Origin: Rhypophila decipiens
Lineage: Eukaryota > Ascomycota > Sordariomycetes > Sordariales > Naviculisporaceae
Length of the DNA stretch: 64,000 nucleotides
Direction of reading: 5' to 3'
Assembly (NCBI GenBank): GCA_033297075.1
Contig: MU858169.1
Location: 1-64,000, forward strand
Within the stretch, counting starts at the first letter, position 1; every line of letters starts with the position of its first letter. The position numbers and the translations under genes were made by a program. Shown in pieces: positions 1 to 64,000 of this stretch. Under the pieces are notes generated by a model, which worked only from the letters and a program-made list of their open reading frames with translations, had not been told where the DNA came from and did no database searches.

Positions 1-795
1 TGAATTGCAGAAGGTTCTGATAACTTCTGTAATTTGAGCTCCTTTTTAGGAACGGTTTGGCCGAGTGGTATGGTTCTTGGCGCTCGCCGTCACTGGATGT
101 GCGAGTAGGAATGCTCTTCTGGATATGCTGAGACAGAGTGACGGGCTTCATTAAAAGCTGGATTCCTTATCTCGAGGCTCGTCGAGGTTGATACAGGGTG
201 TGGGCGAGGGCTATGGAAAGGACTCGGACTCAGATTCGGAGACGTCTTCTGGCCGGCGCTGTAGTCGGGATAGCACACCGGATACGAGGAGGGAAAGGAA
301 TCGTGGGCAAGACACATGTCAAGTATATCGACAAGGGCGGATGGGTTAAGCCTCTCACATTCAAGACCGCCTTCACATCTTAGAATGAACCGATCACCTA
401 GACCGGACGAGAGTGAGGACGGCGGCGAGAGGAGGGCACATAGGAGTCGGGCTAGTTCGGTCCATTCGGCTCCCCGGCAGGATTATAACCATCTTTCTGT
501 CCCGGTGCTGGAAGATTCGGGGTCGCTTCGCAGGTCGGTCTCGGCTAGGGAAGCCAGGTCTTCACACAGGAGGCGAGAAGACTGACGAGGTAATGATAAT
601 GATATTATGCAGGCCATGTTGAGGAGTTTCGTTACATTATGTCGCTGATACGAAATTAAACAAGCATTTGTTCAGCCATGTCGGTAGGCTCTAATTACAC
701 ATCGCGAGCACGTATGAGAAAAAAGAAGCTTAGTGTTGCAACTGACTGGAATTGAACACCCCAAAGTTTACACAATACCAACAAGTAAAAAGGTG
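1..795. other. Gene-poor left edge
   Basis: I see no gene I can support here. A short plus-strand frame from about 385 to 585 is rich in Arg, Ser and acidic residues and could be the tail of a gene that starts outside the window, but it has no recognisable domain and no splice context that I trust. Confidence 0.4.
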
Positions 796-885
796 GGTCC
801 TCTGGCGCAATGGTAGCGCATTCGACTCCAGTTTCATCTTGGACTGGCAATCGAAAGGTTATCCGTTCAAATCGGGTGGGGATCA
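796..885 (+). tRNA. tRNA-Trp (CCA) with an 18-nt intron
   Basis: The 90-nt sequence folds as a full cloverleaf. The acceptor arms 796-802 and 878-884 pair over 7 bp with two G-U pairs. The D stem is GCGC at 805-808 with 816-819. The anticodon stem is TTCGA at 821-825 with TCGAA at 851-855. The T stem is 861-865 with 873-877 around a TTCAAAT loop. The anticodon CCA lies at 828-830. The intron is about 832-849, one base 3' of the anticodon as usual for nuclear tRNA introns, and its TGGA can pair with the TCCA of the anticodon region. Confidence 0.93.
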
Positions 886-913
886 TTGACCCACAACGGG
901 TGTTGTGGTGATG

Positions 914-923
914 TTTTTTTTTT
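914..923 (+). terminator. RNA polymerase III T-run terminator of tRNA-Trp
   Basis: An uninterrupted run of ten T lies about 28 bp after the end of the tRNA-Trp gene. A T-run of four or more is the normal Pol III stop signal. Confidence 0.7.
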
Positions 924-1164
924 ACTCCTCCCCCCTTTATTCAGGGGTAACGCGGCAGCAACACTGATAGCACCGGGCTTAGTCCATTGAGTCGGATAAT
1001 CAGCCATTCCCCGTTGTGGCTGTCCCATTGTTGGGGATGCTAGTCCCGATAAAAACGACCTCCACGGCGGCAAATCTGCGATCATGGTTCATTAGTAACA
1101 CTCCTCGCCTGTCCAGCGGCTTGACATCAGGTGGCCATGAGCCCACATCGAAGATATCCCAGTA

Positions 1165-2328
1165 TCATGCGTTGGACTTGAAGGAGAAGGAAGGTACCCA
1201 CGTGGCAGTAGCAGCAAAGATCTCGGCCCTCTTGGCCGAACTGAAAAACGCCAGCAAGAGCCCGAACACGCCCGTGAACAAGACCGTCAGACCAAGCCTC
1301 TTGGTTGTAGTATCCAACGTATTTAACACGAAGATGGTTAGTACCGGGAGCGTCGAGGAGACAACCACCGAGATGATTTGGCTTGTCTTTTGGAGTTTCG
1401 AGTCTGAGTACGACCGTAGCTGGGCTTCTTCGTCGACTAGTTTTCCGAACCGCTTGTGGGAGCGGATTCCGCTGCGCCGGCCGCCACAGAGGCGGTGGAA
1501 AAGATGGGCTATGCGGTAAGTCAGGAACGAAGTGAAGGGGTTGTTTTCAGGACTTGGTCGGTTGACGGAGAGGTAGGCTGAGGGGTCGGGCTCTTTCCAG
1601 GTGAATGCTTCGGAGCCTTTTAGGAAGTTCTTGCCGCCTGTTGATGAGCGGAGGAAGTCTTGAAGTTCATGCAGTTGCGACTTTGGCGGGTCGAGGGTTT
1701 GGGAGAGTTGGGATACTGTTGTCGTGTTATAGTCAGATAATGCGGAATTGGTTGTGCGCAAATGCCTTTGAGTTGCTGGGCATCATTGTTTGACTTACCT
1801 TGAACGAGCAATCCGTCTATAATGCCACACTTTCTTTAGTACTTCGGGTCTTTAGAGTTTAAGAGGAAGAAGTTGCTCACTGTACTCTGACATGCGTTGT
1901 CGAAGGGTCGTCAGTAAACCCAGCTGTGAATAAGGGCGTGGTTTTGGCGTCCCCACCGACTCTGAACAATGGCTACATGTATCTCCAGTGGGTGCTGAGT
2001 TTCTCAGAGCATGGAAGTATCCTGAATAGAGCCCATCTTCCGGGCTCAAATTGGCCGCGTCATCTCGTCGACAGCGATCGCGGAAAAGATCTCGAAGCTC
2101 TATGATCTCGGCCTGTAACGCCATCAAATGGAGCATGTTCAGCTCATCAAAGCGTCTGAAAATGCCCCAGCTTTTGTCCTTGCTCATTATCTCAGCTAGC
2201 CGATGATAGTTGCGCGGCTTGTAATCCCTAAAATCATCATGGGTAGCGTCTGGCGCCGTTATTTGAATTGTATCATTCCCGTCTGCGCCCTCAGTCGATT
2301 GGAAAGTCGCCTCATTGGTAAAGTTCAT
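1165..2328 (-). CDS. DUF6594 family membrane protein with a microexon
   Basis: The model has three exons, 2328-1881, 1816-1799 and 1715-1165, giving 338 residues. The order fits the fungal DUF6594 family: an N-terminal YHRLAEIMSKD-like segment followed by FRRFDELNMLHLMALQAEI, a middle region with QVSQLSQTLDPPKSQLHELQDF, and a C-terminal pair of hydrophobic helices ending in EIFAATATWV. The family has no known biochemical function. Intron 1 (64 nt, GTGAGC...TATAG) and intron 2 (83 nt, GTAAGT...ACAG) leave an exon of only 18 nt. Including it restores the family-like LLVQVSQL sequence and the reading frame, whereas reading straight through meets a stop. The divergent neighbour starts at 3332, with an inverted-repeat element between them. 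Confidence 0.85.
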
Positions 2329-2540
2329 GTCTAATATGTCGCGCTCAGCCTTTCACATGGGTTCCATGGCAAATGCTATTCTATCAAGATGTTGATGGAA
2401 GCTTTTCCCTCTGAAGTCGGCATTATTGTTATGCTTGTAATGTCTGAATGGATATTAGAGTCAGAAAAGAGCGGGACACGCGAGCTAAGAGCCCGGGCGA
2501 ATAAGAATCGCACGAGCTGGAAATCTTGAATGCCGCCTCT

Positions 2541-3130
2541 CCTGTCTATGGTGCTACAGTCAGGTCAACCGGCCAATGTGGCAACAATTGCTACACCCAC
2601 CCAAAATATCCGTACAACCACCCACCACCAACATCAACATCAAGACATCGAATCCAGGCAAATCCAGTCAGTTCAGTCAAATCCAGTCAGTCTAGTCAAA
2701 GCCAGTCAGTTCAGTCAAATCCAGTCAAATCCAGTAAGTCCAGTCAAAGCCAGTCAATCCAGTCAACTCCAGTCAATCCAGTCAGTTCAGTCAAATCCAG
2801 TCAACTCCAGTCAAAGCTAGTCAATCCAGTCAGGTCAGTCAAATCCAGTCAAAGCTAGTCAACCCAGTCAGTTCAGTCAAATCTAGTCAAAGCTAGTCAA
2901 TCCAGTCAGTTCAGTCAATTCAGCCAGTTAGTCCAGTCAAAGCCAGTCAAATCCAGTTAGTCTAGTCAAATCTAATCAAGTCAGTTTAATCTATATAAAC
3001 TAGTTATCGTTAGTCTTGATGATGTTGATGTTGGTGGTGGTGGTGGTGGTGTGCACGGTCAATTTTGTGGGCGGTTGTTTGAATTGTTGCCACATTGGCC
3101 GGTTGACCTGACTGTAGCACCATACCTGTC
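2541..3130. mobile_element. Inverted-repeat element (MITE-like) with minisatellite core
   Basis: The outer 43 bp at 2547-2589 (starting TATGGTGCTACAGTCAGG) and 3124-3082 are perfect reverse complements. Imperfect complementarity continues inward through CCACCACCAACATCAACAT-type sequence to about 2645 and 3015. The sequence CCTGTC directly flanks both ends (2541-2546 and 3125-3130) and looks like a 6-bp target-site duplication, although a TA duplication inside the repeats cannot be excluded. The element contains no transposase. This is the size and structure of a non-autonomous DNA transposon. It sits in the divergent promoter between the DUF6594 gene and the gene at 3332. Confidence 0.75.
2655..2990. 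repeat. CAGTCA-based minisatellite inside the inverted-repeat element
   Basis: About 330 bp consist of variants of a roughly 10-nt unit, CAGTCAAATC, CAGTCAGTT and CAGTCAAAGC, repeated some 30 times. The unit resembles the CAGTCAGGTC stretch inside the terminal inverted repeat of the same element. Confidence 0.85.
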
Positions 3131-3331
3131 GTGTAACAACCTCTATTTTCTCGGTTGCCCGTAGCTGCCTAACGCCACAGGACGAGTCTTCTGCTCATTT
3201 CTCTTCGCTCAGGTGTCTAAATTTCTCACAATTCTTATTCTTGGACCCAGGTGCTCGTTCTCCCCATCTACACCTACCAGTACCAGTACCATACACGCCT
3301 TAGCGAAACCCCGTCTTCGCTGAGTTCCACT

Positions 3332-4838
3332 ATGGAGACCGAAACTATTGCTGCAATTGTGACCTCTCTTTCTACATTTTCCTACTCAAAGTCAGGACTA
3401 TTACTTCTTCACGATCATGCCCCAAAGGACAAGAAGGGAACATTGCAACACGAAATCATAGTCTTGCAACATATTCTCGAGGAGTGCCTAAACCTGATTT
3501 CGACATTTACAGGTGTAACAAAGCTCCCACGATACTTGGTGACGGCGCTCTCACTATGTCATGAGCGTTATATTCCTTTGTTAAGAGCTCTCGAAGCCCT
3601 CAAAGGCCCGTGCAAAATGCCGCAGAGGATGTGGATAGAAGCAGTACGCCCGAAGGTTATGTGTCGTTACAAGGAATTCCGTGAATTGGTTCTCTTATTG
3701 AAGGATTTGACTTCGGAGTATGCACCCCATCCCGATTTATCTTAGCAAAAACTAACAGTGTCTTTCGAGCGAAAAGGCTTCGAATGAAGCGTCAGGTAGT
3801 TGAAATAAGGTAATCACGTTTTGTGGACCTTGATTAACTATTTATGGTCTTACATTTCTCTGATTTTTAATTTTCCATAGTTCTCTGCTGTTGAACCAAG
3901 ATGAATCCTCAGGTGACGAAGACGAGCACCCTACAGACAACATCCATGTCGAGGTCATGGTTGGGGCAGAGAAGGCGGTGGACTCAAAATCATCAAACGG
4001 GGAGGTCGGTGACGGTAACGAACCTGCTAACGTGGGGCCGAGACTTTCAGCCTCCAAGAAACGGAAATCCAGGAGCCGGTTGAAGAGATTTCAACGAGAT
4101 TTAGGCGAAGTCTTTACATCTGACTTTACTCGCGACCTGATCGTTATCTTTGAAACGGACTCGGACGAGCCGTCGAATCGATTCAAACGTGTGCTCTTGC
4201 GCAATAAGATTGACACATTCAGCGACGAAAACTTCATCAGTCTGAAGATAGTTGAGAGATATGCCAGCCTGATGACGAAGCAAACCACTGATGGACTGGG
4301 CGTCATTAGATCGATTCCTCAAGAGAAGCGAAAGGAGCGGGAACTGACCATGTTGGGTGGTTACAAGTTCGTGCCAGAGCGAGAGATCCGACTGGAATGG
4401 TACCGTCCCAAGGACGCACAGAAGAGAGAAACCACCTTTGTGATTGCAGACCAGGATCCGCCTTTCGACACCTTAATCTGTAAGGCGGATTGGGACATGT
4501 AAACTCCAAACTGTGCGTTTCCTATCTGGGGTAAACATAGGTCCAAGAGTGAGTTTCCGTCTCCCAGGTTACTCCCTTCCTCAACTGTTCACCAACTGTC
4601 TAACCATGAGATTTGCGAAACGTGTTCTGGCGCAACTGCTAATACTAGAATATGGAAAGAACAAAAGATTGAAGAGACGCATGCCGAGGAGAGAAGTGAA
4701 CTGTCAGCGGTGGAGGTCATCAGGAAGCAACTAGACGCGGTCTCTAGAATAGAAGCTGGAAAAGGAAATCCCAACGGGGCAAGTGGTGGCACCACCAGGG
4801 CATCAACGCTGCCACCGGCACTTGCTCCTGCCCCTTAA
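3332..4838 (+). CDS. Uncharacterised four-exon protein
   Basis: Proposed exons are 3332-3717, 3777-3809, 3881-4498 and 4649-4838, giving 408 residues. The introns are 59, 71 and 150 nt, and phases agree at every junction. ACTAAC-like branch points are seen before the first two acceptors. The N-terminal 120 residues are helical and begin METETIAAIVTSLSTFSYS, somewhat like the helical N-terminal domains of fungal STAND or HeLo-like proteins, but I cannot assign the family. An acidic linker follows, then a basic KKRKSRSRLKRF stretch, a mixed segment with LIVIFET, and a C-terminal coiled-coil-like tail ending in a Pro/Ala-rich stretch. The last intron is the least certain, and the 33-nt second exon could be skipped without breaking frame. 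Confidence 0.6.
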
Positions 4839-5352
4839 TACCTGCCACACTATTACATACCCTTAGAATGACTGTACCTATGGGTGGTCGGTTAGGGTTT
4901 ATTTCACATGCACTCATAACGAATCCCATTTGTTTATTTTCAAGCCAGTGGAAAGCTTGATTCGTGTTTCTCGTCGGTAGCATCACAGTTCCCTAATCTT
5001 CCAGACAGCCGGTACAAGCTTTTACTAGCCCATCAAACCCAATTAACGGATCAACGATGAACCACAAAAGTGACCTAGTGGGCAACAGCAATATGAACAA
5101 GGGCCGAGAACCCAAGTCACCCCCTATTCCGAAGAGCAAAGAAATCTGACCTACGAATCCCGGACCAACCGGACAGTCCAGGTTTTTCCGCCTCTCATAG
5201 GCTCCTTCCTACCTGGAATTGCAACTTCCCCTCAATCCACAAGCCACATGAAAACTCTATCTCGAACTCTAAAAGGAACCACCAACCAAGCATTCCATCG
5301 GAACAGAGTTTAAGTACTATCCTCTTGAACATTGAATAAGCAATAAAGATAA
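4839..5352. other. Intergenic
   Basis: I see no gene or clear signal between the end of the four-exon gene and tRNA-Ile. Confidence 0.5.
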
Positions 5353-5455
5353 GCCCCGCTAGCTCAGCTGGTTAGAGCGTCGTACTAATAGAATTAACCT
5401 TAGAGGTTCTATAAGGTCCATGCGAAGGTCAACAGTTCAATCCTGTTGTGGGGCA
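5353..5455 (+). tRNA. tRNA-Ile (AAT) with a 29-nt intron
   Basis: The cloverleaf is complete. The acceptor GCCCCGC at 5353-5359 pairs with GTGGGGC at 5448-5454. The D stem is GCTC with GAGC. The anticodon stem is 5380-5384 with 5421-5425, and the T stem AACAG with CTGTT surrounds TTCAATC. The anticodon AAT is at 5387-5389, and the intron is about 5391-5419, one base after the anticodon. A short T-run follows the gene. Confidence 0.92.
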
Positions 5456-8223
5456 AGACATTTTCTTTTGCTTTTCATCATCTTTCTTTTGCACCTTTTT
5501 TTCTACCCATGCACACCCCTCTGCCTTCTCTGGGCCGCGACATCCTACCACACGTCGGTGGGTATATAAGAGTGGGTGCATGAGGCACTTGCTCAAGTGT
5601 CTGCTGTGACTTTTCATATTCCTTCTAATTTTCCTCATTATTTCCCTCCATCATGTTGACCCAAGACTTTCCTCTATGCTAAGAAAGAACACTGTCCTAC
5701 TCTCCATAGTATGTAAGACGCGTGGACTCGAGCAAGGTGGAGTCAGTCATGCACCCTGATTTCAGCCTTATAATGTTTCCATGTAGAGTAGCACGGCTCG
5801 GGCATACTCGGGGTTTTAGCCTTGACCCAAGATCACACAATTTTAATCGTTTATGCCCGAGGTTGTCCAAGAGCCTTGGCAATCTACAATGGCCACTGTT
5901 AGTCCACGTGCTGATTCCGATGTAATAGAATACTCGGATTATCTGACAACCATTATCGTGATGGTATGGCCAGACCATGTTAGTGCATGATGTCTTCCTG
6001 CTAGGTTCTTACATGGCAGCATCAGGTCACCCAACATGGACACATTCAGTTAAATACGTCTGGACTTTGAGAGAAGAGTTGCAGCGATGACTGAGTAATA
6101 AGATAAAGTTCGCGATCGTTTGCTCGGGCCGACGTAACACATGACGAAAACCCAGCGGCGAGAAAGACTCGGAGTGCACTCCAGTCTGTCGGTCAGCGAC
6201 ATGGTGCATTGTCTCATATCGATGCATATACCCAGGTGAGTTGATTCGGGTCTTGGCAAGTATGCCAACCCTATCTTTATTCGACTCGGAGGATGTTGCT
6301 GTGGGACGGGATACACGGTACGACGGACTTGCTCTTTGTGCAACTCGTCCGAGTGGCTGAGGTCGAGCGTCGTTCATGTTGCCAAGCAATGTCATTGCTG
6401 TTGTCAACGGACTGAGACACGAGATGTTACTCAAGGATTAACATGTCGGTCTTGGTAAGAATAATCTTGCGTAAACGGTACGAGGACAATATCGTTTGTG
6501 TATCCGGAATCTAAGACATGGACGAATGTTGTGCGCATGAACCAGATACGTGGTTCCCAATATTCGGAGGATGAGGCAGGAATACACGATATTGCACTGC
6601 ACAAACGGCGTACCGAGCCGCAGATACACTAAACGCCATGGGAAGGGATCGTCGTTGCCAAGAGCGCCCAGGCGCCTCGGGTTGTCTGGAAGGTGAGATG
6701 TCGGTTTGTTCGATATTCGTACTGTGTGTGCTGCGCAAAAGACGGTCAGTCACCAAACAAAGATTCCCAACTGGGTATGACTTGACCAACAGTTTAAATG
6801 AGCCGCATAGTCACTGACTAAGACGACGTCTGGATCATTCTCTCACGTTTCTTCAGGTGACTTTCCACGAGTTGGTTTGGACCAGATCTCGATCTGACTT
6901 CAGACCTCCGTCTTCCTCACGATGGGCAATTCGTCAGCGGAGGACCGATCGGAGGGCCAAGAAAGGGAGAGGGGGGCTGAAAGTTGCCAAGGCTGAAGGA
7001 ACCTAGGACGCCCAGAAAAATAGTTCCAGCGGGAGAAAAAGCCCAGAGTTGCTTATCTTACTCGCTGGGCATCCCAAGATCCGCAACTCCCGACTCCTTG
7101 CCTGGAAAGCCAAGAGTTGATACGCATATCGATCCGAAGAGAATGAAGCATCTTCCCTCTGTTTCCCCGCACTTTTGCAGTGTCTCTCTTTGACATCTTG
7201 CTGTCACTTTGTCATCATCAACAATGTGTAATTCACCATTGTGTGAATTGTTGAGGACAGAGACTTGCCTTCACTGCCGTCGCCAAGAGCGCACGGCAGA
7301 TGCTTGGCGAGTCACTTGGCGGTAGGGTTTAGCTCGAGCCCCAGGGTTCCCGACGTCGTGGTAAGCGAATAATTGGCTTCCGAAAATAGGAGAATCCGAG
7401 TCGTCCGGTTGCAGCGGCCAGGTGGCTGGGGTTGCCTGTTTGAACTCCCCGTACGGATATCTGATTTCTCGAGCCCTTTGTTGGGAACATTTGGCGGCCG
7501 GAGAATACCGTACAGTGCATGTGTTTGCTTGGGACTGCCTGAAAAGACAGCGCGTTACAGTGTGGGTGGGCAAAGAAATGAGACGGCACAGGGCGCAAAT
7601 CGCCCCTTTACACATGTGCACAAGGCCAACAACCCCTGACATGGCCCTACTGAACGGGTCACCAAGACCCAAAAGTCAGATGTGCATAAGAAGACCGTCA
7701 TCCCAGCTGGTCCGAGTCTGAGCTAAAAATGACACATCAAAGGAATAACCTCGCCCATTTTCCAACCCCCTTTATATAAGGAAACATAAACACACCTTCA
7801 TAACTTGAAACATCCTCGGTCTACAGTGTTTACTTGCACAGATAAGATCCTTTTGCTGCGTGTCTTGGTCTGGAATTATCAGGCCAAGGCCTCTTGTGTT
7901 TCGACCGTACAATTTCCCCACGGTCGATCAGTCACCCAAGTCGGACAAAGGACAACCACATGTACTTCCGTCTAATCCAGCCCAGAGGATCAGCCAACCA
8001 TCCATGAGGCAGCCACAACGGCCGTTTCGTCATCGCCAACCACCTTGACACTTATCGATACCCAACTGACCTTGTCGACTCGATTTACTTTATTTCATCG
8101 ATCTGCAGCTGTTTCTCTTCCCTTACTTTGCAACTACTCTAAAACACCGCAAACGAGTCAATTTAATATCAACAAAGCACATCATATCAGCATCAGTCCC
8201 AAATCAATACGACGACATAAAGA
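5456..8223. other. Long intergenic region and 5' leader
   Basis: About 2.8 kb carry only short frames in all registers, with no domain or splice pattern I can support. TATA-like sequences occur at about 5571-5578 and 7771-7779. The second lies about 450 bp upstream of the next start codon and could mark its promoter, which would give a long leader. Confidence 0.45.
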
Positions 8224-9291
8224 ATGACAACAACAGCATCCAACACTTCGGTGCGCGAGCGCCGCCGACGGTCTCACCCACTGGCCATCGAGCAGATGGA
8301 CATCCTCAAAGCCCTCACAGCAGCCGAGTACTCCCGCAGACAATTCATCCTCAACTACGCCTCTATAATCGACACCAAGCTGCTTGTGCCTGGGAAAAAG
8401 GCAGACATTATCAAGGGAGCCGAGGAGTTTGTCGTGAAATGGATGAACCAGAATGGCTACGGCACCATTTCCAACGACCACTTCAAGTTTGCTGTCGACG
8501 AGAGACTCTGGGAGGATTTAGTCGGCGCCGATTTGCCCTTTCCGTTTGCATTTATGCGGGCGGGGATACCTGATGTGGTGGTTAGTCCGGAGGGTACTAC
8601 TGCCACCATTGAAGAAGAGGAAATTGTCAATGGGCAGGTCCAGGATGGTAAAGCTGATATGGCAAAGAAACGGCGGAGATCAAAGAGCGAGGCTTTCTTG
8701 CCAGAGGCGATATCTGCCCCGGCCATGACGACTGTGGAAGTGAGGTTGTTGGAGGATGGGCAGGCACAAATCACCACCGTTGCGACGAATGGGACTGTGA
8801 ATGGCAAAGCTGCAGGAGGGGGTGGTAACCTCAGTCGGCAAACGACAAACTCATCGACTAGTGGAAGCAACAACTTGAACGGGACACAATCGTCGTCGTC
8901 AGGCGGAGCAGCTTCAAACACTGCAACAACAACAACGCAATCGGCAGCACCGCAAGAAGGAAGGAGAATGAGTTCTCTTATGAATGGACTTACGGGAGGA
9001 TCTAGCGCGGCGAAGAAGGAAAGGGAGAGGAAGAAATCGCTCTCACAGTCGTCCTCAGGAGCAACACAGAACGGCGGTTCACCCACAATCCCAGAAAGCA
9101 CTCAGTCCAAGAAAACCCCGGCAGACAGGGCCACGCCTTTACCGACGATCCAAAAGAAACGCAGCATGTCCTTGACCAGCCTGGAGACTGACGATCTCAA
9201 GATGGGCCGACGGACGAGTACCGCTGGACAGGAGAAATTCCCGTTTTTGGTGCGCTGGAGTCGGTCTTGGGGAAGAAGGACGTCTGCTTGA
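8224..9291 (+). CDS. Uncharacterised protein, ordered N-terminus and low-complexity tail
   Basis: This is an intronless 355-residue frame with its ATG at 8224. Residues 1-115 look folded, with helices around IEQMDILKALTAAEYSRRQ and GAEEFVVKWMNQNGYG. The rest is rich in Ser, Thr, Asn and Gly with basic clusters such as KKRRRSKSEA and KKERERKKS, which suggests a disordered and possibly nuclear protein. I do not recognise the family. The GC-rich third positions and the regular start context support a real gene. The opposite strand is also open for 214 codons, but that is a shadow of the repetitive composition. Confidence 0.7.
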   Translation: MTTTASNTSVRERRRRSHPLAIEQMDILKALTAAEYSRRQFILNYASIIDTKLLVPGKKADIIKGAEEFVVKWMNQNGYGTISNDHFKFAVDERLWEDLVGADLPFPFAFMRAGIPDVVVSPEGTTATIEEEEIVNGQVQDGKADMAKKRRRSKSEAFLPEAISAPAMTTVEVRLLEDGQAQITTVATNGTVNGKAAGGGGNLSRQTTNSSTSGSNNLNGTQSSSSGGAASNTATTTTQSAAPQEGRRMSSLMNGLTGGSSAAKKERERKKSLSQSSSGATQNGGSPTIPESTQSKKTPADRATPLPTIQKKRSMSLTSLETDDLKMGRRTSTAGQEKFPFLVRWSRSWGRRTSA

Positions 9292-12200
9292 GCGCATTTT
9301 CATCTCTTATTCGGTGTTCTCTTTGGTTTTGTTTCATGATTTTGGTTTATTCATTGCATCGCATCAGTTTTGCGCAGGTTACTGGACCTCGCAGAGCACC
9401 TAGTCATCTGCTCACTTGGATAACGCGTGCAATGCACGGCGTCTTGGTTCTTGGACTAAGGAAGGAATCTCGTTCAACATTTGAAAGAATGCAACATATA
9501 CCATATTTGCGGTTACGTTACGGGTTCATGATCTCGCTTTTTACCATGTACTTTTAGCAATCTCTCTCTTCTCTACTCTTTGGCACGATACCACATAGTC
9601 ACGGTCATGATTCTACGAAAGGCATAATAACAGTCATTTACATACACACTCAACCGGCTCAACACCTGGACCAACGACTTAACAAGATGACGAGGTTATG
9701 AGATCTCCGGTCATTGTCAGTTATCTCTAAATCAGATAACAATGTCTTGAACGTTACACGTGTGCCTATCGTTGACGGCGGTGTCTGATCCCCAGTCCCG
9801 GGTTCCCATGTTCCCAGCTCAGTGAGTGAGTGCATGCAGCGCCCCTCCATCATCGTCTCGCCGTCCTCCTTCCCGGGCTTGTAATCATCTCGACGGGACT
9901 TGACTGGCTCGGCACTGGAGAGATATGACCCGAAGCCCGAAGCCAGTCACAGCCACACTACCTGCATGTCTTTCAGCGAATTTTCAGATTTCCTATAGCA
10001 GGTCCAGACGGTACAGTGCCAAACCTCGCAGTTTAAGGAAAGGAGCGCGTCATAACTTGCTTATAAAAGTGCGGGCTGATAGGCTTGGACCGCCCGTGTG
10101 GGAGAGGAAAAAACGCCCTTCACCTGCCGGCCAAGCCTCTTGGCCGAAACCACGTCGGCACATTCTTGGCGGCGGTTTGGATCATGGTTGGTTGGTTCAA
10201 CCTCCCTGCCTCTTTTTTCCTGCAGAATTCTTGGTCCCGAGAGAACTTTGCTTTTTATTTGGGTTCCAAGAATCAGAATCGTCGAGGAAGGAATCTCGCG
10301 CCGCAACAACCAAGATTGTCATGTTCTTTATGTCTTTACGGAGATAAAAGTGGCTTGCGAGAATCCTTGTTTTTCTGAGGTCCTTTCTCAAAGGTGGCCT
10401 CGACGAAATTCCAAATGGAGGTTTTGGTTATTCTTGGTATTGGGTTCCTGCGGTTCTTGGGTCGTATTCCTTGCCTTTTCTTTTTCTCTATTCGGGACTT
10501 TTTACAATGAAGCTTGTTCAAGAGGCCACTACACTAGTGTCCACTAATGTCGTGCACTACACTGCCGTGGCTAGACTAGACCCCGTGACGGGAAGAGCCT
10601 TTTCTTTAGGTTCGCTCCCGTAAGTTCGAATGGAATGGGATCTCTTGGCGTGAGGAAGGACGTATCCGTACGGCGATGATGTAAAGATGCCAATGAGGTA
10701 ATTACAATACACAGACAGGTCGAGACTCAGGCAGGGACTGCGGGGATAATATAAAGAACAATCAAGTTAGATGGATAATTGGGATTGCTGGAAGCGAGGT
10801 TGCCGCCGGATTTATTGGACTCCCGTCCCCGCCTGCAACGTGATTTCCAGATATCTGGTCCTTGGGAATGACCGCTCGTGACGGTATTGCTGTGTATTTT
10901 GGGGGACGTATTGTATGTACATGTACTACAATGCAAGACTTGAAAGTTTGTTAGTTCGATTCTTGGTAACAGGGGCCCCGGTCTCGACTTGAAAACAATC
11001 CCAAAACACAGCTAATAACGACTTTAAAAATCGGAAAGAAATCCTGTCAATAGCCTACCTAAATTAAATTACCACAGACTCTATTTTACTGGAGAAAATT
11101 TGGCTGATTTGCTATGAAGTTGGAAAATTTGACAGGGACCCCGGCTTGGAAGTAACAGACTAACGAACTTTACAGGGTTGGGTTGTACTTCGTACGCTCT
11201 CGGGTAATTACATTACCAGCAGCTCCCGTCTCTCAGGGGTCAGCTGACAGCAGCCAGCAGTTATGTGTGTCACGGGGGCGAAGAAACATCGCATTATCAG
11301 ATTGATGCCTCAGGCTCCTGTGCTGCTCTTTTCTTATACACCGCTTCGAATAACGATAACTGCCTTTGTCAAAGCCCGGTCGCGGATTGACCGTCGCTCG
11401 TGCTCTCCCACATGGAAATTCCGGTCTGGGTCACGTATCCCACAAGGGCGAAGAGTTCCAGCTAAAACTCTCCTTTTGCCGTCCAATTGGGCTCTGCTGC
11501 GTCTCTTATGGCGTCGGCTGTGATATTGGCCGCCTTTTCAACGGCGGAGGCGTGGATCTGAATTGCCGAGGCAAGCTTGGCGAGGTTGGCGGGCCGGGTA
11601 ACGACAACCATCATCGTCGTCGCCGCCGTCATCATATCCGTGACAACGGTGAGGAAGCCGGCCGGTGAGATCTAGTTATTATATGAAAGCATTGCCATTG
11701 GTGTCTTTCTCGTTCTGTTATTCTGCTCGAGATCAAGTATCACATTTCTACAATGCATGTCCCTTCCTTACAAAGTTCCTCGGGAGAAGATAATATTATT
11801 GATATCACGCATATTTGAGCCTTAACATGCTACGGCGTGTTCTGGTACAGGCTGGTATATCTTTAAACTCTGTGTTGGTAGTTTTCATTCTTGACACGTG
11901 TAGTCTCTTGGTGAGTCGAGATCATACCAGCAACGAATCTCCAGTGTCGTGACTTTGTCTTGGTAGTCATGGCTCATATGAGTAGCTTTCTGGTTAACTG
12001 AGCAACTCCTAATCTCTTGTCTTAGCAGTGCTAATGCTCGCACTCTGTGGCTGTCACTCAAATTTCCTGATTCCATCATTGTGGACGAGGAGGCAAACGT
12101 GTTAGTCAGATGTGATTAACAGGCCCTCAGATGACCAAATAACATCTTGCTGGCCAGCAATGTGCTGATCAATCCTAGGATGCTTGACCAAACTTACCGT

Positions 12201-13325
12201 CAATGAATAAAATCTGCTTGTCCATGGCCATGGTCGAGCAGGTGGCTGATGCCTTTCACGGTTCACGTCATTATATGTGACCAAAGGTGTCGGCAGAATA
12301 ATGCATGATATGGATGACACTTTTCCTCACTGGACAGCACCTGTCGGCTTGGTAATGCGATAGCCAGTCGCTGGACTCCAAGCCAGATCTCGAACTCCCT
12401 TAGCCAGGCGTCTAACTCCAGAGAAAAGCAGAGAGATGGCTGGATCTGTAGAGAAGGCGAGTCTGTCTAGGTGCTGAGTTGGTTATAAGTTATAATGAAC
12501 AGTTTTCGAATTAAAGTTTCAGAGCAGCCCCTCAGTAACGTCGTTCATCTCAATCCCACATAGTGAGAAACACCAGCGAAATGGCGGTCTAGGGATTCAA
12601 TCTTGAGTATCTGGCCTATCGAAACCAATTTCACGCAGGCACGCGGTGCATGTTCTGGATTGAATCGTCCGGAGATAACGGTTTCAGAATTCCCTGCTTC
12701 TCCTTCCTTGTCTAACAAGCCTTCAGAAATTTCTAAAGCTTTAGACAGGCGTCTTTCTTCCACTATCACCCCTTGCACTTTCCACTTCTGATCATCTTAC
12801 CAGTCTTCGGCTGAAAGATCAGGCTGAGTCCCGCCTACGATAACTTTAAATCACATGTCTGATCTTTTTCCGTAGACACTTCCAACCATAAAAGCAAGAT
12901 TCCTGTCTCCTTCCACTTCTTTCCCTCTCCACTCGTCTCCAGTCGTCTCCAGCCAATTTGCTCCTCGCTCTCCTCCACGCTCAAACATCGCCTTGATTGT
13001 CGCGTTCTCAACCTCGCACTTTCAATCTCTCATTCAATTCAGCAGACCTACACACTCGGCGCGATTGAGAAGCAATCGTCGTGCTTCCTTTCTCCTCTGC
13101 ATCATTGAGCGAGCCCAAAGCCTTGCAAGTCGCGCATTGTCCAGCCTCTTCGACGTCGCAGCCTGCTTTTGCACATTCGGCCAATCACCGACCCGACACG
13201 ACACACCCATTCACTCGTCAAGATTGGCATCCAAACCGCCAGACGGCATCTTCTTTGTCGGGGCTCACTTCAAAGCAAAATCATCCAACCAGGTCGCTCC
13301 AATTTCCAGAGTCTTCTCCTTCACA
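9292..13325. other. Long intergenic region
   Basis: Four kilobases carry only short overlapping frames on both strands, with no conserved domain or convincing splice chain. The last 300 bp before 13326 are C/T-rich with many CTC and TCC runs, as is usual for fungal promoters and leaders. Confidence 0.45.
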
Positions 13326-14717
13326 ATGGCAGACTTTGCCGATCCGCGGGAGACCGAACGTCTTCAACGCGAGGAAGTCTACAGACCACCTCCTGGGTAT
13401 AACCCAATTGTTGGTGCACATTCCCATGAGACAGAGCAACACAACCCGATTGCCGAACCCGCTGCTCTACATGCTCCTCGTTCCCCGGCGGCAGTCCAAG
13501 TCGGCCAATACCAAAACCAACCCCATCAGCGGCTTATGGAACAACCAGCCATGAACGCTTACCCCCCCGACGACGAGGAAGACGAAAACGGGGTGGTCCG
13601 CCCACCGGTCAACGATGTCGTCCAAGTGCTAGACGCACGCGGTGACCTGATCCTCGTCGTGGGCCAAGAGAGGAAGGAGTTTCTCGTCTGCTCAAGAACC
13701 CTCCGACGGGCATCAAAAGTCTTTGATGATCTCTACAGCAGGCGAGTCGAAGGTCAGGATGGCCACGAGCGCCTGGACCTCAGTCACATCGGCGTCCTCC
13801 CTCTCCACCTCGTCCTCGAGATCATTCACGGCAACCATGCCAAGGTCAACCCGCACCTGACCAATAAAGAGACGCTCCATGATGTCCTCGTGGTCACGCA
13901 TCACTTCAGCATGACCGGGTGCCTCGCCCCCATCGCCGTCAAGTGGCTCAAAAAGGTCTACGACAAAGAACCGTCAGGCTTCCACAACATTGCGGTCCAG
14001 CTGTGGATCACCCACCAACTGGGACATTTGGGGTGCCTGAAGCAGACAATCTACAGCATGGTCCAGGGTGGCAGACTCAACTCTAGAGGGGAGCTGATCG
14101 GCCAGGGGGCAACGGACAATGATGAGTATCGGCGGTTTCCCACCTTGAGTCTCCTGGGCGTTCTTGGTGGGTTGATTCCACCCAAACTGCCCCACAGTTC
14201 CAATCAAGTTTCTTCTTCTAACACGGCAGGTGACTGGTGGATAGAGCAAGTGAAGGAGTGCCGCTCTCGGGTCGTGGCCCACCTAGTCAACACGGTTCGC
14301 GATGCGGTCAGAAACCTGATAGAGTCCCCTCGCATGCCAGCAGCAATGCAGACTAACGGTCCCGCTCCTAAGCCGACGGTGTGTCAGGTCCGGCAAGAAA
14401 GCCCAACCCGTAGACGGCAGTGCGACTCCCGCATGCTGGGTGCGTTTCAGCGGGCCCTGTTTGACCAGAACTGGGACAAGGTCGACAAGCCGGCCTCGAG
14501 CCCGTACAGCCTCCATCGACGCATCAACGAGGTCGCGAGGCAGACTCTGAAGGAGTACGATCCGCCGACTGATTCGCACAAGCATTGTGGGCCGTTTGGG
14601 AGGAATGGGCTCGAGCCGCTGGTAGATATTGTCAAGCGGGAGGTGGATGCTATTCCGTTTGATGAGAGGGATTTTATGAGGAGGGGGAAAATGATGGGGT
14701 TTCCAGTTGGTGCCTAG
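13326..14717 (+). CDS. BTB/POZ-like domain protein
   Basis: The frame is open from 12993, but the first ATG in it is at 13326 (context TCACAATGG), giving 463 residues. Residues 1-90 are Pro- and acid-rich and probably disordered. Residues about 95-200 have the layout of a fungal BTB-like fold: DVVQVLDARGDLILVVG, then a strand with EFLVCSRTLRRASKVFDDLY, then LPLHLVLEIIHGNH and a helical LHDVLVVTHHFSM segment. Many such proteins in ascomycetes are annotated only as BTB-containing nuclear proteins, and their partners are unknown. The C-terminal half has no domain I recognise. No intron is needed. Confidence 0.8.
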   Translation: MADFADPRETERLQREEVYRPPPGYNPIVGAHSHETEQHNPIAEPAALHAPRSPAAVQVGQYQNQPHQRLMEQPAMNAYPPDDEEDENGVVRPPVNDVVQVLDARGDLILVVGQERKEFLVCSRTLRRASKVFDDLYSRRVEGQDGHERLDLSHIGVLPLHLVLEIIHGNHAKVNPHLTNKETLHDVLVVTHHFSMTGCLAPIAVKWLKKVYDKEPSGFHNIAVQLWITHQLGHLGCLKQTIYSMVQGGRLNSRGELIGQGATDNDEYRRFPTLSLLGVLGGLIPPKLPHSSNQVSSSNTAGDWWIEQVKECRSRVVAHLVNTVRDAVRNLIESPRMPAAMQTNGPAPKPTVCQVRQESPTRRRQCDSRMLGAFQRALFDQNWDKVDKPASSPYSLHRRINEVARQTLKEYDPPTDSHKHCGPFGRNGLEPLVDIVKREVDAIPFDERDFMRRGKMMGFPVGA

Positions 14718-17375
14718 TAAATGGGCATTTATTGCTTGATATGGGTCGGTTGAAAAGTCTGCGTTGATGAGTATTGTTAGTTTGGTTGGTGTGTTTTCGG
14801 TGCGCTCCCTATGCATTTTTCAGGGGTGGCTAATGGCATGGAAGTGGGTGGTAAATGCGTTGGTCATTTGCTTTGAACGCGTAGGCTCATTGCTAACTTG
14901 GACTCAGCAGGGTATTTTCGGGCCATTTTGAGCCACAAGGCGGTGTTTTTATCTGGATGATCATGTGGGATCAGCTTGCTGCTGGGTTGCCATAGCAGCA
15001 GGAACATATTTGCGGCGATTTAGATTCATATGGAAGCATATTCACCATCTCGTCGTGGATGAATCACTTGGTGGACTTGGGCAGGGTTATCTGCTGGTTT
15101 TATTTTATTTTATTTATGCAATCTCTTCTGCTTTTATATTCTTGGTTTCTTTTCTTTCTCATCTAAGGAAACAGTTTCACCTTTAAAAGACCATTTGTAC
15201 GGGTGAAATCATGCAATGCATTTGTTGCGTTATGGGAATACCGGGACGGGGATTATCAGCGCAGATATTTCGCCTATCCTTTTCTTTTTAAAATAATAAA
15301 GTGCGCTGATTTCCCAATGTCTTTCTCTGCTGTGTGAGATTTTTGAACTGGAGAGACATCTCCTTTGAGGGATTATAGACCAGTCTTATGGTGCTCGAAA
15401 TAAGAGGTGAGGGTTTGCTTGATCTACAGTTCCCTGCTTGACTGGTTTACGCGATTTACTGGTGCCATGCTTGCTCTTGGTGGTGACTGTCGGAGTCTCA
15501 GGTCGGTGGTATGGCAGACCATTGAGCCACTATCTAAGTTTGAGTAGGGTGATATGAACTGCCGTACTGATGATGATAGCCGGTTGATGGAGTCTTGAAA
15601 GAGAGAGATGGATGACTTGCTGGTGAGACGAGCGTAAGTTAGACAGCTTAGGTTGAGGCTGTGATTTCGGTTGTCTCGTTGTGTGGGGATTCCATTTTTT
15701 TTACAAGAGGGTCCTGAAACCTTGGATTCTACAAGTAGTGTTCGGTGTTTATGATGGATTCCATGCGAGTGATACGCGGGTCTTTGCCAAGAAATGCCTC
15801 GATATGAGATGAAGCAAATCTTTGGGGCCGTATAGGTCCCCAAACTCGGGCGCCCATTGGACTGGTTCCCGGGTTCGTTGGTGGTATAGTGTGTGGAATG
15901 TTGGAAAGGGTCCGCTGGATGTGGATGTTTGCTTATGAGGGCGCTGGTGTGATTGTAGGTAGAACTCCCATTGCTCCGTTTGCGGGCGTTCTAACAGACC
16001 ATGGCCTGCGCTCAACAGTCTCCTAGACAGGCTGCTGAAGAAGAAGAATAAGCTGTCCAAGAAGGACAAAGATAACATCATCGAAATAATACTCGAACTC
16101 AACCGATTCGCCCTTACCAGAGATACTTTCGCGATTTAAGGACTCGGTATAACACGACAATCAGAAGAAGCTCGAGATATCTATTAGTACGTAGGTAAGT
16201 AGTTCAAGGGAGTGGTCCGACCAGGTAAGGCTAGAAAAATTATCACACTACTCTATTGCACGCGATTTGGCCAGTTTTTCTGGAGAGAAGTTTAGACCAG
16301 TCCTACTAGAGGCTCCTAATGACCTAATCGAACTTGGTAGAGTGTTAGGCATATCTACCTAGTCAGATCTGGGAAGGGGGACCCCCCCATGAGCAGGCTT
16401 TCCGTCCTTCTTCTCCTTGGTGCAAAAGCTGTCGAGGAGCGCTTACAGCCATGATGGCGAGCCCTGCCCGGAGCCCCGGACTCGGAACCACGAAAAGAGT
16501 GAGGGGGTAACGGAAGCCCAGCACAGTCGTATATCCGATGTTATACTACTATGATGCTCCATACCATGTTCCGTTACCCTTAATACAAACCAGATTTGCG
16601 ACCGACAAGATAACCAATCCTGAGATTCATCCGGGGAGCAGACAAGACCGACAGCTCGTACAACCTTGTTATAGCGGTGCGACTTCGCAAGGATGACTTG
16701 GACGACGATCTGATCCGGGTATACAACGCTTGACTGTTACCAAGGACAGCAAGCCCAGCTAAGGAACACCTCATCATTCCACTGTACCTAGCCCTTAGTT
16801 ATCTAGAAAGCCCTTCGAAGGTCAATAAAGGGACGGTGTTCCTGTTATGGCTAATAGTTAGACAATACCAACCCACGAATCAATGGCTGCCTTTTAATAC
16901 CGGATAGAGGCTCACAATCTAAGGACCAAGACAAAACACGCTTTTCCAGAATCTAGACCCCGTACTTTGGACAAAGAAGCCGGATGTTTGACCAGCTTTC
17001 TCAGTCTAAGGAGTCAAAGGTCCATATTTGTGAAAGCCTACTGCGGGCAAATGGAGAAGGCCATAGTTGTACTACAAAGAACGTAGCAGGTCACTGCATG
17101 ACTCTAGCTACTGCTGGTAAGTGACGAGCTACACACCTGTGCTATGGCAGACCTGGTATGCTTCTCTTCAAGGACCGTTATACTTGAAGACCCTACATTA
17201 GGCCCACTCACTTCAAGGTAGCACGCAGATTCACATGCATGTGTTGCTCTAACAAGGTCAAGCTTGGTGTCTATGCGTCTATTCAGCATGTCGCCCACAG
17301 ATGAACGGCAGAGACGGTTTATCTACACTCCATATCCATCCTCATCCCCTCTTTGGAACCAAGTCTAAGAGACCA
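14718..17375. other. Gene-poor region with coding-like relics
   Basis: No intact gene is visible. Two short stretches read like remnants of coding sequence on the plus strand. At 16017-16139 there is a Lys-rich helix ending in a stop, and at about 16630-16740 a segment reading VIAVRLRKDDLDDDLIRVYN before a stop. Neither has a start, and neither could be linked to a neighbour. Tandem TTTTA and TTATT runs lie around 15095-15115. Confidence 0.4.
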
Positions 17376-18498
17376 TTACAAAGTACGGACCCGGCCCCAG
17401 CTGTTGGGCTGCGCAGGCTTGTTGTCCAAAACACCCTCAATCTCCTCCATAACCTCGGGCGTCAACCTGTCAACCAGCTCCAAGGCCTTGATGTTATCGA
17501 TAAGCTGATCCACCTTGGTAGCACCCAGAATCACAGTGCTGACATTGGGATTCTTGGCCGCCCACGCCAGCGCCAACTGGCTGACCTTGAAGCCAAGACG
17601 TTCCGCAATCTTGGTCAACTTCCTGACCTTCTCGATCTCAGCCTGGCCCTTTTCGCTCTTGAGCTCCTTGATTCTGTTCTCGAAGAAAGCTTTGTTGGTG
17701 GCGAAGCGCGAGTCCTCGGGGATACCGTCGTTGTACTTTCCTGTGAGCAGACCGCTGGCCAGGGGAGACCAGATGGTGGTTCCGAGACCGTATTTCTCAA
17801 ATACGGGTGCGTACTCGACTTCGAAGCGTTCCCGATGGAAGGCATTGTACTGCGGTTGCTCGGCCGAGGGGGCAATCAGGTTGTGCTTCTCGGCGATCAG
17901 GGTTGCTTGTGTGATTTGCTCGGCCGACCACTCGGACGTTCCCCAGTAATAGGCCAGGTTGAGGTTGCGAATGACTTGGGTGAAGCCCTCGACGATCTCG
18001 AGCATAGGGGTGGCGGGGTCGGGTCGGTGGGCAAAGACAATGTCCACGTATGGTGTCTGGAGACGGGCGAGGGAAGACTTGAGACCCTCGACGATGTGTT
18101 TCCGAGAGAGACCGCGGGTGTTGGGTTCCTTGCGTCCTGTGCCGAAGAAGACCTTGGTGGTCAAGACGTACTCGTCCCTAGGCCAGCCGAGCTCCTTGAG
18201 GGCTTGGCCCATCTCAATCTCAGAAGCTCCATTGGCGTACGTCTCAGCGGTATCGAAGGTTTGCTGTGGGTAACATGTTAGCTAAAGCTCAAGTGAAGGA
18301 AATGTGTGAGGTTAAACTTACAATGCCATGATCCCAGGCGGTTTGGAGGATTTGCTTCACAATTTCACCCTTTTGGGTTCCACCGTAGGTGAGCCAGCCA
18401 CCGAGAGAGAAGAGCGAGACCTGGAGACCTGTGTTCCCGAGGTAGCGGAACTTCATGCCCTTGGGGTCATAAGCGGTTGCGACGACAGACTCGGACAT
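17376..18498 (-). CDS. Aldo-keto reductase, voltage-gated K+ channel beta-subunit type
   Basis: Two exons, 18498-18322 and 18263-17376, flank a 58-nt intron with a GCTAAC branch site and give 354 residues. The protein reads as an AKR6/Kv-beta-like NADPH-dependent oxidoreductase. It starts [14 protein letters not shown] and has the catalytic tetrad visible as Asp63 and Tyr68 (DTAETY), Lys96 (TTKVFF) and His138 (FAHRPD), followed by [13 protein letters not shown] and the cofactor-loop segment [10 protein letters not shown]. Fungal members are soluble cytoplasmic enzymes whose natural substrate is usually not known. The ATG at 18498 is preferred over an upstream in-frame Met because it begins just before the conserved fold. 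Confidence 0.93.
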
Positions 18499-18598
18499 TT
18501 TGACGAATGGTTCTAATTCGAGATAAGCTGAAAATGGGAATTTGGATGTGGTGACACAACGTTGTCTGGTAATTTGAAGTGATGATGCTATCGCGGGG

Positions 18599-18607
18599 TA
18601 TATATGT
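18599..18607 (-). promoter_or_regulatory. TATA-like box of the aldo-keto reductase
   Basis: A TATATA-type sequence lies about 100 bp upstream of the start codon at 18498, reading toward the gene. Position and composition fit a TATA box. There is no further support. Confidence 0.35.
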
Positions 18608-21600
18608 GCTCTGGAGCAGATTGCGGGGTATAATGAAGTGGACTCAAGAAGCAATTGGAATCTTTACGACAGGAACGGATCACGGTTTAAATAAGACCGG
18701 AAGGTCCCCGTTTCCTTCCCTTCTCCTCCTCATTGCCCCACGTTTTCTTCTGGTCCGGATCCATGGGGTCATAGCGACCGCAGCAGACAGAGCTTGTCGC
18801 TGCGGAATTTCGTCTGAGTGGAGGCACCTTGACGGAACGCAACAGGCACAATCTCTGACGACATCATCCTGACCCTGCCCATCCGCGGGGCAAAAACCCA
18901 ACTAGCTTGCAGCATGAACACTATCATCATCCGGTAGTGCTTTCCACCGACGGCTGTTAGTGGACGGCTAATTCACACAACCGGAGTTTGGTGGGACCAT
19001 CCCGAATAAAACCCGCAATTGGCAGGTGAAATGGGGGTGAAACTCCATCATGGAGGAGATCCCCCCGCCACCTCGCCGTCGACCAAGATCGGAGAAACTG
19101 AATTAATCATCACTTGAAGTTTTACCAAATTCGCGGAGGCGAGTCTCAGAGCGAACCACACTCCCCGAAGTTGTGATCTTTAGAACGAAATTTTCTTGAT
19201 GAAAGAACAGCACCCCGCGATCTCGGCCTGCTAGCGGCCTTGGCACCCGGCCCAGCTGCTAACAAACTAAACTCCGTCTTAACTCCGGTTCGTCATCGGC
19301 TCTTGAAATGGGATGCGATGAGGGAAGACATGAAGCGGTAAAGCTGGAGGGAAAGCAACCGTGAGAATAGTTTTATCCGAGGCAGCAAATAAGTGTTCTT
19401 GTGTGTCCTCCAAGTGCGAGCAACACAGCACCTTGCTCAAGCAGCAGGGAGAATGAAGGTGACAGTCCGAACTTAAGTCTCATATTGAGAAAACACGTAA
19501 GAGGATCGCGGGGTGAATCTGCTTTTGATCAGCTTGAACACTAGACCATGTTATGAGTCGGTAATCTGGAAAACTACCCTTCAAGGGAGATCTCCTGGTA
19601 CGTGTGATTACACTCACTTGACGATTGGCGCATTGTCGCGATGACACAAAAGCGTAGGAAGTTATGAATGACGGAAGTAGGGACAGTGTCCTCGGCAGGG
19701 AATAAACCGGCCGAACATCGTATAGATAAGACTCACCAGGACCAGCGACAAGACAAGTATCCAATCACCCTGGAATCTCGTATCCTCCCGGTAAATCAGT
19801 CATGGCATTTGAACATTGCATGACTGGAGTGAAGTGACAGAGTGAGCTACAAGACAATAGAATTAGTAATTCTTGTCATGATATACTCATGTCGGCCCGA
19901 GCAAGGAAACCAATATTCCATTTATATGATCTATTGTCTCTTCGCACCGCAAAAGAGTCCTTATCCAGTCTAAGCAAGCGTTCACTCAATTTCAAGAGGA
20001 GTGCGTGCTAAGCGCCTCTTAAGTGAAGAGGATACTCGGAATATTGCCCATATTCTTGAACCTTGGTTTCGTCACTGCGAAGACTCAATACAATGTCAGG
20101 TTAGGAGAAAGCGGTGCCTCTATTTCATGTCCAAACTGTGTTAACATTACCAGCAATATGTTTTGGTTAGTCTAGTCCTTTGATGTTGTGTGCTTTCTGA
20201 ACCAACCAAATTCGTGATTATGTCGCTGGGTGAGCACTCCATGATCGTACCTGACTTATTTAGTTAAACATAAGTTTCTGTTAGTATTACTATGGAAGAG
20301 ACAAATGGCATCTTCGATTTCTCTTTTCTTTCCCCGGTCAGATTTGAATACACCTCAACATGGACTCATATTTCAGCTGCACTAGACGAGATCAACTCCA
20401 TATAAAGCAAAGGAAAATACATAGATGAATGATACAAACCTTTCGAGAGATCCATTTATTTCTCTTTCTAACTGTATTCTGACTCCCGCTACGAGGTAAA
20501 AGACAAAGGCAGATTGTTTGACTCCCCTGAAGATCCAAACGCCAAGCCTTAAGCAAGGCACCCAATCAGGCACAACATTCTAATCCCAAGCCGGGTGTGT
20601 CTCTACCTTGCTCTGGTTGGTTGCCTGGCACTCGCTAATGCAGCAATCAATCTGGCAGCCACTCAAAATCCGAGAATCGATCGACCTGACACTCTGCCGT
20701 GCAACTTGCATGATCATTTCCAACGGTCTGGTTGGTCCCTTGCTTGGAAGGTCCCACTGTCTCGGGTTCCGACCAATCATTGCAGCGGGATGATCTCATG
20801 CAGCCTTGTCTTGCCTATTCTGGCCAGGTTGTTCAGGCTCGCCAGCGTCCAGAGATGCACTTCATCGTCGACAGTCATAACATCACATAGCAATGAATCA
20901 CATTCTTGACATAGCAGTCATAATGAATCAATCAGCAATTGGCAAACAGTTGCATTTGTATTTAACAATAAAGGTATTAATGTTTGTTGACAAGGCATCA
21001 AAATATGTACAAAGGAACAAATACCCACAAAAGAGCCAAAGATGGAACAAACGAGGTCTCCGCTGTGGTAACATAAAAAATGGCAATGCTGTGCAGGCAC
21101 AACAGCGACATCATAATCGAAAGCACCTTATGACTTCATAGTGTACACTGCACCAGGCGACTGAATGTCTGAACAACGACATACAAATTGGTCAACAGGC
21201 ACGTGAAAAAAGAAACCGGAAGGAATGAGACAAAGATAAAAAAGTGTATAAAAAAAAACGGACAAACAACAAATGCGAGAAAATAAAGAGAAGTGGCAGA
21301 CAAACGTCGATACGCATGACCTTACGTGTTGTATCCTGAGATTCAAGTTGTTAACAAACCAGGCAGTGAAGGTGGAGGGGTGGGTGTGGGGATAAATCAG
21401 GCTCCAACAGCATCAAGATTAGACATTACAGTTGTAACTGCCACTTGCAGATGATGGGACGGGATTGGTTCCGGCTGTGATGTGTTAGCATTTCCAAAGG
21501 TGAGAGCGAGGGAAATGGGAATAGCTTCAGCAATTACCCAACGGGGATAAACTGTGGGGTTAGCAAAATCATACAATCGTACAAATCAACAAACCTGAAC

Positions 21601-21851
21601 GCCGGAAAATGCATCAGAGACAACCCATTGCACTCGCAACAGGACGAACAAAGATCAGTTCACCAATTGTGCATCCTGTAACTGGATGTAAAGTAAGTGA
21701 GTAATTGGTAAGAAATACCAGAAAAGCAAAGTATGTACAAGCCATTAAGGGACATATGTACACTGGGTATCGGTAGGTCCTTTTCCGACCTCCCACCAGA
21801 AAACGCCAAAAACACCGTGTGACCATCGCCATGCAGGAATGATTTACAAAT
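18608..21851. other. Intergenic
   Basis: About 3.2 kb hold only short frames. I see no gene, tRNA or repeat I can support. Confidence 0.45.
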
Positions 21852-23036
21852 CTAGCTCTCAACAGCCCATCTTCGTCCCTTTGGTCTTGATCGCCCCGCG
21901 TCTTGGTTGGGCTTTTGCACGCGGGTAGCAGGCTCGCCTGGACATCTCCTTCTCCTCTGCATCGGGCTCTGATCCCTCCTCGTCCTGATCCTCGGCATCG
22001 ACTCGGCTCCACAAAACTCCGTCGTAAGCATTCGCCGGCGTGGGTCGCGATCGTACGTGGCCGACATCTCATCCTCGGACATGGGCGGGTGGGAGCGCGA
22101 CGGCGATACGCTCCGGTATCGTCGTGCAGGTTGGGTTGGTTTTGTTGTTCCGTCGAAGAAGGATGTGGACTGGCGTTCGGGTTTGGGTGTGGGGGTTTCT
22201 AATTCAATAGAATCCGTAGCCGGAGATACGTCCTTCGCAGTCGTGGGTGCTTCAACCTCCTTCTCCTCAAAATCGTGGATGGCGATGTCGGACATGCCAG
22301 AAATCGATGTTGCCGGCGACTCATGGTCGATCGGCTGTGAGAAATCCTCCTCATCGCAGTCCCTGTCGGATTCCGAGTAGGAAAGCGTTCGTGGGGGTGT
22401 CATGGTGTCGAGATCATATCGATGTTGAGTAGAATCCATCGGGGATGCCGCAGCAGACTCGTCCGAGCACATGGTCATGGATCGGGGAGAAGGAGGTAGT
22501 TGCACCTTGAACGAAGAGTCTAGCTCGAGGGGTTCGTCTGTCATGATGGGCTCGTCGAAGTGATCGTCAAAAAGAGAAGAGTCATGCGAGTTTGCAAGCG
22601 AATCGACGCTGCTACTCGTGTCGGAGAGGGAAAATGAACCGTTGGGCTTGTGCCATGGATGTGTTTCTGGAAGGTAAGACGCAAAATAGCGAACAAGAGA
22701 ATCCAACGACTTGGTCCGGAAGAGCTGAACTGCGTGATGCCATTGCTCGGTGCCGATAAAGTTGGGGTTGGCAATAATCTCGAAGGCGGCCGACTGGAGA
22801 GACTCGTTCAACTCCTGAAGACGCTGCTGCTTTCGCTCCTCGAGGAGTCGGTAGAATTCGTCAGTCGAGGTAGCCTCGGTGGAGATTTCGTAGACATCGT
22901 GATGGAAAGCTTCGGGGTCCTGGATTGAGGACGGAAAAGTGTTGTACTGATCGTGCAGCTTGGTCAAGAGGTCTTCCCTCTTTAAACCAAACTTCCAATA
23001 CGGCCAAATCCAACAAGGATCACTGGGGTCGTCCAT
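21852..23036 (-). CDS. Uncharacterised acidic, Ser/Pro-rich protein
   Basis: This is a single 394-residue frame with its ATG at 23036. The N-terminal 150 residues look folded, with aromatic-rich WIWPYWKFGLKREDLL followed by a long helix around FYRLLEERKQQRLQELNES. The middle is acidic and Ser-rich, as in SLSDTSSSVDSLANSHDSS. The last 100 residues are strongly basic, with Arg/Pro/Ser motifs such as RYRSVSPSRS. This layout is common in uncharacterised ascomycete proteins, and I cannot name a family. No intron is required. A shorter frame on the opposite strand over the same DNA is a shadow. Confidence 0.75.
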   Translation of the reverse strand: MDDPSDPCWIWPYWKFGLKREDLLTKLHDQYNTFPSSIQDPEAFHHDVYEISTEATSTDEFYRLLEERKQQRLQELNESLQSAAFEIIANPNFIGTEQWHHAVQLFRTKSLDSLVRYFASYLPETHPWHKPNGSFSLSDTSSSVDSLANSHDSSLFDDHFDEPIMTDEPLELDSSFKVQLPPSPRSMTMCSDESAAASPMDSTQHRYDLDTMTPPRTLSYSESDRDCDEEDFSQPIDHESPATSISGMSDIAIHDFEEKEVEAPTTAKDVSPATDSIELETPTPKPERQSTSFFDGTTKPTQPARRYRSVSPSRSHPPMSEDEMSATYDRDPRRRMLTTEFCGAESMPRIRTRRDQSPMQRRRRCPGEPATRVQKPNQDAGRSRPKGRRWAVES

Positions 23037-25982
23037 CCTCTGGGGAAGACGAATGTTGACAAAGAGTCGGGGTGTGGTATAGAACGTCGAGTGTATCGGG
23101 AAACGGGGTACCGTACGGCACGAAATCGAGCGGACGGGTTAGAGGAGACCAAAATCGAGAAAACCGGAGACTGTTGCTCTTGGGAGCGGAAAGCAGATAC
23201 ACCTGAGGGCAAGATTTGTTGACCTTGCACGGGCGTTGTAGGCCATCTAACAGAGATCGTTCATGTACATCGTGAGGGCGTCTTTCTCTTATTGTAAGTA
23301 AGGCGAGATGATCGAAATTGATGCACTGAGGGCGCTGTGATGTGTAGGTCCCAAGTGTACTGCTCAATTGTGGAGGTGGAGAGTACGGGAGTCGTCGGTA
23401 GGTGGGAATGGCGTTGAGGACATTCGCCGCGGTTCACACAAAGAGCGAGCAATCTGTTGTTGACCAGGGTAGGGGCCCGTGAAAGTGTCGGAAAGTGAAG
23501 GTGGAACGAAGCCGCCGACAATCCAGAGATTTCAGAGTGCACTCCCCGAAAGAGAGGGGTGAGTCGAACAAATGGGGACCAAATGTGTTCAGGATGATCG
23601 AGTTTTGACCCACCACACTGCATTAGCCGGATATTGGCGGGCCAATCGATGGTCTGTTTTTGCGACAGGAGGGGGCACCAATCGACACCAATGCAACACG
23701 AGAACCTGCGCCTGCCCTATAGCGTCGCATCCTAAGCATTGCCACTGGGCACCAAATCCAGGCGCATCAGACGGAATGGAAGACTTCCGCCGCGACCCAA
23801 TGAGGGCGCTTCGCTTGCTCGCATCAGCAAACGTTGCCCAAAGCACAAAGGAATTTTCGGCATTTATTGCTGACACCAGAGGCGTGCGTTTAATAACTCC
23901 TGGCGAGGGCGTTGGACAAGATTTCACGAACAGGGAGACATTTCCACCGCATCCCCATGATCTTCCGTCAGCCCAACTTCTGTTGCCCCCGCCAGCCTAT
24001 TCTCATCTTGTCACCGCCAGATCACTCGATGATGATGACGGTGAGCGACGAGACTTGATGCTCTTTTTGTGAAATGACTGACTTCAAATGGACGAAAGTG
24101 AAGTCGATGGCAATACTCCAATTTTCCTGCTCTCAAACGGAGTCGGGAGTCATGAGGAATGCGAAATCGGTTGGAGTCCGGGTTCGGGCTTCAGGCTGTC
24201 GTCTGGGTCAGCTTTTCCTTCACCAGCGACGCCGCAAAAGCCTGCCTGTGGGAGGAGCAAAGCAAGGCCTCCATCAAGGTTGATAAATTACAATGATGCA
24301 GGCAGGCAGAAACTACCAACACTCTTTGGAAAAGTGTTAAATCTTTCCTGAAAAGCCCTGTCCTGTCGAAAGGCCGCCTGTCAATCATGGAGGATGTCAC
24401 GTGGTCTGACGCAGTTGCTGGTGACGAGGGGTGTGCAATCAACACCCCGACCGTGTGCCCTGCACTGTCTTTTCTCGTCGTAAGCGAGGGACAGAAACGC
24501 ACACCCCTCCATCAAATCCAGTATTTCTTCCAAATTGGCAACCAGCCCAGGTCGGTTCCGAACCAGCCGCTTCCTTCAGCTTCAACGGCTTTCATTCGCC
24601 AGCCAAACTTCAGCATGAAGGGCTGAGGAAGCAGCGACGACCGGGTTTCCCTCGTGCTTCTCACAACTGATGGGCAGGTGGCGGAACCAGCCGCTTCCTT
24701 CGGCTTCAACGACTTTTATTCGCCAGCGGCTGAGGAAGCAGCGACGACCGGATTGCCCTGGTCTTTCCCACAACTGATGGGCAGGTGGTGGCTTCTCTCT
24801 GCCAGATGTCTTCTCTCACCGGTCCTTATCGGAGGAGTCAGCACAGTTGCAGATAAGATCGAGCAGACCCCCCCTCACCTGTTAGTGCTGTTCATGAAGC
24901 CCCGACTGATGGAACCTCCTGATCAGTGGTGAGCCGTGGATTCCCACGCGCTGCACATGGCAAACTCGTGGCCGGGCGGTTCACTAATGGGGACAAATCC
25001 GTTTGACTCCATATCGCATCAAAGTCTTGATCCTTTCGGTCGTCTTTGCGGACTGGGAATGACGACCTTTAAGACCTTTTGCCTCGAACCTCGCCGGCTT
25101 GTCTCGAAGTCGAGGGCCGGTAATGTGCAGTACTCGGTGAAGTTCACACTAACAGAGCCGCTGAGCCAATCTTCCAGCACATGACGAACCCCGGCCATGG
25201 AAAAAGCAGTGCTAGGCACCCGCGAGGCCGTTGTCAACGCTGTCTTCTGAACATCCTCGAGACACTTTCTTCCAAGTGACTTCTACTTTTCTTCCTCCAC
25301 AAGCGCCCCCAGTGACCCTTTGGCGAAGATTGTGGGTGAGGCTCAGACAACTACGGGGCTTATTACCCTGTTCTTCACCAGACTTGACCGGGCTCATCTG
25401 ACTCCTTTTCCGACGGTCACTCTGCGACAATAGCTCGTATGCCCTGAACACGCTCGTCGCCTGCTCCAAATACACTGACGTCGTCTGGCCGTATTCAACG
25501 TCTTGATTATCCAGTTGGACTGTTACTCGAATCCCATTTAGTCCAGCCAGCGCACGCATCTATTTCGGAGGACAAGATTCCTTTTTCCCCCTCGTTTTCT
25601 TCCCCTGCGACACATATCTGCATCTCTCTCATGCTTGGTTGAAGAAACCAACCACACGCTACGAAATACTCCAGGCTGCCTCTGTGTCATACTCTCGTTT
25701 CCCCGCGCCAGGCCGCCAGTCTTCCCACCCGCCCAATCTGAACCCACAAGGTACGGACCGCGCAGTACCTCACTGTTCACACCATCTTACCAGCCATTGA
25801 CCATAGACCCGGCGCCATTCTGGTTGGTCTATTCTTGGTCCAAATTTGCAACCTCACTTCACTTCGTTTACTTTGTGATCTTCATATATACCCAACCTTC
25901 GTTTCATTGCTTGTTCAAACATCACAATCCATTCGCAAGTGCTCTCTCTTCACCCCGCACTCACAAGAGGTCCACCCCCGCA
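23037..25982. other. Intergenic with a short tandem duplication
   Basis: No gene is convincing in these 2.9 kb. A 166-codon plus-strand frame at 23572-24072 lacks an ATG near its start and any domain. The stretch contains a tandem duplication of about 124 bp (24560-24790). The C/T-rich run before 25983 is probably the leader of the kinase gene. Confidence 0.45.
24560..24790. repeat. Imperfect tandem duplication, 124-bp period
   Basis: The sequence beginning GAACCAGCCGCTTCCTTC at 24560 recurs at 24684. Both copies end with CACAACTGATGGGCAGG. They differ by scattered substitutions and about 18 extra bases in the first copy. Confidence 0.8.
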
Positions 25983-27827
25983 ATGGGTGACCCAAGGGAA
26001 TACTCCGAGTTCTCTGAGAAGACAGAGCCGTTTTCCCAGTCAGAAATTGAAGCGCGCATGCAGAGCTCGCGCATGCAAGACTTCAACAATGGAATTGCTA
26101 GCACAGTCCCCCTCGATCGCTTGGTCGTTCCTCCGGATGAGGATATTCGCATCTTGGTTAGGCCATTGACCAGGACTCGGTCCGTCAGCCCGGGAAACCA
26201 GGACAATTGCAAATGGCTGGCATTGCACGCCGAGGTGGCCGAGAATGAGCAGTCACAGCACAAGGTCCTGGCTGTGACACAAACTTCGCGAGATATCAAG
26301 TTCTCGGTCAGAGTGCCGGTCGAGGGTCTGGACGAAGCAATGCCGCGGCCGCCGTTATGGTGCGAGCTTTACTATGATCCGGCCAGTGACAACCAGATTC
26401 TGGTCAATCGTTCAGATTTCCCATTTACCCTCACCAAGGCGTCCGCCCAGCCGGCAGGCAGTTCTGCCGAGGAATATGAAGTCAGACCGGGACTGGATAA
26501 GGCCCTGATCCCGGGGACATGGCGCATCAAGTTTAACGAGTTCGAGGTCTTGGACTTTCGCATCCTGGAAAAGAGACCAGCCAGACTCAGACTCGCGTCT
26601 AACTCGAGCTCTGACATTTCCGCGCTGAGTGACATGGTAAATTCAGCGGGGAAACGATCGTTTGTGGCCGACGAGGACGACCCGCTCAGTCCCGAAAAGA
26701 AGCACCGGCTGTCTGTAGACGACGGCAACAAGAATGATGACGGGGTCATCATGTTTCTCCCTGCAAAGACCAATCCTCTGGTTTTCCCTCTCCCTAATGC
26801 CGAGAAGGGCAAAGAGGTGGTCATGACCAACGGCCATCCTCTCCTGGAACTCCAGCCCGAGGAGACGGTCGAAATCCCTGGGGGCTGCGAGCTGGACGAG
26901 TACGCCATCACCAAGCGAGAGCCGATTGCGTCGACCAGTCTCTCGAGCGTCTTCACCGCAGACCATTCCAAGGTGCCCGACGGAGTGATTGTCGTCAAGG
27001 TACTAAAGACACGCTCGCCAAATGGCAACGGCGTCGGGGAAGGAAGGAATGTCATCCGACAAGCAGATGTCTGGCTGCGCGAGCTTCAGTACCAGGAAGA
27101 CCTGCAGCACAGGAGCATCGTCCGGCTCTACGGGGGCGACGCCCGTTTTCTGTCGCTTTACATGGAGCACGTAGACGCCCGCGACCTGTCTTCTAAGGGA
27201 ACATGGCGGAGTCCTACTACCGACCTCTTTGCCGGTGATCGCACGGATGCAGTCCGAATCCTGCGCGATATCACGAGCGCTTTGAACTACATCCACGAGC
27301 GCAACTTGATCCACAACGACATCAAACCGGCCAATATCCTGTACAGTCGGGAGCGAGGTGCTGTGCTCTGCGACCTAGGGCTGTCGACCCATTCCCGGGA
27401 TCCGCCCTCTATTGGTGGGACGCCTTGGTACGTCCCGCCCGAGTACATTGCCGTGAAGCAGCGCGCCGCGCCAAGCGACGTGTGGGCCCTGGGCGTGACG
27501 ATGCTCTACGTCTTGGGCAAAATGACCTTCCCCGACGCGAGAGGACACCGCGCACATCCGAAGCACATCCACTGGCTGATCGCCAAGGTCCACCAGAACC
27601 CACGAGACCGGAACCCGCAACCGGAAGCGGCGACTAACATGCGCCGGTGGTTGGCCGAGGTGGCTGCTGCGCGCGAGGCGTTGAATGTTGATGGAGATCG
27701 GCTCGAGAGGTTGGTCTACGAGATGCTGAAGCCTAACCCGATGCAGCGAATCAGGACGGACAAGATGAAGGAGAGGGTTGCGGTTATTGTACAGCAGGTG
27801 CTTGGGCAGCAGATTTCGGAGAAGTAA
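25983..27827 (+). CDS. Atypical Ser/Thr protein kinase
   Basis: The frame opens at 25635, but the first well-placed ATG is at 25983 (CCCGCAATGGG), giving 614 residues without introns. Residues 1-310 form a variable, fungal-specific N-terminal region. The kinase domain spans about 320-610. The ATP-site Lys339 lies in VIVVKVLK. The catalytic loop is HNDIKPANIL with His444, Asp446 and Lys448. The magnesium motif is DLG at 464, the activation-loop end is GTPWYVPPEY with Glu487, and DVWALGVTML follows. The HRD Arg is Asn and DFG is DLG. The glycine loop (REPIASTSLSSVF) lacks the usual GxGxxG. The key catalytic residues remain, so activity is possible. Substrate and pathway are unknown. Confidence 0.88.
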   Translation: MGDPREYSEFSEKTEPFSQSEIEARMQSSRMQDFNNGIASTVPLDRLVVPPDEDIRILVRPLTRTRSVSPGNQDNCKWLALHAEVAENEQSQHKVLAVTQTSRDIKFSVRVPVEGLDEAMPRPPLWCELYYDPASDNQILVNRSDFPFTLTKASAQPAGSSAEEYEVRPGLDKALIPGTWRIKFNEFEVLDFRILEKRPARLRLASNSSSDISALSDMVNSAGKRSFVADEDDPLSPEKKHRLSVDDGNKNDDGVIMFLPAKTNPLVFPLPNAEKGKEVVMTNGHPLLELQPEETVEIPGGCELDEYAITKREPIASTSLSSVFTADHSKVPDGVIVVKVLKTRSPNGNGVGEGRNVIRQADVWLRELQYQEDLQHRSIVRLYGGDARFLSLYMEHVDARDLSSKGTWRSPTTDLFAGDRTDAVRILRDITSALNYIHERNLIHNDIKPANILYSRERGAVLCDLGLSTHSRDPPSIGGTPWYVPPEYIAVKQRAAPSDVWALGVTMLYVLGKMTFPDARGHRAHPKHIHWLIAKVHQNPRDRNPQPEAATNMRRWLAEVAAAREALNVDGDRLERLVYEMLKPNPMQRIRTDKMKERVAVIVQQVLGQQISEK

Positions 27828-28422
27828 GCGATACTTTGAGTGTCTCCGGACACAGAACAAACAGATCTTTTAAGACGGTTCGTCGTGGATGATGGATTAA
27901 GTCGCCTTGCATCCATAGAGAAGTCGAGTCTTCCACGGCGAGGAGCGCTATTCTGAGCGACTTCATCGCGAACGGACAACGTTTTTGGGCGCATTCGATA
28001 TGCGGGCAAGGAACGACGAACAACGACCACAGTTTTGGACAATATTCGATATGCACACATGCAAAGGATCAACGGTTAGCATCTCCTCTGTCTTTTCCTC
28101 ACAGACCTGACGCCCACAACACATTTTGCTAATGCAAACTAGGTCAGATCATACTTCTATTTGTCGCGAAGTCATGTCGGGTATATCAACAACACACGCT
28201 GCTAGCCAGTGGTTTCATTACATTACAATATCCACAACAACCCAAGTCATATACCCCAAACGCCGGCTCGCCATTTACCATCAACAAACCAACTATGTGA
28301 TCCGATCCGGTCCGGCTCTTTTTGAACCAACAAACAAATTTAAGGTGCTAACTAAGCATTGAAGAAGAAAGTCTCATCTCATCAATCATTTTCCCATTTC
28401 CATCTCATCCGCTCTCATTTGC
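27828..28422. other. Intergenic between convergent genes
   Basis: Only 3' untranslated sequence of the kinase and of the X325-like gene is expected here. I see no other feature. Confidence 0.5.
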
Positions 28423-29400
28423 TTAGAGTCCAAGGCCATAAACAAACGCCAAGGCAAGACCAACGACCGAAGAGAGAACCATGGTGTTGGCGCCTCCGAT
28501 ATGAGCGGCACCGCTTCCCTGGTTGTTGCCGCCGGAGGTTGTGTCGTTCTTGGAATCGTCGTCGCTGCCCTGGGTAGCGGCTGCCACAAAACCGCCTGTG
28601 ACGTTGTTGGACTTGCAGTCGTCGCCGGAGAGTGCCTTGGCCGAGGAGCGGAAGACGATATCGGCGCACTGTTTTTCTTTTCGTCAGCATCTAGCGCCCG
28701 GAAACACCCAAACCAGACACAAAAAAGCAGGGAGAGAGAGAAAACATACGTTATAAAGCGAAGTACCCTTATAATCGGCAGTGATGACCTGGAGACTGGC
28801 AAGGTCACCGTCGTTGACCTTGAGGTTTGTGGGCAAGGGGAGCTGGGGCAGGCAGTAGGTGCCGTTGCCGGTGGTGTTGTAGAGGGATGGGGTGAGGGTG
28901 TAGTTGAAGACGGTGGCGTTCTCGCCGAGGCCGAGGTTGACGAAGACGTAGGACCATGCGTGGTGCAGCTCGAGCTTGATGGAGCCGCCTGTTAGGGGCC
29001 ACTCGGTGCGGTTGCCTGTGCCTGCGGGGACTCCTGCGCCTGTGTTTTTGGGGAATTTTTGGTTAGCTTTTGTGGTTCCGGTGGTTTTGGAGGTATTACG
29101 TTGGAGGATATGGAACAGCTGGACAGGAATAGGGATGACGTGATGGAAATGATGGGAAATGGGATACATGGGTAGATTTTGGCATTTTTGTGGTTTGTAT
29201 GGCACCGGGAAGTTCTTGGAGGATATGGAATTGATGTATGGATGGATAGGTTAAGGCCAGGTAAACTTACAAGGATACTCCCATTGCGAGTACCTCTCAT
29301 CACCACTGAGCGTGTCGAATCGCCATTCTGGGTATTCGAGGCCGAAGTGGGCGGCCGCGAGCTGCGCGGTGGCGAGGACTGCGAGGGATGTGACCTTCAT
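28423..29400 (-). CDS. BIM1/X325-like copper-binding, GPI-anchored secreted protein
   Basis: Three exons, 29400-29271, 29039-28750 and 28668-28423, give 221 residues. The introns are 231 and 81 nt, and phases agree. A signal peptide ends in AQLAAA and leaves His as the first mature residue (HFGLEYPEW). This is the hallmark of LPMO-fold X325 proteins related to Bim1, the copper-acquisition factor of Cryptococcus. Further family features are YPCAGVP, NRTEWPLTGGS and the second-His region KLELHHAWSYVFVNLG. The tail is Ser/Gly/Asn-rich and ends in a hydrophobic segment, VLSSVVGLALAFVYG, as for a GPI anchor. Family members bind copper at the N-terminal His and do not show oxidative polysaccharide cleavage, so the likely role is copper uptake or wall function. 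Confidence 0.9.
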
Positions 29401-32346
29401 CTTCTTGTGTGGATGTGATTGTTGTGTGTGCGAAGTAGGTAGTAGACAGCCGGTTTGACGAGGTGGATCGGGAAGAGGACTCGATGGATGATGTTCAAAT
29501 ACAACAACAGTTTAAGCAACAGGCGCGAAGCACGTCACTTTATGGTTAAAGTTTTTGTGAGGCTGATGAGTGAGATGAGAAATGTTGAAACCAACTGTAA
29601 AGGCACGTCGTGGGGCACAAGGTTATTATATTCCCATGCAAGTCCTTGACATCCACCCATCTCACCTTCATTTATCTGGGTTATCCAAGTGTTGATCTGA
29701 TACCCGCCTCACGGGAACGCATGCAATGACTCCACTTGTGTCGGTTGACGGACTGGGACTGAGGCGGTTTGCCTTGTCACGTCCGTATCTTGCTCTTTGT
29801 TTGTACGTACTGCCAAGCTTGTAGCTCCCAGCTCACAAGATACGTAGCACATGTTTCCACACTGCGCATATCTGGGGTAGGATCGATAGCTTAACTGATG
29901 AACAGCTAGCATGAATGACATGTTCTAATTGTTAAAGAAATTCACGGTATGGTCTTGATCCCGGATGTTGGGACGTTGGCCGATTGGACTCGGAGTCAAT
30001 GGAGTCGAATAAACTTGCGCACGCTAGACTGGTTTGAGATGGGGGACGAGATTCCATCACCATCGTCTCTGGGGCGGGCATGGGGCCTCATGAAATACCA
30101 CCCTGAAGCTGGAAATGTTCAAGCTTTTGGTTCTAGCCTGTCAAGCATGTCAATTGCTTTCCCCGCGCAATGGCACACACATCCATGCTGCAGCACGACA
30201 GTACGGTAGGAATGGTGTTGCTGCGCGCGAAGATACTGTACATGGGAGGAAGCCGCATCGACGCCAATTGAGCAAGTTATGAGAGCTTTGTTGTATGTAC
30301 CTGAGGGGAGTTGTTCGGTCAGCAATCTTTGACAGAACCTCTGGGTCTGGAACAGGCAAGTGCCGCCAAAGGTTTCGGTCTCCGCCGCCTTTTCCCTTGC
30401 GGCTCAGTTAGTTAGTCTCTATCCAAGATTATAAGAATATATCCATATCAACACACTTCATTGTACTGTATTCAGGCACAGGGTTCTGCGAAACAAAGGT
30501 CAAGTGCAAGTAAAGCGATAGTTATGTCAAAGTCAACAAAGCTACCCCTCACTTTCGCAGCTTTCTCCAACACTGGAGGAAAAGGGGCAAAGTGACCAAT
30601 CACACAACACCAATCGAGCGCCAGCTCAACCGGGGTCCCCACCAACACGGCGGGGTTGCACCGGGTTCCCAGCTCCTCGGGCCTTGGCATGCGGCGGCTC
30701 GCTCAGTGGAGTTCCTTTTTTTAGTGGGTGGCTGCCCCGGTCGGTCTGGCAGGTTGAGCAGTTTTGGTGGGAGGTGGTTGGCGGCGGTAAACTTGCTCAA
30801 ATGGCCGCATTGGAAAATCATTGGATTACCCGCTCCTTTGGGATTTTCTCTCTTTTTCGTTTAATCGCAAAATGTTCCTTGAAACGGATGAAAAGTAGCA
30901 TGGCGTTTTCATGAAAGTATTTTCTTCTCGGTCAAGTTTTCCTCGTGGTTGTATTTGCTTTTCTTTCCTCCTCAGACCTACAAATCCACGGTGTTCTAAA
31001 ACACAAGATCCACAACGTTGGGTCCCAAAGACACTATCCAGTATCCAACCAGAGCCCGGGAACGAATTCATAAGGGAAGGCGGGATGTGATACGTACTAC
31101 AGAAATCACTTCAGTTCCAGAGCCCATATATCTTTCACGTCGGCTTGACGGACCTCGTTGCAATCCAATAGCGAGGTTATCTGTCATTTCAAGCTGATTT
31201 TGCAAATTTTCTCTCCTTGCTCCCCGTCTCGATCTGTAACCTTTGCAATCTCTGAGGGCCGATCTTGCACACCCCAGAACGAGGACCATGAGGTGCCGTG
31301 TGGAAACTGGTCCGGGTGCTTTGACTCGACGGCGACAGGAATGTTTCTCAGGGCAGCTGGTGTTGAGATGATTCGTCGAACAAACAGGGAGGGCCAACTC
31401 CAAGATCTCACGCTGTCAACGCCTCTGACATCCCGAGGGTCTATCTAGGTCGTCGCATGGAGAAGGTAATTTGAACGGTATCTGATCTTCATTCGAATCG
31501 GGCCAGGTCGGGCAAGCAAAGCCGGCGGTAATGACCGCGGGCCGAGAGGGGCCGCGACGGCCACCGGTAACCGGCTACCAAGCCGCTGCGGTCCAATTCG
31601 GGCATGTTGCACCACCGGAAGGAAGCTGCTGCTGGTGCCTTCGAGCAATTTTCAGTATTATGGACATACTTTTGCAACGTACGACCTTGAGCTTCCTGCA
31701 CCTTTCTGGCTTGAAAGATCTAGGGGCACCCCGGTCTTGGTGAGTACTGGGCAGCCTTGAGGAGCTGAGGTTGCCAGACATGGGGCTTCTCAGCTCGTGA
31801 TCTTTCTTGATGTAGGCTGTCTGGAATCGCCTCAGCTGGTGAGGGGACAATGCTGCCCTTCGGCCTCCCAAGGTAGGAGACGTCCAGAGGTATTCTTCGT
31901 TTTTCTGACGGCTTCGTCGGATCTTCCAACCCAACATGCTCAGCTCGGAAATGCCGCATCATAACTCGTGAATGAACTGAAGTTATTGCAAAGTCACTTT
32001 CGAGCTGCTTGGGCTGTGCTTCACTCTATATGACAAGAAATCATAGTAGAGGATGAACCAATCGTTTGGTCAATTCCCTTGGAATTAATAAGCATGAATC
32101 ATTGGGCATGCGCAGCGGCTCAGTCTCCACCGCCCCCGCAGCTCCAGTCATCAGTCATCGACGGTTCTGCTGATACATCATAAATTTCAAAAGAAACCGA
32201 CTGGTATCGCGAACGCCGCCCAAAGCACAGGCATACTCGCCGACACACGTCCCAATCCAGTCTTCCAGAAACGATTCCTCGAAATCTCGCCTTGTTCGGA
32301 ACCATTAGTACAGCCAGACAAAGGAGGCACTGTTCCGTCCGAGAAA
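29401..32346. other. Intergenic
   Basis: Nearly 3 kb between divergently placed genes hold short frames only, with no domain, tRNA or repeat I can support. Confidence 0.45.
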
Positions 32347-32980
32347 ATGGCGACACACCAGCAACCCGTCGTCCGGGTGGGCGTCGCGGCAGTCATCAAG
32401 AATTCGGAGGGCAAGCTGCTCATGGGTATCCGCAAGGGCTCATCTGGAGGTGAGTAATCCTGGCATTCCACCTCTCGGGAGAATGATGGTGGTTTTCTTG
32501 GAGTTGATTTGCAAAGATTCCATTTCACAATGGATTCGTAAGGCTGACTCTGGCTGTCGGTGTCAAGGAACATGGCAGTTCCCAGGAGGCCATCTGGAAG
32601 TCGGAGAAACGCCATTCATGTGCGCCGAACGAGAGACGTTGGAAGAAGCTGGGATCCATGTCAAGGCCGAAAGAGTGCTTGGTCTCACCAACGACATATT
32701 TGACCCAGAGTCGAAGCACTACATTACAATCTTTGTCTCCTGCCACCTGGAGGATGACAGTCAGGAGCCAATGGTATGATTGCTTCCCCGTTACTCATTC
32801 ACTCTAGATGGCTGCGACTAATACTAAACGGAATAGACAATGGAACCCGACAAGTGTGAAGGCTGGTTCTGGAGAGAATGGGTCGACATCAAGGAGCTTG
32901 TCAAGACGGAGCAAGGTCGGAACAAGGTGTTTTTGCCAATCATTAACCTCCTGAAAGACCAACCCGATCTAGTGATCTAG
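32347..32980 (+). CDS. NUDIX hydrolase, NUDT15/MutT-like
   Basis: Three exons, 32347-32449, 32568-32773 and 32837-32980, give 150 residues. The introns are 118 and 63 nt with GCTGAC and ACTAAAC branch sites. The NUDIX box is complete and canonical, running from GHLEVGE through RETLEEAGI and matching Gx5Ex7REUxEExGU. It is preceded by WQFPG, as in the NUDT15/MTH2 group. The family hydrolyses nucleoside diphosphates linked to another group, often damaged or unwanted NTPs, using Mg2+ held by the REUxEE glutamates. The short C-terminus with EGWFWREWVDIKEL also fits this group. The exact substrate cannot be read from sequence. Confidence 0.92.
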
Positions 32981-33154
32981 CTGGTTTCAGGGGAGGAAAT
33001 GCAAGAAGGCGGGAATGGTTGATTGTGTGTGAGGCGTATATCTACAGCATGCGTTGTACTAGCAAATGCATACCAAGAGGTAAAACCTACCAATACTCGC
33101 AAACCGATATTCTGTTGAGAGCCCAGAATCACAAGATGTTTTTTTCCCTTCTGC

Positions 33155-34199
33155 TTAAGCAGACCCGCCAAAGTTGGATCCGCCGGTAGGAGCGGCAGGG
33201 AAGCCGAGGCTGTTGTTGAGCAGACGGAATGGCAGGGCCAAAACACCACCAGCGCCAGCAAAAGAGATTGATGACGAGTCGGCCATTGCCGGGGTGTTCT
33301 CTTTTCCTCCCCCAGCAGCAGCAGCAGCCCCTCCTCTCTTTTCATCACACTCGCCAGCCGCAGCAGCCTCTCTCTCTCTCTTTCTCTCGGCCCGGGCCCG
33401 TCTTTTCTCGTTTCTCAAGGCCTTCCAATGACGATACAAGCCATCCCCGCAACGGCGAAGACCTACTCGCGAAGAGACAAGGAATATATGAGTTGGTCTG
33501 GCTATAGTATTTGTTCAGGAATGGGAAAGCAGAGTATGGGAAATCGCAGGATGAACGAAGGAAGAATAAAGCTTGGATAACAACCAAGTTTGGAGCTAAC
33601 ATGGATCGAGGCCCGCATGAGAAATGAATATGTCTGGGTGGCAAAACAAATGTGTACTTACCCAACCTCCGCATCTTCTCATTGGTCAAGGGCTTGACGG
33701 CAGGATCCCAGACGATTTGGCGGCGGTAGGCCTCGCCGGCCAGGCGACGAGCTTCCGAGTCTTTGTCTATTGCTAGGGCGCGGGTTTTATCTGGTTAGCT
33801 TCTTTCTTCCAAAAAAGAGCTGCCAACCCGTTTGAGTATTGAGGGTGGAATAACGGGAGAAAGAGCTGGATTTGAGGCTGCCAGGCTGTCATAACAGGCC
33901 GAGTAGATTGGATATGGAGGCAATGGAGGTAAGAAAGGGAAGAACGTACCCTGGGCACTACCCGTGGGAGACTCAGAGGCGTCTGGGAGGACTTTGGAGG
34001 CGTTTGGAAGGACCTCGGGGACGTCGGGAAGAACTTCGGAAGCGTCTGGCAGGACCTCATTGTCGTGAATAGTTCCTAGATTATACCAAGTTGGGGAGGC
34101 GACGGTCGCAACAATGCCACTCCCAGCACATGCCTCGCAACCCGTACAACCAGGTCTGACGGCAGGGAGGGCAGATGGTTGCATCTTCTCTTTCTTCAT
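33155..34199 (-). CDS. Uncharacterised protein with VLPDASE repeats
   Basis: Exons 34199-33950, 33790-33662 and 33462-33155 give 228 residues, with introns of 159 and 199 nt and full phase agreement. The N-terminus has a Cys cluster, CTGCEAC. Four imperfect 7-residue repeats of the type EVLPDAS follow, encoded by 21-bp DNA repeats. The second exon carries a helical, probably conserved core, EARRLAGEAYRRQIVWDP, continuing with EKMRRLG. The third exon continues in frame with RRCGDGLYRHWKALRNEKRR, then a Lys/Arg-rich helix, a Gly/Ala stretch and a hydrophobic tail, FAGAGGVLALPFRLLNN. I do not recognise the family. The start could lie further upstream. It is convergent with the NUDIX gene. Confidence 0.65.
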
Positions 34200-34960
34200 C
34201 TTCTCTTTCTTCCAAAAGAAATGGAGAAGGAAAAGAAGAAGAACAAGAGACTGGGAGAATCTCGCAAGCGATACGACAGATTGAGGATTTTGATTCTTGG
34301 TGGCAGAAGTGCAAGTGCACCGAACTACCAGCTACAAAAAGTTAAAACCACCTAAAGATGCCGCGGGGAGACACTTTGGTGCGGGGCAGAATATAAGATT
34401 GAATATTTTACCACTTGAGCAAGGAAAAGTATCATGGACGTGGTCCGATCTGTTGAGCTTGTGACAGCTGTGATCGCCTCACATTATTCGCTGTGGTGTT
34501 GATTCAAATGCGTTGCGCTTAGACAGACCTAAAGCCTCGCAAAACCATGCTCAAAGGCATCATTATTCCCTGTTTCATTGCTCATTCTTTTTTCGCAGAC
34601 TCGTGTTCAACCAGAAAAGAGAGAAAATCCAGAAAAGAACAAAAGACAACGGCGCAAGGCGATTCCAATCAGCCTCGAAGGAGTGGACTCAAAGTTTGGG
34701 GCGCAGTACGTGTTCGAGAAGTTAAAGAGATGAGAATGCCCTGACCCTGCAGCCCCTGCTTGTAAAAGCCCATAATCTCGGAACATGGTCGTTAGGGAGT
34801 TATTATCCTCCTGAACAACTAACCTGAACTGGTAAACTAGGGAAACATGATGGGCTGTGTAGAAAAACTCGATGGAGGAATAAGAATTATTTTTGGTTGG
34901 TACTCTCGTTAGGTAGTAGATGCAAGACAACCGAGTAAAAAAGAAAAAAGGAAAGCAAAA
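34200..34960. other. Intergenic
   Basis: No gene seen. This is the upstream region of the gene on the minus strand. Confidence 0.45.
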
Positions 34961-35060
34961 GGTCAGATGCGGGAATCGAACCCGCTCCTATCAGTGGCGT
35001 CCAACTAGGCGATTTGTACAATCAATCACATTAGAAAGCCATGCTGACCATTAGGATTCG
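34961..35060 (-). pseudogene. tRNA-like relic, copy 1
   Basis: On the minus strand the 3' half of a tRNA is well kept, with a perfect T arm (GCGGG, TTCGATT, CCCGC) followed by ATCTGAC. A TAATGGTCAGCAT segment resembles a D arm. The 5' acceptor strand does not pair over its whole length, so this copy is probably dead. It shares about 40 bp of near-identity with copy 2. Confidence 0.55.
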
Positions 35061-35107
35061 TATTCTTTTAAGGTAGATGCAAGAGAATAGAAAGAAAGAA
35101 AATAGAA

Positions 35108-35249
35108 GGTCAGGTGCGGAAATCGAACCCACTCCTATCAGTGGCGTCCAAGAGACGATTTCTACAACCGATTACCTCAGGTGGCCTTGAAGGCCACCCT
35201 GAGAACTACTTAAACTTTACCGAGATGCTAACCATTACACCAACCTGAC
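35108..35249 (-). tRNA. tRNA-like gene or pseudogene, copy 2, isotype not assigned
   Basis: On the minus strand a perfect 7-bp acceptor (GTCAGGT with ACCTGAC) encloses a D arm with loop TAATGGTTAG and a T arm (GTGGG, TTCGATT, TCCGC). The 142-nt length implies a long intron or insertion, and that part contains its own hairpin (GGTGGCCTT with AAGGCCACC). I could not place an anticodon with confidence. It lies next to copy 1 and is probably the parent of that tandem copy. Confidence 0.5.
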
Positions 35250-36725
35250 ACTTTTTATTGTTGGAAAGTGGGGTGTTTGACTGACCTATATACCTGCAAT
35301 TGAGCATTTTGTCCAAACCTTATAATAACCCCACTTCAAGAAGGTAGACTCAGAACCAAGGTTACAGGTAATCAATATTCACTGGTCAATAAGTCTCGAA
35401 CCCGTACTTATTGATTATCTTTAGCTAGGTTTGTTCAGAATCATAACTCTTGTTAGATCTCCTGGGATCTTGTATTTTAATTCTTATAAATGTCATATCG
35501 ACACTCCCCAAGCACAGCATTTGGGCGACTAAGGGCCTCCGCCTTGGATTTCGGCATATACACAAATATGCATCCCGTTGGGTCTCAGCCGTATGGTGAT
35601 CGAAAACGCATTGCAAGGTCCCACCCGCGATGGCCTCAAAACTTTCTCTCTTAAAATTTTATGTCAGTGCCAGCGTACCCACCCTGCACTTTGCTTTTTA
35701 TTTTCCGCTTCAAATGACCTCGCGACCTCTGCAATTGCCCGACGATGCTCGAAGGAGCGATGACGTGACTCCAATGGTGGCGGGGGCGGGAGACGAGGGG
35801 CTTGATGTGGGGCTGCCGTCAACATGAACATCCGATGGGACGGAAGGCTGGGCAGCCAACGACTGTGATTCACCTGTCCATCATCAGCAACGACTGAATA
35901 TGCTAACTTAGATGTCAATAATTGAAGCCTGTATTTGAAGTGTGGTTGGATTGTTTCAGGGCATTTATGAGATGTTCTCAACTAAACGATAGAAGTAAAC
36001 GAACTAACATGACTCAACTAATAGCCTTGCGCATCAAAAACTATTAGCAGCACATAACAGGGAGGTAAGGAAGACCCATCCAAGAGTACAGAACCGCGGT
36101 AAAACTCTCGTTGTGTCATAAAACAACGGCAGGCGTGCGAAATATGCCGCTGATCAGAAGGGCAAATGACACAGGTTCGATAGACAATTGCAAAGGGAAA
36201 AACTACCATTCGTCCTCCACCCAAGTATTATAAGTTCCGTCAAGCGAAGTAGTGTCTAGTTGGGTACTGTGGATGAAGCTCGACTGAATAGATAGCTTCC
36301 CCGTCTGGGAAGCAGTGTAACAATTGCCACCAAGATGAAGATTTGGCAAAATAAATTTTGAAAATGGTCTTTGGGTTCTTGAGAGCTAGGCGAACAATGG
36401 TGAGCAGCCATGGTAGATATCCAACATTGCAGAAAGGGGGACTGCAACTCACAACAGCTAGTTTTCATAGACATAGAATAAGATAATTATCAACAACGGA
36501 CACGAAATTTTTCTCGAGGGAAAAACTCGGGATGAAAATTGCAAGAAACGGTCCCCACTTTCCCACTTTTCGTCTGCCTAGGTTTTTGGTCTTCGTCCGC
36601 GTTCATTTTTCGTCTTCCATCTTCTAGACGCCAAACACCGACCATCTTGAGCAAGAGAACCCTGTCGCCCCCGTTCTTCTTGCTCCGTTTGTCTTTGTTG
36701 TTGCGCCTCTGCCTCGTTCTCTTTC
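35250..36725. other. Intergenic
   Basis: This stretch is AT-rich with short frames only. No feature is supported. Confidence 0.45.

Positions 36726-36764
<39 letters not shown>
36726..36764. repeat. T25-A14 homopolymer junction
   Basis: Twenty-five T are followed directly by fourteen A, a perfect T14/A14 palindrome. It ends 22 bp before the ATG at 36787, so it lies in the core promoter or leader of the Ala/Pro-rich gene. Confidence 0.9.
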
Positions 36765-36786
36765 GAAATAAACAATACCTTTCGAA

Positions 36787-38548
36787 ATGTCGGACCAGAT
36801 CGACCCCCCGCGTGCCTCCGCCGCCGGTTCTGGTGGCGACTCCCCGCGTTCCCCCGCCGCCGACTCTGGTGGTGACCCAACGGCTGCCGGTCTTGGCATT
36901 GCCGATGTCCCCGTCGCTGCTGAGGCAGCTGATGAACCCGGTAGGTTTTCTAATTGTTATCTCCTTTTTTTTCTCTCGACCTCTTCGCTATCCTCGACTC
37001 CCAATCACTGGCAGCCGAAACCCAAATCTTTTGTGGCAATTGAATCCACATTGCTACACCCTTTGCATGGCTTCTGTGAGCCAAGGACCAACACCAACAT
37101 TCTCTCACCGGATTGCTTGTTTCCTTTATGCCCAAAGCCATACTTCTTGATGTTTCTGTAATTTTCAAGTTCCAAGTGCTAACAAGCTATCATCAAACAG
37201 AGCCCTCAATCACAGACTCGGCCCCGGCCCCGGCCCCTGGCGCCTCTGGCGCTACAACAAATGGTACGTGACTCCGTTTGTGATTACACTCCTTCGTTTG
37301 GGATCAGGATAAACAGCGGGCTCTGTTATTATCTCGAAGCTTGGCGGATATTATTGTCCTTGCGCATTGTGGGCAGGATCATGGAGATCAAAGCAATGGA
37401 CAGTGATGCAGAACTAGCGTGTTGGAAATGTAATACAAAATCCTCGATCCCGGTTGCCACTGCCCCGGTTGCCCCTGCCCCGGCTGCCCCTGCCCCGGCT
37501 CCTCCGGCTCCATCGGCTGCCCCTGCCCCTGCCCCGGCCGCTCCTGTTCCCGCGCCCGCCACTACCGCCGGCGCTACCAGTATGTCTATTCACTTTGTGT
37601 CTTGTTCTTAAATTGTCTTTGTATATATGATCAGAGACTTTGCTTTTCGGATGCTAATCTCGCATTGCTATTTGTTATTTTAGCTAACCAAGCTCTTGCT
37701 ACTGTGATGACGGAGGCCAGGAGAGCGCTGCGGAGGATGGAACAGAAGAGTATGTATATCTCTTTTTCTTCACCGGCTTTTCTCCGCCTTTTAGTTGCCT
37801 TTTTATTGCTTTTGATTGGACTTTTCCCTTTTCAACGCCTTCTTATTCTTTTTTTACTTGCTAATTTTTCATTTTTTCATTTTGAATAGAGAAACATCGT
37901 GGCAAACAGCAGGCGCTGCGGCCCTGCAACACAAGAAGAAATGCCAAGAGGCATGCGCGTGAGGTTCGCGCATACCAGCGCGAGGCCTTGGCCGAGGCCG
38001 TCGCTGTCGGTCAAGGTGGGGTCGAGGCCGTCGCTGCTGGCGGTGGTGGTGGTCCTCCCGTGGCTGGTGGCGCCGCCGCCGCACCCGCCGCTGCAGGCGG
38101 TGCAACAAAGATGTGGAGCCCGGCACTCCGTGCCAATATCACCTCGGTAAGTGCTTAGATGGCTTTCATTTTCTCTACCTCTCCCTCATCGTCATTGCCA
38201 TTTTCATTATTCATACTCTTATTTTCTTTACATATTTCTATTCCTCCTGACTCTCCTGTCCCCTCTATTCACCAATCCAGCTCTTCCTCTTCACTTAGGG
38301 CTCCATATACTCCTTGATCTACCAAACATCAGTTATTAGGCTATTGTTACTAATCATAGGCGATTTTGATCAAACAGAAAAGGCGGAGCAAAAGGCTCCT
38401 GAATGGGAAGGCCAGACATGCATTTCGTCGTGGTGGTCTGCTCTGCGGTGTTTGGTCGGGTTTGAACTTTTGGGGGGAGGGTTCTCGAACAGAAAACCGA
38501 AAACCGAAAAAGGAGTATAGGAGGGAGGAGATTGGAAGATTGAGGTAG
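36787..38548 (+). CDS. Ala/Pro/Gly-rich uncharacterised protein, multi-exon
   Basis: Proposed exons are 36787-36940, 37201-37263, 37412-37579, 37684-37749, 37890-38146 and 38378-38548, with phases consistent throughout, giving 292 residues. The introns are long for the window (104-259 nt) and AT/T-rich. The acceptor of exon 3 has a second in-frame AG six bases on (37417). The protein starts MSDQIDPPRASAAGSGGDS and contains APAP and PAAP runs. A short ordered helix, ALATVMTEARRALRRMEQK, is followed by a basic stretch, RRNAKRHAREVRAYQREAL, and Gly/Ala runs. If the last intron is not used, the frame stops at 38158 after 239 residues. No family is recognised, and it could be a nuclear or RNA-binding disordered protein. 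Confidence 0.5.
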
Positions 38549-39834
38549 AGGAGGAGGGATGATTTTTTTGGTGTTTCATTTTGCTTTTGGCCTTCTCTTT
38601 TCCTTTCTTCTCTTCTCTTCTTTTATGTATTATTCTTTCTGCTTTTTCAAACTTCTTTTCTTATTCTGTTGCTTGTATTCTCTTCTTGCTCAGAATCTCA
38701 TTTTGTCTCCTTATATCTTTCTGTTCTGTTGTTTTGTTCGGCTATACTTATATGCTGCTTTCTTGCTCCTTCATCATCTATGGATTGGCTTCCTTTACTC
38801 TTTACGCGTTTGCTCTTTTATACTGGACAAGAAAGAGTTGTTGACAATCTTCATTGAACCAGAAGCGAGAGCCGATCCTTGTGCCAGAACCCAAACATCA
38901 TATCGAACACATATCATACCTAACAACGAGAAAGCACGATTGACTGAACGGGAGTTACTAACATCACCCACTCACACAGAAAATCCATCCTTCGCCTGCT
39001 TACACCCTTTGCTAGCCAGACAATGGCAGACGACGGTCCGGCAAGAAAAACAAACGGCATTTGATACCTTATCGTCAAGCTCTCCCTTGTCTCGATGACC
39101 CACACTCAACTATTCGTACCACAAGACAACTACAATATTTTCCCTTGACATTCAGTTGAAAGATGGCACTTATCCTAGGCGACCTACATATTATCAATTA
39201 GCCGAGACAGAATCTATTGACAGTCATTCGTGAAAGTTACATTGGCCTGCTATAAACTCAAACCCTTGCCACTTGGCACGTAGACTAAATAGCTCAGTAG
39301 TTGCTTCAGCCTGACATCATGTCTTGGCCGGCGAGCTAGCCTGAGTACAGACCAAGGGAGGCTTTTACCTGGCTATTTACGTTACGGATAAACAAACGAG
39401 TCAAAACCTAGTTCCAGCGTTAGATGCTGCGGACCGGGATCAGAATATTCAGTCGTTGTCACAGGGTAATCGACGATGCAGTACAAAAGCAGTTCCCCCC
39501 GTATATATGCACTGGGAAAGAGAAAGCACTCCCCTTCTCTGATCTCAGATCATTCCACAATCTCCCTGCCTTTCATGCCGATACAGGCTATCATTTCCGT
39601 CTTCCTCGCCTCGTCGATTGCGAACTGTTATCTTGGAGCACTGTTGAAACGCCAAAGAAGCCAACCAGTGAGGCAAATCATCGAAAGTGGAATAGTATTC
39701 ACCGCAGACCACCCCTTCTTGCCGGTAAGGTGTGTACTGGGTGAACCTCTCGGAGAGGCTGGGTTTGTAGGGGCGACGCGTTCATGCTATGAGGTCGCGG
39801 GGACTGTGGGCTTTCAAAGGTTTTCCTAGGTAAC
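38549..39834. other. Intergenic
   Basis: A very T-rich stretch at 38550-38830 is open in several frames because of its composition and has no domain. A frame at about 39560-39829 looks weakly coding-like but has no start or partner. Confidence 0.4.
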
Positions 39835-40459
39835 ATGGAGACGATTATGGACACCCAGATGCTTCCACCTGCTCGAGCATCAGGACTTCCTCCCTATGAT
39901 CGACGAGCAACTCGATCCCGACCTATACTAGCGATATCTACAGAAGACTTTAACAAGTTTATTCTGAGATACATTGATCCCGACATCGAGGTAGTCAGTG
40001 ATATGACTGCTAATGAAAAGGCAAAGCTGGCCCGATATTTCCGCAGGGCCCGAACTATCCTGGGCCTCAAGCCAATGACGACAACTTGATGAACTGGGCA
40101 GCACCACCGCCGCCAGTCATGAACCACACCGCCGTCTCCGCAATGAACAACGCCGTCGAGCCAGCCATGGACCATCGTGTCGATACCCACAACAATCGTC
40201 ACTGAGAGCTGCTCATCTTGTTCCCTATAACATCCGAAAACCTACGGCCACCTATCTCTTCGGAAACGCCCAGGATAAGGACTGGAATATAATGAGCCAA
40301 GCCGACACCCTACTGCTATACGAACTACTGGGAAAGGCCCTTAACAACGACAGAATACCTATCATCCCAACAAGCAAGGAAAACGAATGGAAAGTAGCCG
40401 TCCTAGATTACAAATTCGCCGAGAGTTGTGAAAGGGTGCAGCATATCAATCAGTCGTAA
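39835..40459 (+). pseudogene. HNH-nuclease-like relic, frame-shifted
   Basis: An ATG-started frame of 84 codons (39835-40089) ends at TGA. The downstream frame, shifted at least once, runs to TAA at 40459. It contains SCRYPQQSSLRAAHLVPY, then YLFGNAQDKDWNIMSQAD and NDRIPIIPTSKENEWKV. The AAHLVP motif with a preceding Cys, and the later segment ending in IIP, match the fungal HNH-endonuclease domain proteins common in ascomycete genomes. No intron with proper signals joins the frames, so I read it as a broken gene. The function of intact members is unknown. Confidence 0.5.
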
Positions 40460-40772
40460 CGCAGTGGAAACCCTATTCAGTGCGTTGGTCCTTTCAGGGT
40501 TATATGCGAAAACCTCGTGTTGTCGAGCTCGAGAGTTAGATTGGATGCTCAGGAGAGAGCAGTACAACCAACCATAAGAACAAGAACGTGGAGACCCCAC
40601 ACAACAAACAACAGTCACGAGCAAGGATCAAGGTATGGATTGTCTACATGGCGAAGAAGCCTTGTAGAGATAAAGCGGATTCTTAAAGTGCCAGGTACGA
40701 TATGGGTTTTGTAAATGCGACAGCAGGAAACCGACTTTACATCGGTACAGTTATCCAAGATAAAACGGACCA
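40460..40772. other. Intergenic
   Basis: Short region between the HNH relic and the 3' end of the transcription factor gene. Nothing seen. Confidence 0.5.
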
Positions 40773-43700
40773 TCACAGCCCCGTTGCCCAAGTTCCATTT
40801 CCAAACCCGCCATTCGCCTCCATCTCGAACCTGCCCAGGCTCTCTTGCCAGTTCTGCCAGTCGAAGCCCTCCTCCATATTGACATCGCCGTCCTCGGGGG
40901 TCCAATTGGGCACCCGTAGCATTTCCCCGCTAGATCCATCACTTGCTGTTGGCCATATCCACGGCGGGGGGTTATCGTAGTTTATCAGCGGAGACGTCAT
41001 GTCAGCCCGCCCTCCATCAAGACCGCCGCTTAGTGAGTGTTGTTGCTGCCTGTTATTTTGATTGCTGTCGTGATGATTGACCTGATAACCAAGCGTCATC
41101 TCGGTGCCAATGTCACCAGCCGAGAACCCAAATGTCGCAGCGGCACCGTCATCTTTAGGTCGGGGCCATAGAGCAGTCAGGTCGGCCGGGCTGAAGGCTG
41201 GATTTGCCATGGCATCGCTAATGTAGTCCATAAATACCGGGTTATCAACGTTACCCAGGTCTAGCCCGGCGGCCTGCGCGGCGTCACTGCCCACTTGCGT
41301 CACCCCAGACTGAAACGTTGGTGGAGGGTTCTGTGGGACCGGCGGGGCGTTGACGAGCTTCCTCCACCTCTCGTGGGCAGCCATCCCTTTCACCGATCCC
41401 GAGAGAGCGCCGAACGACTCTGGTGCCGCGCGGGATCGGTATTCGAGGTCGAGTTCCAGAGCAGCTTGGGGATCAGCTTGCAGCCGCCCAATCTCAACGT
41501 CACGGTGCTTCTTCGCCTTAAAGTAGAGCTTCTTGAAGGGAAGCCAGATCGCCTTGTGGCTGATCATCTTCTCGAGATCCAGCGGCGATGGAGCAGGAGC
41601 AGAGTATAATGAGTTCAGGGCTGCCCATGCACGCTCTGCCGTCACTCCCCAAGGACGGTGGGTGACCTCAATCAACACAAATGCTACCGCGTGCCACACT
41701 GTGTAGGTCTGGAAGAGCCAGCGCCATTGCTTGCAACGTGGGTCAGTGTTGAGAAGGTAGTTGTACTCAAACATTTCTATCGCAGCGTTGAACAATCGGG
41801 CGCGTATGTCGTCCGAGAGGAGCTCCTGACCCGGGGCGGGGAACAGTAAAGGCTGATATATGACTAGTGTCATCTTGGCGATGATTATACGTGCCACGTT
41901 GCCAGCCACCCAATACATTGGGTTGTTATCGCATTCACGATGATTCAAGTACTTCTCAACCACCCGCTTATGCACGTTGGAGAGCAGCGCCTCTCGTTCT
42001 TCCAGAGACGTCGAAGCATCGCGCGGACATACTGGGGCCGAGGCAGACGCCACGGTATGCAACCGCCTGGCGACAGCAGACACCTCATAGCGAATCAGCG
42101 AAAAGGTCATGTCCGTTGGGCCTTCCCTGGGTTTAGGCAGCTCTTTGCTGTCTGGTGAGATGTCGCTGTCGTTGATATTGAGCGGCATCTGGGTGTCAAA
42201 GGCCCGGTCGACAATGGTGAGATCGGTTCCCTGATCTTCGGCAGATCGCAAATCCAAGAAGCACACCGCCCAAAACAACCGCCGCCGCATTTCGACCTCG
42301 AAGGGGGTAAGGTTGGGAAAGTTGGTACCATCCCGATGTAGTCCGAGTGCCTGACTGATACGTATAAGTAGACCAGTGAGTGTCCAAGCGAAGCGAGTGT
42401 CATCGTGCCGACGCACAAGAATGAGGAAAAGAAGGAAAGCCTGTGCAACGGTAATATCTGGTGCGTTTATAAAGTTGGCCTTGGCGAGAGCTTGTTCCAG
42501 TGCAAATCGGTATTGTTTGACGAGAACTTCTTTCTCTGACCCAAAGTTCAATTTTACCTGGTATATTGTAAGCTCAAGTCCATGCCTTGCCGGCAAATTT
42601 CACGTACCTCATCCTCGTCTAGTGATGTGATGGCGGCATAATAAATAGAAAACATCAGCGCTTCGGTTGCTGGTGTGAGCGTGTCCATATTGTTTCGCAA
42701 GTCTCTGATCAGCTTATTCATGGTTGGTACATGGAGGACCTTGAGGATTGCATCGACATTTTCCTGGTACACAGTCCAGATGAAAGGAATTTGGGATGGA
42801 AGCGGGTGTAATGGTCTGAGGTCGACATTCGAGGAGCTGTATCCGAAGATGAAAGATTGGTGGCCGATATTTGTGCGGTCCTCTTCGACGGCTGCCGGAG
42901 AGTTTTCAACGTCTGACTCTTCGGATTCGTCGTCGGTGAGGGTGTGTGTTTCTTCACGTATCTCATCGAGCTACAGAGTGTGAGCTTTGGTACGTAAGGG
43001 ATGGTCTTAGCTCATGGTAAACATTACCTCGTCGTTTATTCTGGACCATAACGCACTGCTCACGTATCTCGTCACTCCCTTTTCGTTGAGCACCAACCGG
43101 CCAAACTTTTTATGGACATCGGGAGGCGACCTGTTGACCGGCGCCGGACTCGAGTGTGAACTGGAGTTATACCCGGGCGATCCGCCTTGCCCTTGCGGAT
43201 TCGCTCTCCCTGTAGTATTTCCTGTCAGCGGCGAACCCTGACTACGCGCACTTCCGCCCCTACTTGATATCCCATCTCCTACGCCTTGCTTGGCCCGAGA
43301 TAAACTTTGTTCACCCTCATGACTACCAACCGCCTCTGGTGAGTTTCCAGCGCTCGACGTGTGGCGCACCGTCTCGATCTCGATCTGGCCGCTCAGCTCC
43401 TCCACGATGCCTTCTAGTTTTCGCAGACGCTTGACCAATTCCAGCTCTCTCTCACTCGAAGGCTGTTTGGACGGGGCGTTGGGATCTTTCGGTCGTGGTC
43501 GTCTCGGCGCCCTCCCCGGGGCTGGGAAGATACACGGGATCTGGGCTCGTCGGCAGTTCGAACAGGGCATGTGTTTGTCGCATCGGACCTGGACACGGTC
43601 AGCCAAAGCACCCACCAGCAACGATGACATTGGCATGAACAAGGCCCACCTTTCTTCTCCGACAGGTAACACAACTCCGAGGATTCAGGGCACTCGAGAC

Positions 43701-43871
43701 CATGGCAGTAGGGGAGTAAACGGATGCGCCCGGAGGCGGGTGGCGCGCCAGCGCTTGTATCTGTTGCGCATCATAGCCTTCGGCGGGATGTGTAAGTTGG
43801 GTGGGGTGATCGACCACGGGGCTGCCATCGGATACGGCGCGCCCCGTATTTGGGCTGCCGTCTCCAGGCAT
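40773..43871 (-). CDS. Zn2Cys6 fungal-specific transcription factor
   Basis: Four exons, 43871-43650, 43588-43028, 42970-42608 and 42557-40773, give 976 residues. The introns are 61, 57, 50 nt and all are phase 0. The binuclear zinc cluster is canonical (Cx2Cx6Cx5Cx2Cx6C), from SCVTCRRRKVRC to CSNCRRAQIPC. The first intron falls between its second and third Cys. A basic linker and a coiled-coil-like segment, ELELVKRLRKLEGIVEEL, follow. The middle holds the fungal transcription-factor domain, with FTW-type helices such as TLTGLLIRISQALGLHRDG and EVEMRRRLFWAVCFLD. The C-terminus is rich in Asn, Gln and Asp, as in an activation domain. It should be a nuclear DNA-binding regulator of CGG-type sites. 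Its targets cannot be inferred from the neighbours. Confidence 0.93.
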
Positions 43872-45749
43872 GATGCGACTCGAAACTCTGTGATGCCGAT
43901 GGGCGTCTGGTGGCGCGGCCCGCGACGCGTGAGGTAAAGGAAGGAAACCTGGCCGAGGAGCGTCGAGATGTTTGGGCTTGCAAGGGAGGAGCTAACTGCG
44001 GCAGCCGTGGTACCTGGTTGACGATAGGAACAGAGGGGTTCCTTCTGTTGGAAATGATGGCGGTGGTTGACAGTTACCGTCGTCGAATTTTCAGGACAAT
44101 GATGCAGATCCCAAAAGCAGCCTCAATCCCGGAGAGCTCCAATCGAACGGCGTGGCGTACGGAGTATGTCAGTGGCTTGACAATTGTTGCATATGTGAAT
44201 CCAAAAATTGAGGGAAACAAATCGCCGCAATCAAAAGCCGAGGGAGGGACAAAGTTGGCCTGGGATGAGTAGAATGCCCAAGCACTCGACCAATGGCAGT
44301 CGGCCAACTAAAATGCCCTGAAATGACCCACCAAGCCTGTCTGGGACCCAGGAACTAAGAGGGCCCAAGTGAGGCACTAGCGCCTTAACCGTTATCTTTG
44401 GTGGGGTTGGTTATGTTTCTGTTTTGCTTCGGCGCTCGGGCGTTCAAAGTTCAAACGGCTTCTTGTGTTTGGATATGATGTGAAGATGAAGGTACATTGG
44501 TCTTGGTGTCCCTTGGGCGATGCGACGATAGGGATATTTTCAGTTCAGATTCCCGAGGTCAAAGGGCAACCAGCATTTGGAATGAAGCAAAGCTCCATCA
44601 TCGTGGATGAAGCAAAGTGCGGGGAGCTGACTCATCCGCTGCCAGAATGACCCTTGGCACCATGCCGGGATCAATTCTCCACGTGCGAACTTCGACCGAC
44701 GCATCTGCCGGTCTCCGAAAAATGAGGCATCAAAACCAGTTTGGTCCTGCACCAAGATGGGAACTCTTGACCAAATTAAAGACAGTTTCTGAGTAGACAT
44801 ATCGCTTCTTCCAATTTAACACTTATTTTGACTGAAGGCTCTAGTAAACGGGTTCGCAAAAGTTGTGAGTTTGAAGACGGTCAGCATACAGACAGATACG
44901 GGTACGTCAGAACGGTATATGTAACCCGGCCCGGGACGGTGCTGGGCGCTCTTGGCGACGAGAACGACATCACATCGGCGTTACCAGAGATCTGGTCGTT
45001 CGGTTTCATTACCTAGCGCCAGCAAAGAAATTCGACGACAAGCAAGGATGATGCGAAGAAGAAAACAAGTCGAAAAGAAAAGTCAGGCAATTTTACTCTC
45101 TGTCTTTCGAATTCGAAGACCTTGGTCAGCTCCAGGGGTTGTGTCTACGACTCTACGGATATCCATTGGGTGTAAGCGCCGGCAAGAACCGCGGGACACC
45201 CCTGGTTTCCGCTCCGAGCATCAGCAGCCAACCAAGTCGATCACTGTAAATTTCTGTAATTGTCAAGGACTGATGTGAATGAGCGTTTGTGTCAGGAAAA
45301 TACCGACTACCATTCTGGGAAAGACGGTGACAACCCAAACACTTGATACGTCCATCAAAATGAGACTCCGGGCAGAGGTGGCAACTTATACCGCTCGTAA
45401 TTCTCAGGGTCGTGGTCTGTTGACACGCGACCCGTCCTTATATGCAGGGACTGTACTATTTTGGTCCCCGAGGGCCATGATTTTGCCTCCGACCTTGCTC
45501 CTCTGCCAGTCTGCCTCTCAGCCTCAAGATCCCCGAAATGGTTCAGATGGCTGATTTTCGTGTTATAAGTGCTGTGTCTTTCACTCTCTATCACAAATGG
45601 CATTCTTCCTTTCTTCACTCGAAATAGTCTCTATTCTTGAGCATCAACAGGTAATCATGCGGCTCGAGTGTTCGTCCCCTTTCCTTTGCACCTAGGTGCT
45701 CCAGTCCTGGGTTCCTGTCAATCTTATCACCTTGAATCGTTCACGAGCC
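43872..45749. other. Divergent intergenic region
   Basis: Promoter space between the transcription factor and the plus-strand membrane protein gene. Only short frames are present, with no supported feature. Confidence 0.45.
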
Positions 45750-46917
45750 ATGTCATTCAGCTCAAACACTCACTATCACATTCGACCAGAGACCGGTGCC
45801 TGTCTCGCTGCACTCACCGGTCGGGATGGGTCCACACCGTTCCCAATTCGCACCAAGTCATGTCAGGTCTCGAATGATGACACTATTCTTTGGCAATTCA
45901 ATCCCGATGGCCAAGGTCGATACTTCATCTACAACAAAGCATGGCCTGGAAAGAGCAACCGTCTCGACCTCGTCCTCCAGGACAAAACGTCGCTATACAT
46001 TCCGTGGATGGGCCCTTCCGACGACATATATAACAACCAACGGTGGTCCGTGGTGAGTAATCAACAGACCTTCCTCTTGTTAAGCCTTTCAATAATGAAT
46101 ACTGACATGATTAACCATGAAACAGACCACAAGCGGCAACAGCTTCCAGATCAGCAGCTTTGGTCTTCCCGGCGCACTCCTCACCGTCACCGAGATCCAA
46201 GGGCAGTCCTCGCTCGGCGCTCTGCTGCGAAACGACACAGAAGTCGACAACAGTGTGGCTACTTGGCAAGTTGTTGATGTTTCCGAAGAATCGTCGGCTC
46301 CCTCTCCCGAGCCATCACCGAAAAAGCCCGCGGTGGAATCCACGCTAGCGCCCGTCGATCCCATCCCGACACCGAAGCCAAAGCCATCGACCTTTGTCAC
46401 CTCCACGCTACCAAACACTGAGCAAACCATCCCCGAGGCAGACCAAACCATATCGTCGCAGCTCTCTCAACCTTCTAGCTTCTCTACTCTCGCGACCGGA
46501 ACAGGCATCGACCAAAGCTCATCAGACCAAGCTACCAATACCAGAAATAGCAGCCATCCTACGTCGTCAAGCGAGCCGTCCTCGAGTTCATCCGCAGGGT
46601 TGAATCATACATCTCTCATTCTAGTGATAGTGATCCCAGTGGTAGTTGCCATTCTGGCTCTGCTGGCGCTGGGGTGGTTTTTCTGGCGAAAGCAAAAGAA
46701 TCGACAAGAGGATGTGGTTCAGGATGTGGTTCAGCCTGCTCTCAGAGACCACAGACCCGAGAGCAACACATTCTACGGTGACCTGATGGAGAAATTCAAT
46801 CTCCGGTACAAGGCCCCTGCGACAGCAACTAACAACGCTATGCCACCTGTGACTGAAGAGTTGGCATCTTCTGAGTCAGATTCTGCTCCGAAAGGGCGTC
46901 CGGTGTCCCGCGTGTAA
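45750..46917 (+). CDS. Beta-trefoil-like single-pass membrane protein
   Basis: Two exons, 45750-46052 and 46126-46917, flank a 73-nt phase-0 intron and give 364 residues. Residues 1-150 contain three spaced Trp segments, ILWQFNPDG, NNQRWSV and ATWQVVDV, as in ricin-B/beta-trefoil folds where such W motifs recur about every 45 residues. A long Ser/Thr/Pro region follows, then one transmembrane helix, LILVIVIPVVVAILALLALG, and a basic cytoplasmic start (WRKQKNRQ) with a tail of about 70 residues. The N-terminus (MSFSSNTHYHIRPETG) has no signal peptide, so the topology would have to be set by the internal helix. The ligand, if it is a lectin, is unknown. Confidence 0.75.
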
Positions 46918-47728
46918 TTCATGTACAGTATTTGTTGTTTTTGTGTACTTTATTTCTTTTCTTCAAAGTTAGTTCTGCATTGCGCTGGTCGTTAGTTGGT
47001 ACCTCTTTTAATTCGCAAAGCTTTGGACTTCCTTCTTAACTTCTCTTCGATCGGGCTTTGATTCGTGTGGTACCTTAAAGCATGGCCAATATCTACTTTC
47101 CATTGACGTGCTTTGAGGGCAACCCAAAATGGTTTTCAGGATATTTGCTGCGCATATGCACTACCATGGAACCTACACGCCGGGCGCCGTGCTTGGCCAC
47201 CTGCATCAAGGGACCAGATGAGCTTCGTGAATTTCCAAAGCCTATCAGCATCGGAATATCCACATCTCAACCATCATCACCGCCGAATTTGACCGTTGTC
47301 TCGCACCCTGGACCCAATCATCTCATATGGATGGGCCCGCTGACACTTACCGCTATCAAGTAATTGGTTCTGTAAAGTACATGCATGTCTCGCCTGTGCC
47401 ACAGTGCTACTCTCGCAAGGCTCTGCTCGGCCCGCACCCATCAATACCTGAAAAGGGCATTTTCAACCGAATCAGAGGTAGGCTTTCTCGGCTTAGACGA
47501 CTGAGTGTGTGTGCCCGGTGCTTATGCCAAGGAAGCCTGCCTTAAATTCGCTTGAAAATGCACTTGTCAGGAAATACTTTGCCCGGCTTGCTCCTAGTCT
47601 TTCCGTTTCTTTTCGAATTTCGTAGAACTCAACAACATTTATCGACGAATTCTTGTCCAAGACCTCAGCATCGTATCCACGACTCGACGCGCCAACTTCC
47701 CAGGTCATCGTTGAGTTTGTTCTCTCCA
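46918..47728. other. Intergenic
   Basis: A 93-codon frame starting with ATG at 47082 has no domain and no good codon pattern. I did not call it. Confidence 0.4.
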
Positions 47729-49640
47729 ATGGCAGCCGTGCCACAGGACATGGTTGTGTTCGAAAGTGGCCAGACGAGTACTCAACCGGAAGCGGCCATG
47801 GCCGGTCCTTCGCATGTCGGGACCGATCAACGGCAACACCGTTGTCTGCTGTCTCTCGACGGAGGCGGTGTCCGCGGTCTTTCGGCCCTAATAATCCTCA
47901 ACAATATTATGTTACAAGTGAACATCGAGCGGAAGAAGAAACGGCGTGAGTTGGAGTTGAAGCCGTGCGATGTTTTCGATCTCATTGGGGGCACCAGCAC
48001 TGGAGGGTGAGTTCAAATATTTCTTTTCTTTTAGTTCTTTCTAGCGGAAACCCTATCACATATTATGACGTCTCATGGGAGCTAACACCCCCCCCCCCCC
48101 CCGACAGGTTGATCGCCATAATGCTCGGTCGGCTGCGTATGGACGTCGAAAGCTGCCTCAAAAGATACTACCAGTTCATCCCAGACGTGTTTCAAGTTAG
48201 GGCTTCGAACCCGTTGAGAGCCCCAATCACCTTGTTGGGCATAATCAGGCCTCTCTACGACTCCAAGAGATTGGAGAAATTTATCCTCGACACGGTTGCC
48301 GCACGTGAGGGTAAGGTTGATGGAGAGGGTAAGCCTGATCGAAAGCTTGCTGCAAAGGTTTTTCTCCAAGAAGCTCGGCCTGACTGTCGAGTGTGAGTCC
48401 CACTCTTTCAATGCCACTAGAGATAATAGCAAGACCGAGATGTCTAATTCATACGAGCTTGAGACAGATTCGTCTGCGCCACGGCCGGCGAAGATTCCAG
48501 TACCTCTCTACTTAGAAACTACCTTAACACGTCACACACCGAAGCCGTCCATCCTACCATCGCTCAAGCGGCTCTCGCGACAACCGCAGCCCCGACCTTT
48601 TTTTACGAGGCGAAGATACCCATCGTCGGCACCGAAGGCAAAAACTTGAAATTCTTACGTTTCGTTGACGGAGCGCTAAAAGCAAACAACCCCGTCGAGC
48701 AGGTCAAAAAGGAGGCCGACGTGCTCTGGCCCAAGCCGGAACAGCCCGAAGGTTCGGGGCCTACACAGTATTTTGTGGACTGTCTCGTCTCGATCGGCAC
48801 CGGTGTTGGTCAGCCGCAGGAGACGAGCAGTGGTGTTTCGCAATTTCTAAAGGCGCTTGTAAAAATCGCCACAGAGACGGAAGACACGGCTACGGATTTC
48901 CGCGATAGGTGGGACTTGAACCTGGAAGAACGCCCCGACTCCAAGTCCAAGTATTTTCGGTTCAGTGTCGTGCGGGGGCTAAATACTATGGCTATTGATG
49001 CGCAGAACCCTGAAGCCAAGGTCAATACCTTGACGTTGAGTTATGTGAAAGATAAGAAGGTGAAGAAAAGCATCGATGAATGCGCAGCGATGTTAACGAA
49101 TAAACCACTTAATCCTGATGGAGTCGGTATGTCCATGTTCTTTTTCTTCTTCAAATTTCTTCAGCGTGTCAAATCCGCAAGAGCTGAGACTTTGACTAAA
49201 ACCCAAAAGTGTCTTTGATTGAGACTGGACAGAGCGCCCTGAAAAAAGAGCAGTTCACAATCGCCTTTAAAAAGTTCTTCCAAGCCGATGAACTGGTTCA
49301 TCGCCATAATCCAGACAAGTTGGACAAAGCTCGCTACGTGGCGGTTAATCTGGGCATGGCAGAGTCTTGGATCGGGATGGCGGAAGCTGAGTTAGGCCAA
49401 GAAGACGCGGATATAGAAGCAATTAGGTCTATCGGGAAACTTCTTGAAGGGGCATGCAACCGTATTGAATATGCCAAGAAGCCGGAAAAACCGTCCATGA
49501 CAGAACAAGATCCTAATATGAATGCTCAAAGAGACGTTATATCACGGCTTGGGGGAACTATCGAGGGGGCTAGGCGCGAGTTGGAGCAAGTTGTCAGAGA
49601 TCTGAGGACTGAGATCAAGTTGATCCGCCGAATAGACTAA
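47729..49640 (+). CDS. Patatin-like phospholipase
   Basis: Exons 47729-48006, 48108-48392, 48468-49126 and 49210-49640 give 550 residues with agreeing phases. The catalytic dyad is clear. The oxyanion motif is DGGGVRG at residues 44-50, the nucleophile Ser90 lies in GTSTGG (codons split by intron 1), and Asp255 lies in VDGALKANNP. This is the patatin/iPLA2 arrangement, an acyl-ester hydrolase acting on phospholipids. The C-terminal 140 residues are helical with ADELVHRHNPDKLDKARY and AMAEAEL-like patterns, possibly degenerate TPR-type repeats. Many fungal patatins are the effector part of NLR-like proteins, but no nucleotide-binding domain is present here. Intron 1 contains a run of 15 C just before its acceptor. 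Confidence 0.92.
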
Positions 49641-49954
49641 GCATGCAAAGAAAAACGGTCCATTCACCTCCCCAAACTCCGAGTCATTGATGGAGCACAG
49701 CAAAACGTCTGCGCAAGGTCCATGGACACCGAATTCATACTAAACGCTTCATATACTTTCACATAGCTTCCGTATGTACACCTCTGGGAGTATGTATGAT
49801 ATGCAACAGTGTTGATACAAATAAACCTGCAACTTGAAATCTAAATTATCCGTCCTCATTTACCCGGCCCCAAAAGAACTTGAACTGGCGCTTCTCTCGC
49901 TCGTCTACCTATCATAGACAACCAAGCCTGGACCAAAAACGCCGGCCTTCAAAA
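49641..49954. other. Intergenic between convergent genes
   Basis: Short 3' region between the patatin gene and the small minus-strand gene. No feature seen. Confidence 0.5.
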
Positions 49955-50521
49955 TCACCACCACATATCCGGATCCTGTTGCATCTCCGACCGCATAGGA
50001 GGCGCCAGACTCTTCAACACGGCCGAATTCCTCTCGACCCGCGAGTTGGTACCCGCCCTGCGCAAAGAATCCAACTTTTCCACCAACCGAACCCGATTCC
50101 ACAATCTCCGAACATGAAGCTGCTTGACCGCTCCTCCATCATCATCATTATTCCGTCCCCCATCATAACCCGAACCCTCGGCAGAATCAGGAACCCTCTC
50201 AAAAAGAATCATACTCTCGGCCCAGAGCGCAGCGTACTCGTCGTGGGAGTCCATAAAGGTAAAGGTCACGCTGTCCTCGTCGTCGGGCAGGCGGCAGGTG
50301 ATGAACCAGGTTATGAAGCTCGGCAGGGCGAGGGTGACTTGTTTCTCGCGCACGAGGAGCTTGGCGTGCCGTCTGTAGCCGGGGATCGGCTGGGCGTGCT
50401 CCGGTCGGTTGTCTTCTGAGTTGAGGTAGGATGCGTAGGCTGTTGCTACGGCTCGGTGGGAGAAGGTCAGGCTTATGCGGTCGTCTGTTACGGAGACGTC
50501 GACTGAGACTAGGTTTTTCAT
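49955..50521 (-). CDS. Uncharacterised 188-residue protein
   Basis: The ATG at 50521 (MKNLVSVDVSVTDDRISLTF) follows an AT-rich leader, ACAACAAATAATTACAAA, and is preferred over an in-frame Met at 50683, which would add a low-complexity Gln/Thr/Asn-rich extension. The protein is a single exon with alternating strands (VTLALPSFITWFITC, DEDSVTFTFMD) followed by an Asp/Gly linker and a helical basic end. I do not recognise the family. It is convergent with the patatin gene. Confidence 0.6.
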   Translation of the reverse strand: MKNLVSVDVSVTDDRISLTFSHRAVATAYASYLNSEDNRPEHAQPIPGYRRHAKLLVREKQVTLALPSFITWFITCRLPDDEDSVTFTFMDSHDEYAALWAESMILFERVPDSAEGSGYDGGRNNDDDGGAVKQLHVRRLWNRVRLVEKLDSLRRAGTNSRVERNSAVLKSLAPPMRSEMQQDPDMWW

Positions 50522-52947
50522 TTTGTAATTATTTGTTGTTGTTGCCGTGTTTCGCCTCTGGAGACGGGGACTGGTAAAGGTTGGTTGCTCTTGCTTGTGA
50601 GCTCTTTCGTTGTGTCTTGCTTGTGTTGTGGTTGACTGGCGGTGAAGGTTTGTTGCGGGGTTTCTTTGCTGGCCGTAAGGCAAGTGTGGTTTGTGATGGT
50701 TGATTGAAAGTGAAAACTTTGATTGTTTTTCGACGTCAGACTTTCGCAGAAAGAGACGTTGATATACGAGAGACTTGATTTCAAACTGCCGGTCTGCGAG
50801 ATGAGGTCAGGCCTCGACGCGCCTTGATACGGGAAGCAGGTATGATTCACACGCGCGACACCTCACTTCCACCGCCCTATCGCTGTGCTTTGCTGGAGAG
50901 CTGGCGGTCGGTGGTGGGTTGAAAACAGCTCTGCATGAAGCTGCTCAGCTCGACCAATCGTCGGCGTACAGTTGGTCGAGCTCTCCCCCTCACCACGTCT
51001 TGCCTGCATATTCAAACCCACTCGTGGCGCACAACCAGCCAGTGGTTATGCGGCTCCTCGATCGCACTATGCTTTTCTCGTCCCTAGTCTTGAACACGAT
51101 CTCTTTTGTCGGTGTTTTATCAGGGCAAAAATAGACAGCTAATGGAGGGTCATTTTGGGCGACAACTCGAGGGACTGATATCCCGAAGTCGACCCGACCA
51201 CTCAATCGGGCACTGTTTCTTGGCTGCCGCCCTGCTGCCCCGACAATCCAAATCTGTTCCCGATTTCTAGTTTGGGACTAGTCTGTCTTGGCTTGAATAG
51301 GGGTATCAACACCCATCCATTGACTGAAGATAGGACGCTGAACACTTGGAGAACGCAACCTTCAAGGTGATCTGCTTATAAAATGAAAAGAGGCATCGGG
51401 TGATCTAGAGGTGAAAAAGTAGAGGGCTTGGACGAGATAATGGCGGATTTGGATGAACCGAATGTAGTTGGCGTGCATAGGCCCTTAAGGCTCAGTGCCT
51501 CCGGGCGAAATAAATTCCATTCATCCATCCATACATCAACCAGACAATGGGTTGGGCGAAAAGAAGAGAAGTTGACAGATGAGGATCTTGTATTGTTCTG
51601 ATGGTAGTCAGTAGGATGTTAACTGCTGTTTTCCGGGCTTTCTTGTTCGATCACACTGTCCTGGCTTATCAAGCAACTCCTGAATCCTATTTGCCACGGC
51701 AAGACGAGCCTCCAGGCCGATGTGTTTTGTTTGGGTGTGGTCGTCGATGTGCATGGATTAGCTCTCACATCGACGAGAAGAACACGGGTGTATTCAAAGG
51801 ATTGATCTTTACATGCATGGTTGTGTTTTATCAACAGAGCTCAAGTGTTGGAAACCCATACCCAGGGTCTATTGTGGGATAGAATGATGCAACTAAGCTG
51901 CAGAGAATGATGATAGATAGACACATGCAATGCCTAGTAGCTTGATAGCATACCTACCTTCGATCGATTCAATCACGATTGCCTGGGTGGGTCATGTGGA
52001 AATACCGTTCCTTTAGAAGGAGTGGCGTTTACCGTGTCACATGGGATTGTTCAAAACCTGAAATGTGAGAATGCCTGTTGAGAATACCATAGGTCTGCAT
52101 ATCCCAATCCATGTGGTCGATTTCAACGTCTCTGTCGAGTTAATGGCCGGGAATTAGCATAAACGAAGTAAGAGCTTAAATGTACCGCGAACAGAGAGAT
52201 ATGCATGTTGAGAATAACGGAGGCCCGAAATTCTAGGATTATAACACATGGGATTTCCCAGCCGATGCGATCGATTTCTTGCATTCCGCCTATGTCCTAG
52301 GGAAGACCGGATAATAAGATCCAACACACGGGAGCTTGAAAGGTACACGCCTTGAAGGACCGTCCTTTTTGCTGGTGTTGTTTACAATAAAGCGCCCGTT
52401 TTTGACATGCTTGTCGGAAACGTCTGAAGCCAAAACCAAGTAGGGTACGTTAGTCCAAGGAACGAGAGCCTCGAGAGCCGCGCTCCGTTGTCTGTTGAGG
52501 ACGGCGTTGCGCCATAGCTCATGTGACTCCCGTTAGACTGTTATCCGTTAGGTAAGTTCTGTTACGAGTTGATGTGGCGGCGAAGGTTCTGCTCTTCTTC
52601 CATGTACTGCCGTTGTGACGTACCCGATCCTTCTTGACTCACTCCCATTCCCTTGATGACGTGTGGGCCCAGGCCGGCGACAAAAGAACATGACCTAGTG
52701 ACCTGAGTTTTGAGGGTATGACACATCTTTATTTGGAACATCGTCAACGACTCAACGGGGTGCAGTTGGCGTTTTTGGACTTTGCAATGGGTATTGTGGC
52801 TTCAACGACTGACCCTAATGATGCGGTGGCAGCTACTAGCCTTTCGGTGTACTCAACAGGAGGAAGCAGCAATAGAGTCAAGTATATGCATGGATCGTCA
52901 AGGATGGGCTAAGTATACATTCTAGAACCTTACACTGCTCTTTAGTC
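50522..52947. other. Intergenic
   Basis: About 2.4 kb without a convincing frame, tRNA or repeat. Confidence 0.45.
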
Positions 52948-53637
52948 CTAAAGTACAAAGACGGCACCGATAGTGGCAGCTGCAAGGACGCTTAGCAGAG
53001 CCATACCATGCTGGATACCTGCGGTCCCTGCGGAAGTTGGGACGGTAGACACGCCAGATGCTATTGCTCCAGTTTCTGTAGCAGACTGTGTCGGGGTAGC
53101 TGTAGCTGGTCCATCGCAGTGCCAGTGGTCACCGTGGGCAACGCAGCCGACAGACCCGGTGGGACTGGGCTTGATGGCGGCATCGTCATCGTGGTCATCG
53201 TGGTCGTCGTCGTGATGTTCGTGATCATCATCGTGATCTTCGTGGTCGTCGTGGTCATGATCGTGATCTGGGTGAGCGGGCGCGGATGTGACGGCTGGTG
53301 GCGGAGTAGTGAGCCTCGATCTCAATAAAGTCGACGGGGAGACCGTTATTGACGTCACGCGCGGTCCATCGCAGTGCCTTGACGTAGGGGGCGCGGCTGT
53401 TAGTCTCGATTTCTCGTGGAGGCGTTACCCGCCTGCCGGTAGACGCTCCCGTGGGACGGGCTCGGTTTCAAACTGTCAGGCAGATCGGCTAACTTACCAG
53501 TGGTCGCCGTGTGCTTCACATCCGACGGACTGGGTAGGTGAAGGTGCCAGGCTGGCGGTGCCAACCGAGCCTTGGCCAAGCGCGAGCGGCAGGAGGCCGA
53601 CGAGCAGAGTGATACAAGCCTGGGAAGCGGTCTTCAT
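52948..53637 (-). CDS. His/Asp-rich GPI-anchored putative metal-binding surface protein
   Basis: Two exons, 53637-53498 and 53377-52948, flank a 120-nt intron with a GACTAAC branch site and give 189 residues. A signal peptide (CITLLVGLLPLALG) is followed by a module GCEAHGDHWHCDGP, then a linker and a stretch of about 30 residues made almost only of Asp and His, then a second module GCVAHGDHWHCDGP. A Thr/Ser-rich region and a hydrophobic end (ALLSVLAAATIGAVFVL) fit a GPI signal. The Cys/His content suggests zinc or another divalent metal. It is not recognisably Pra1/Aspf2, but it is divergently placed to the ZIP transporter and shares its Cys-x8-Cys module. Probable role: extracellular zinc capture or buffering. 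Confidence 0.82.
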
Positions 53638-53894
53638 CTTGTCGGAATGGCAACTTATGGTTCGGCTTTCTCAGCTTGATGGGCTTGATGGGCTTGATGG
53701 GCTGGCTGGAGAGAGACGAGTGACAAGGGCAGAACAGAGAACGGGTGGCTTGCATGAAGAATTTAAGCGTTGATGAATAACCGAAAGTTGCCTGTAAGCC
53801 TCCTCCACCCGAGCCGACCCGTCGGGATGCATCCTGATATTGTGCGCTGCTCGTCCTGGCATGGCGACGGGGCCTATAACTCGGTTCGCCATGG

Positions 53895-53905
53895 ACCTTG
53901 ACGGC
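53895..53905 (+). promoter_or_regulatory. ZRE-like site 1
   Basis: ACCTTGACGGC matches 9 of 11 positions of ACCTTNAAGGT. It lies 258 bp upstream of the His/Asp-rich gene. Confidence 0.25.
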
Positions 53906-54458
53906 TTCAATCGTCACAATGCCAAGGCAGACTCGCTTCCAGGTGCTCCTAGAATTGATAGCTGCGTTGCAAGGGAGAGGAACCAGTGGGTATACAATGA
54001 TCGGCGATCAACGGCAGCAGACGCATGTTTGTTCTTTTGTGTGGTGGGCTCATCATCCATAAGCCGATGGATCCTTTCATAGCTTGGAAGCGCGTGGGAT
54101 TTTCGCATGGCAGCCAATATCATCTCCGTCTTGTCACACAACATGTGGCCGGGACTCGGCGGCCATTCACGCAAATTACAATGATTGTCACTGCTAGAAA
54201 TCCATACGTAAGGCCCGTAAAGGTTCTTTTTGTGGAGCTCCAACGAGGAATATGCCGGTCGCCTATCACGGACTTGGCAGGTGTAACTTGATGTCCAGCG
54301 CGGAAAGCGTGGATGGACCCATCCGATGATGTCTTAGACTCCACTCTCGGTTCGGCGCCAAGACCCCGCCCAGAGAAAATTCGGAAGAAAAAGGGGCGGG
54401 CTGACAAGTGCCAAGAGGCGTCTTGGTTGGCTGCACAATCAATAGGCGGCATGGCGTG

Positions 54459-54469
54459 GCCCTCAAGGT
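54459..54469 (+). promoter_or_regulatory. ZRE-like site 2
   Basis: GCCCTCAAGGT matches the yeast Zap1 element ACCYTNAAGGT at 10 of 11 positions. It lies about 490 bp upstream of the ZIP start codon. Confidence 0.35.
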
Positions 54470-54476
54470 TCTCAGG

Positions 54477-54487
54477 GCCATCAAGGT
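54477..54487 (+). promoter_or_regulatory. ZRE-like site 3
   Basis: GCCATCAAGGT lies 18 bp after site 2 in the same orientation and shares its AAGGT half. It matches 9 of 11 positions. Confidence 0.3.
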
Positions 54488-54961
54488 TCACCCGACTGCG
54501 ACTACCAGTCGGTCCAGTCTGCCACTCGATCCAATCGAGATGGATTTCTGCCAGATTGCGCACATTTCGTCCCCAATGCAATTCATCCCACTGTTTCCAC
54601 TGTGCCCACGTCCATGACTGCGACAAGGATCCCACGGTCATAACCCCCCCGCTGCTCCTCCTCAATGCTGATTTTCTTCCATCGAGGTTCTCAGCTTGTC
54701 ACTCTTCCAGCCCCTGCCACCGAACAATCCATCATTTTTAAGAAGACCATAACCCCTCGCATTCCCACCACCGGCCCGTTCCGTTGGATGTACTTTTGAT
54801 ATCCATTTCCACTAACCGGGACAGCATTTTGGTCATTCTGGAATTGTTTCATATTTATTTATAATTAAAGTGGTGACCGTTCGACCAAGTGCCCCATAGC
54901 ATCATCAGGGGCGTAGCGCCATTTTATTTCGTCATCGTTCTATCCCATATCAACATCAAGA

Positions 54962-56664
54962 ATGGTCCACATCGGACAGACGGTCAGCCTCTATGGCTTG
55001 TTTGGCCTCGCCATACTCGGATCTGTCAACGGCCACCCGCACCCGACGCCAGAAGAAATAACCGATTGCCACCTGGAGGATTCTCAAATGTGAGCTTCCT
55101 ACTCTCAACCGTCATACATCTTACCTTGTTCTGGAAGCTGACGATTATTCAGACATTGTGTGGCTGGCTCAGAGGAGTACATTGTCAAGTTCACTCCCAG
55201 CTCCCCCAACGACATTCCAACGTCCTTCAGTGGCTGCCATGAGCATGGTGCCTCATTGTGAGTTCCCAAAGTACATGTCGACCCACCTGTCGACCTCCTT
55301 GCTGACGCATCCATCAGATTTTGCCAAGGGCCAGATGGTTCAGATGTCTCGGTAGTTGTGGCGCACGATCATGACCATGAGGACGACCATGAGCATGAGC
55401 ATGAAGAAGACCACGACCATGAGGACGACCATGAAGGTCATGAGCACGGCGATGAGGAAGCCGGCACCGAAGTTGAAGAGTCCACTGAAGGCCTCAGCTG
55501 CCACTTCCATGCTGGAGTAGAGTAAGTACATTCGATCATTCTTCCATTTCGTCACAGTGACTTACACATATCAACAGACACTGCACTGGTGGAGACGCAG
55601 AAACCAGACAAAACACCTGCTCGCGCGTCCAACGTGACTACAACATCCCTCTCCGGATTGGGCTCATTTTCGCCATGCTTGCTACCAGCACGCTCGGCGT
55701 CTATCTTCCCATATTCGCAGTCTCCTTCATGAGGCCGGAGCACATCGTCTTCACAGTCCTGCGGCAGTTCGGCACCGGTGTCATCATCTCAACTGCGTTC
55801 GTCCACCTCTTCACGCACGCGAACCTGATGTTCCAAAACGAATGTCTCGGAGACAGAATCCAATATGAGTCGACGGCGGCCGTGCTTCTTATGGCAGGTC
55901 TCTTCTTGTCTTTCATGATCGAGTATGCCGGTGTGCGTCTGGTTCAGTGGCACCGCGCCAAGTCGGCCTCTAAGAGCGTCGAGGACTCGTCAGATGGAGC
56001 TTCCCTGCAGAAGGTGAACACGTTGAGCGCGGAGATGATTAACATTTATGTTCTCGAGGCGGGCATCATATTCCATTCGTTCCTCATTGGCCTCACCCTT
56101 GTGGTATCGGGAGATGCCTTCTTTATCACCCTGTTCATCGTTGTCGTCTTCCATCAGTTCTTTGAGGGACTTGCTCTGGGCACACGCATTGCTGCGCTGG
56201 GACTCACACCTCGTGCTGCACTTCCATTGCCCGGGACCGGACACAGCCATGGGCATCACCATGACCACGTTCAGGTGACGCATAAAGAGTCCTCTCCAGT
56301 GATTGAACAATCACCATCAGAGAGGACTCTGAGCAACGAGAGCGAGGTGACACCGACGGTATCGTTCACCAAGAAGGTTATCCTCGCGGCCTTGTTTGCT
56401 TTCGTCACACCAGCGGGCATGGCTCTTGGCACCGGGATCCTGGGTCACTTCAACGGAAATAATCCGGCCACGCTGATCGCCATCGGCACTTTGGATGCTT
56501 TCTCGGCTGGTATTCTCGTGTGGGTTGGCGTCGTCGAGATGTGGGCTCAAGACTGGATGTTGGGTGGCGAGCTGACCAACGCACGCCCCGTCAAGACAAT
56601 CCTAGGACTAGGAGGGTTGATCATGGGTATGACCTTGATGAGCTTGCTAGGGAAATGGGCTTGA
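54962..56664 (+). CDS. ZIP-family zinc transporter with a Cys/His-rich extracellular head
   Basis: Exons 54962-55089, 55153-55257, 55318-55521 and 55578-56664 give 507 residues. All three introns are phase 2. Signal peptide: LYGLFGLAILGSVNG. The head has three modules, DCHLEDSQIHCVAG, GCHEHGASLFCQGP and SCHFHAGVEHCTGG, with a His/Asp/Glu-rich stretch between the second and third. The membrane part begins PLRIGLIFAMLATSTLGVYL and includes ISTAFVHLF, the TM4 signature IIFHSFLIGLTL and the TM5 signature FHQFFEGLALG. The cytosolic loop has a His cluster (HSHGHHHDH). This is the architecture of fungal high-affinity plasma-membrane zinc importers such as ZrfC and Zrt1. Induction by low zinc and alkaline pH is likely by analogy. 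Confidence 0.94.
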
Positions 56665-57340
56665 TTTCTTTTCTTTGTTTTGGCTTTTAGGGCGTTTTGG
56701 AGTTTTTGGAAAAGCACACAGTGCGCCATAGCGTGGGTCTGCTTTTTTTACATGATACCAACTAGTTGGATATGTCTGTGCCTGGCAGACAGGGTTATGA
56801 CTCGGATTTTTATTTTTCTTGTCACTCCGGTCGACATTTGACGGATTATGATTTTGAAGGCATTCCAGACATGGCGGGTGTGTTGATTACGATTCTCATT
56901 GTTGTGAGTTCGCAGATGGATGAAAGCCGAGCGAGGGAGAAATGAAGCAGATAATACCCAAGACAAAACAGATTATGATACAGATTAGATATGCATTGGC
57001 GTTGTATATATGTCATTCCGTGGTGACATATTTGGCTCTTCTTTCGTATCTCCGCATCGTCTTGGTTTTTTTTGGGTGCTACGCTGGATAAATGCCGCCT
57101 GCGGGATGTTTATATCCGAAGCTAGCTGTTCGGACCCCGATCTCGGCACCTGTCAAGCCCGCGGCCAGACCCCTGACGCCCCTGTCACGCTTAGCTAAAC
57201 CTCGGCTGAAAGAGGTTATTTTGGCGACTTTTGGGGGTTGTGCCGACGTAACAATCCGTACCACAGCTAAAGTTTATTTACACGACTCATCAACGCCACG
57301 ACATATCAGTATCAATTGATTGTCACGATAAACAGTCATC
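56665..57340. other. Intergenic
   Basis: 3' region of the ZIP gene and promoter of the hydrolase gene. Nothing else seen. Confidence 0.5.
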
Positions 57341-58836
57341 ATGTCGTCGGCGTATTTTCGCAAGGTGCACCACACCATCAAGTGCGCCCATACGCGAGAG
57401 TATATCTCTGCGACGGCGAATGGGGACTTGGACCGGCCCCAGCTTGCGGTCGTGCAGTATATCCCACTTGATAACGAGAAGCCGCAGCCTGGCGATGTCA
57501 CTTTTATAGCTACACATGCTAATGGGTTTCCCAAGGTGAGCGGTCTTTTTCTCGATTTTCTTGGTCTAATCAAGTTGACTAATTGTGTCTGTCTAGGAAC
57601 TCTATGAGCCGCTGTGGGATGAGATTCATAAACGATCGGCCCAGCACAAGTTTCGCATTCGCGGGATTTGGATCGCTGATGTTTGGAATCAGGGGCAGTC
57701 TGGTGTTTTGAATGAGGGTGTCTTGGGGAATGATCGTGAGTCCTCATTTTCTTTCCATTCATTGATGCATGAGAGATGAGGGACTTCTCAATAGACTTGT
57801 TGTTGAGAACAAGGAGCTGACGAATTTGGCCCAATACAGCCAGCTGGTGGGACCACGCCCGAGATCTGCTCAACCTCATCAACCAGAAGCAAGACCAGAT
57901 GCCGCATCCTCTGGTGGGAATAGGACATAGCTTTGGCGCTACACAGCTGTATGTCTTGTCCATTTCCCAAACCCATCAATCAAATTCTAACATGCTCAAA
58001 CAAAAAGGACAATGCTCTCCCTCCTCCACCCGCGCCTCCTAACCTCCCTAGTCCTAATGGACCCCGTAATGCAACTCCCCAACGCCGGCGTCCGCCCCGC
58101 AATTCCCTCAACCCATCGCCGAGACATCTGGCCTTCTCGGTCCGAAGCATCGGCCAAATTCCACGGCAACAAATTCTACCAGGCTTGGGATCCCCGCGTG
58201 CTTGAGCTCTGGATTGAACATGGCCTACGGGATTTGCCTACCTCTTTGTTTCCCAAAACTGGAGAGAAGGATGAGCGCGTTACGTTGACAACGTCGAAGC
58301 ATCAGGAGTTGTTTACTTTCTTGAGACCGACATATAACCATGTCTCCAAGGCGGAGGTAGGATCGTTGAGGGACAAAGACCCCATTCTGGATGAAGAATT
58401 CGGAAAGGACTGGCCGTTCTATCGCTCTGAACCGTTGGCTGTTTTCAAGAGGTTACCCGAGGTTAGACCTTCTGTGCTGTATATCTTTGGGGGGACTAGC
58501 GATTTATCCACGCCCGAGTTGAGAAAGGCCAAGATGGAGATTACGGGGGCTGGGGTCGGTGGTAGTGGTGGGGCTAAGGAGGGACGGGTGAAAGAGGTTG
58601 TGCTTGAGGGGACGGGGCATTTAGTTGCTATGGAGCGGGTTGGGGATTGCGCGGATGGGATTAGTACATTCTTGGGAGGTGAATTGGGTAGGTGGAGAGA
58701 GGAACGGAGGGACTTTGAGGAGAAGTGGGTTAGGGGGGTTCAGGGGCTTGATAAGGTTACTATTGGGGATAGGTGGAAGAACGAGATTACGCCTGTTAGT
58801 ATGCGCAAGGAGAAGAAGGCCAAGGCTAAGATTTAG
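57341..58836 (+). CDS. Alpha/beta hydrolase with a PTS1-like C-terminus
   Basis: Exons 57341-57535, 57597-57735, 57840-57948 and 58008-58836 give 423 residues, with introns of 61, 104 and 59 nt. The nucleophile elbow is GIGHSFGATQL, followed by SLVLMDPVMQLPNAG. The oxyanion strand is FIATHANGFPK, and the late Asp/His region includes VLYIFGGTSDLS and EGTGHLVAMERV. The last three residues, AKI, are a known PTS1 variant in fungi. The overall layout resembles peroxisomal fungal hydrolases of the Lpx1/AKT2 group. An esterase or lipase activity on peroxisomal metabolites is inferred. The substrate is unknown and nothing nearby indicates a secondary-metabolite cluster. Confidence 0.85.
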
Positions 58837-59167
58837 GAGACACGAGGTCAGTTCTTTCTGGGTGGACTTGGAAAGATCAGGGATGATGATCCTGTCAGAG
58901 GCCGATTAGAATATGTTGGTTTGTGTTTAGAGATGAATGCTAGATTTATAGAACGATAGAAGTTCTGGGCATGATTCATGTGTGGATTTGTCATTCTCGA
59001 ATATTAGAGGTTATGTGTCATCCCAGGCTGAACAGTGAGTTGTAGTCCCCATGCTATAATTACCTAGACTCCTAGATAACGCCCGAGGACCAATATACCC
59101 GACCATGAGCATCGTTGATATTTCTTTCGCAGATCCGCACAAACCTTGAACCGGCCTCCGAGTGTAT
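58837..59167. other. Intergenic between convergent genes
   Basis: 3' ends of the hydrolase and permease genes. No feature seen. Confidence 0.5.
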
Positions 59168-61640
59168 TTACAGCTTAACCCAAACCCACAGCCATTCCAA
59201 AATGGCAATTCCCTTCTGTTTAGTCACACCCTCCTTTCTGGGCAGCACCAGACGACCGCGACGATGCCTCATGCCGCAGGCCTGGCATGGCGGTATGCTA
59301 TAAGGATCTGTTGCCAGGACCGGTCCAATCGCCTCCAGCCCAGCGAGCTTCTGCGCTCGTCGGTGCCAACCACTCGGCTTGAACCCGCGAGTCTTGACAA
59401 AGTACGCGGCGCTGATGACAAGGAATATGGGTATCTGAGGGCCATGCGATGCAGTGGTCAGCTTGACTTCCTACGCCTATGATGATTTGGTAGAGTTGAT
59501 ACTTACCCCGATGTAAGAGGCCACAAAGTCCTCTCCACTGACGGGGCTCACAAGTGTGCGCCAGCCTTGGAACAGAAGCATGAGTAGGCAAAATACCAAG
59601 GAGTAGAGTGCTCGAAGCCACTGAAGATGCGAACGGTACGGGTATTGCCGCTTGTTCTCGCGGTCGTACTGGAAGCGCATTTCGGGGGTGAGGTTCAGGT
59701 CGTCATCTCGAAAGCCACATGCTGCTTTGTTGATTCTGGATTGAGATAGGAATGTTAGCCGGGGCGCTGATGATGCTATCACAGTAGGTAACGATGACTT
59801 ACTCCTTGTAGAACAGTATAAAGGTGTATGAGTTGACGGCATAGACGATCAATGTGGCGGTTGCTGCGATGGCTGTCATGCGACCAAGGATCTGTGACGA
59901 TGTGCACGTTGATTAGTATTACCCGTCAGTTGGCAAAGCCTATTTGTACAAGTATGTTCACCTACGATGATTCCGGCTTGGTAGAGAGAAATGCAAGGAA
60001 CCCCAGAAGCCACGAGACCAACACCAAGTTCATAGGTACGCCGAAATGAGTACGTTCCAGTCAAGAACGGATAGCTTCCGCCCAGGTATATGATGGCCAA
60101 GCATCTCGAAGACTAGCAATGGCGTGCAAAATTCTCGAGGCACTGTACAAGGATGCAATTCCGGTCGTGCAGGCGGAGAATATGTAGAAACCGTTGAGAA
60201 AGTGCGGAAACCCGACGACATGTTCGCGAATAGCCGCCAGGACAAACACACTGGTCGATCCGCCACCGACCCCGTTGAGGGTGAGATTCCGCAGCTGGGC
60301 GTCATTAGCCGGGACGTTGAGCCCAACAGTGAATACGGCAAGGGCATAAAGAAGCATGACTCGGAGTGTAATCTTTCTGGTCGACATCTTGATTGTCTCG
60401 TCGCGAGCAAGATCTCGGTTCTCTGGTGCGGTGAGGAGGATGACGTCCCAGCCCATGAGCGAAAAGAACGAGGTGACCATGGCGGTCCAGAGGGCGACAA
60501 ATGTTGACGTGGATCCATGCAAGGTCACCTGGCTTGTGACCACCATATCGTCTTGTTGAGCGAACCCCAAGGGGCTTTCATAGGTCCAGAACCTCGAATC
60601 GTGATAGCGCTGTCGAGCGTTCAAGATTGTGTTGATGAGAATGAAAATGACCAGCAAGACGAGCTTGAGACTGCCAAAGATGTACTCCATCTGACCGTAT
60701 ATTCGAACAGGCAGCAGATTGATGACAATCATGATGACGAGAAAAATTCCAACCCATACTGCCGGACTTGTGGTGACGCCGGATTACCACTCCAGTGGGC
60801 GGTCAGGATAGCCCTGGGCCTCGAGGTAGTCGTCGGGCACCTGAAAGCGGAAGATCTCGGTGATGGCTGCCAGTTCAGCAGCAACGACAATGACGTAGGA
60901 GAACCACAGCATCCAGGCGCTTGCATAGCCGACAGATTCGTCGATGAAACGACAAGCGAACTCAAACGTGGGTCCTTTGACGGGAAACAGGGCCGTCATT
61001 TCGGCCATGCACGCCAACGCCGACCTGGAGGATGGATTGTTAGGTCCTAACGGCAAGGGGAAATTTTTAAGTAAGTTCTCTTACCACATGAGTGTTCCCA
61101 TGAGCAGATATGCCAGCACAGCCAAGCCCGGACCGGCTAGGTAAATGACCTTGCCTGATGACAGGAAGAGACCGCTACATACGGTAGTTAGTGGCTGATT
61201 TGAGGCAGTCGAGAACTGTCAAGTCTTTGGATGTCTCTTACACGCCAAGGGCCATGGAGAAGCCAATCATGTTGACATGTTTCTCCTCCAATGTGCGTCT
61301 GAATCCCACGTATTAAAGTTAGCATTCTGTACTTGAAGACGGCAGTATCCAACTGGAACGCATACCTCAAATCCGTCTCGGGGCCATTGGAGCGAATCGA
61401 AGCCTCTTCGGCCCCCACGGGGACCGTAGTACCCGGTCCCCCAAAGTAGGGCTTGACTTCAACTTCAGACTTTGGGAAACCATAGTTCCCGGGCGGCGGA
61501 GGAGCCGGACGGGGACTCGGAGACCAATTGCCGCTCACTTCATGGCCATACTGGTTAGAGTATTGCTGGTGGTACTGGGCAAAGTCGGGATAATCCTGGT
61601 CATTGCCCTCGGATATCTCAGGACTTGGACTGCGGTTCAT
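59168..61640 (-). pseudogene. Amino-acid permease (APC/YAT family) with three in-frame stops
   Basis: Seven exons fit with perfect phases: 61640-61366, 61298-61242, 61174-61085, 61024-59962, 59891-59803, 59735-59507 and 59434-59168, for 690 codons. The product is a yeast-type amino-acid transporter. The motifs are EKHVNMIGFSMALGVGLFL, AEMTALFPVKGPTFEFACRF, SPAVWVGIFLVIMIVINLLP, APENRDLARDE and KAACGFRDDDLNL. The frame is broken by TAA at codon 221 (60786-60784), TGA at codon 462 (60063-60061) and TAG at codon 495 (59964-59962, the last codon before a donor). Each is one C-to-T change from a sense codon expected in the family. Splice sites and the rest of the protein are intact, which suggests recent inactivation. 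Substrate not assigned. Confidence 0.8.
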
Positions 61641-62347
61641 TGTAGCTTGCTCAACCTGGTTCAATCTGCGACGATTTAGAAAGACTACACGGAGGGCAAA
61701 AGAAAAAGTCAGACTCGGGGGAAGGTGCGGATATTGATGGGCCATTGATATTGCTTCAAGTGTCTGCAACCACAAAGAAAGCGTAACACGAGAGCTGAGC
61801 AAGCGCATAGTGCTCCGGAGCTGGGCTACGATGGTCATGCAGCTTGAGCTTGACGAAAGATCAATTCCGACAAAGAGACAGGAGCCGAAAAAGAGCTGCA
61901 AGGGCCCTAAGGGGTCTGACTCGATTGGGCAACTGGCCCTGAGCGTCGCATGGGCATGACACCTCAAACACTTAGAACAAAGGAGGCCATCAGCGGAAGT
62001 GCAAGTGGTGGCAGAAAGCTGGGAGCGGAACAGATGGCACCCAGCCATATGCTATTGGGAGACAAAGAAATCTGACAATACTCAAGAATGGCTGATAGCT
62101 GTGGTCATTCGGGATCGCCGACCGAATGGTACATGAGACCCTATCCTACCTGAATCTCAGCAGGCCAGTGGCAATCCAGAGAACGTTCTGGCACAAGACT
62201 TAGCAGATCTCACCATACCGAGTGCTTCTCGTCCTTAATCTTGCCCTTCAGTCGAACCACCGCCAAGCCTTGGATGCCCATCAAGCGATGCATACACAGA
62301 CACCGAGTCAATATCGTTTATCGTAATGTTAGAATCCTTGGATCGCA
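61641..62347. other. Divergent intergenic region
   Basis: Shared upstream region of the permease and the right-edge gene. The permease frame stays open upstream to 62048, but I prefer the ATG at 61640. Confidence 0.45.
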
Positions 62348-64000
62348 ATGTCTGCCTCGCTGATCGCCAAGGCACGAGCTCGGCTCCCAGAATTTCACGA
62401 TGCAACTCGTTTGGTCCACCAACTTGTCGGCTCTCACACCTGGAAGCTCGTTCGGCTTACAGATAGCCCATCGGATTCGACCCAGGCCTCCATCCCAAAA
62501 TCAAATATCACACGACACCTGCTTGTCAAGCTAAAGATCATCTTTGATCACCAGTTATCCTTCTCCGTCCTCCGCGACTCCCAACCCGAGTATTACTACT
62601 CGCTCGTGTCGGCGGGGCCTCAACGTACCGAATCGCGAATACAGTCTCGAGGCGACATTGTACGCTCTCTACCTTGCAACAGATTTGGGACACCCCTCGA
62701 CGCTTGGACAAGACAACTACAATATTGTTCGAGGGTTGGCGTTTGCAACGCTCTTGGCCGCCTTTCGAGCTTTGTGCCTGCATCGTACATCGTTTACCGG
62801 AGGAGGAAGCAGGACTGATACTGCAGAGAGCTGGACATGTCTGCGAAGTGTGGGAAACCCACCAGCCTCTCTCCATGGTCGAGGCGCTGGTCCTCCGCCG
62901 GCTGATCCCACAGACAATAGACAACATCCGCCTCCACGATGGAAAGAGCATGATCCAGATGTTTTGCTGTGGAAAATCTGACGAAAGAGACTATATTTAT
63001 GGACAGGGCCCGGTCTGCATCGACCCGTCGAACCCACACATCCGGCTGCACTCACTCCATTGCTGCCACGACCTTGTTGAAACCTCTATACTCGTTGTTG
63101 ACGAGACCGGTTGGATCGATGCCTTCTGGACCTTGTATGATGTCAACTGGGCGTTGATGGTTGTAACGATCCAAAGCGCCGAGATAGGAACAACACACCA
63201 GCTAAGGTTCGCACGAGTTAAGGCTGCGACCAGGCAACTTTGGGAAAGAGTCGGGACACTGTCGAAGAGCGTAGGAAGCGGGACAGTCAACAGTGACCTT
63301 TGCTCTTATTTCCAACGCGTCGCGCGTTACCTGGGGGATGACATTGGCTTTCTGTTTCCAGCAATCCCCGTCGAATCGGTGGCTGACTTCCAAGGAGCCG
63401 CCAACGATGATGTTGTGCATTTTGAGAGAGAGCTGGCCCGACTTAGTGGGAAAGTTAAAGAATCGAGCCCAATCTCAAGCCCCAAACTTCCAGCCAGGAC
63501 CCTCAACAACATAGCACAGGACAGTAGCCCCATGGCCGTCAAGCCGGACTCCAACTTGAACTTGGCGGGTACACACCAGCGCCCGTCTTCCCCGCTCCAG
63601 TCGAGTAACTACCCTGCCCAGTCCACTGGTTCCGAGAACGCACCCCCAAGACAGCAAGCCCGTGGAAGTGATAATCCAGGACGAACAGGCCCCGACCTCG
63701 GACAAGGTAGAACTGACGAATCTGCAGTCTCAGCTGAAAGGACTTGCATTAGCTACTGGCTCCACTGGTGAAAATATCGCAGTAAATTCGCCCTCGTCCC
63801 CAAGACCTTTCTCATATGAGCCTCGTCCCGAAATCCTGCACCTCGCCACCACACGCAAGGCATCCATCCAGTCATCGAGTGGTTCTGTTTCAGAGCAGTC
63901 TTTCATCGAACCCAAAGTTCCGAGTCCCAGTCCACAGCCACCAAGTCTCTATTCACCAACAACGACCAATGAGACCTTCAGTCCCACCCGTAGCGACGGT
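62348..64000 (+). CDS. Large uncharacterised protein, cut by the window edge, frame slips three times
   Basis: Coding character runs without gap from ATG 62348 to the window end, but in three successive frames. The first part starts MSASLIAKARARLPEFHD and includes LSFSVLRDSQPEYYYSLV. It then moves to a frame reading NREYSLEATLYALYLATDLG, then to one with QRAGHVCEVWETHQPLSMVEAL, DERDYIYGQGPVCIDPSNPH and FQRVARYLGDDIGFLFPAIP, and finally to one with KVELTNLQSQLKGLALATG and a Ser/Pro-rich tail. Each step is explained by one extra base in a homopolymer: GGGG at 62614, TTT at 62793 and CCCCC at 63643. Three such gains return to the starting frame. It is either a decaying gene or carries assembly errors. 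No family is recognised. Confidence 0.55.

What the first reader, a model, noticed from the sequence alone, without database searches (positions are those of the whole stretch)
53050..55600. A Cys-x8-Cys metal module shared by two divergent genes, cut by an intron at the same codon and phase in four of five copies
Seen in sequence: the secreted His/Asp-rich protein has modules GCEAHGDHWHC and GCVAHGDHWHC, and the ZIP head has DCHLEDSQIHC, GCHEHGASLFC and SCHFHAGVEHC. All have exactly eight residues between the Cys, usually with His at +3 and +8, and mostly a Gly two residues after the second Cys. In the first copy of the secreted protein and in all three ZIP copies an intron splits the codon of residue +7 in phase 2 (TG|G, AT|A, TT|A, GA|A). 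ZIP exons 2 and 3 are therefore symmetrical 2-2 exons that can be duplicated without breaking frame. Inference: the module spread by exon duplication within the locus, between a transporter and its secreted partner. The second copy in the secreted protein has no intron and shares 23 nt with the first, suggesting a later intronless duplication.
Basis: partly seen in the sequence, partly recalled or inferred. Interest (0 to 1): 0.9.

Follow-up and report, generated by a model that had tools for sequence, protein, structure and literature searches.

The report
Zinc transporter and partner share hairpin
In this mould, a zinc-transporter gene and the gene beside it for a predicted surface-anchored protein repeat the same ten-residue Cys/His module, predicted to fold as a hairpin that likely holds zinc, and in four of five copies a predicted intron cuts it at exactly the same base, which suggests that the transporter and its likely helper share one building block by descent.

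Summary
Three modules of a ZrfC/Zrt1-type ZIP and two of a divergent signal-peptide protein are C-x8-C, and in four of five a predicted intron splits codon +7 in phase 2. A database protein identical to the spliced 189-aa model exists (Rhypophila decipiens).

Unspliced database ORFs show the same intron in relatives: 19 of 32 unannotated ORFs of the secreted family (17 phase 2, two phase 1) and 35 of 98 unannotated ZIP ORFs, all 35 with a phase-2 signature; the rest are uninformative. The genes share a contig in 25 pairs, nine with consecutive tags. AlphaFold predicts one hairpin register for all modules, weakly for ZIP module 3, with His on one face.

Exon duplication inside the ZIP is well supported. 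Common descent of the secreted module is plausible but weakly supported in sequence, and 'later intronless duplication' is not favoured. The partner is not Pra1/Aspf2, whose gene lies on another contig. I judge it a second, likely GPI-anchored, ZIP-linked zinc-capture partner. Metal binding, splicing and anchoring are untested.

The parts
52948..53637 (-). Gene of the PF28209-family surface protein (189 aa): signal peptide, module 1, His/Asp-rich linker, module 2, hydrophobic C-terminal tail (predicted GPI signal); exons 53637-53498 and 53377-52948
   Evidence: identical database protein P0001 = QBC37DRAFT_29303 Rhypophila decipiens
53498..53520 (-). Module 1 (GCEAHGDHWHC) 5' part, C40 to the first two bases of codon +7 (W47); continues at 53377-53371
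53378..53497 (-). Predicted intron, 120 nt, phase 2 in codon +7 of module 1 (TG|G), GTAAGT...CAAG
53182..53274 (-). His/Asp-rich linker between the two modules (residues 82-112)
53116..53145 (-). Module 2 (GCVAHGDHWHC), C125-C134, no intron; shares 23 nt with spliced module 1
53638..54961 (.). 1,324-bp shared divergent promoter region with three CARGGT-core sites: 53891-53905 (-), 54459-54473 (+), 54477-54491 (+); 1, 1 and 2 mismatches to the A. fumigatus ZafA ZR consensus
54962..56664 (+). ZrfC/Zrt1-type ZIP transporter gene (507 aa), exons 54962-55089, 55153-55257, 55318-55521, 55578-56664
   Evidence: Pfam Zip 126.3 bits against cut-off 35.1; database relative P0121 98% identical in alignment
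55067..55159 (+). ZIP module 1 (DCHLEDSQIHC), C36-C45, split by predicted intron 55090-55152 (AT|A, phase 2)
55235..55324 (+). ZIP module 2 (GCHEHGASLFC), C71-C80, split by predicted intron 55258-55317 (TT|A, phase 2)
55499..55584 (+). ZIP module 3 (SCHFHAGVEHC), C139-C148, split by predicted intron 55522-55577 (GA|A, phase 2); same ten residues as in the zinc-binding peptide of C. albicans Zrt1
55153..55257 (+). ZIP exon 2, 105 nt, symmetrical 2-2 exon (tail of module 1 to head of module 2)
55318..55521 (+). ZIP exon 3, 204 nt, symmetrical 2-2 exon (tail of module 2, His/Asp/Glu-rich linker, head of module 3)

Best explanation
Two divergent genes of this likely Rhypophila fungus, a ZIP-family metal transporter and a predicted GPI-anchored surface protein, repeat one ten-residue Cys-x8-Cys module that is predicted to fold as a beta-hairpin and likely holds zinc, and a predicted intron cuts four of the five copies at the same codon and phase, which likely reflects common descent of the module-coding exons. 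Shown: the spacing, the offset of the splice signals, its recurrence in unspliced ORFs of relatives of both genes, and the presence of both genes on one contig in other fungi. Predicted: the hairpin, with the two Cys opposite each other on one side and the His (+1/+3/+8 in ZIP module 3, +3/+6/+8 in the partner) on the other. Inferred: under zinc shortage a ZafA/Zap1-like activator would turn on both genes from the shared promoter; the partner, tethered to the outer membrane leaflet or wall, would trap Zn2+ on its His faces and His/Asp-rich linker and pass it to the transporter's own hairpins, from which it would enter the ZIP pore. Inferred for the history: the intron-bearing hairpin unit multiplied inside the ZIP by duplication of 2-2 exons, the partner arose from such exons (possibly an inverted copy of the transporter's ectodomain), and introns were later lost from some copies.
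For: Exact offsets and phases. Split modules elsewhere in the own genome: none convincing among 66 donor sites; no second copy of either module region above noise. Secreted family: 19 of 32 unannotated entries show an intron at codon +7; 14 have 'RHC' (AG|G acceptor read in frame, phase 2), three end '...GDHW' at the donor, two Fusarium-like ones show phase 1 (several of the 19 are close relatives of one another, e.g. P0081/P0086 and P0083/P0088/P0094, so they are not 19 independent cases). Spliced/unspliced pairs: P0073 and P0046 (Neurospora intermedia) identical at 166 of 166 positions apart from a 20-aa insert between W(+7) and H(+8); P0080 and P0053 (Coniochaeta) 168 of 171 with an 18-aa insert at the same place. 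ZIP family: of 98 unannotated entries 35 begin upstream of an 'HC' that lacks its module head, and the residue before HC is R in 31 and S in 4 (AG|A/G or AG|C/T, phase 2) (two annotated entries are R and A). Frame-shifted reads in P0257 and P0290 (AISTPVLSK, AIFMPVLSK) fit CHFHAGV followed by GA|GTAAG and none of the three other tails tried. Linkage: 25 of 87 annotated partners share an exact contig length, and the organism, with one of 111 annotated ZIPs, nine with consecutive locus tags. Same hairpin register in all five modules (ZIP modelled on P0121). His at +1/+3/+6/+8 in 50-75% of cells and 0-0.6% elsewhere inside the module, over 708 non-redundant modules. Published: zinc binding of a C. 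albicans Zrt1 peptide holding CHFHAGVEHC (PMC9780748 passage); deletion of MYCTH_2307966, the ZIP with the tag next to the partner MYCTH_2307967, removes the zinc response of germination (PMC13170357 passages); the partner's relative PADG_03277 is listed as secreted with a Blastomyces ortholog induced in infection (PMC5040785 passage).
Against: The secreted module does not match the ZIP's membrane-proximal module better than controls (9 of 60 reach it), and the four introns show no sequence similarity. The secreted module lacks the His at +1 found in nearly all ZIP copies (3% against 98-100%). The shared order 'module, His/acid-rich linker, last module' holds in 20 of 28 chosen partners but only 12 of 25 chosen ZIPs, and 11 of the 25 have no such linker. 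Complete modules in unannotated entries (13 of 32 without intron evidence in the secreted set; 26 of 98 ZIPs) may include genes without the intron. No ZR site in the promoter matches the full consensus, and 14 of 1,254 same-size windows hold as many near-matches. Hairpin confidence is good for ZIP modules 1-2 (block means 91-92) and the secreted modules (81-84, with 69 just before module 1) but low for ZIP module 3 (50-53). Only nine of 25 pairs are shown to be neighbours; Dactylella's tags are not consecutive. No RNA, metal or localisation data.
Confidence: 0.58

Rival explanations
1. Convergence: the two families evolved C-x8-C His hairpins independently, and introns were inserted, or kept, in parallel at a favoured site. 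Only the ZIP copies are homologous to each other.
For: Weak profile similarity between families, none above controls for ZIP module 3; different His positions; no similarity between introns.
Against: Four introns at one offset is about 5e-9 under random placement; the upstream exon bases differ (AT, TT, GA, TG), so no common insertion site is seen; the intron is found at this codon in relatives of both families; the predicted hairpin register is the same.
Confidence: 0.25
2. Disulfide-stapled hairpin: the Cys pair forms a disulfide and the module mainly mediates docking between partner and transporter, while zinc is bound chiefly by the His/Asp-rich linkers.
For: The two Cys are predicted opposite each other, on the side of the mostly non-polar +2/+7 residues, in an extracellular (oxidising) setting (the facing is deduced from strand limits, coordinates were not seen); many members have separate His/acid-rich linkers.
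Against: A peptide with the module-3 sequence is reported to bind zinc through three imidazoles and a thiolate (PMC9780748 passage); His is almost invariant on one face, which docking alone would not demand.
Confidence: 0.3
3. Gene-model artefact or coincidence: the introns or the small gene are not real.
For: No RNA evidence could be fetched.
Against: Identical database protein, 126 database relatives at E up to 0.01, unspliced/spliced pairs in relatives.
Confidence: 0.03

Closest known systems
Pra1-Zrt1 / Aspf2-ZrfC zincophore loci
   Same: A ZrfC/Zrt1-type ZIP beside a divergent gene for a His-rich extracellular protein with a Cys...HC motif; published synteny and shared promoter (PMC3386192, PMC6070888, PMC9780748, passages seen)
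   Different: The partner here has no HRXXH domain, carries repeated C-x8-C rather than one C-terminal C-x9-C motif, and ends in a hydrophobic tail; the genome's one HRXXH match is on another contig
ZrfC of Aspergillus fumigatus
   Same: ZIP with a long extracellular N-terminus bearing several zinc-binding motifs (four in ZrfC; PMC4343018 passage)
   Different: Three motifs here; introns are not mentioned in that paper's text (term count 0)
Pfam PF28209 proteins
   Same: The identical database copy of the partner carries this domain label
   Different: No description was available here; the model is absent from the tools' Pfam copy
BbZIP (bacterial ZIP structures)
   Different: The aligned part begins at model residue 157, after the modules

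Membership tests
ZIP (SLC39), ZrfC/Zrt1 type | Pfam Zip domain above cut-off | tested here: met
   126.3 bits against 35.1
ZIP (SLC39), ZrfC/Zrt1 type | Eight transmembrane helices, ZIP fold | tested here: met
   Eight helices in the P0121 model, the eight best PDB rows are BbZIP; modelled on the near-identical relative, not on the window protein
ZIP (SLC39), ZrfC/Zrt1 type | Long N-terminal ectodomain with repeated Cys/His motifs | tested here: met
   Three C-x8-C modules; 2-5 in 25 chosen ZIPs
ZIP (SLC39), ZrfC/Zrt1 type | Zinc transport | not testable with these tools
   -
Pra1/Aspf2 zincophore (HRXXH, PF13933) | HRXXH domain in the partner | tested here: not met
   No PF13933 hit in the 189-aa protein at E up to 1; the only genome match is at C401
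Pra1/Aspf2 zincophore (HRXXH, PF13933) | C-terminal CHTHxxGxxHC (C-x9-C) | tested here: not met
   C-x8-C in both copies; the C401 gene has CHTHADGVLHC
Pra1/Aspf2 zincophore (HRXXH, PF13933) | Shares the upstream region with a ZIP gene | tested here: met
   Divergent genes 1,324 bp apart
PF28209 | Domain label on the protein | tested here: met
   Precomputed on P0001, identical to the window protein; not re-scanned, model missing
GPI-anchored surface proteins | Signal peptide and C-terminal anchor signal | tested here: inconclusive
   Hydrophobic N- and C-terminal helices in sequence and model; some relatives are named GPI anchored; no dedicated predictor
ZafA/Zap1 zinc regulon | ZR motif DYYVYCARGGTVYYY in the promoter | tested here: inconclusive
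   Three CARGGT-core sites with 1, 1, 2 mismatches, none perfect

The most novel reading that the evidence does not exclude
The transporter made its own partner: across a two-way promoter, the intron-bearing ectodomain exons of a ZrfC-type ZIP were copied in reverse to give a GPI-anchored zinc trap built of the same hairpin, creating a second ZIP-linked zinc-capture system, independent of Pra1/Aspf2, that is kept through much of the Pezizomycotina.
Probability: 0.32. Interest if true: 0.8.

Novelty: new variant of a known kind. Interest (0 to 1): 0.62.

Why it matters
Pra1/Aspf2 is regarded as the fungal zincophore, and genomes where it is lost or lies elsewhere pose the question of what takes its place at the transporter. 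Here a conserved and, as far as my searches show, undescribed surface protein sits there and is built from the same intron-cut hairpin as the transporter. If right, it gives a second route of zinc capture to test in laboratory fungi, and a rare traceable case in which an intron position links a transporter's receptor domain to its extracellular partner. The module string is in no held paper, and the listings showed no paper on such a partner; locus tags of relatives turned up in two papers on other subjects.

Tried and rejected
DNA of other fungi to map introns directly: none in viral contigs or genome contigs, so unspliced database ORFs were used instead. Complete-module ORFs were set aside as uninformative (transcripts, spliced models or intronless genes cannot be told apart). 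Homology of the four introns by sequence: none. Chance explanation: rejected. A first acceptor scan of the own genome was too strict (YAG only) and missed the window's own secreted module; it was redone. Partner as an Aspf2/Pra1 protein: rejected. gzbA of A. fumigatus as the ortholog of the partner: considered from PMC6070888 passages, dropped because nothing seen identifies its sequence. PDB sequence matches: none for P0121 (E up to 0.001) or the A1 profile (E up to 1). In the VIA-align listing the aligned ranges start at model residue 128 or later; one domain filled the list, so this says nothing about the ectodomain's fold. Locus-tag counter-examples: four species have both proteins with distant tags (jhhlp_007808/002965, FSARC_3352/10719, FZEAL_2971/2443, MKZ38_002712/009985), possibly because the listed ZIP is another paralog (120 of 893 hits were shown). 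Six annotated partner entries show only one complete module (P0077, P0103, P0107, P0108, P0109, P0118); they were not among the 28 aligned. Papers: PMC12893592 and PMC12516256 passages gave nothing on this family, except a reference-list entry (Garstka et al. 2024, on ZrfC taking zinc from the zincophore), itself not read.
Full report
What is there. On the + strand a ZIP-family transporter gene (54962-56664, four exons, 507 aa) and on the - strand a 189-aa protein gene (53637-52948, two exons) diverge from a 1,324-bp intergenic region. The ZIP has Pfam Zip at 126.3 bits. The small protein has no Pfam match above cut-off in the tools' copy (best ZrgA, 17.1 bits against 27.4, over the His/Asp stretch), but a database protein identical to the spliced model exists, QBC37DRAFT_29303 of Rhypophila decipiens, labelled PF28209; that Pfam model is not in the tools' library. 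This identity also names the likely source organism and supports the intron. The database ZIP of Rhypophila sp. PSN 637, P0121, follows the spliced ZIP model across all three introns (98% in the alignment, 95% by BLASTP).

The observation. Five modules, all C-x8-C; four of them are interrupted by a predicted intron exactly 23 nt after the start of the first Cys codon (phase 2 in residue +7). Random placement of four introns gave a shared offset in 0 of 2,000,000 trials (analytic 4.9e-9). The 23-nt identity of the two secreted copies spans the splice junction. Donor-half patterns found 29 and 40 rows in the own genome, 66 distinct sites. My first acceptor scan allowed only YAG and missed the window's own AAG; with any AG six candidates remain, three of them the window's and three without a long open frame on one or both sides. 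Protein queries found no other copy of either module region above noise (best other match to the partner E 0.017).

Relatives of the partner. One search found 126 proteins (120 listed); by the organism names (classes recalled) they come from Sordariomycetes, Orbiliomycetes, Eurotiomycetes, lichen fungi and others. An alignment of 28 that I chose (A1, the window's own included) shows 2-4 copies of SPTxSxGC-x-x-HGDHWHC-(D/E)GP (counts), a His/acid-rich stretch between modules in 26 of 28 and a hydrophobic C-terminus in most. In the longer list six annotated entries show a single complete module. AlphaFold leaves most of the protein at low confidence, except for a hairpin at each module.

Introns in relatives. 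Fungal DNA could not be fetched. Instead I used database ORFs that appear to have been called without regard to introns. When an ORF runs through or starts in the intron, the acceptor plus the last base of codon +7 is read as one residue before 'HC': R or S means AG|N in phase 2, G means phase 1. In the secreted family 19 of 32 unannotated entries are informative: 14 show RHC, three stop at ...GDHW (as TG|GTAA would give), and two Fusarium-like entries show phase 1 (GHC; one of them also has HCK, as T|GTAAG would give, in its last copy). The other 13 show no such break and are uninformative; some of the 19 are near-duplicates. P0073 equals the annotated Neurospora protein P0046 at 166 of 166 positions except for a 20-aa insert exactly at the junction; P0080/P0053 (168 of 171) and P0068/P0042 (159 of 188) behave alike. 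In the ZIP family 98 unannotated entries were classified: 35 begin upstream of an orphan 'HC' before the transmembrane part, with R in 31 and S in 4; 26 have a complete module 3; 22 start after it; 15 had no recognisable anchor. One search, over all 239 ZIP entries, lists 37 orphans, the 35 plus the annotated P0248 (R) and P0253 (A), which seem to lack their true ectodomain. Frame-shifted reads in P0257 and P0290 fit a GA|GTAAG donor and none of three other tails tried. So the intron at codon +7 appears old in both families. The phase-1 cases look like a one-base slide, and in P0116 two copies of one ORF share it, which suggests that copies were duplicated or converted together with the intron; this is inference.

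Which copy has the intron varies. It is the first copy in Rhypophila and in Neurospora-like, Coniochaeta-like and Aspergillus-like entries (P0073, P0093, P0080, P0068), and the last copy shown in P0083, P0088, P0094 and P0116. The annotated Colletotrichum sojae protein P0077 also carries intron-like residues in its second module.

Common descent of the modules? Within the ZIP, module 3 and the other copies match strongly (28.4 against a control maximum of 15.9). The secreted modules match the ZIP's CHxHG-type copies (15.7, probability 49%; 0 of 60 controls reach it) but not module 3 (10.6; 9 of 60 reach it) (from 238, 139 and 331 non-redundant modules). In both predicted structures the strands end at about +3 and restart at about +6, so that C0 would lie opposite C9; ZIP module 3 is modelled at low confidence (block means 50-53). 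In all three module sets His is confined to +1, +3, +6 and +8, one face of such a hairpin, and practically absent from +2, +7 and the turn (the secreted set was selected with His at +3 and His/Asp at +8, the ZIP sets with at least one His, so those columns are not independent). The exons' upstream bases differ (AT, TT, GA, TG), which speaks against a common insertion site. I conclude that common descent is more likely than not, but that it hangs on the intron position.

The gene pair. Of 87 annotated partners and 111 annotated ZIPs with a contig length, 25 pairs share the exact length and the organism, from Sordariomycetes and the orbiliomycete Dactylella; nine have consecutive locus tags (V8F20_007862/3, B0H66DRAFT_540441/0, NEMBOFW57_003644/5, MYCTH_2307967/6, OQA88_3512/3, VTK73DRAFT_10312/1, VTI74DRAFT_5402/3, EsH8_I_000211/2, FDECE_3107/8). 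In the other 16 only a shared contig is shown (some are megabases long; Dactylella's tags are not consecutive). The ZIP list was cut at 120 of 893 hits, so 25 is a lower bound; four species show distant tags. Orientation is known only here.

Comparison with the known. Published work describes ZrfC/Zrt1-type ZIPs linked to the zincophore Pra1/Aspf2, zinc binding of a C. albicans Zrt1 peptide containing the ten residues CHFHAGVEHC, and of the C-terminal Aspf2 peptide (passages of PMC3386192, PMC9780748, PMC12663325, PMC4343018). The partner here fails the defining tests of Pra1/Aspf2 (no HRXXH, C-x8-C instead of C-x9-C). The genome's single HRXXH match, an ORF ending in CHTHADGVLHCE, lies on a 10,345-bp contig without a ZIP hit. 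It works like a zincophore locus in layout, but is not a member of that family. The module string is in no held paper; listings for a GPI-anchored or otherwise novel zinc partner and for exon or intron work on fungal ZIPs showed nothing on it.

Mechanism. Inferred: co-induction from the shared promoter, which holds three CARGGT-core sites with 1, 1 and 2 mismatches to the ZafA consensus (14 of 1,254 windows of that size hold as many; consensus from PMC6070888 passages), zinc capture at the surface by the partner, and transfer to the transporter's own hairpins. Independent hints: deletion of the ZIP of the same pair in Thermothelomyces makes germination insensitive to zinc (PMC13170357 passages), and PADG_03277 of the partner family is listed as a secreted protein with an infection-induced ortholog (PMC5040785 passage). 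Metal binding, anchoring and transfer remain untested.

Noticed in passing
G000 contig C401 7308-7970 (locus L009, L086): The genome's only HRXXH (Pra1/Aspf2) match, in an ORF ending CHTHADGVLHCE without an intron in that motif, on a 10,345-bp contig with no ZIP match; Aspf2-ZrfC synteny is thus not seen here.
   Followed up: partly
P0099, P0116 (Fusarium-like ORFs): The module intron appears in phase 1 instead of phase 2, in two copies of the same ORF in P0116: a one-base intron slide apparently shared by copies.
   Followed up: partly
P0248 (Setomelanomma holmii), P0253 (Epicoccum nigrum), P0077 (Colletotrichum sojae): Annotated proteins that seem to start inside, or carry residues of, the module intron: probable gene-model errors that hide the ectodomain or a module.
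   Followed up: no
P0121 model, residues 30-92: ZIP modules 1 and 2 are predicted at block means of 91-94 as two hairpin-plus-strand repeats of about 35 residues, the length of the symmetrical exon 2; a small all-beta ectodomain that was not searched on its own.
   Followed up: no
window 56230-56290: A second His-rich stretch (GHSHGHHHDHV) in a loop of the ZIP's transmembrane part.
   Followed up: no
window 25542-27827 (+), 40773-42599 (-), 48463-49218 (+), 12876-14717 (+): Other window ORFs with a protein kinase, a fungal transcription factor, a patatin and a weak BTB domain (ten ORFs scanned, six without a match); no link to zinc seen.
   Followed up: no
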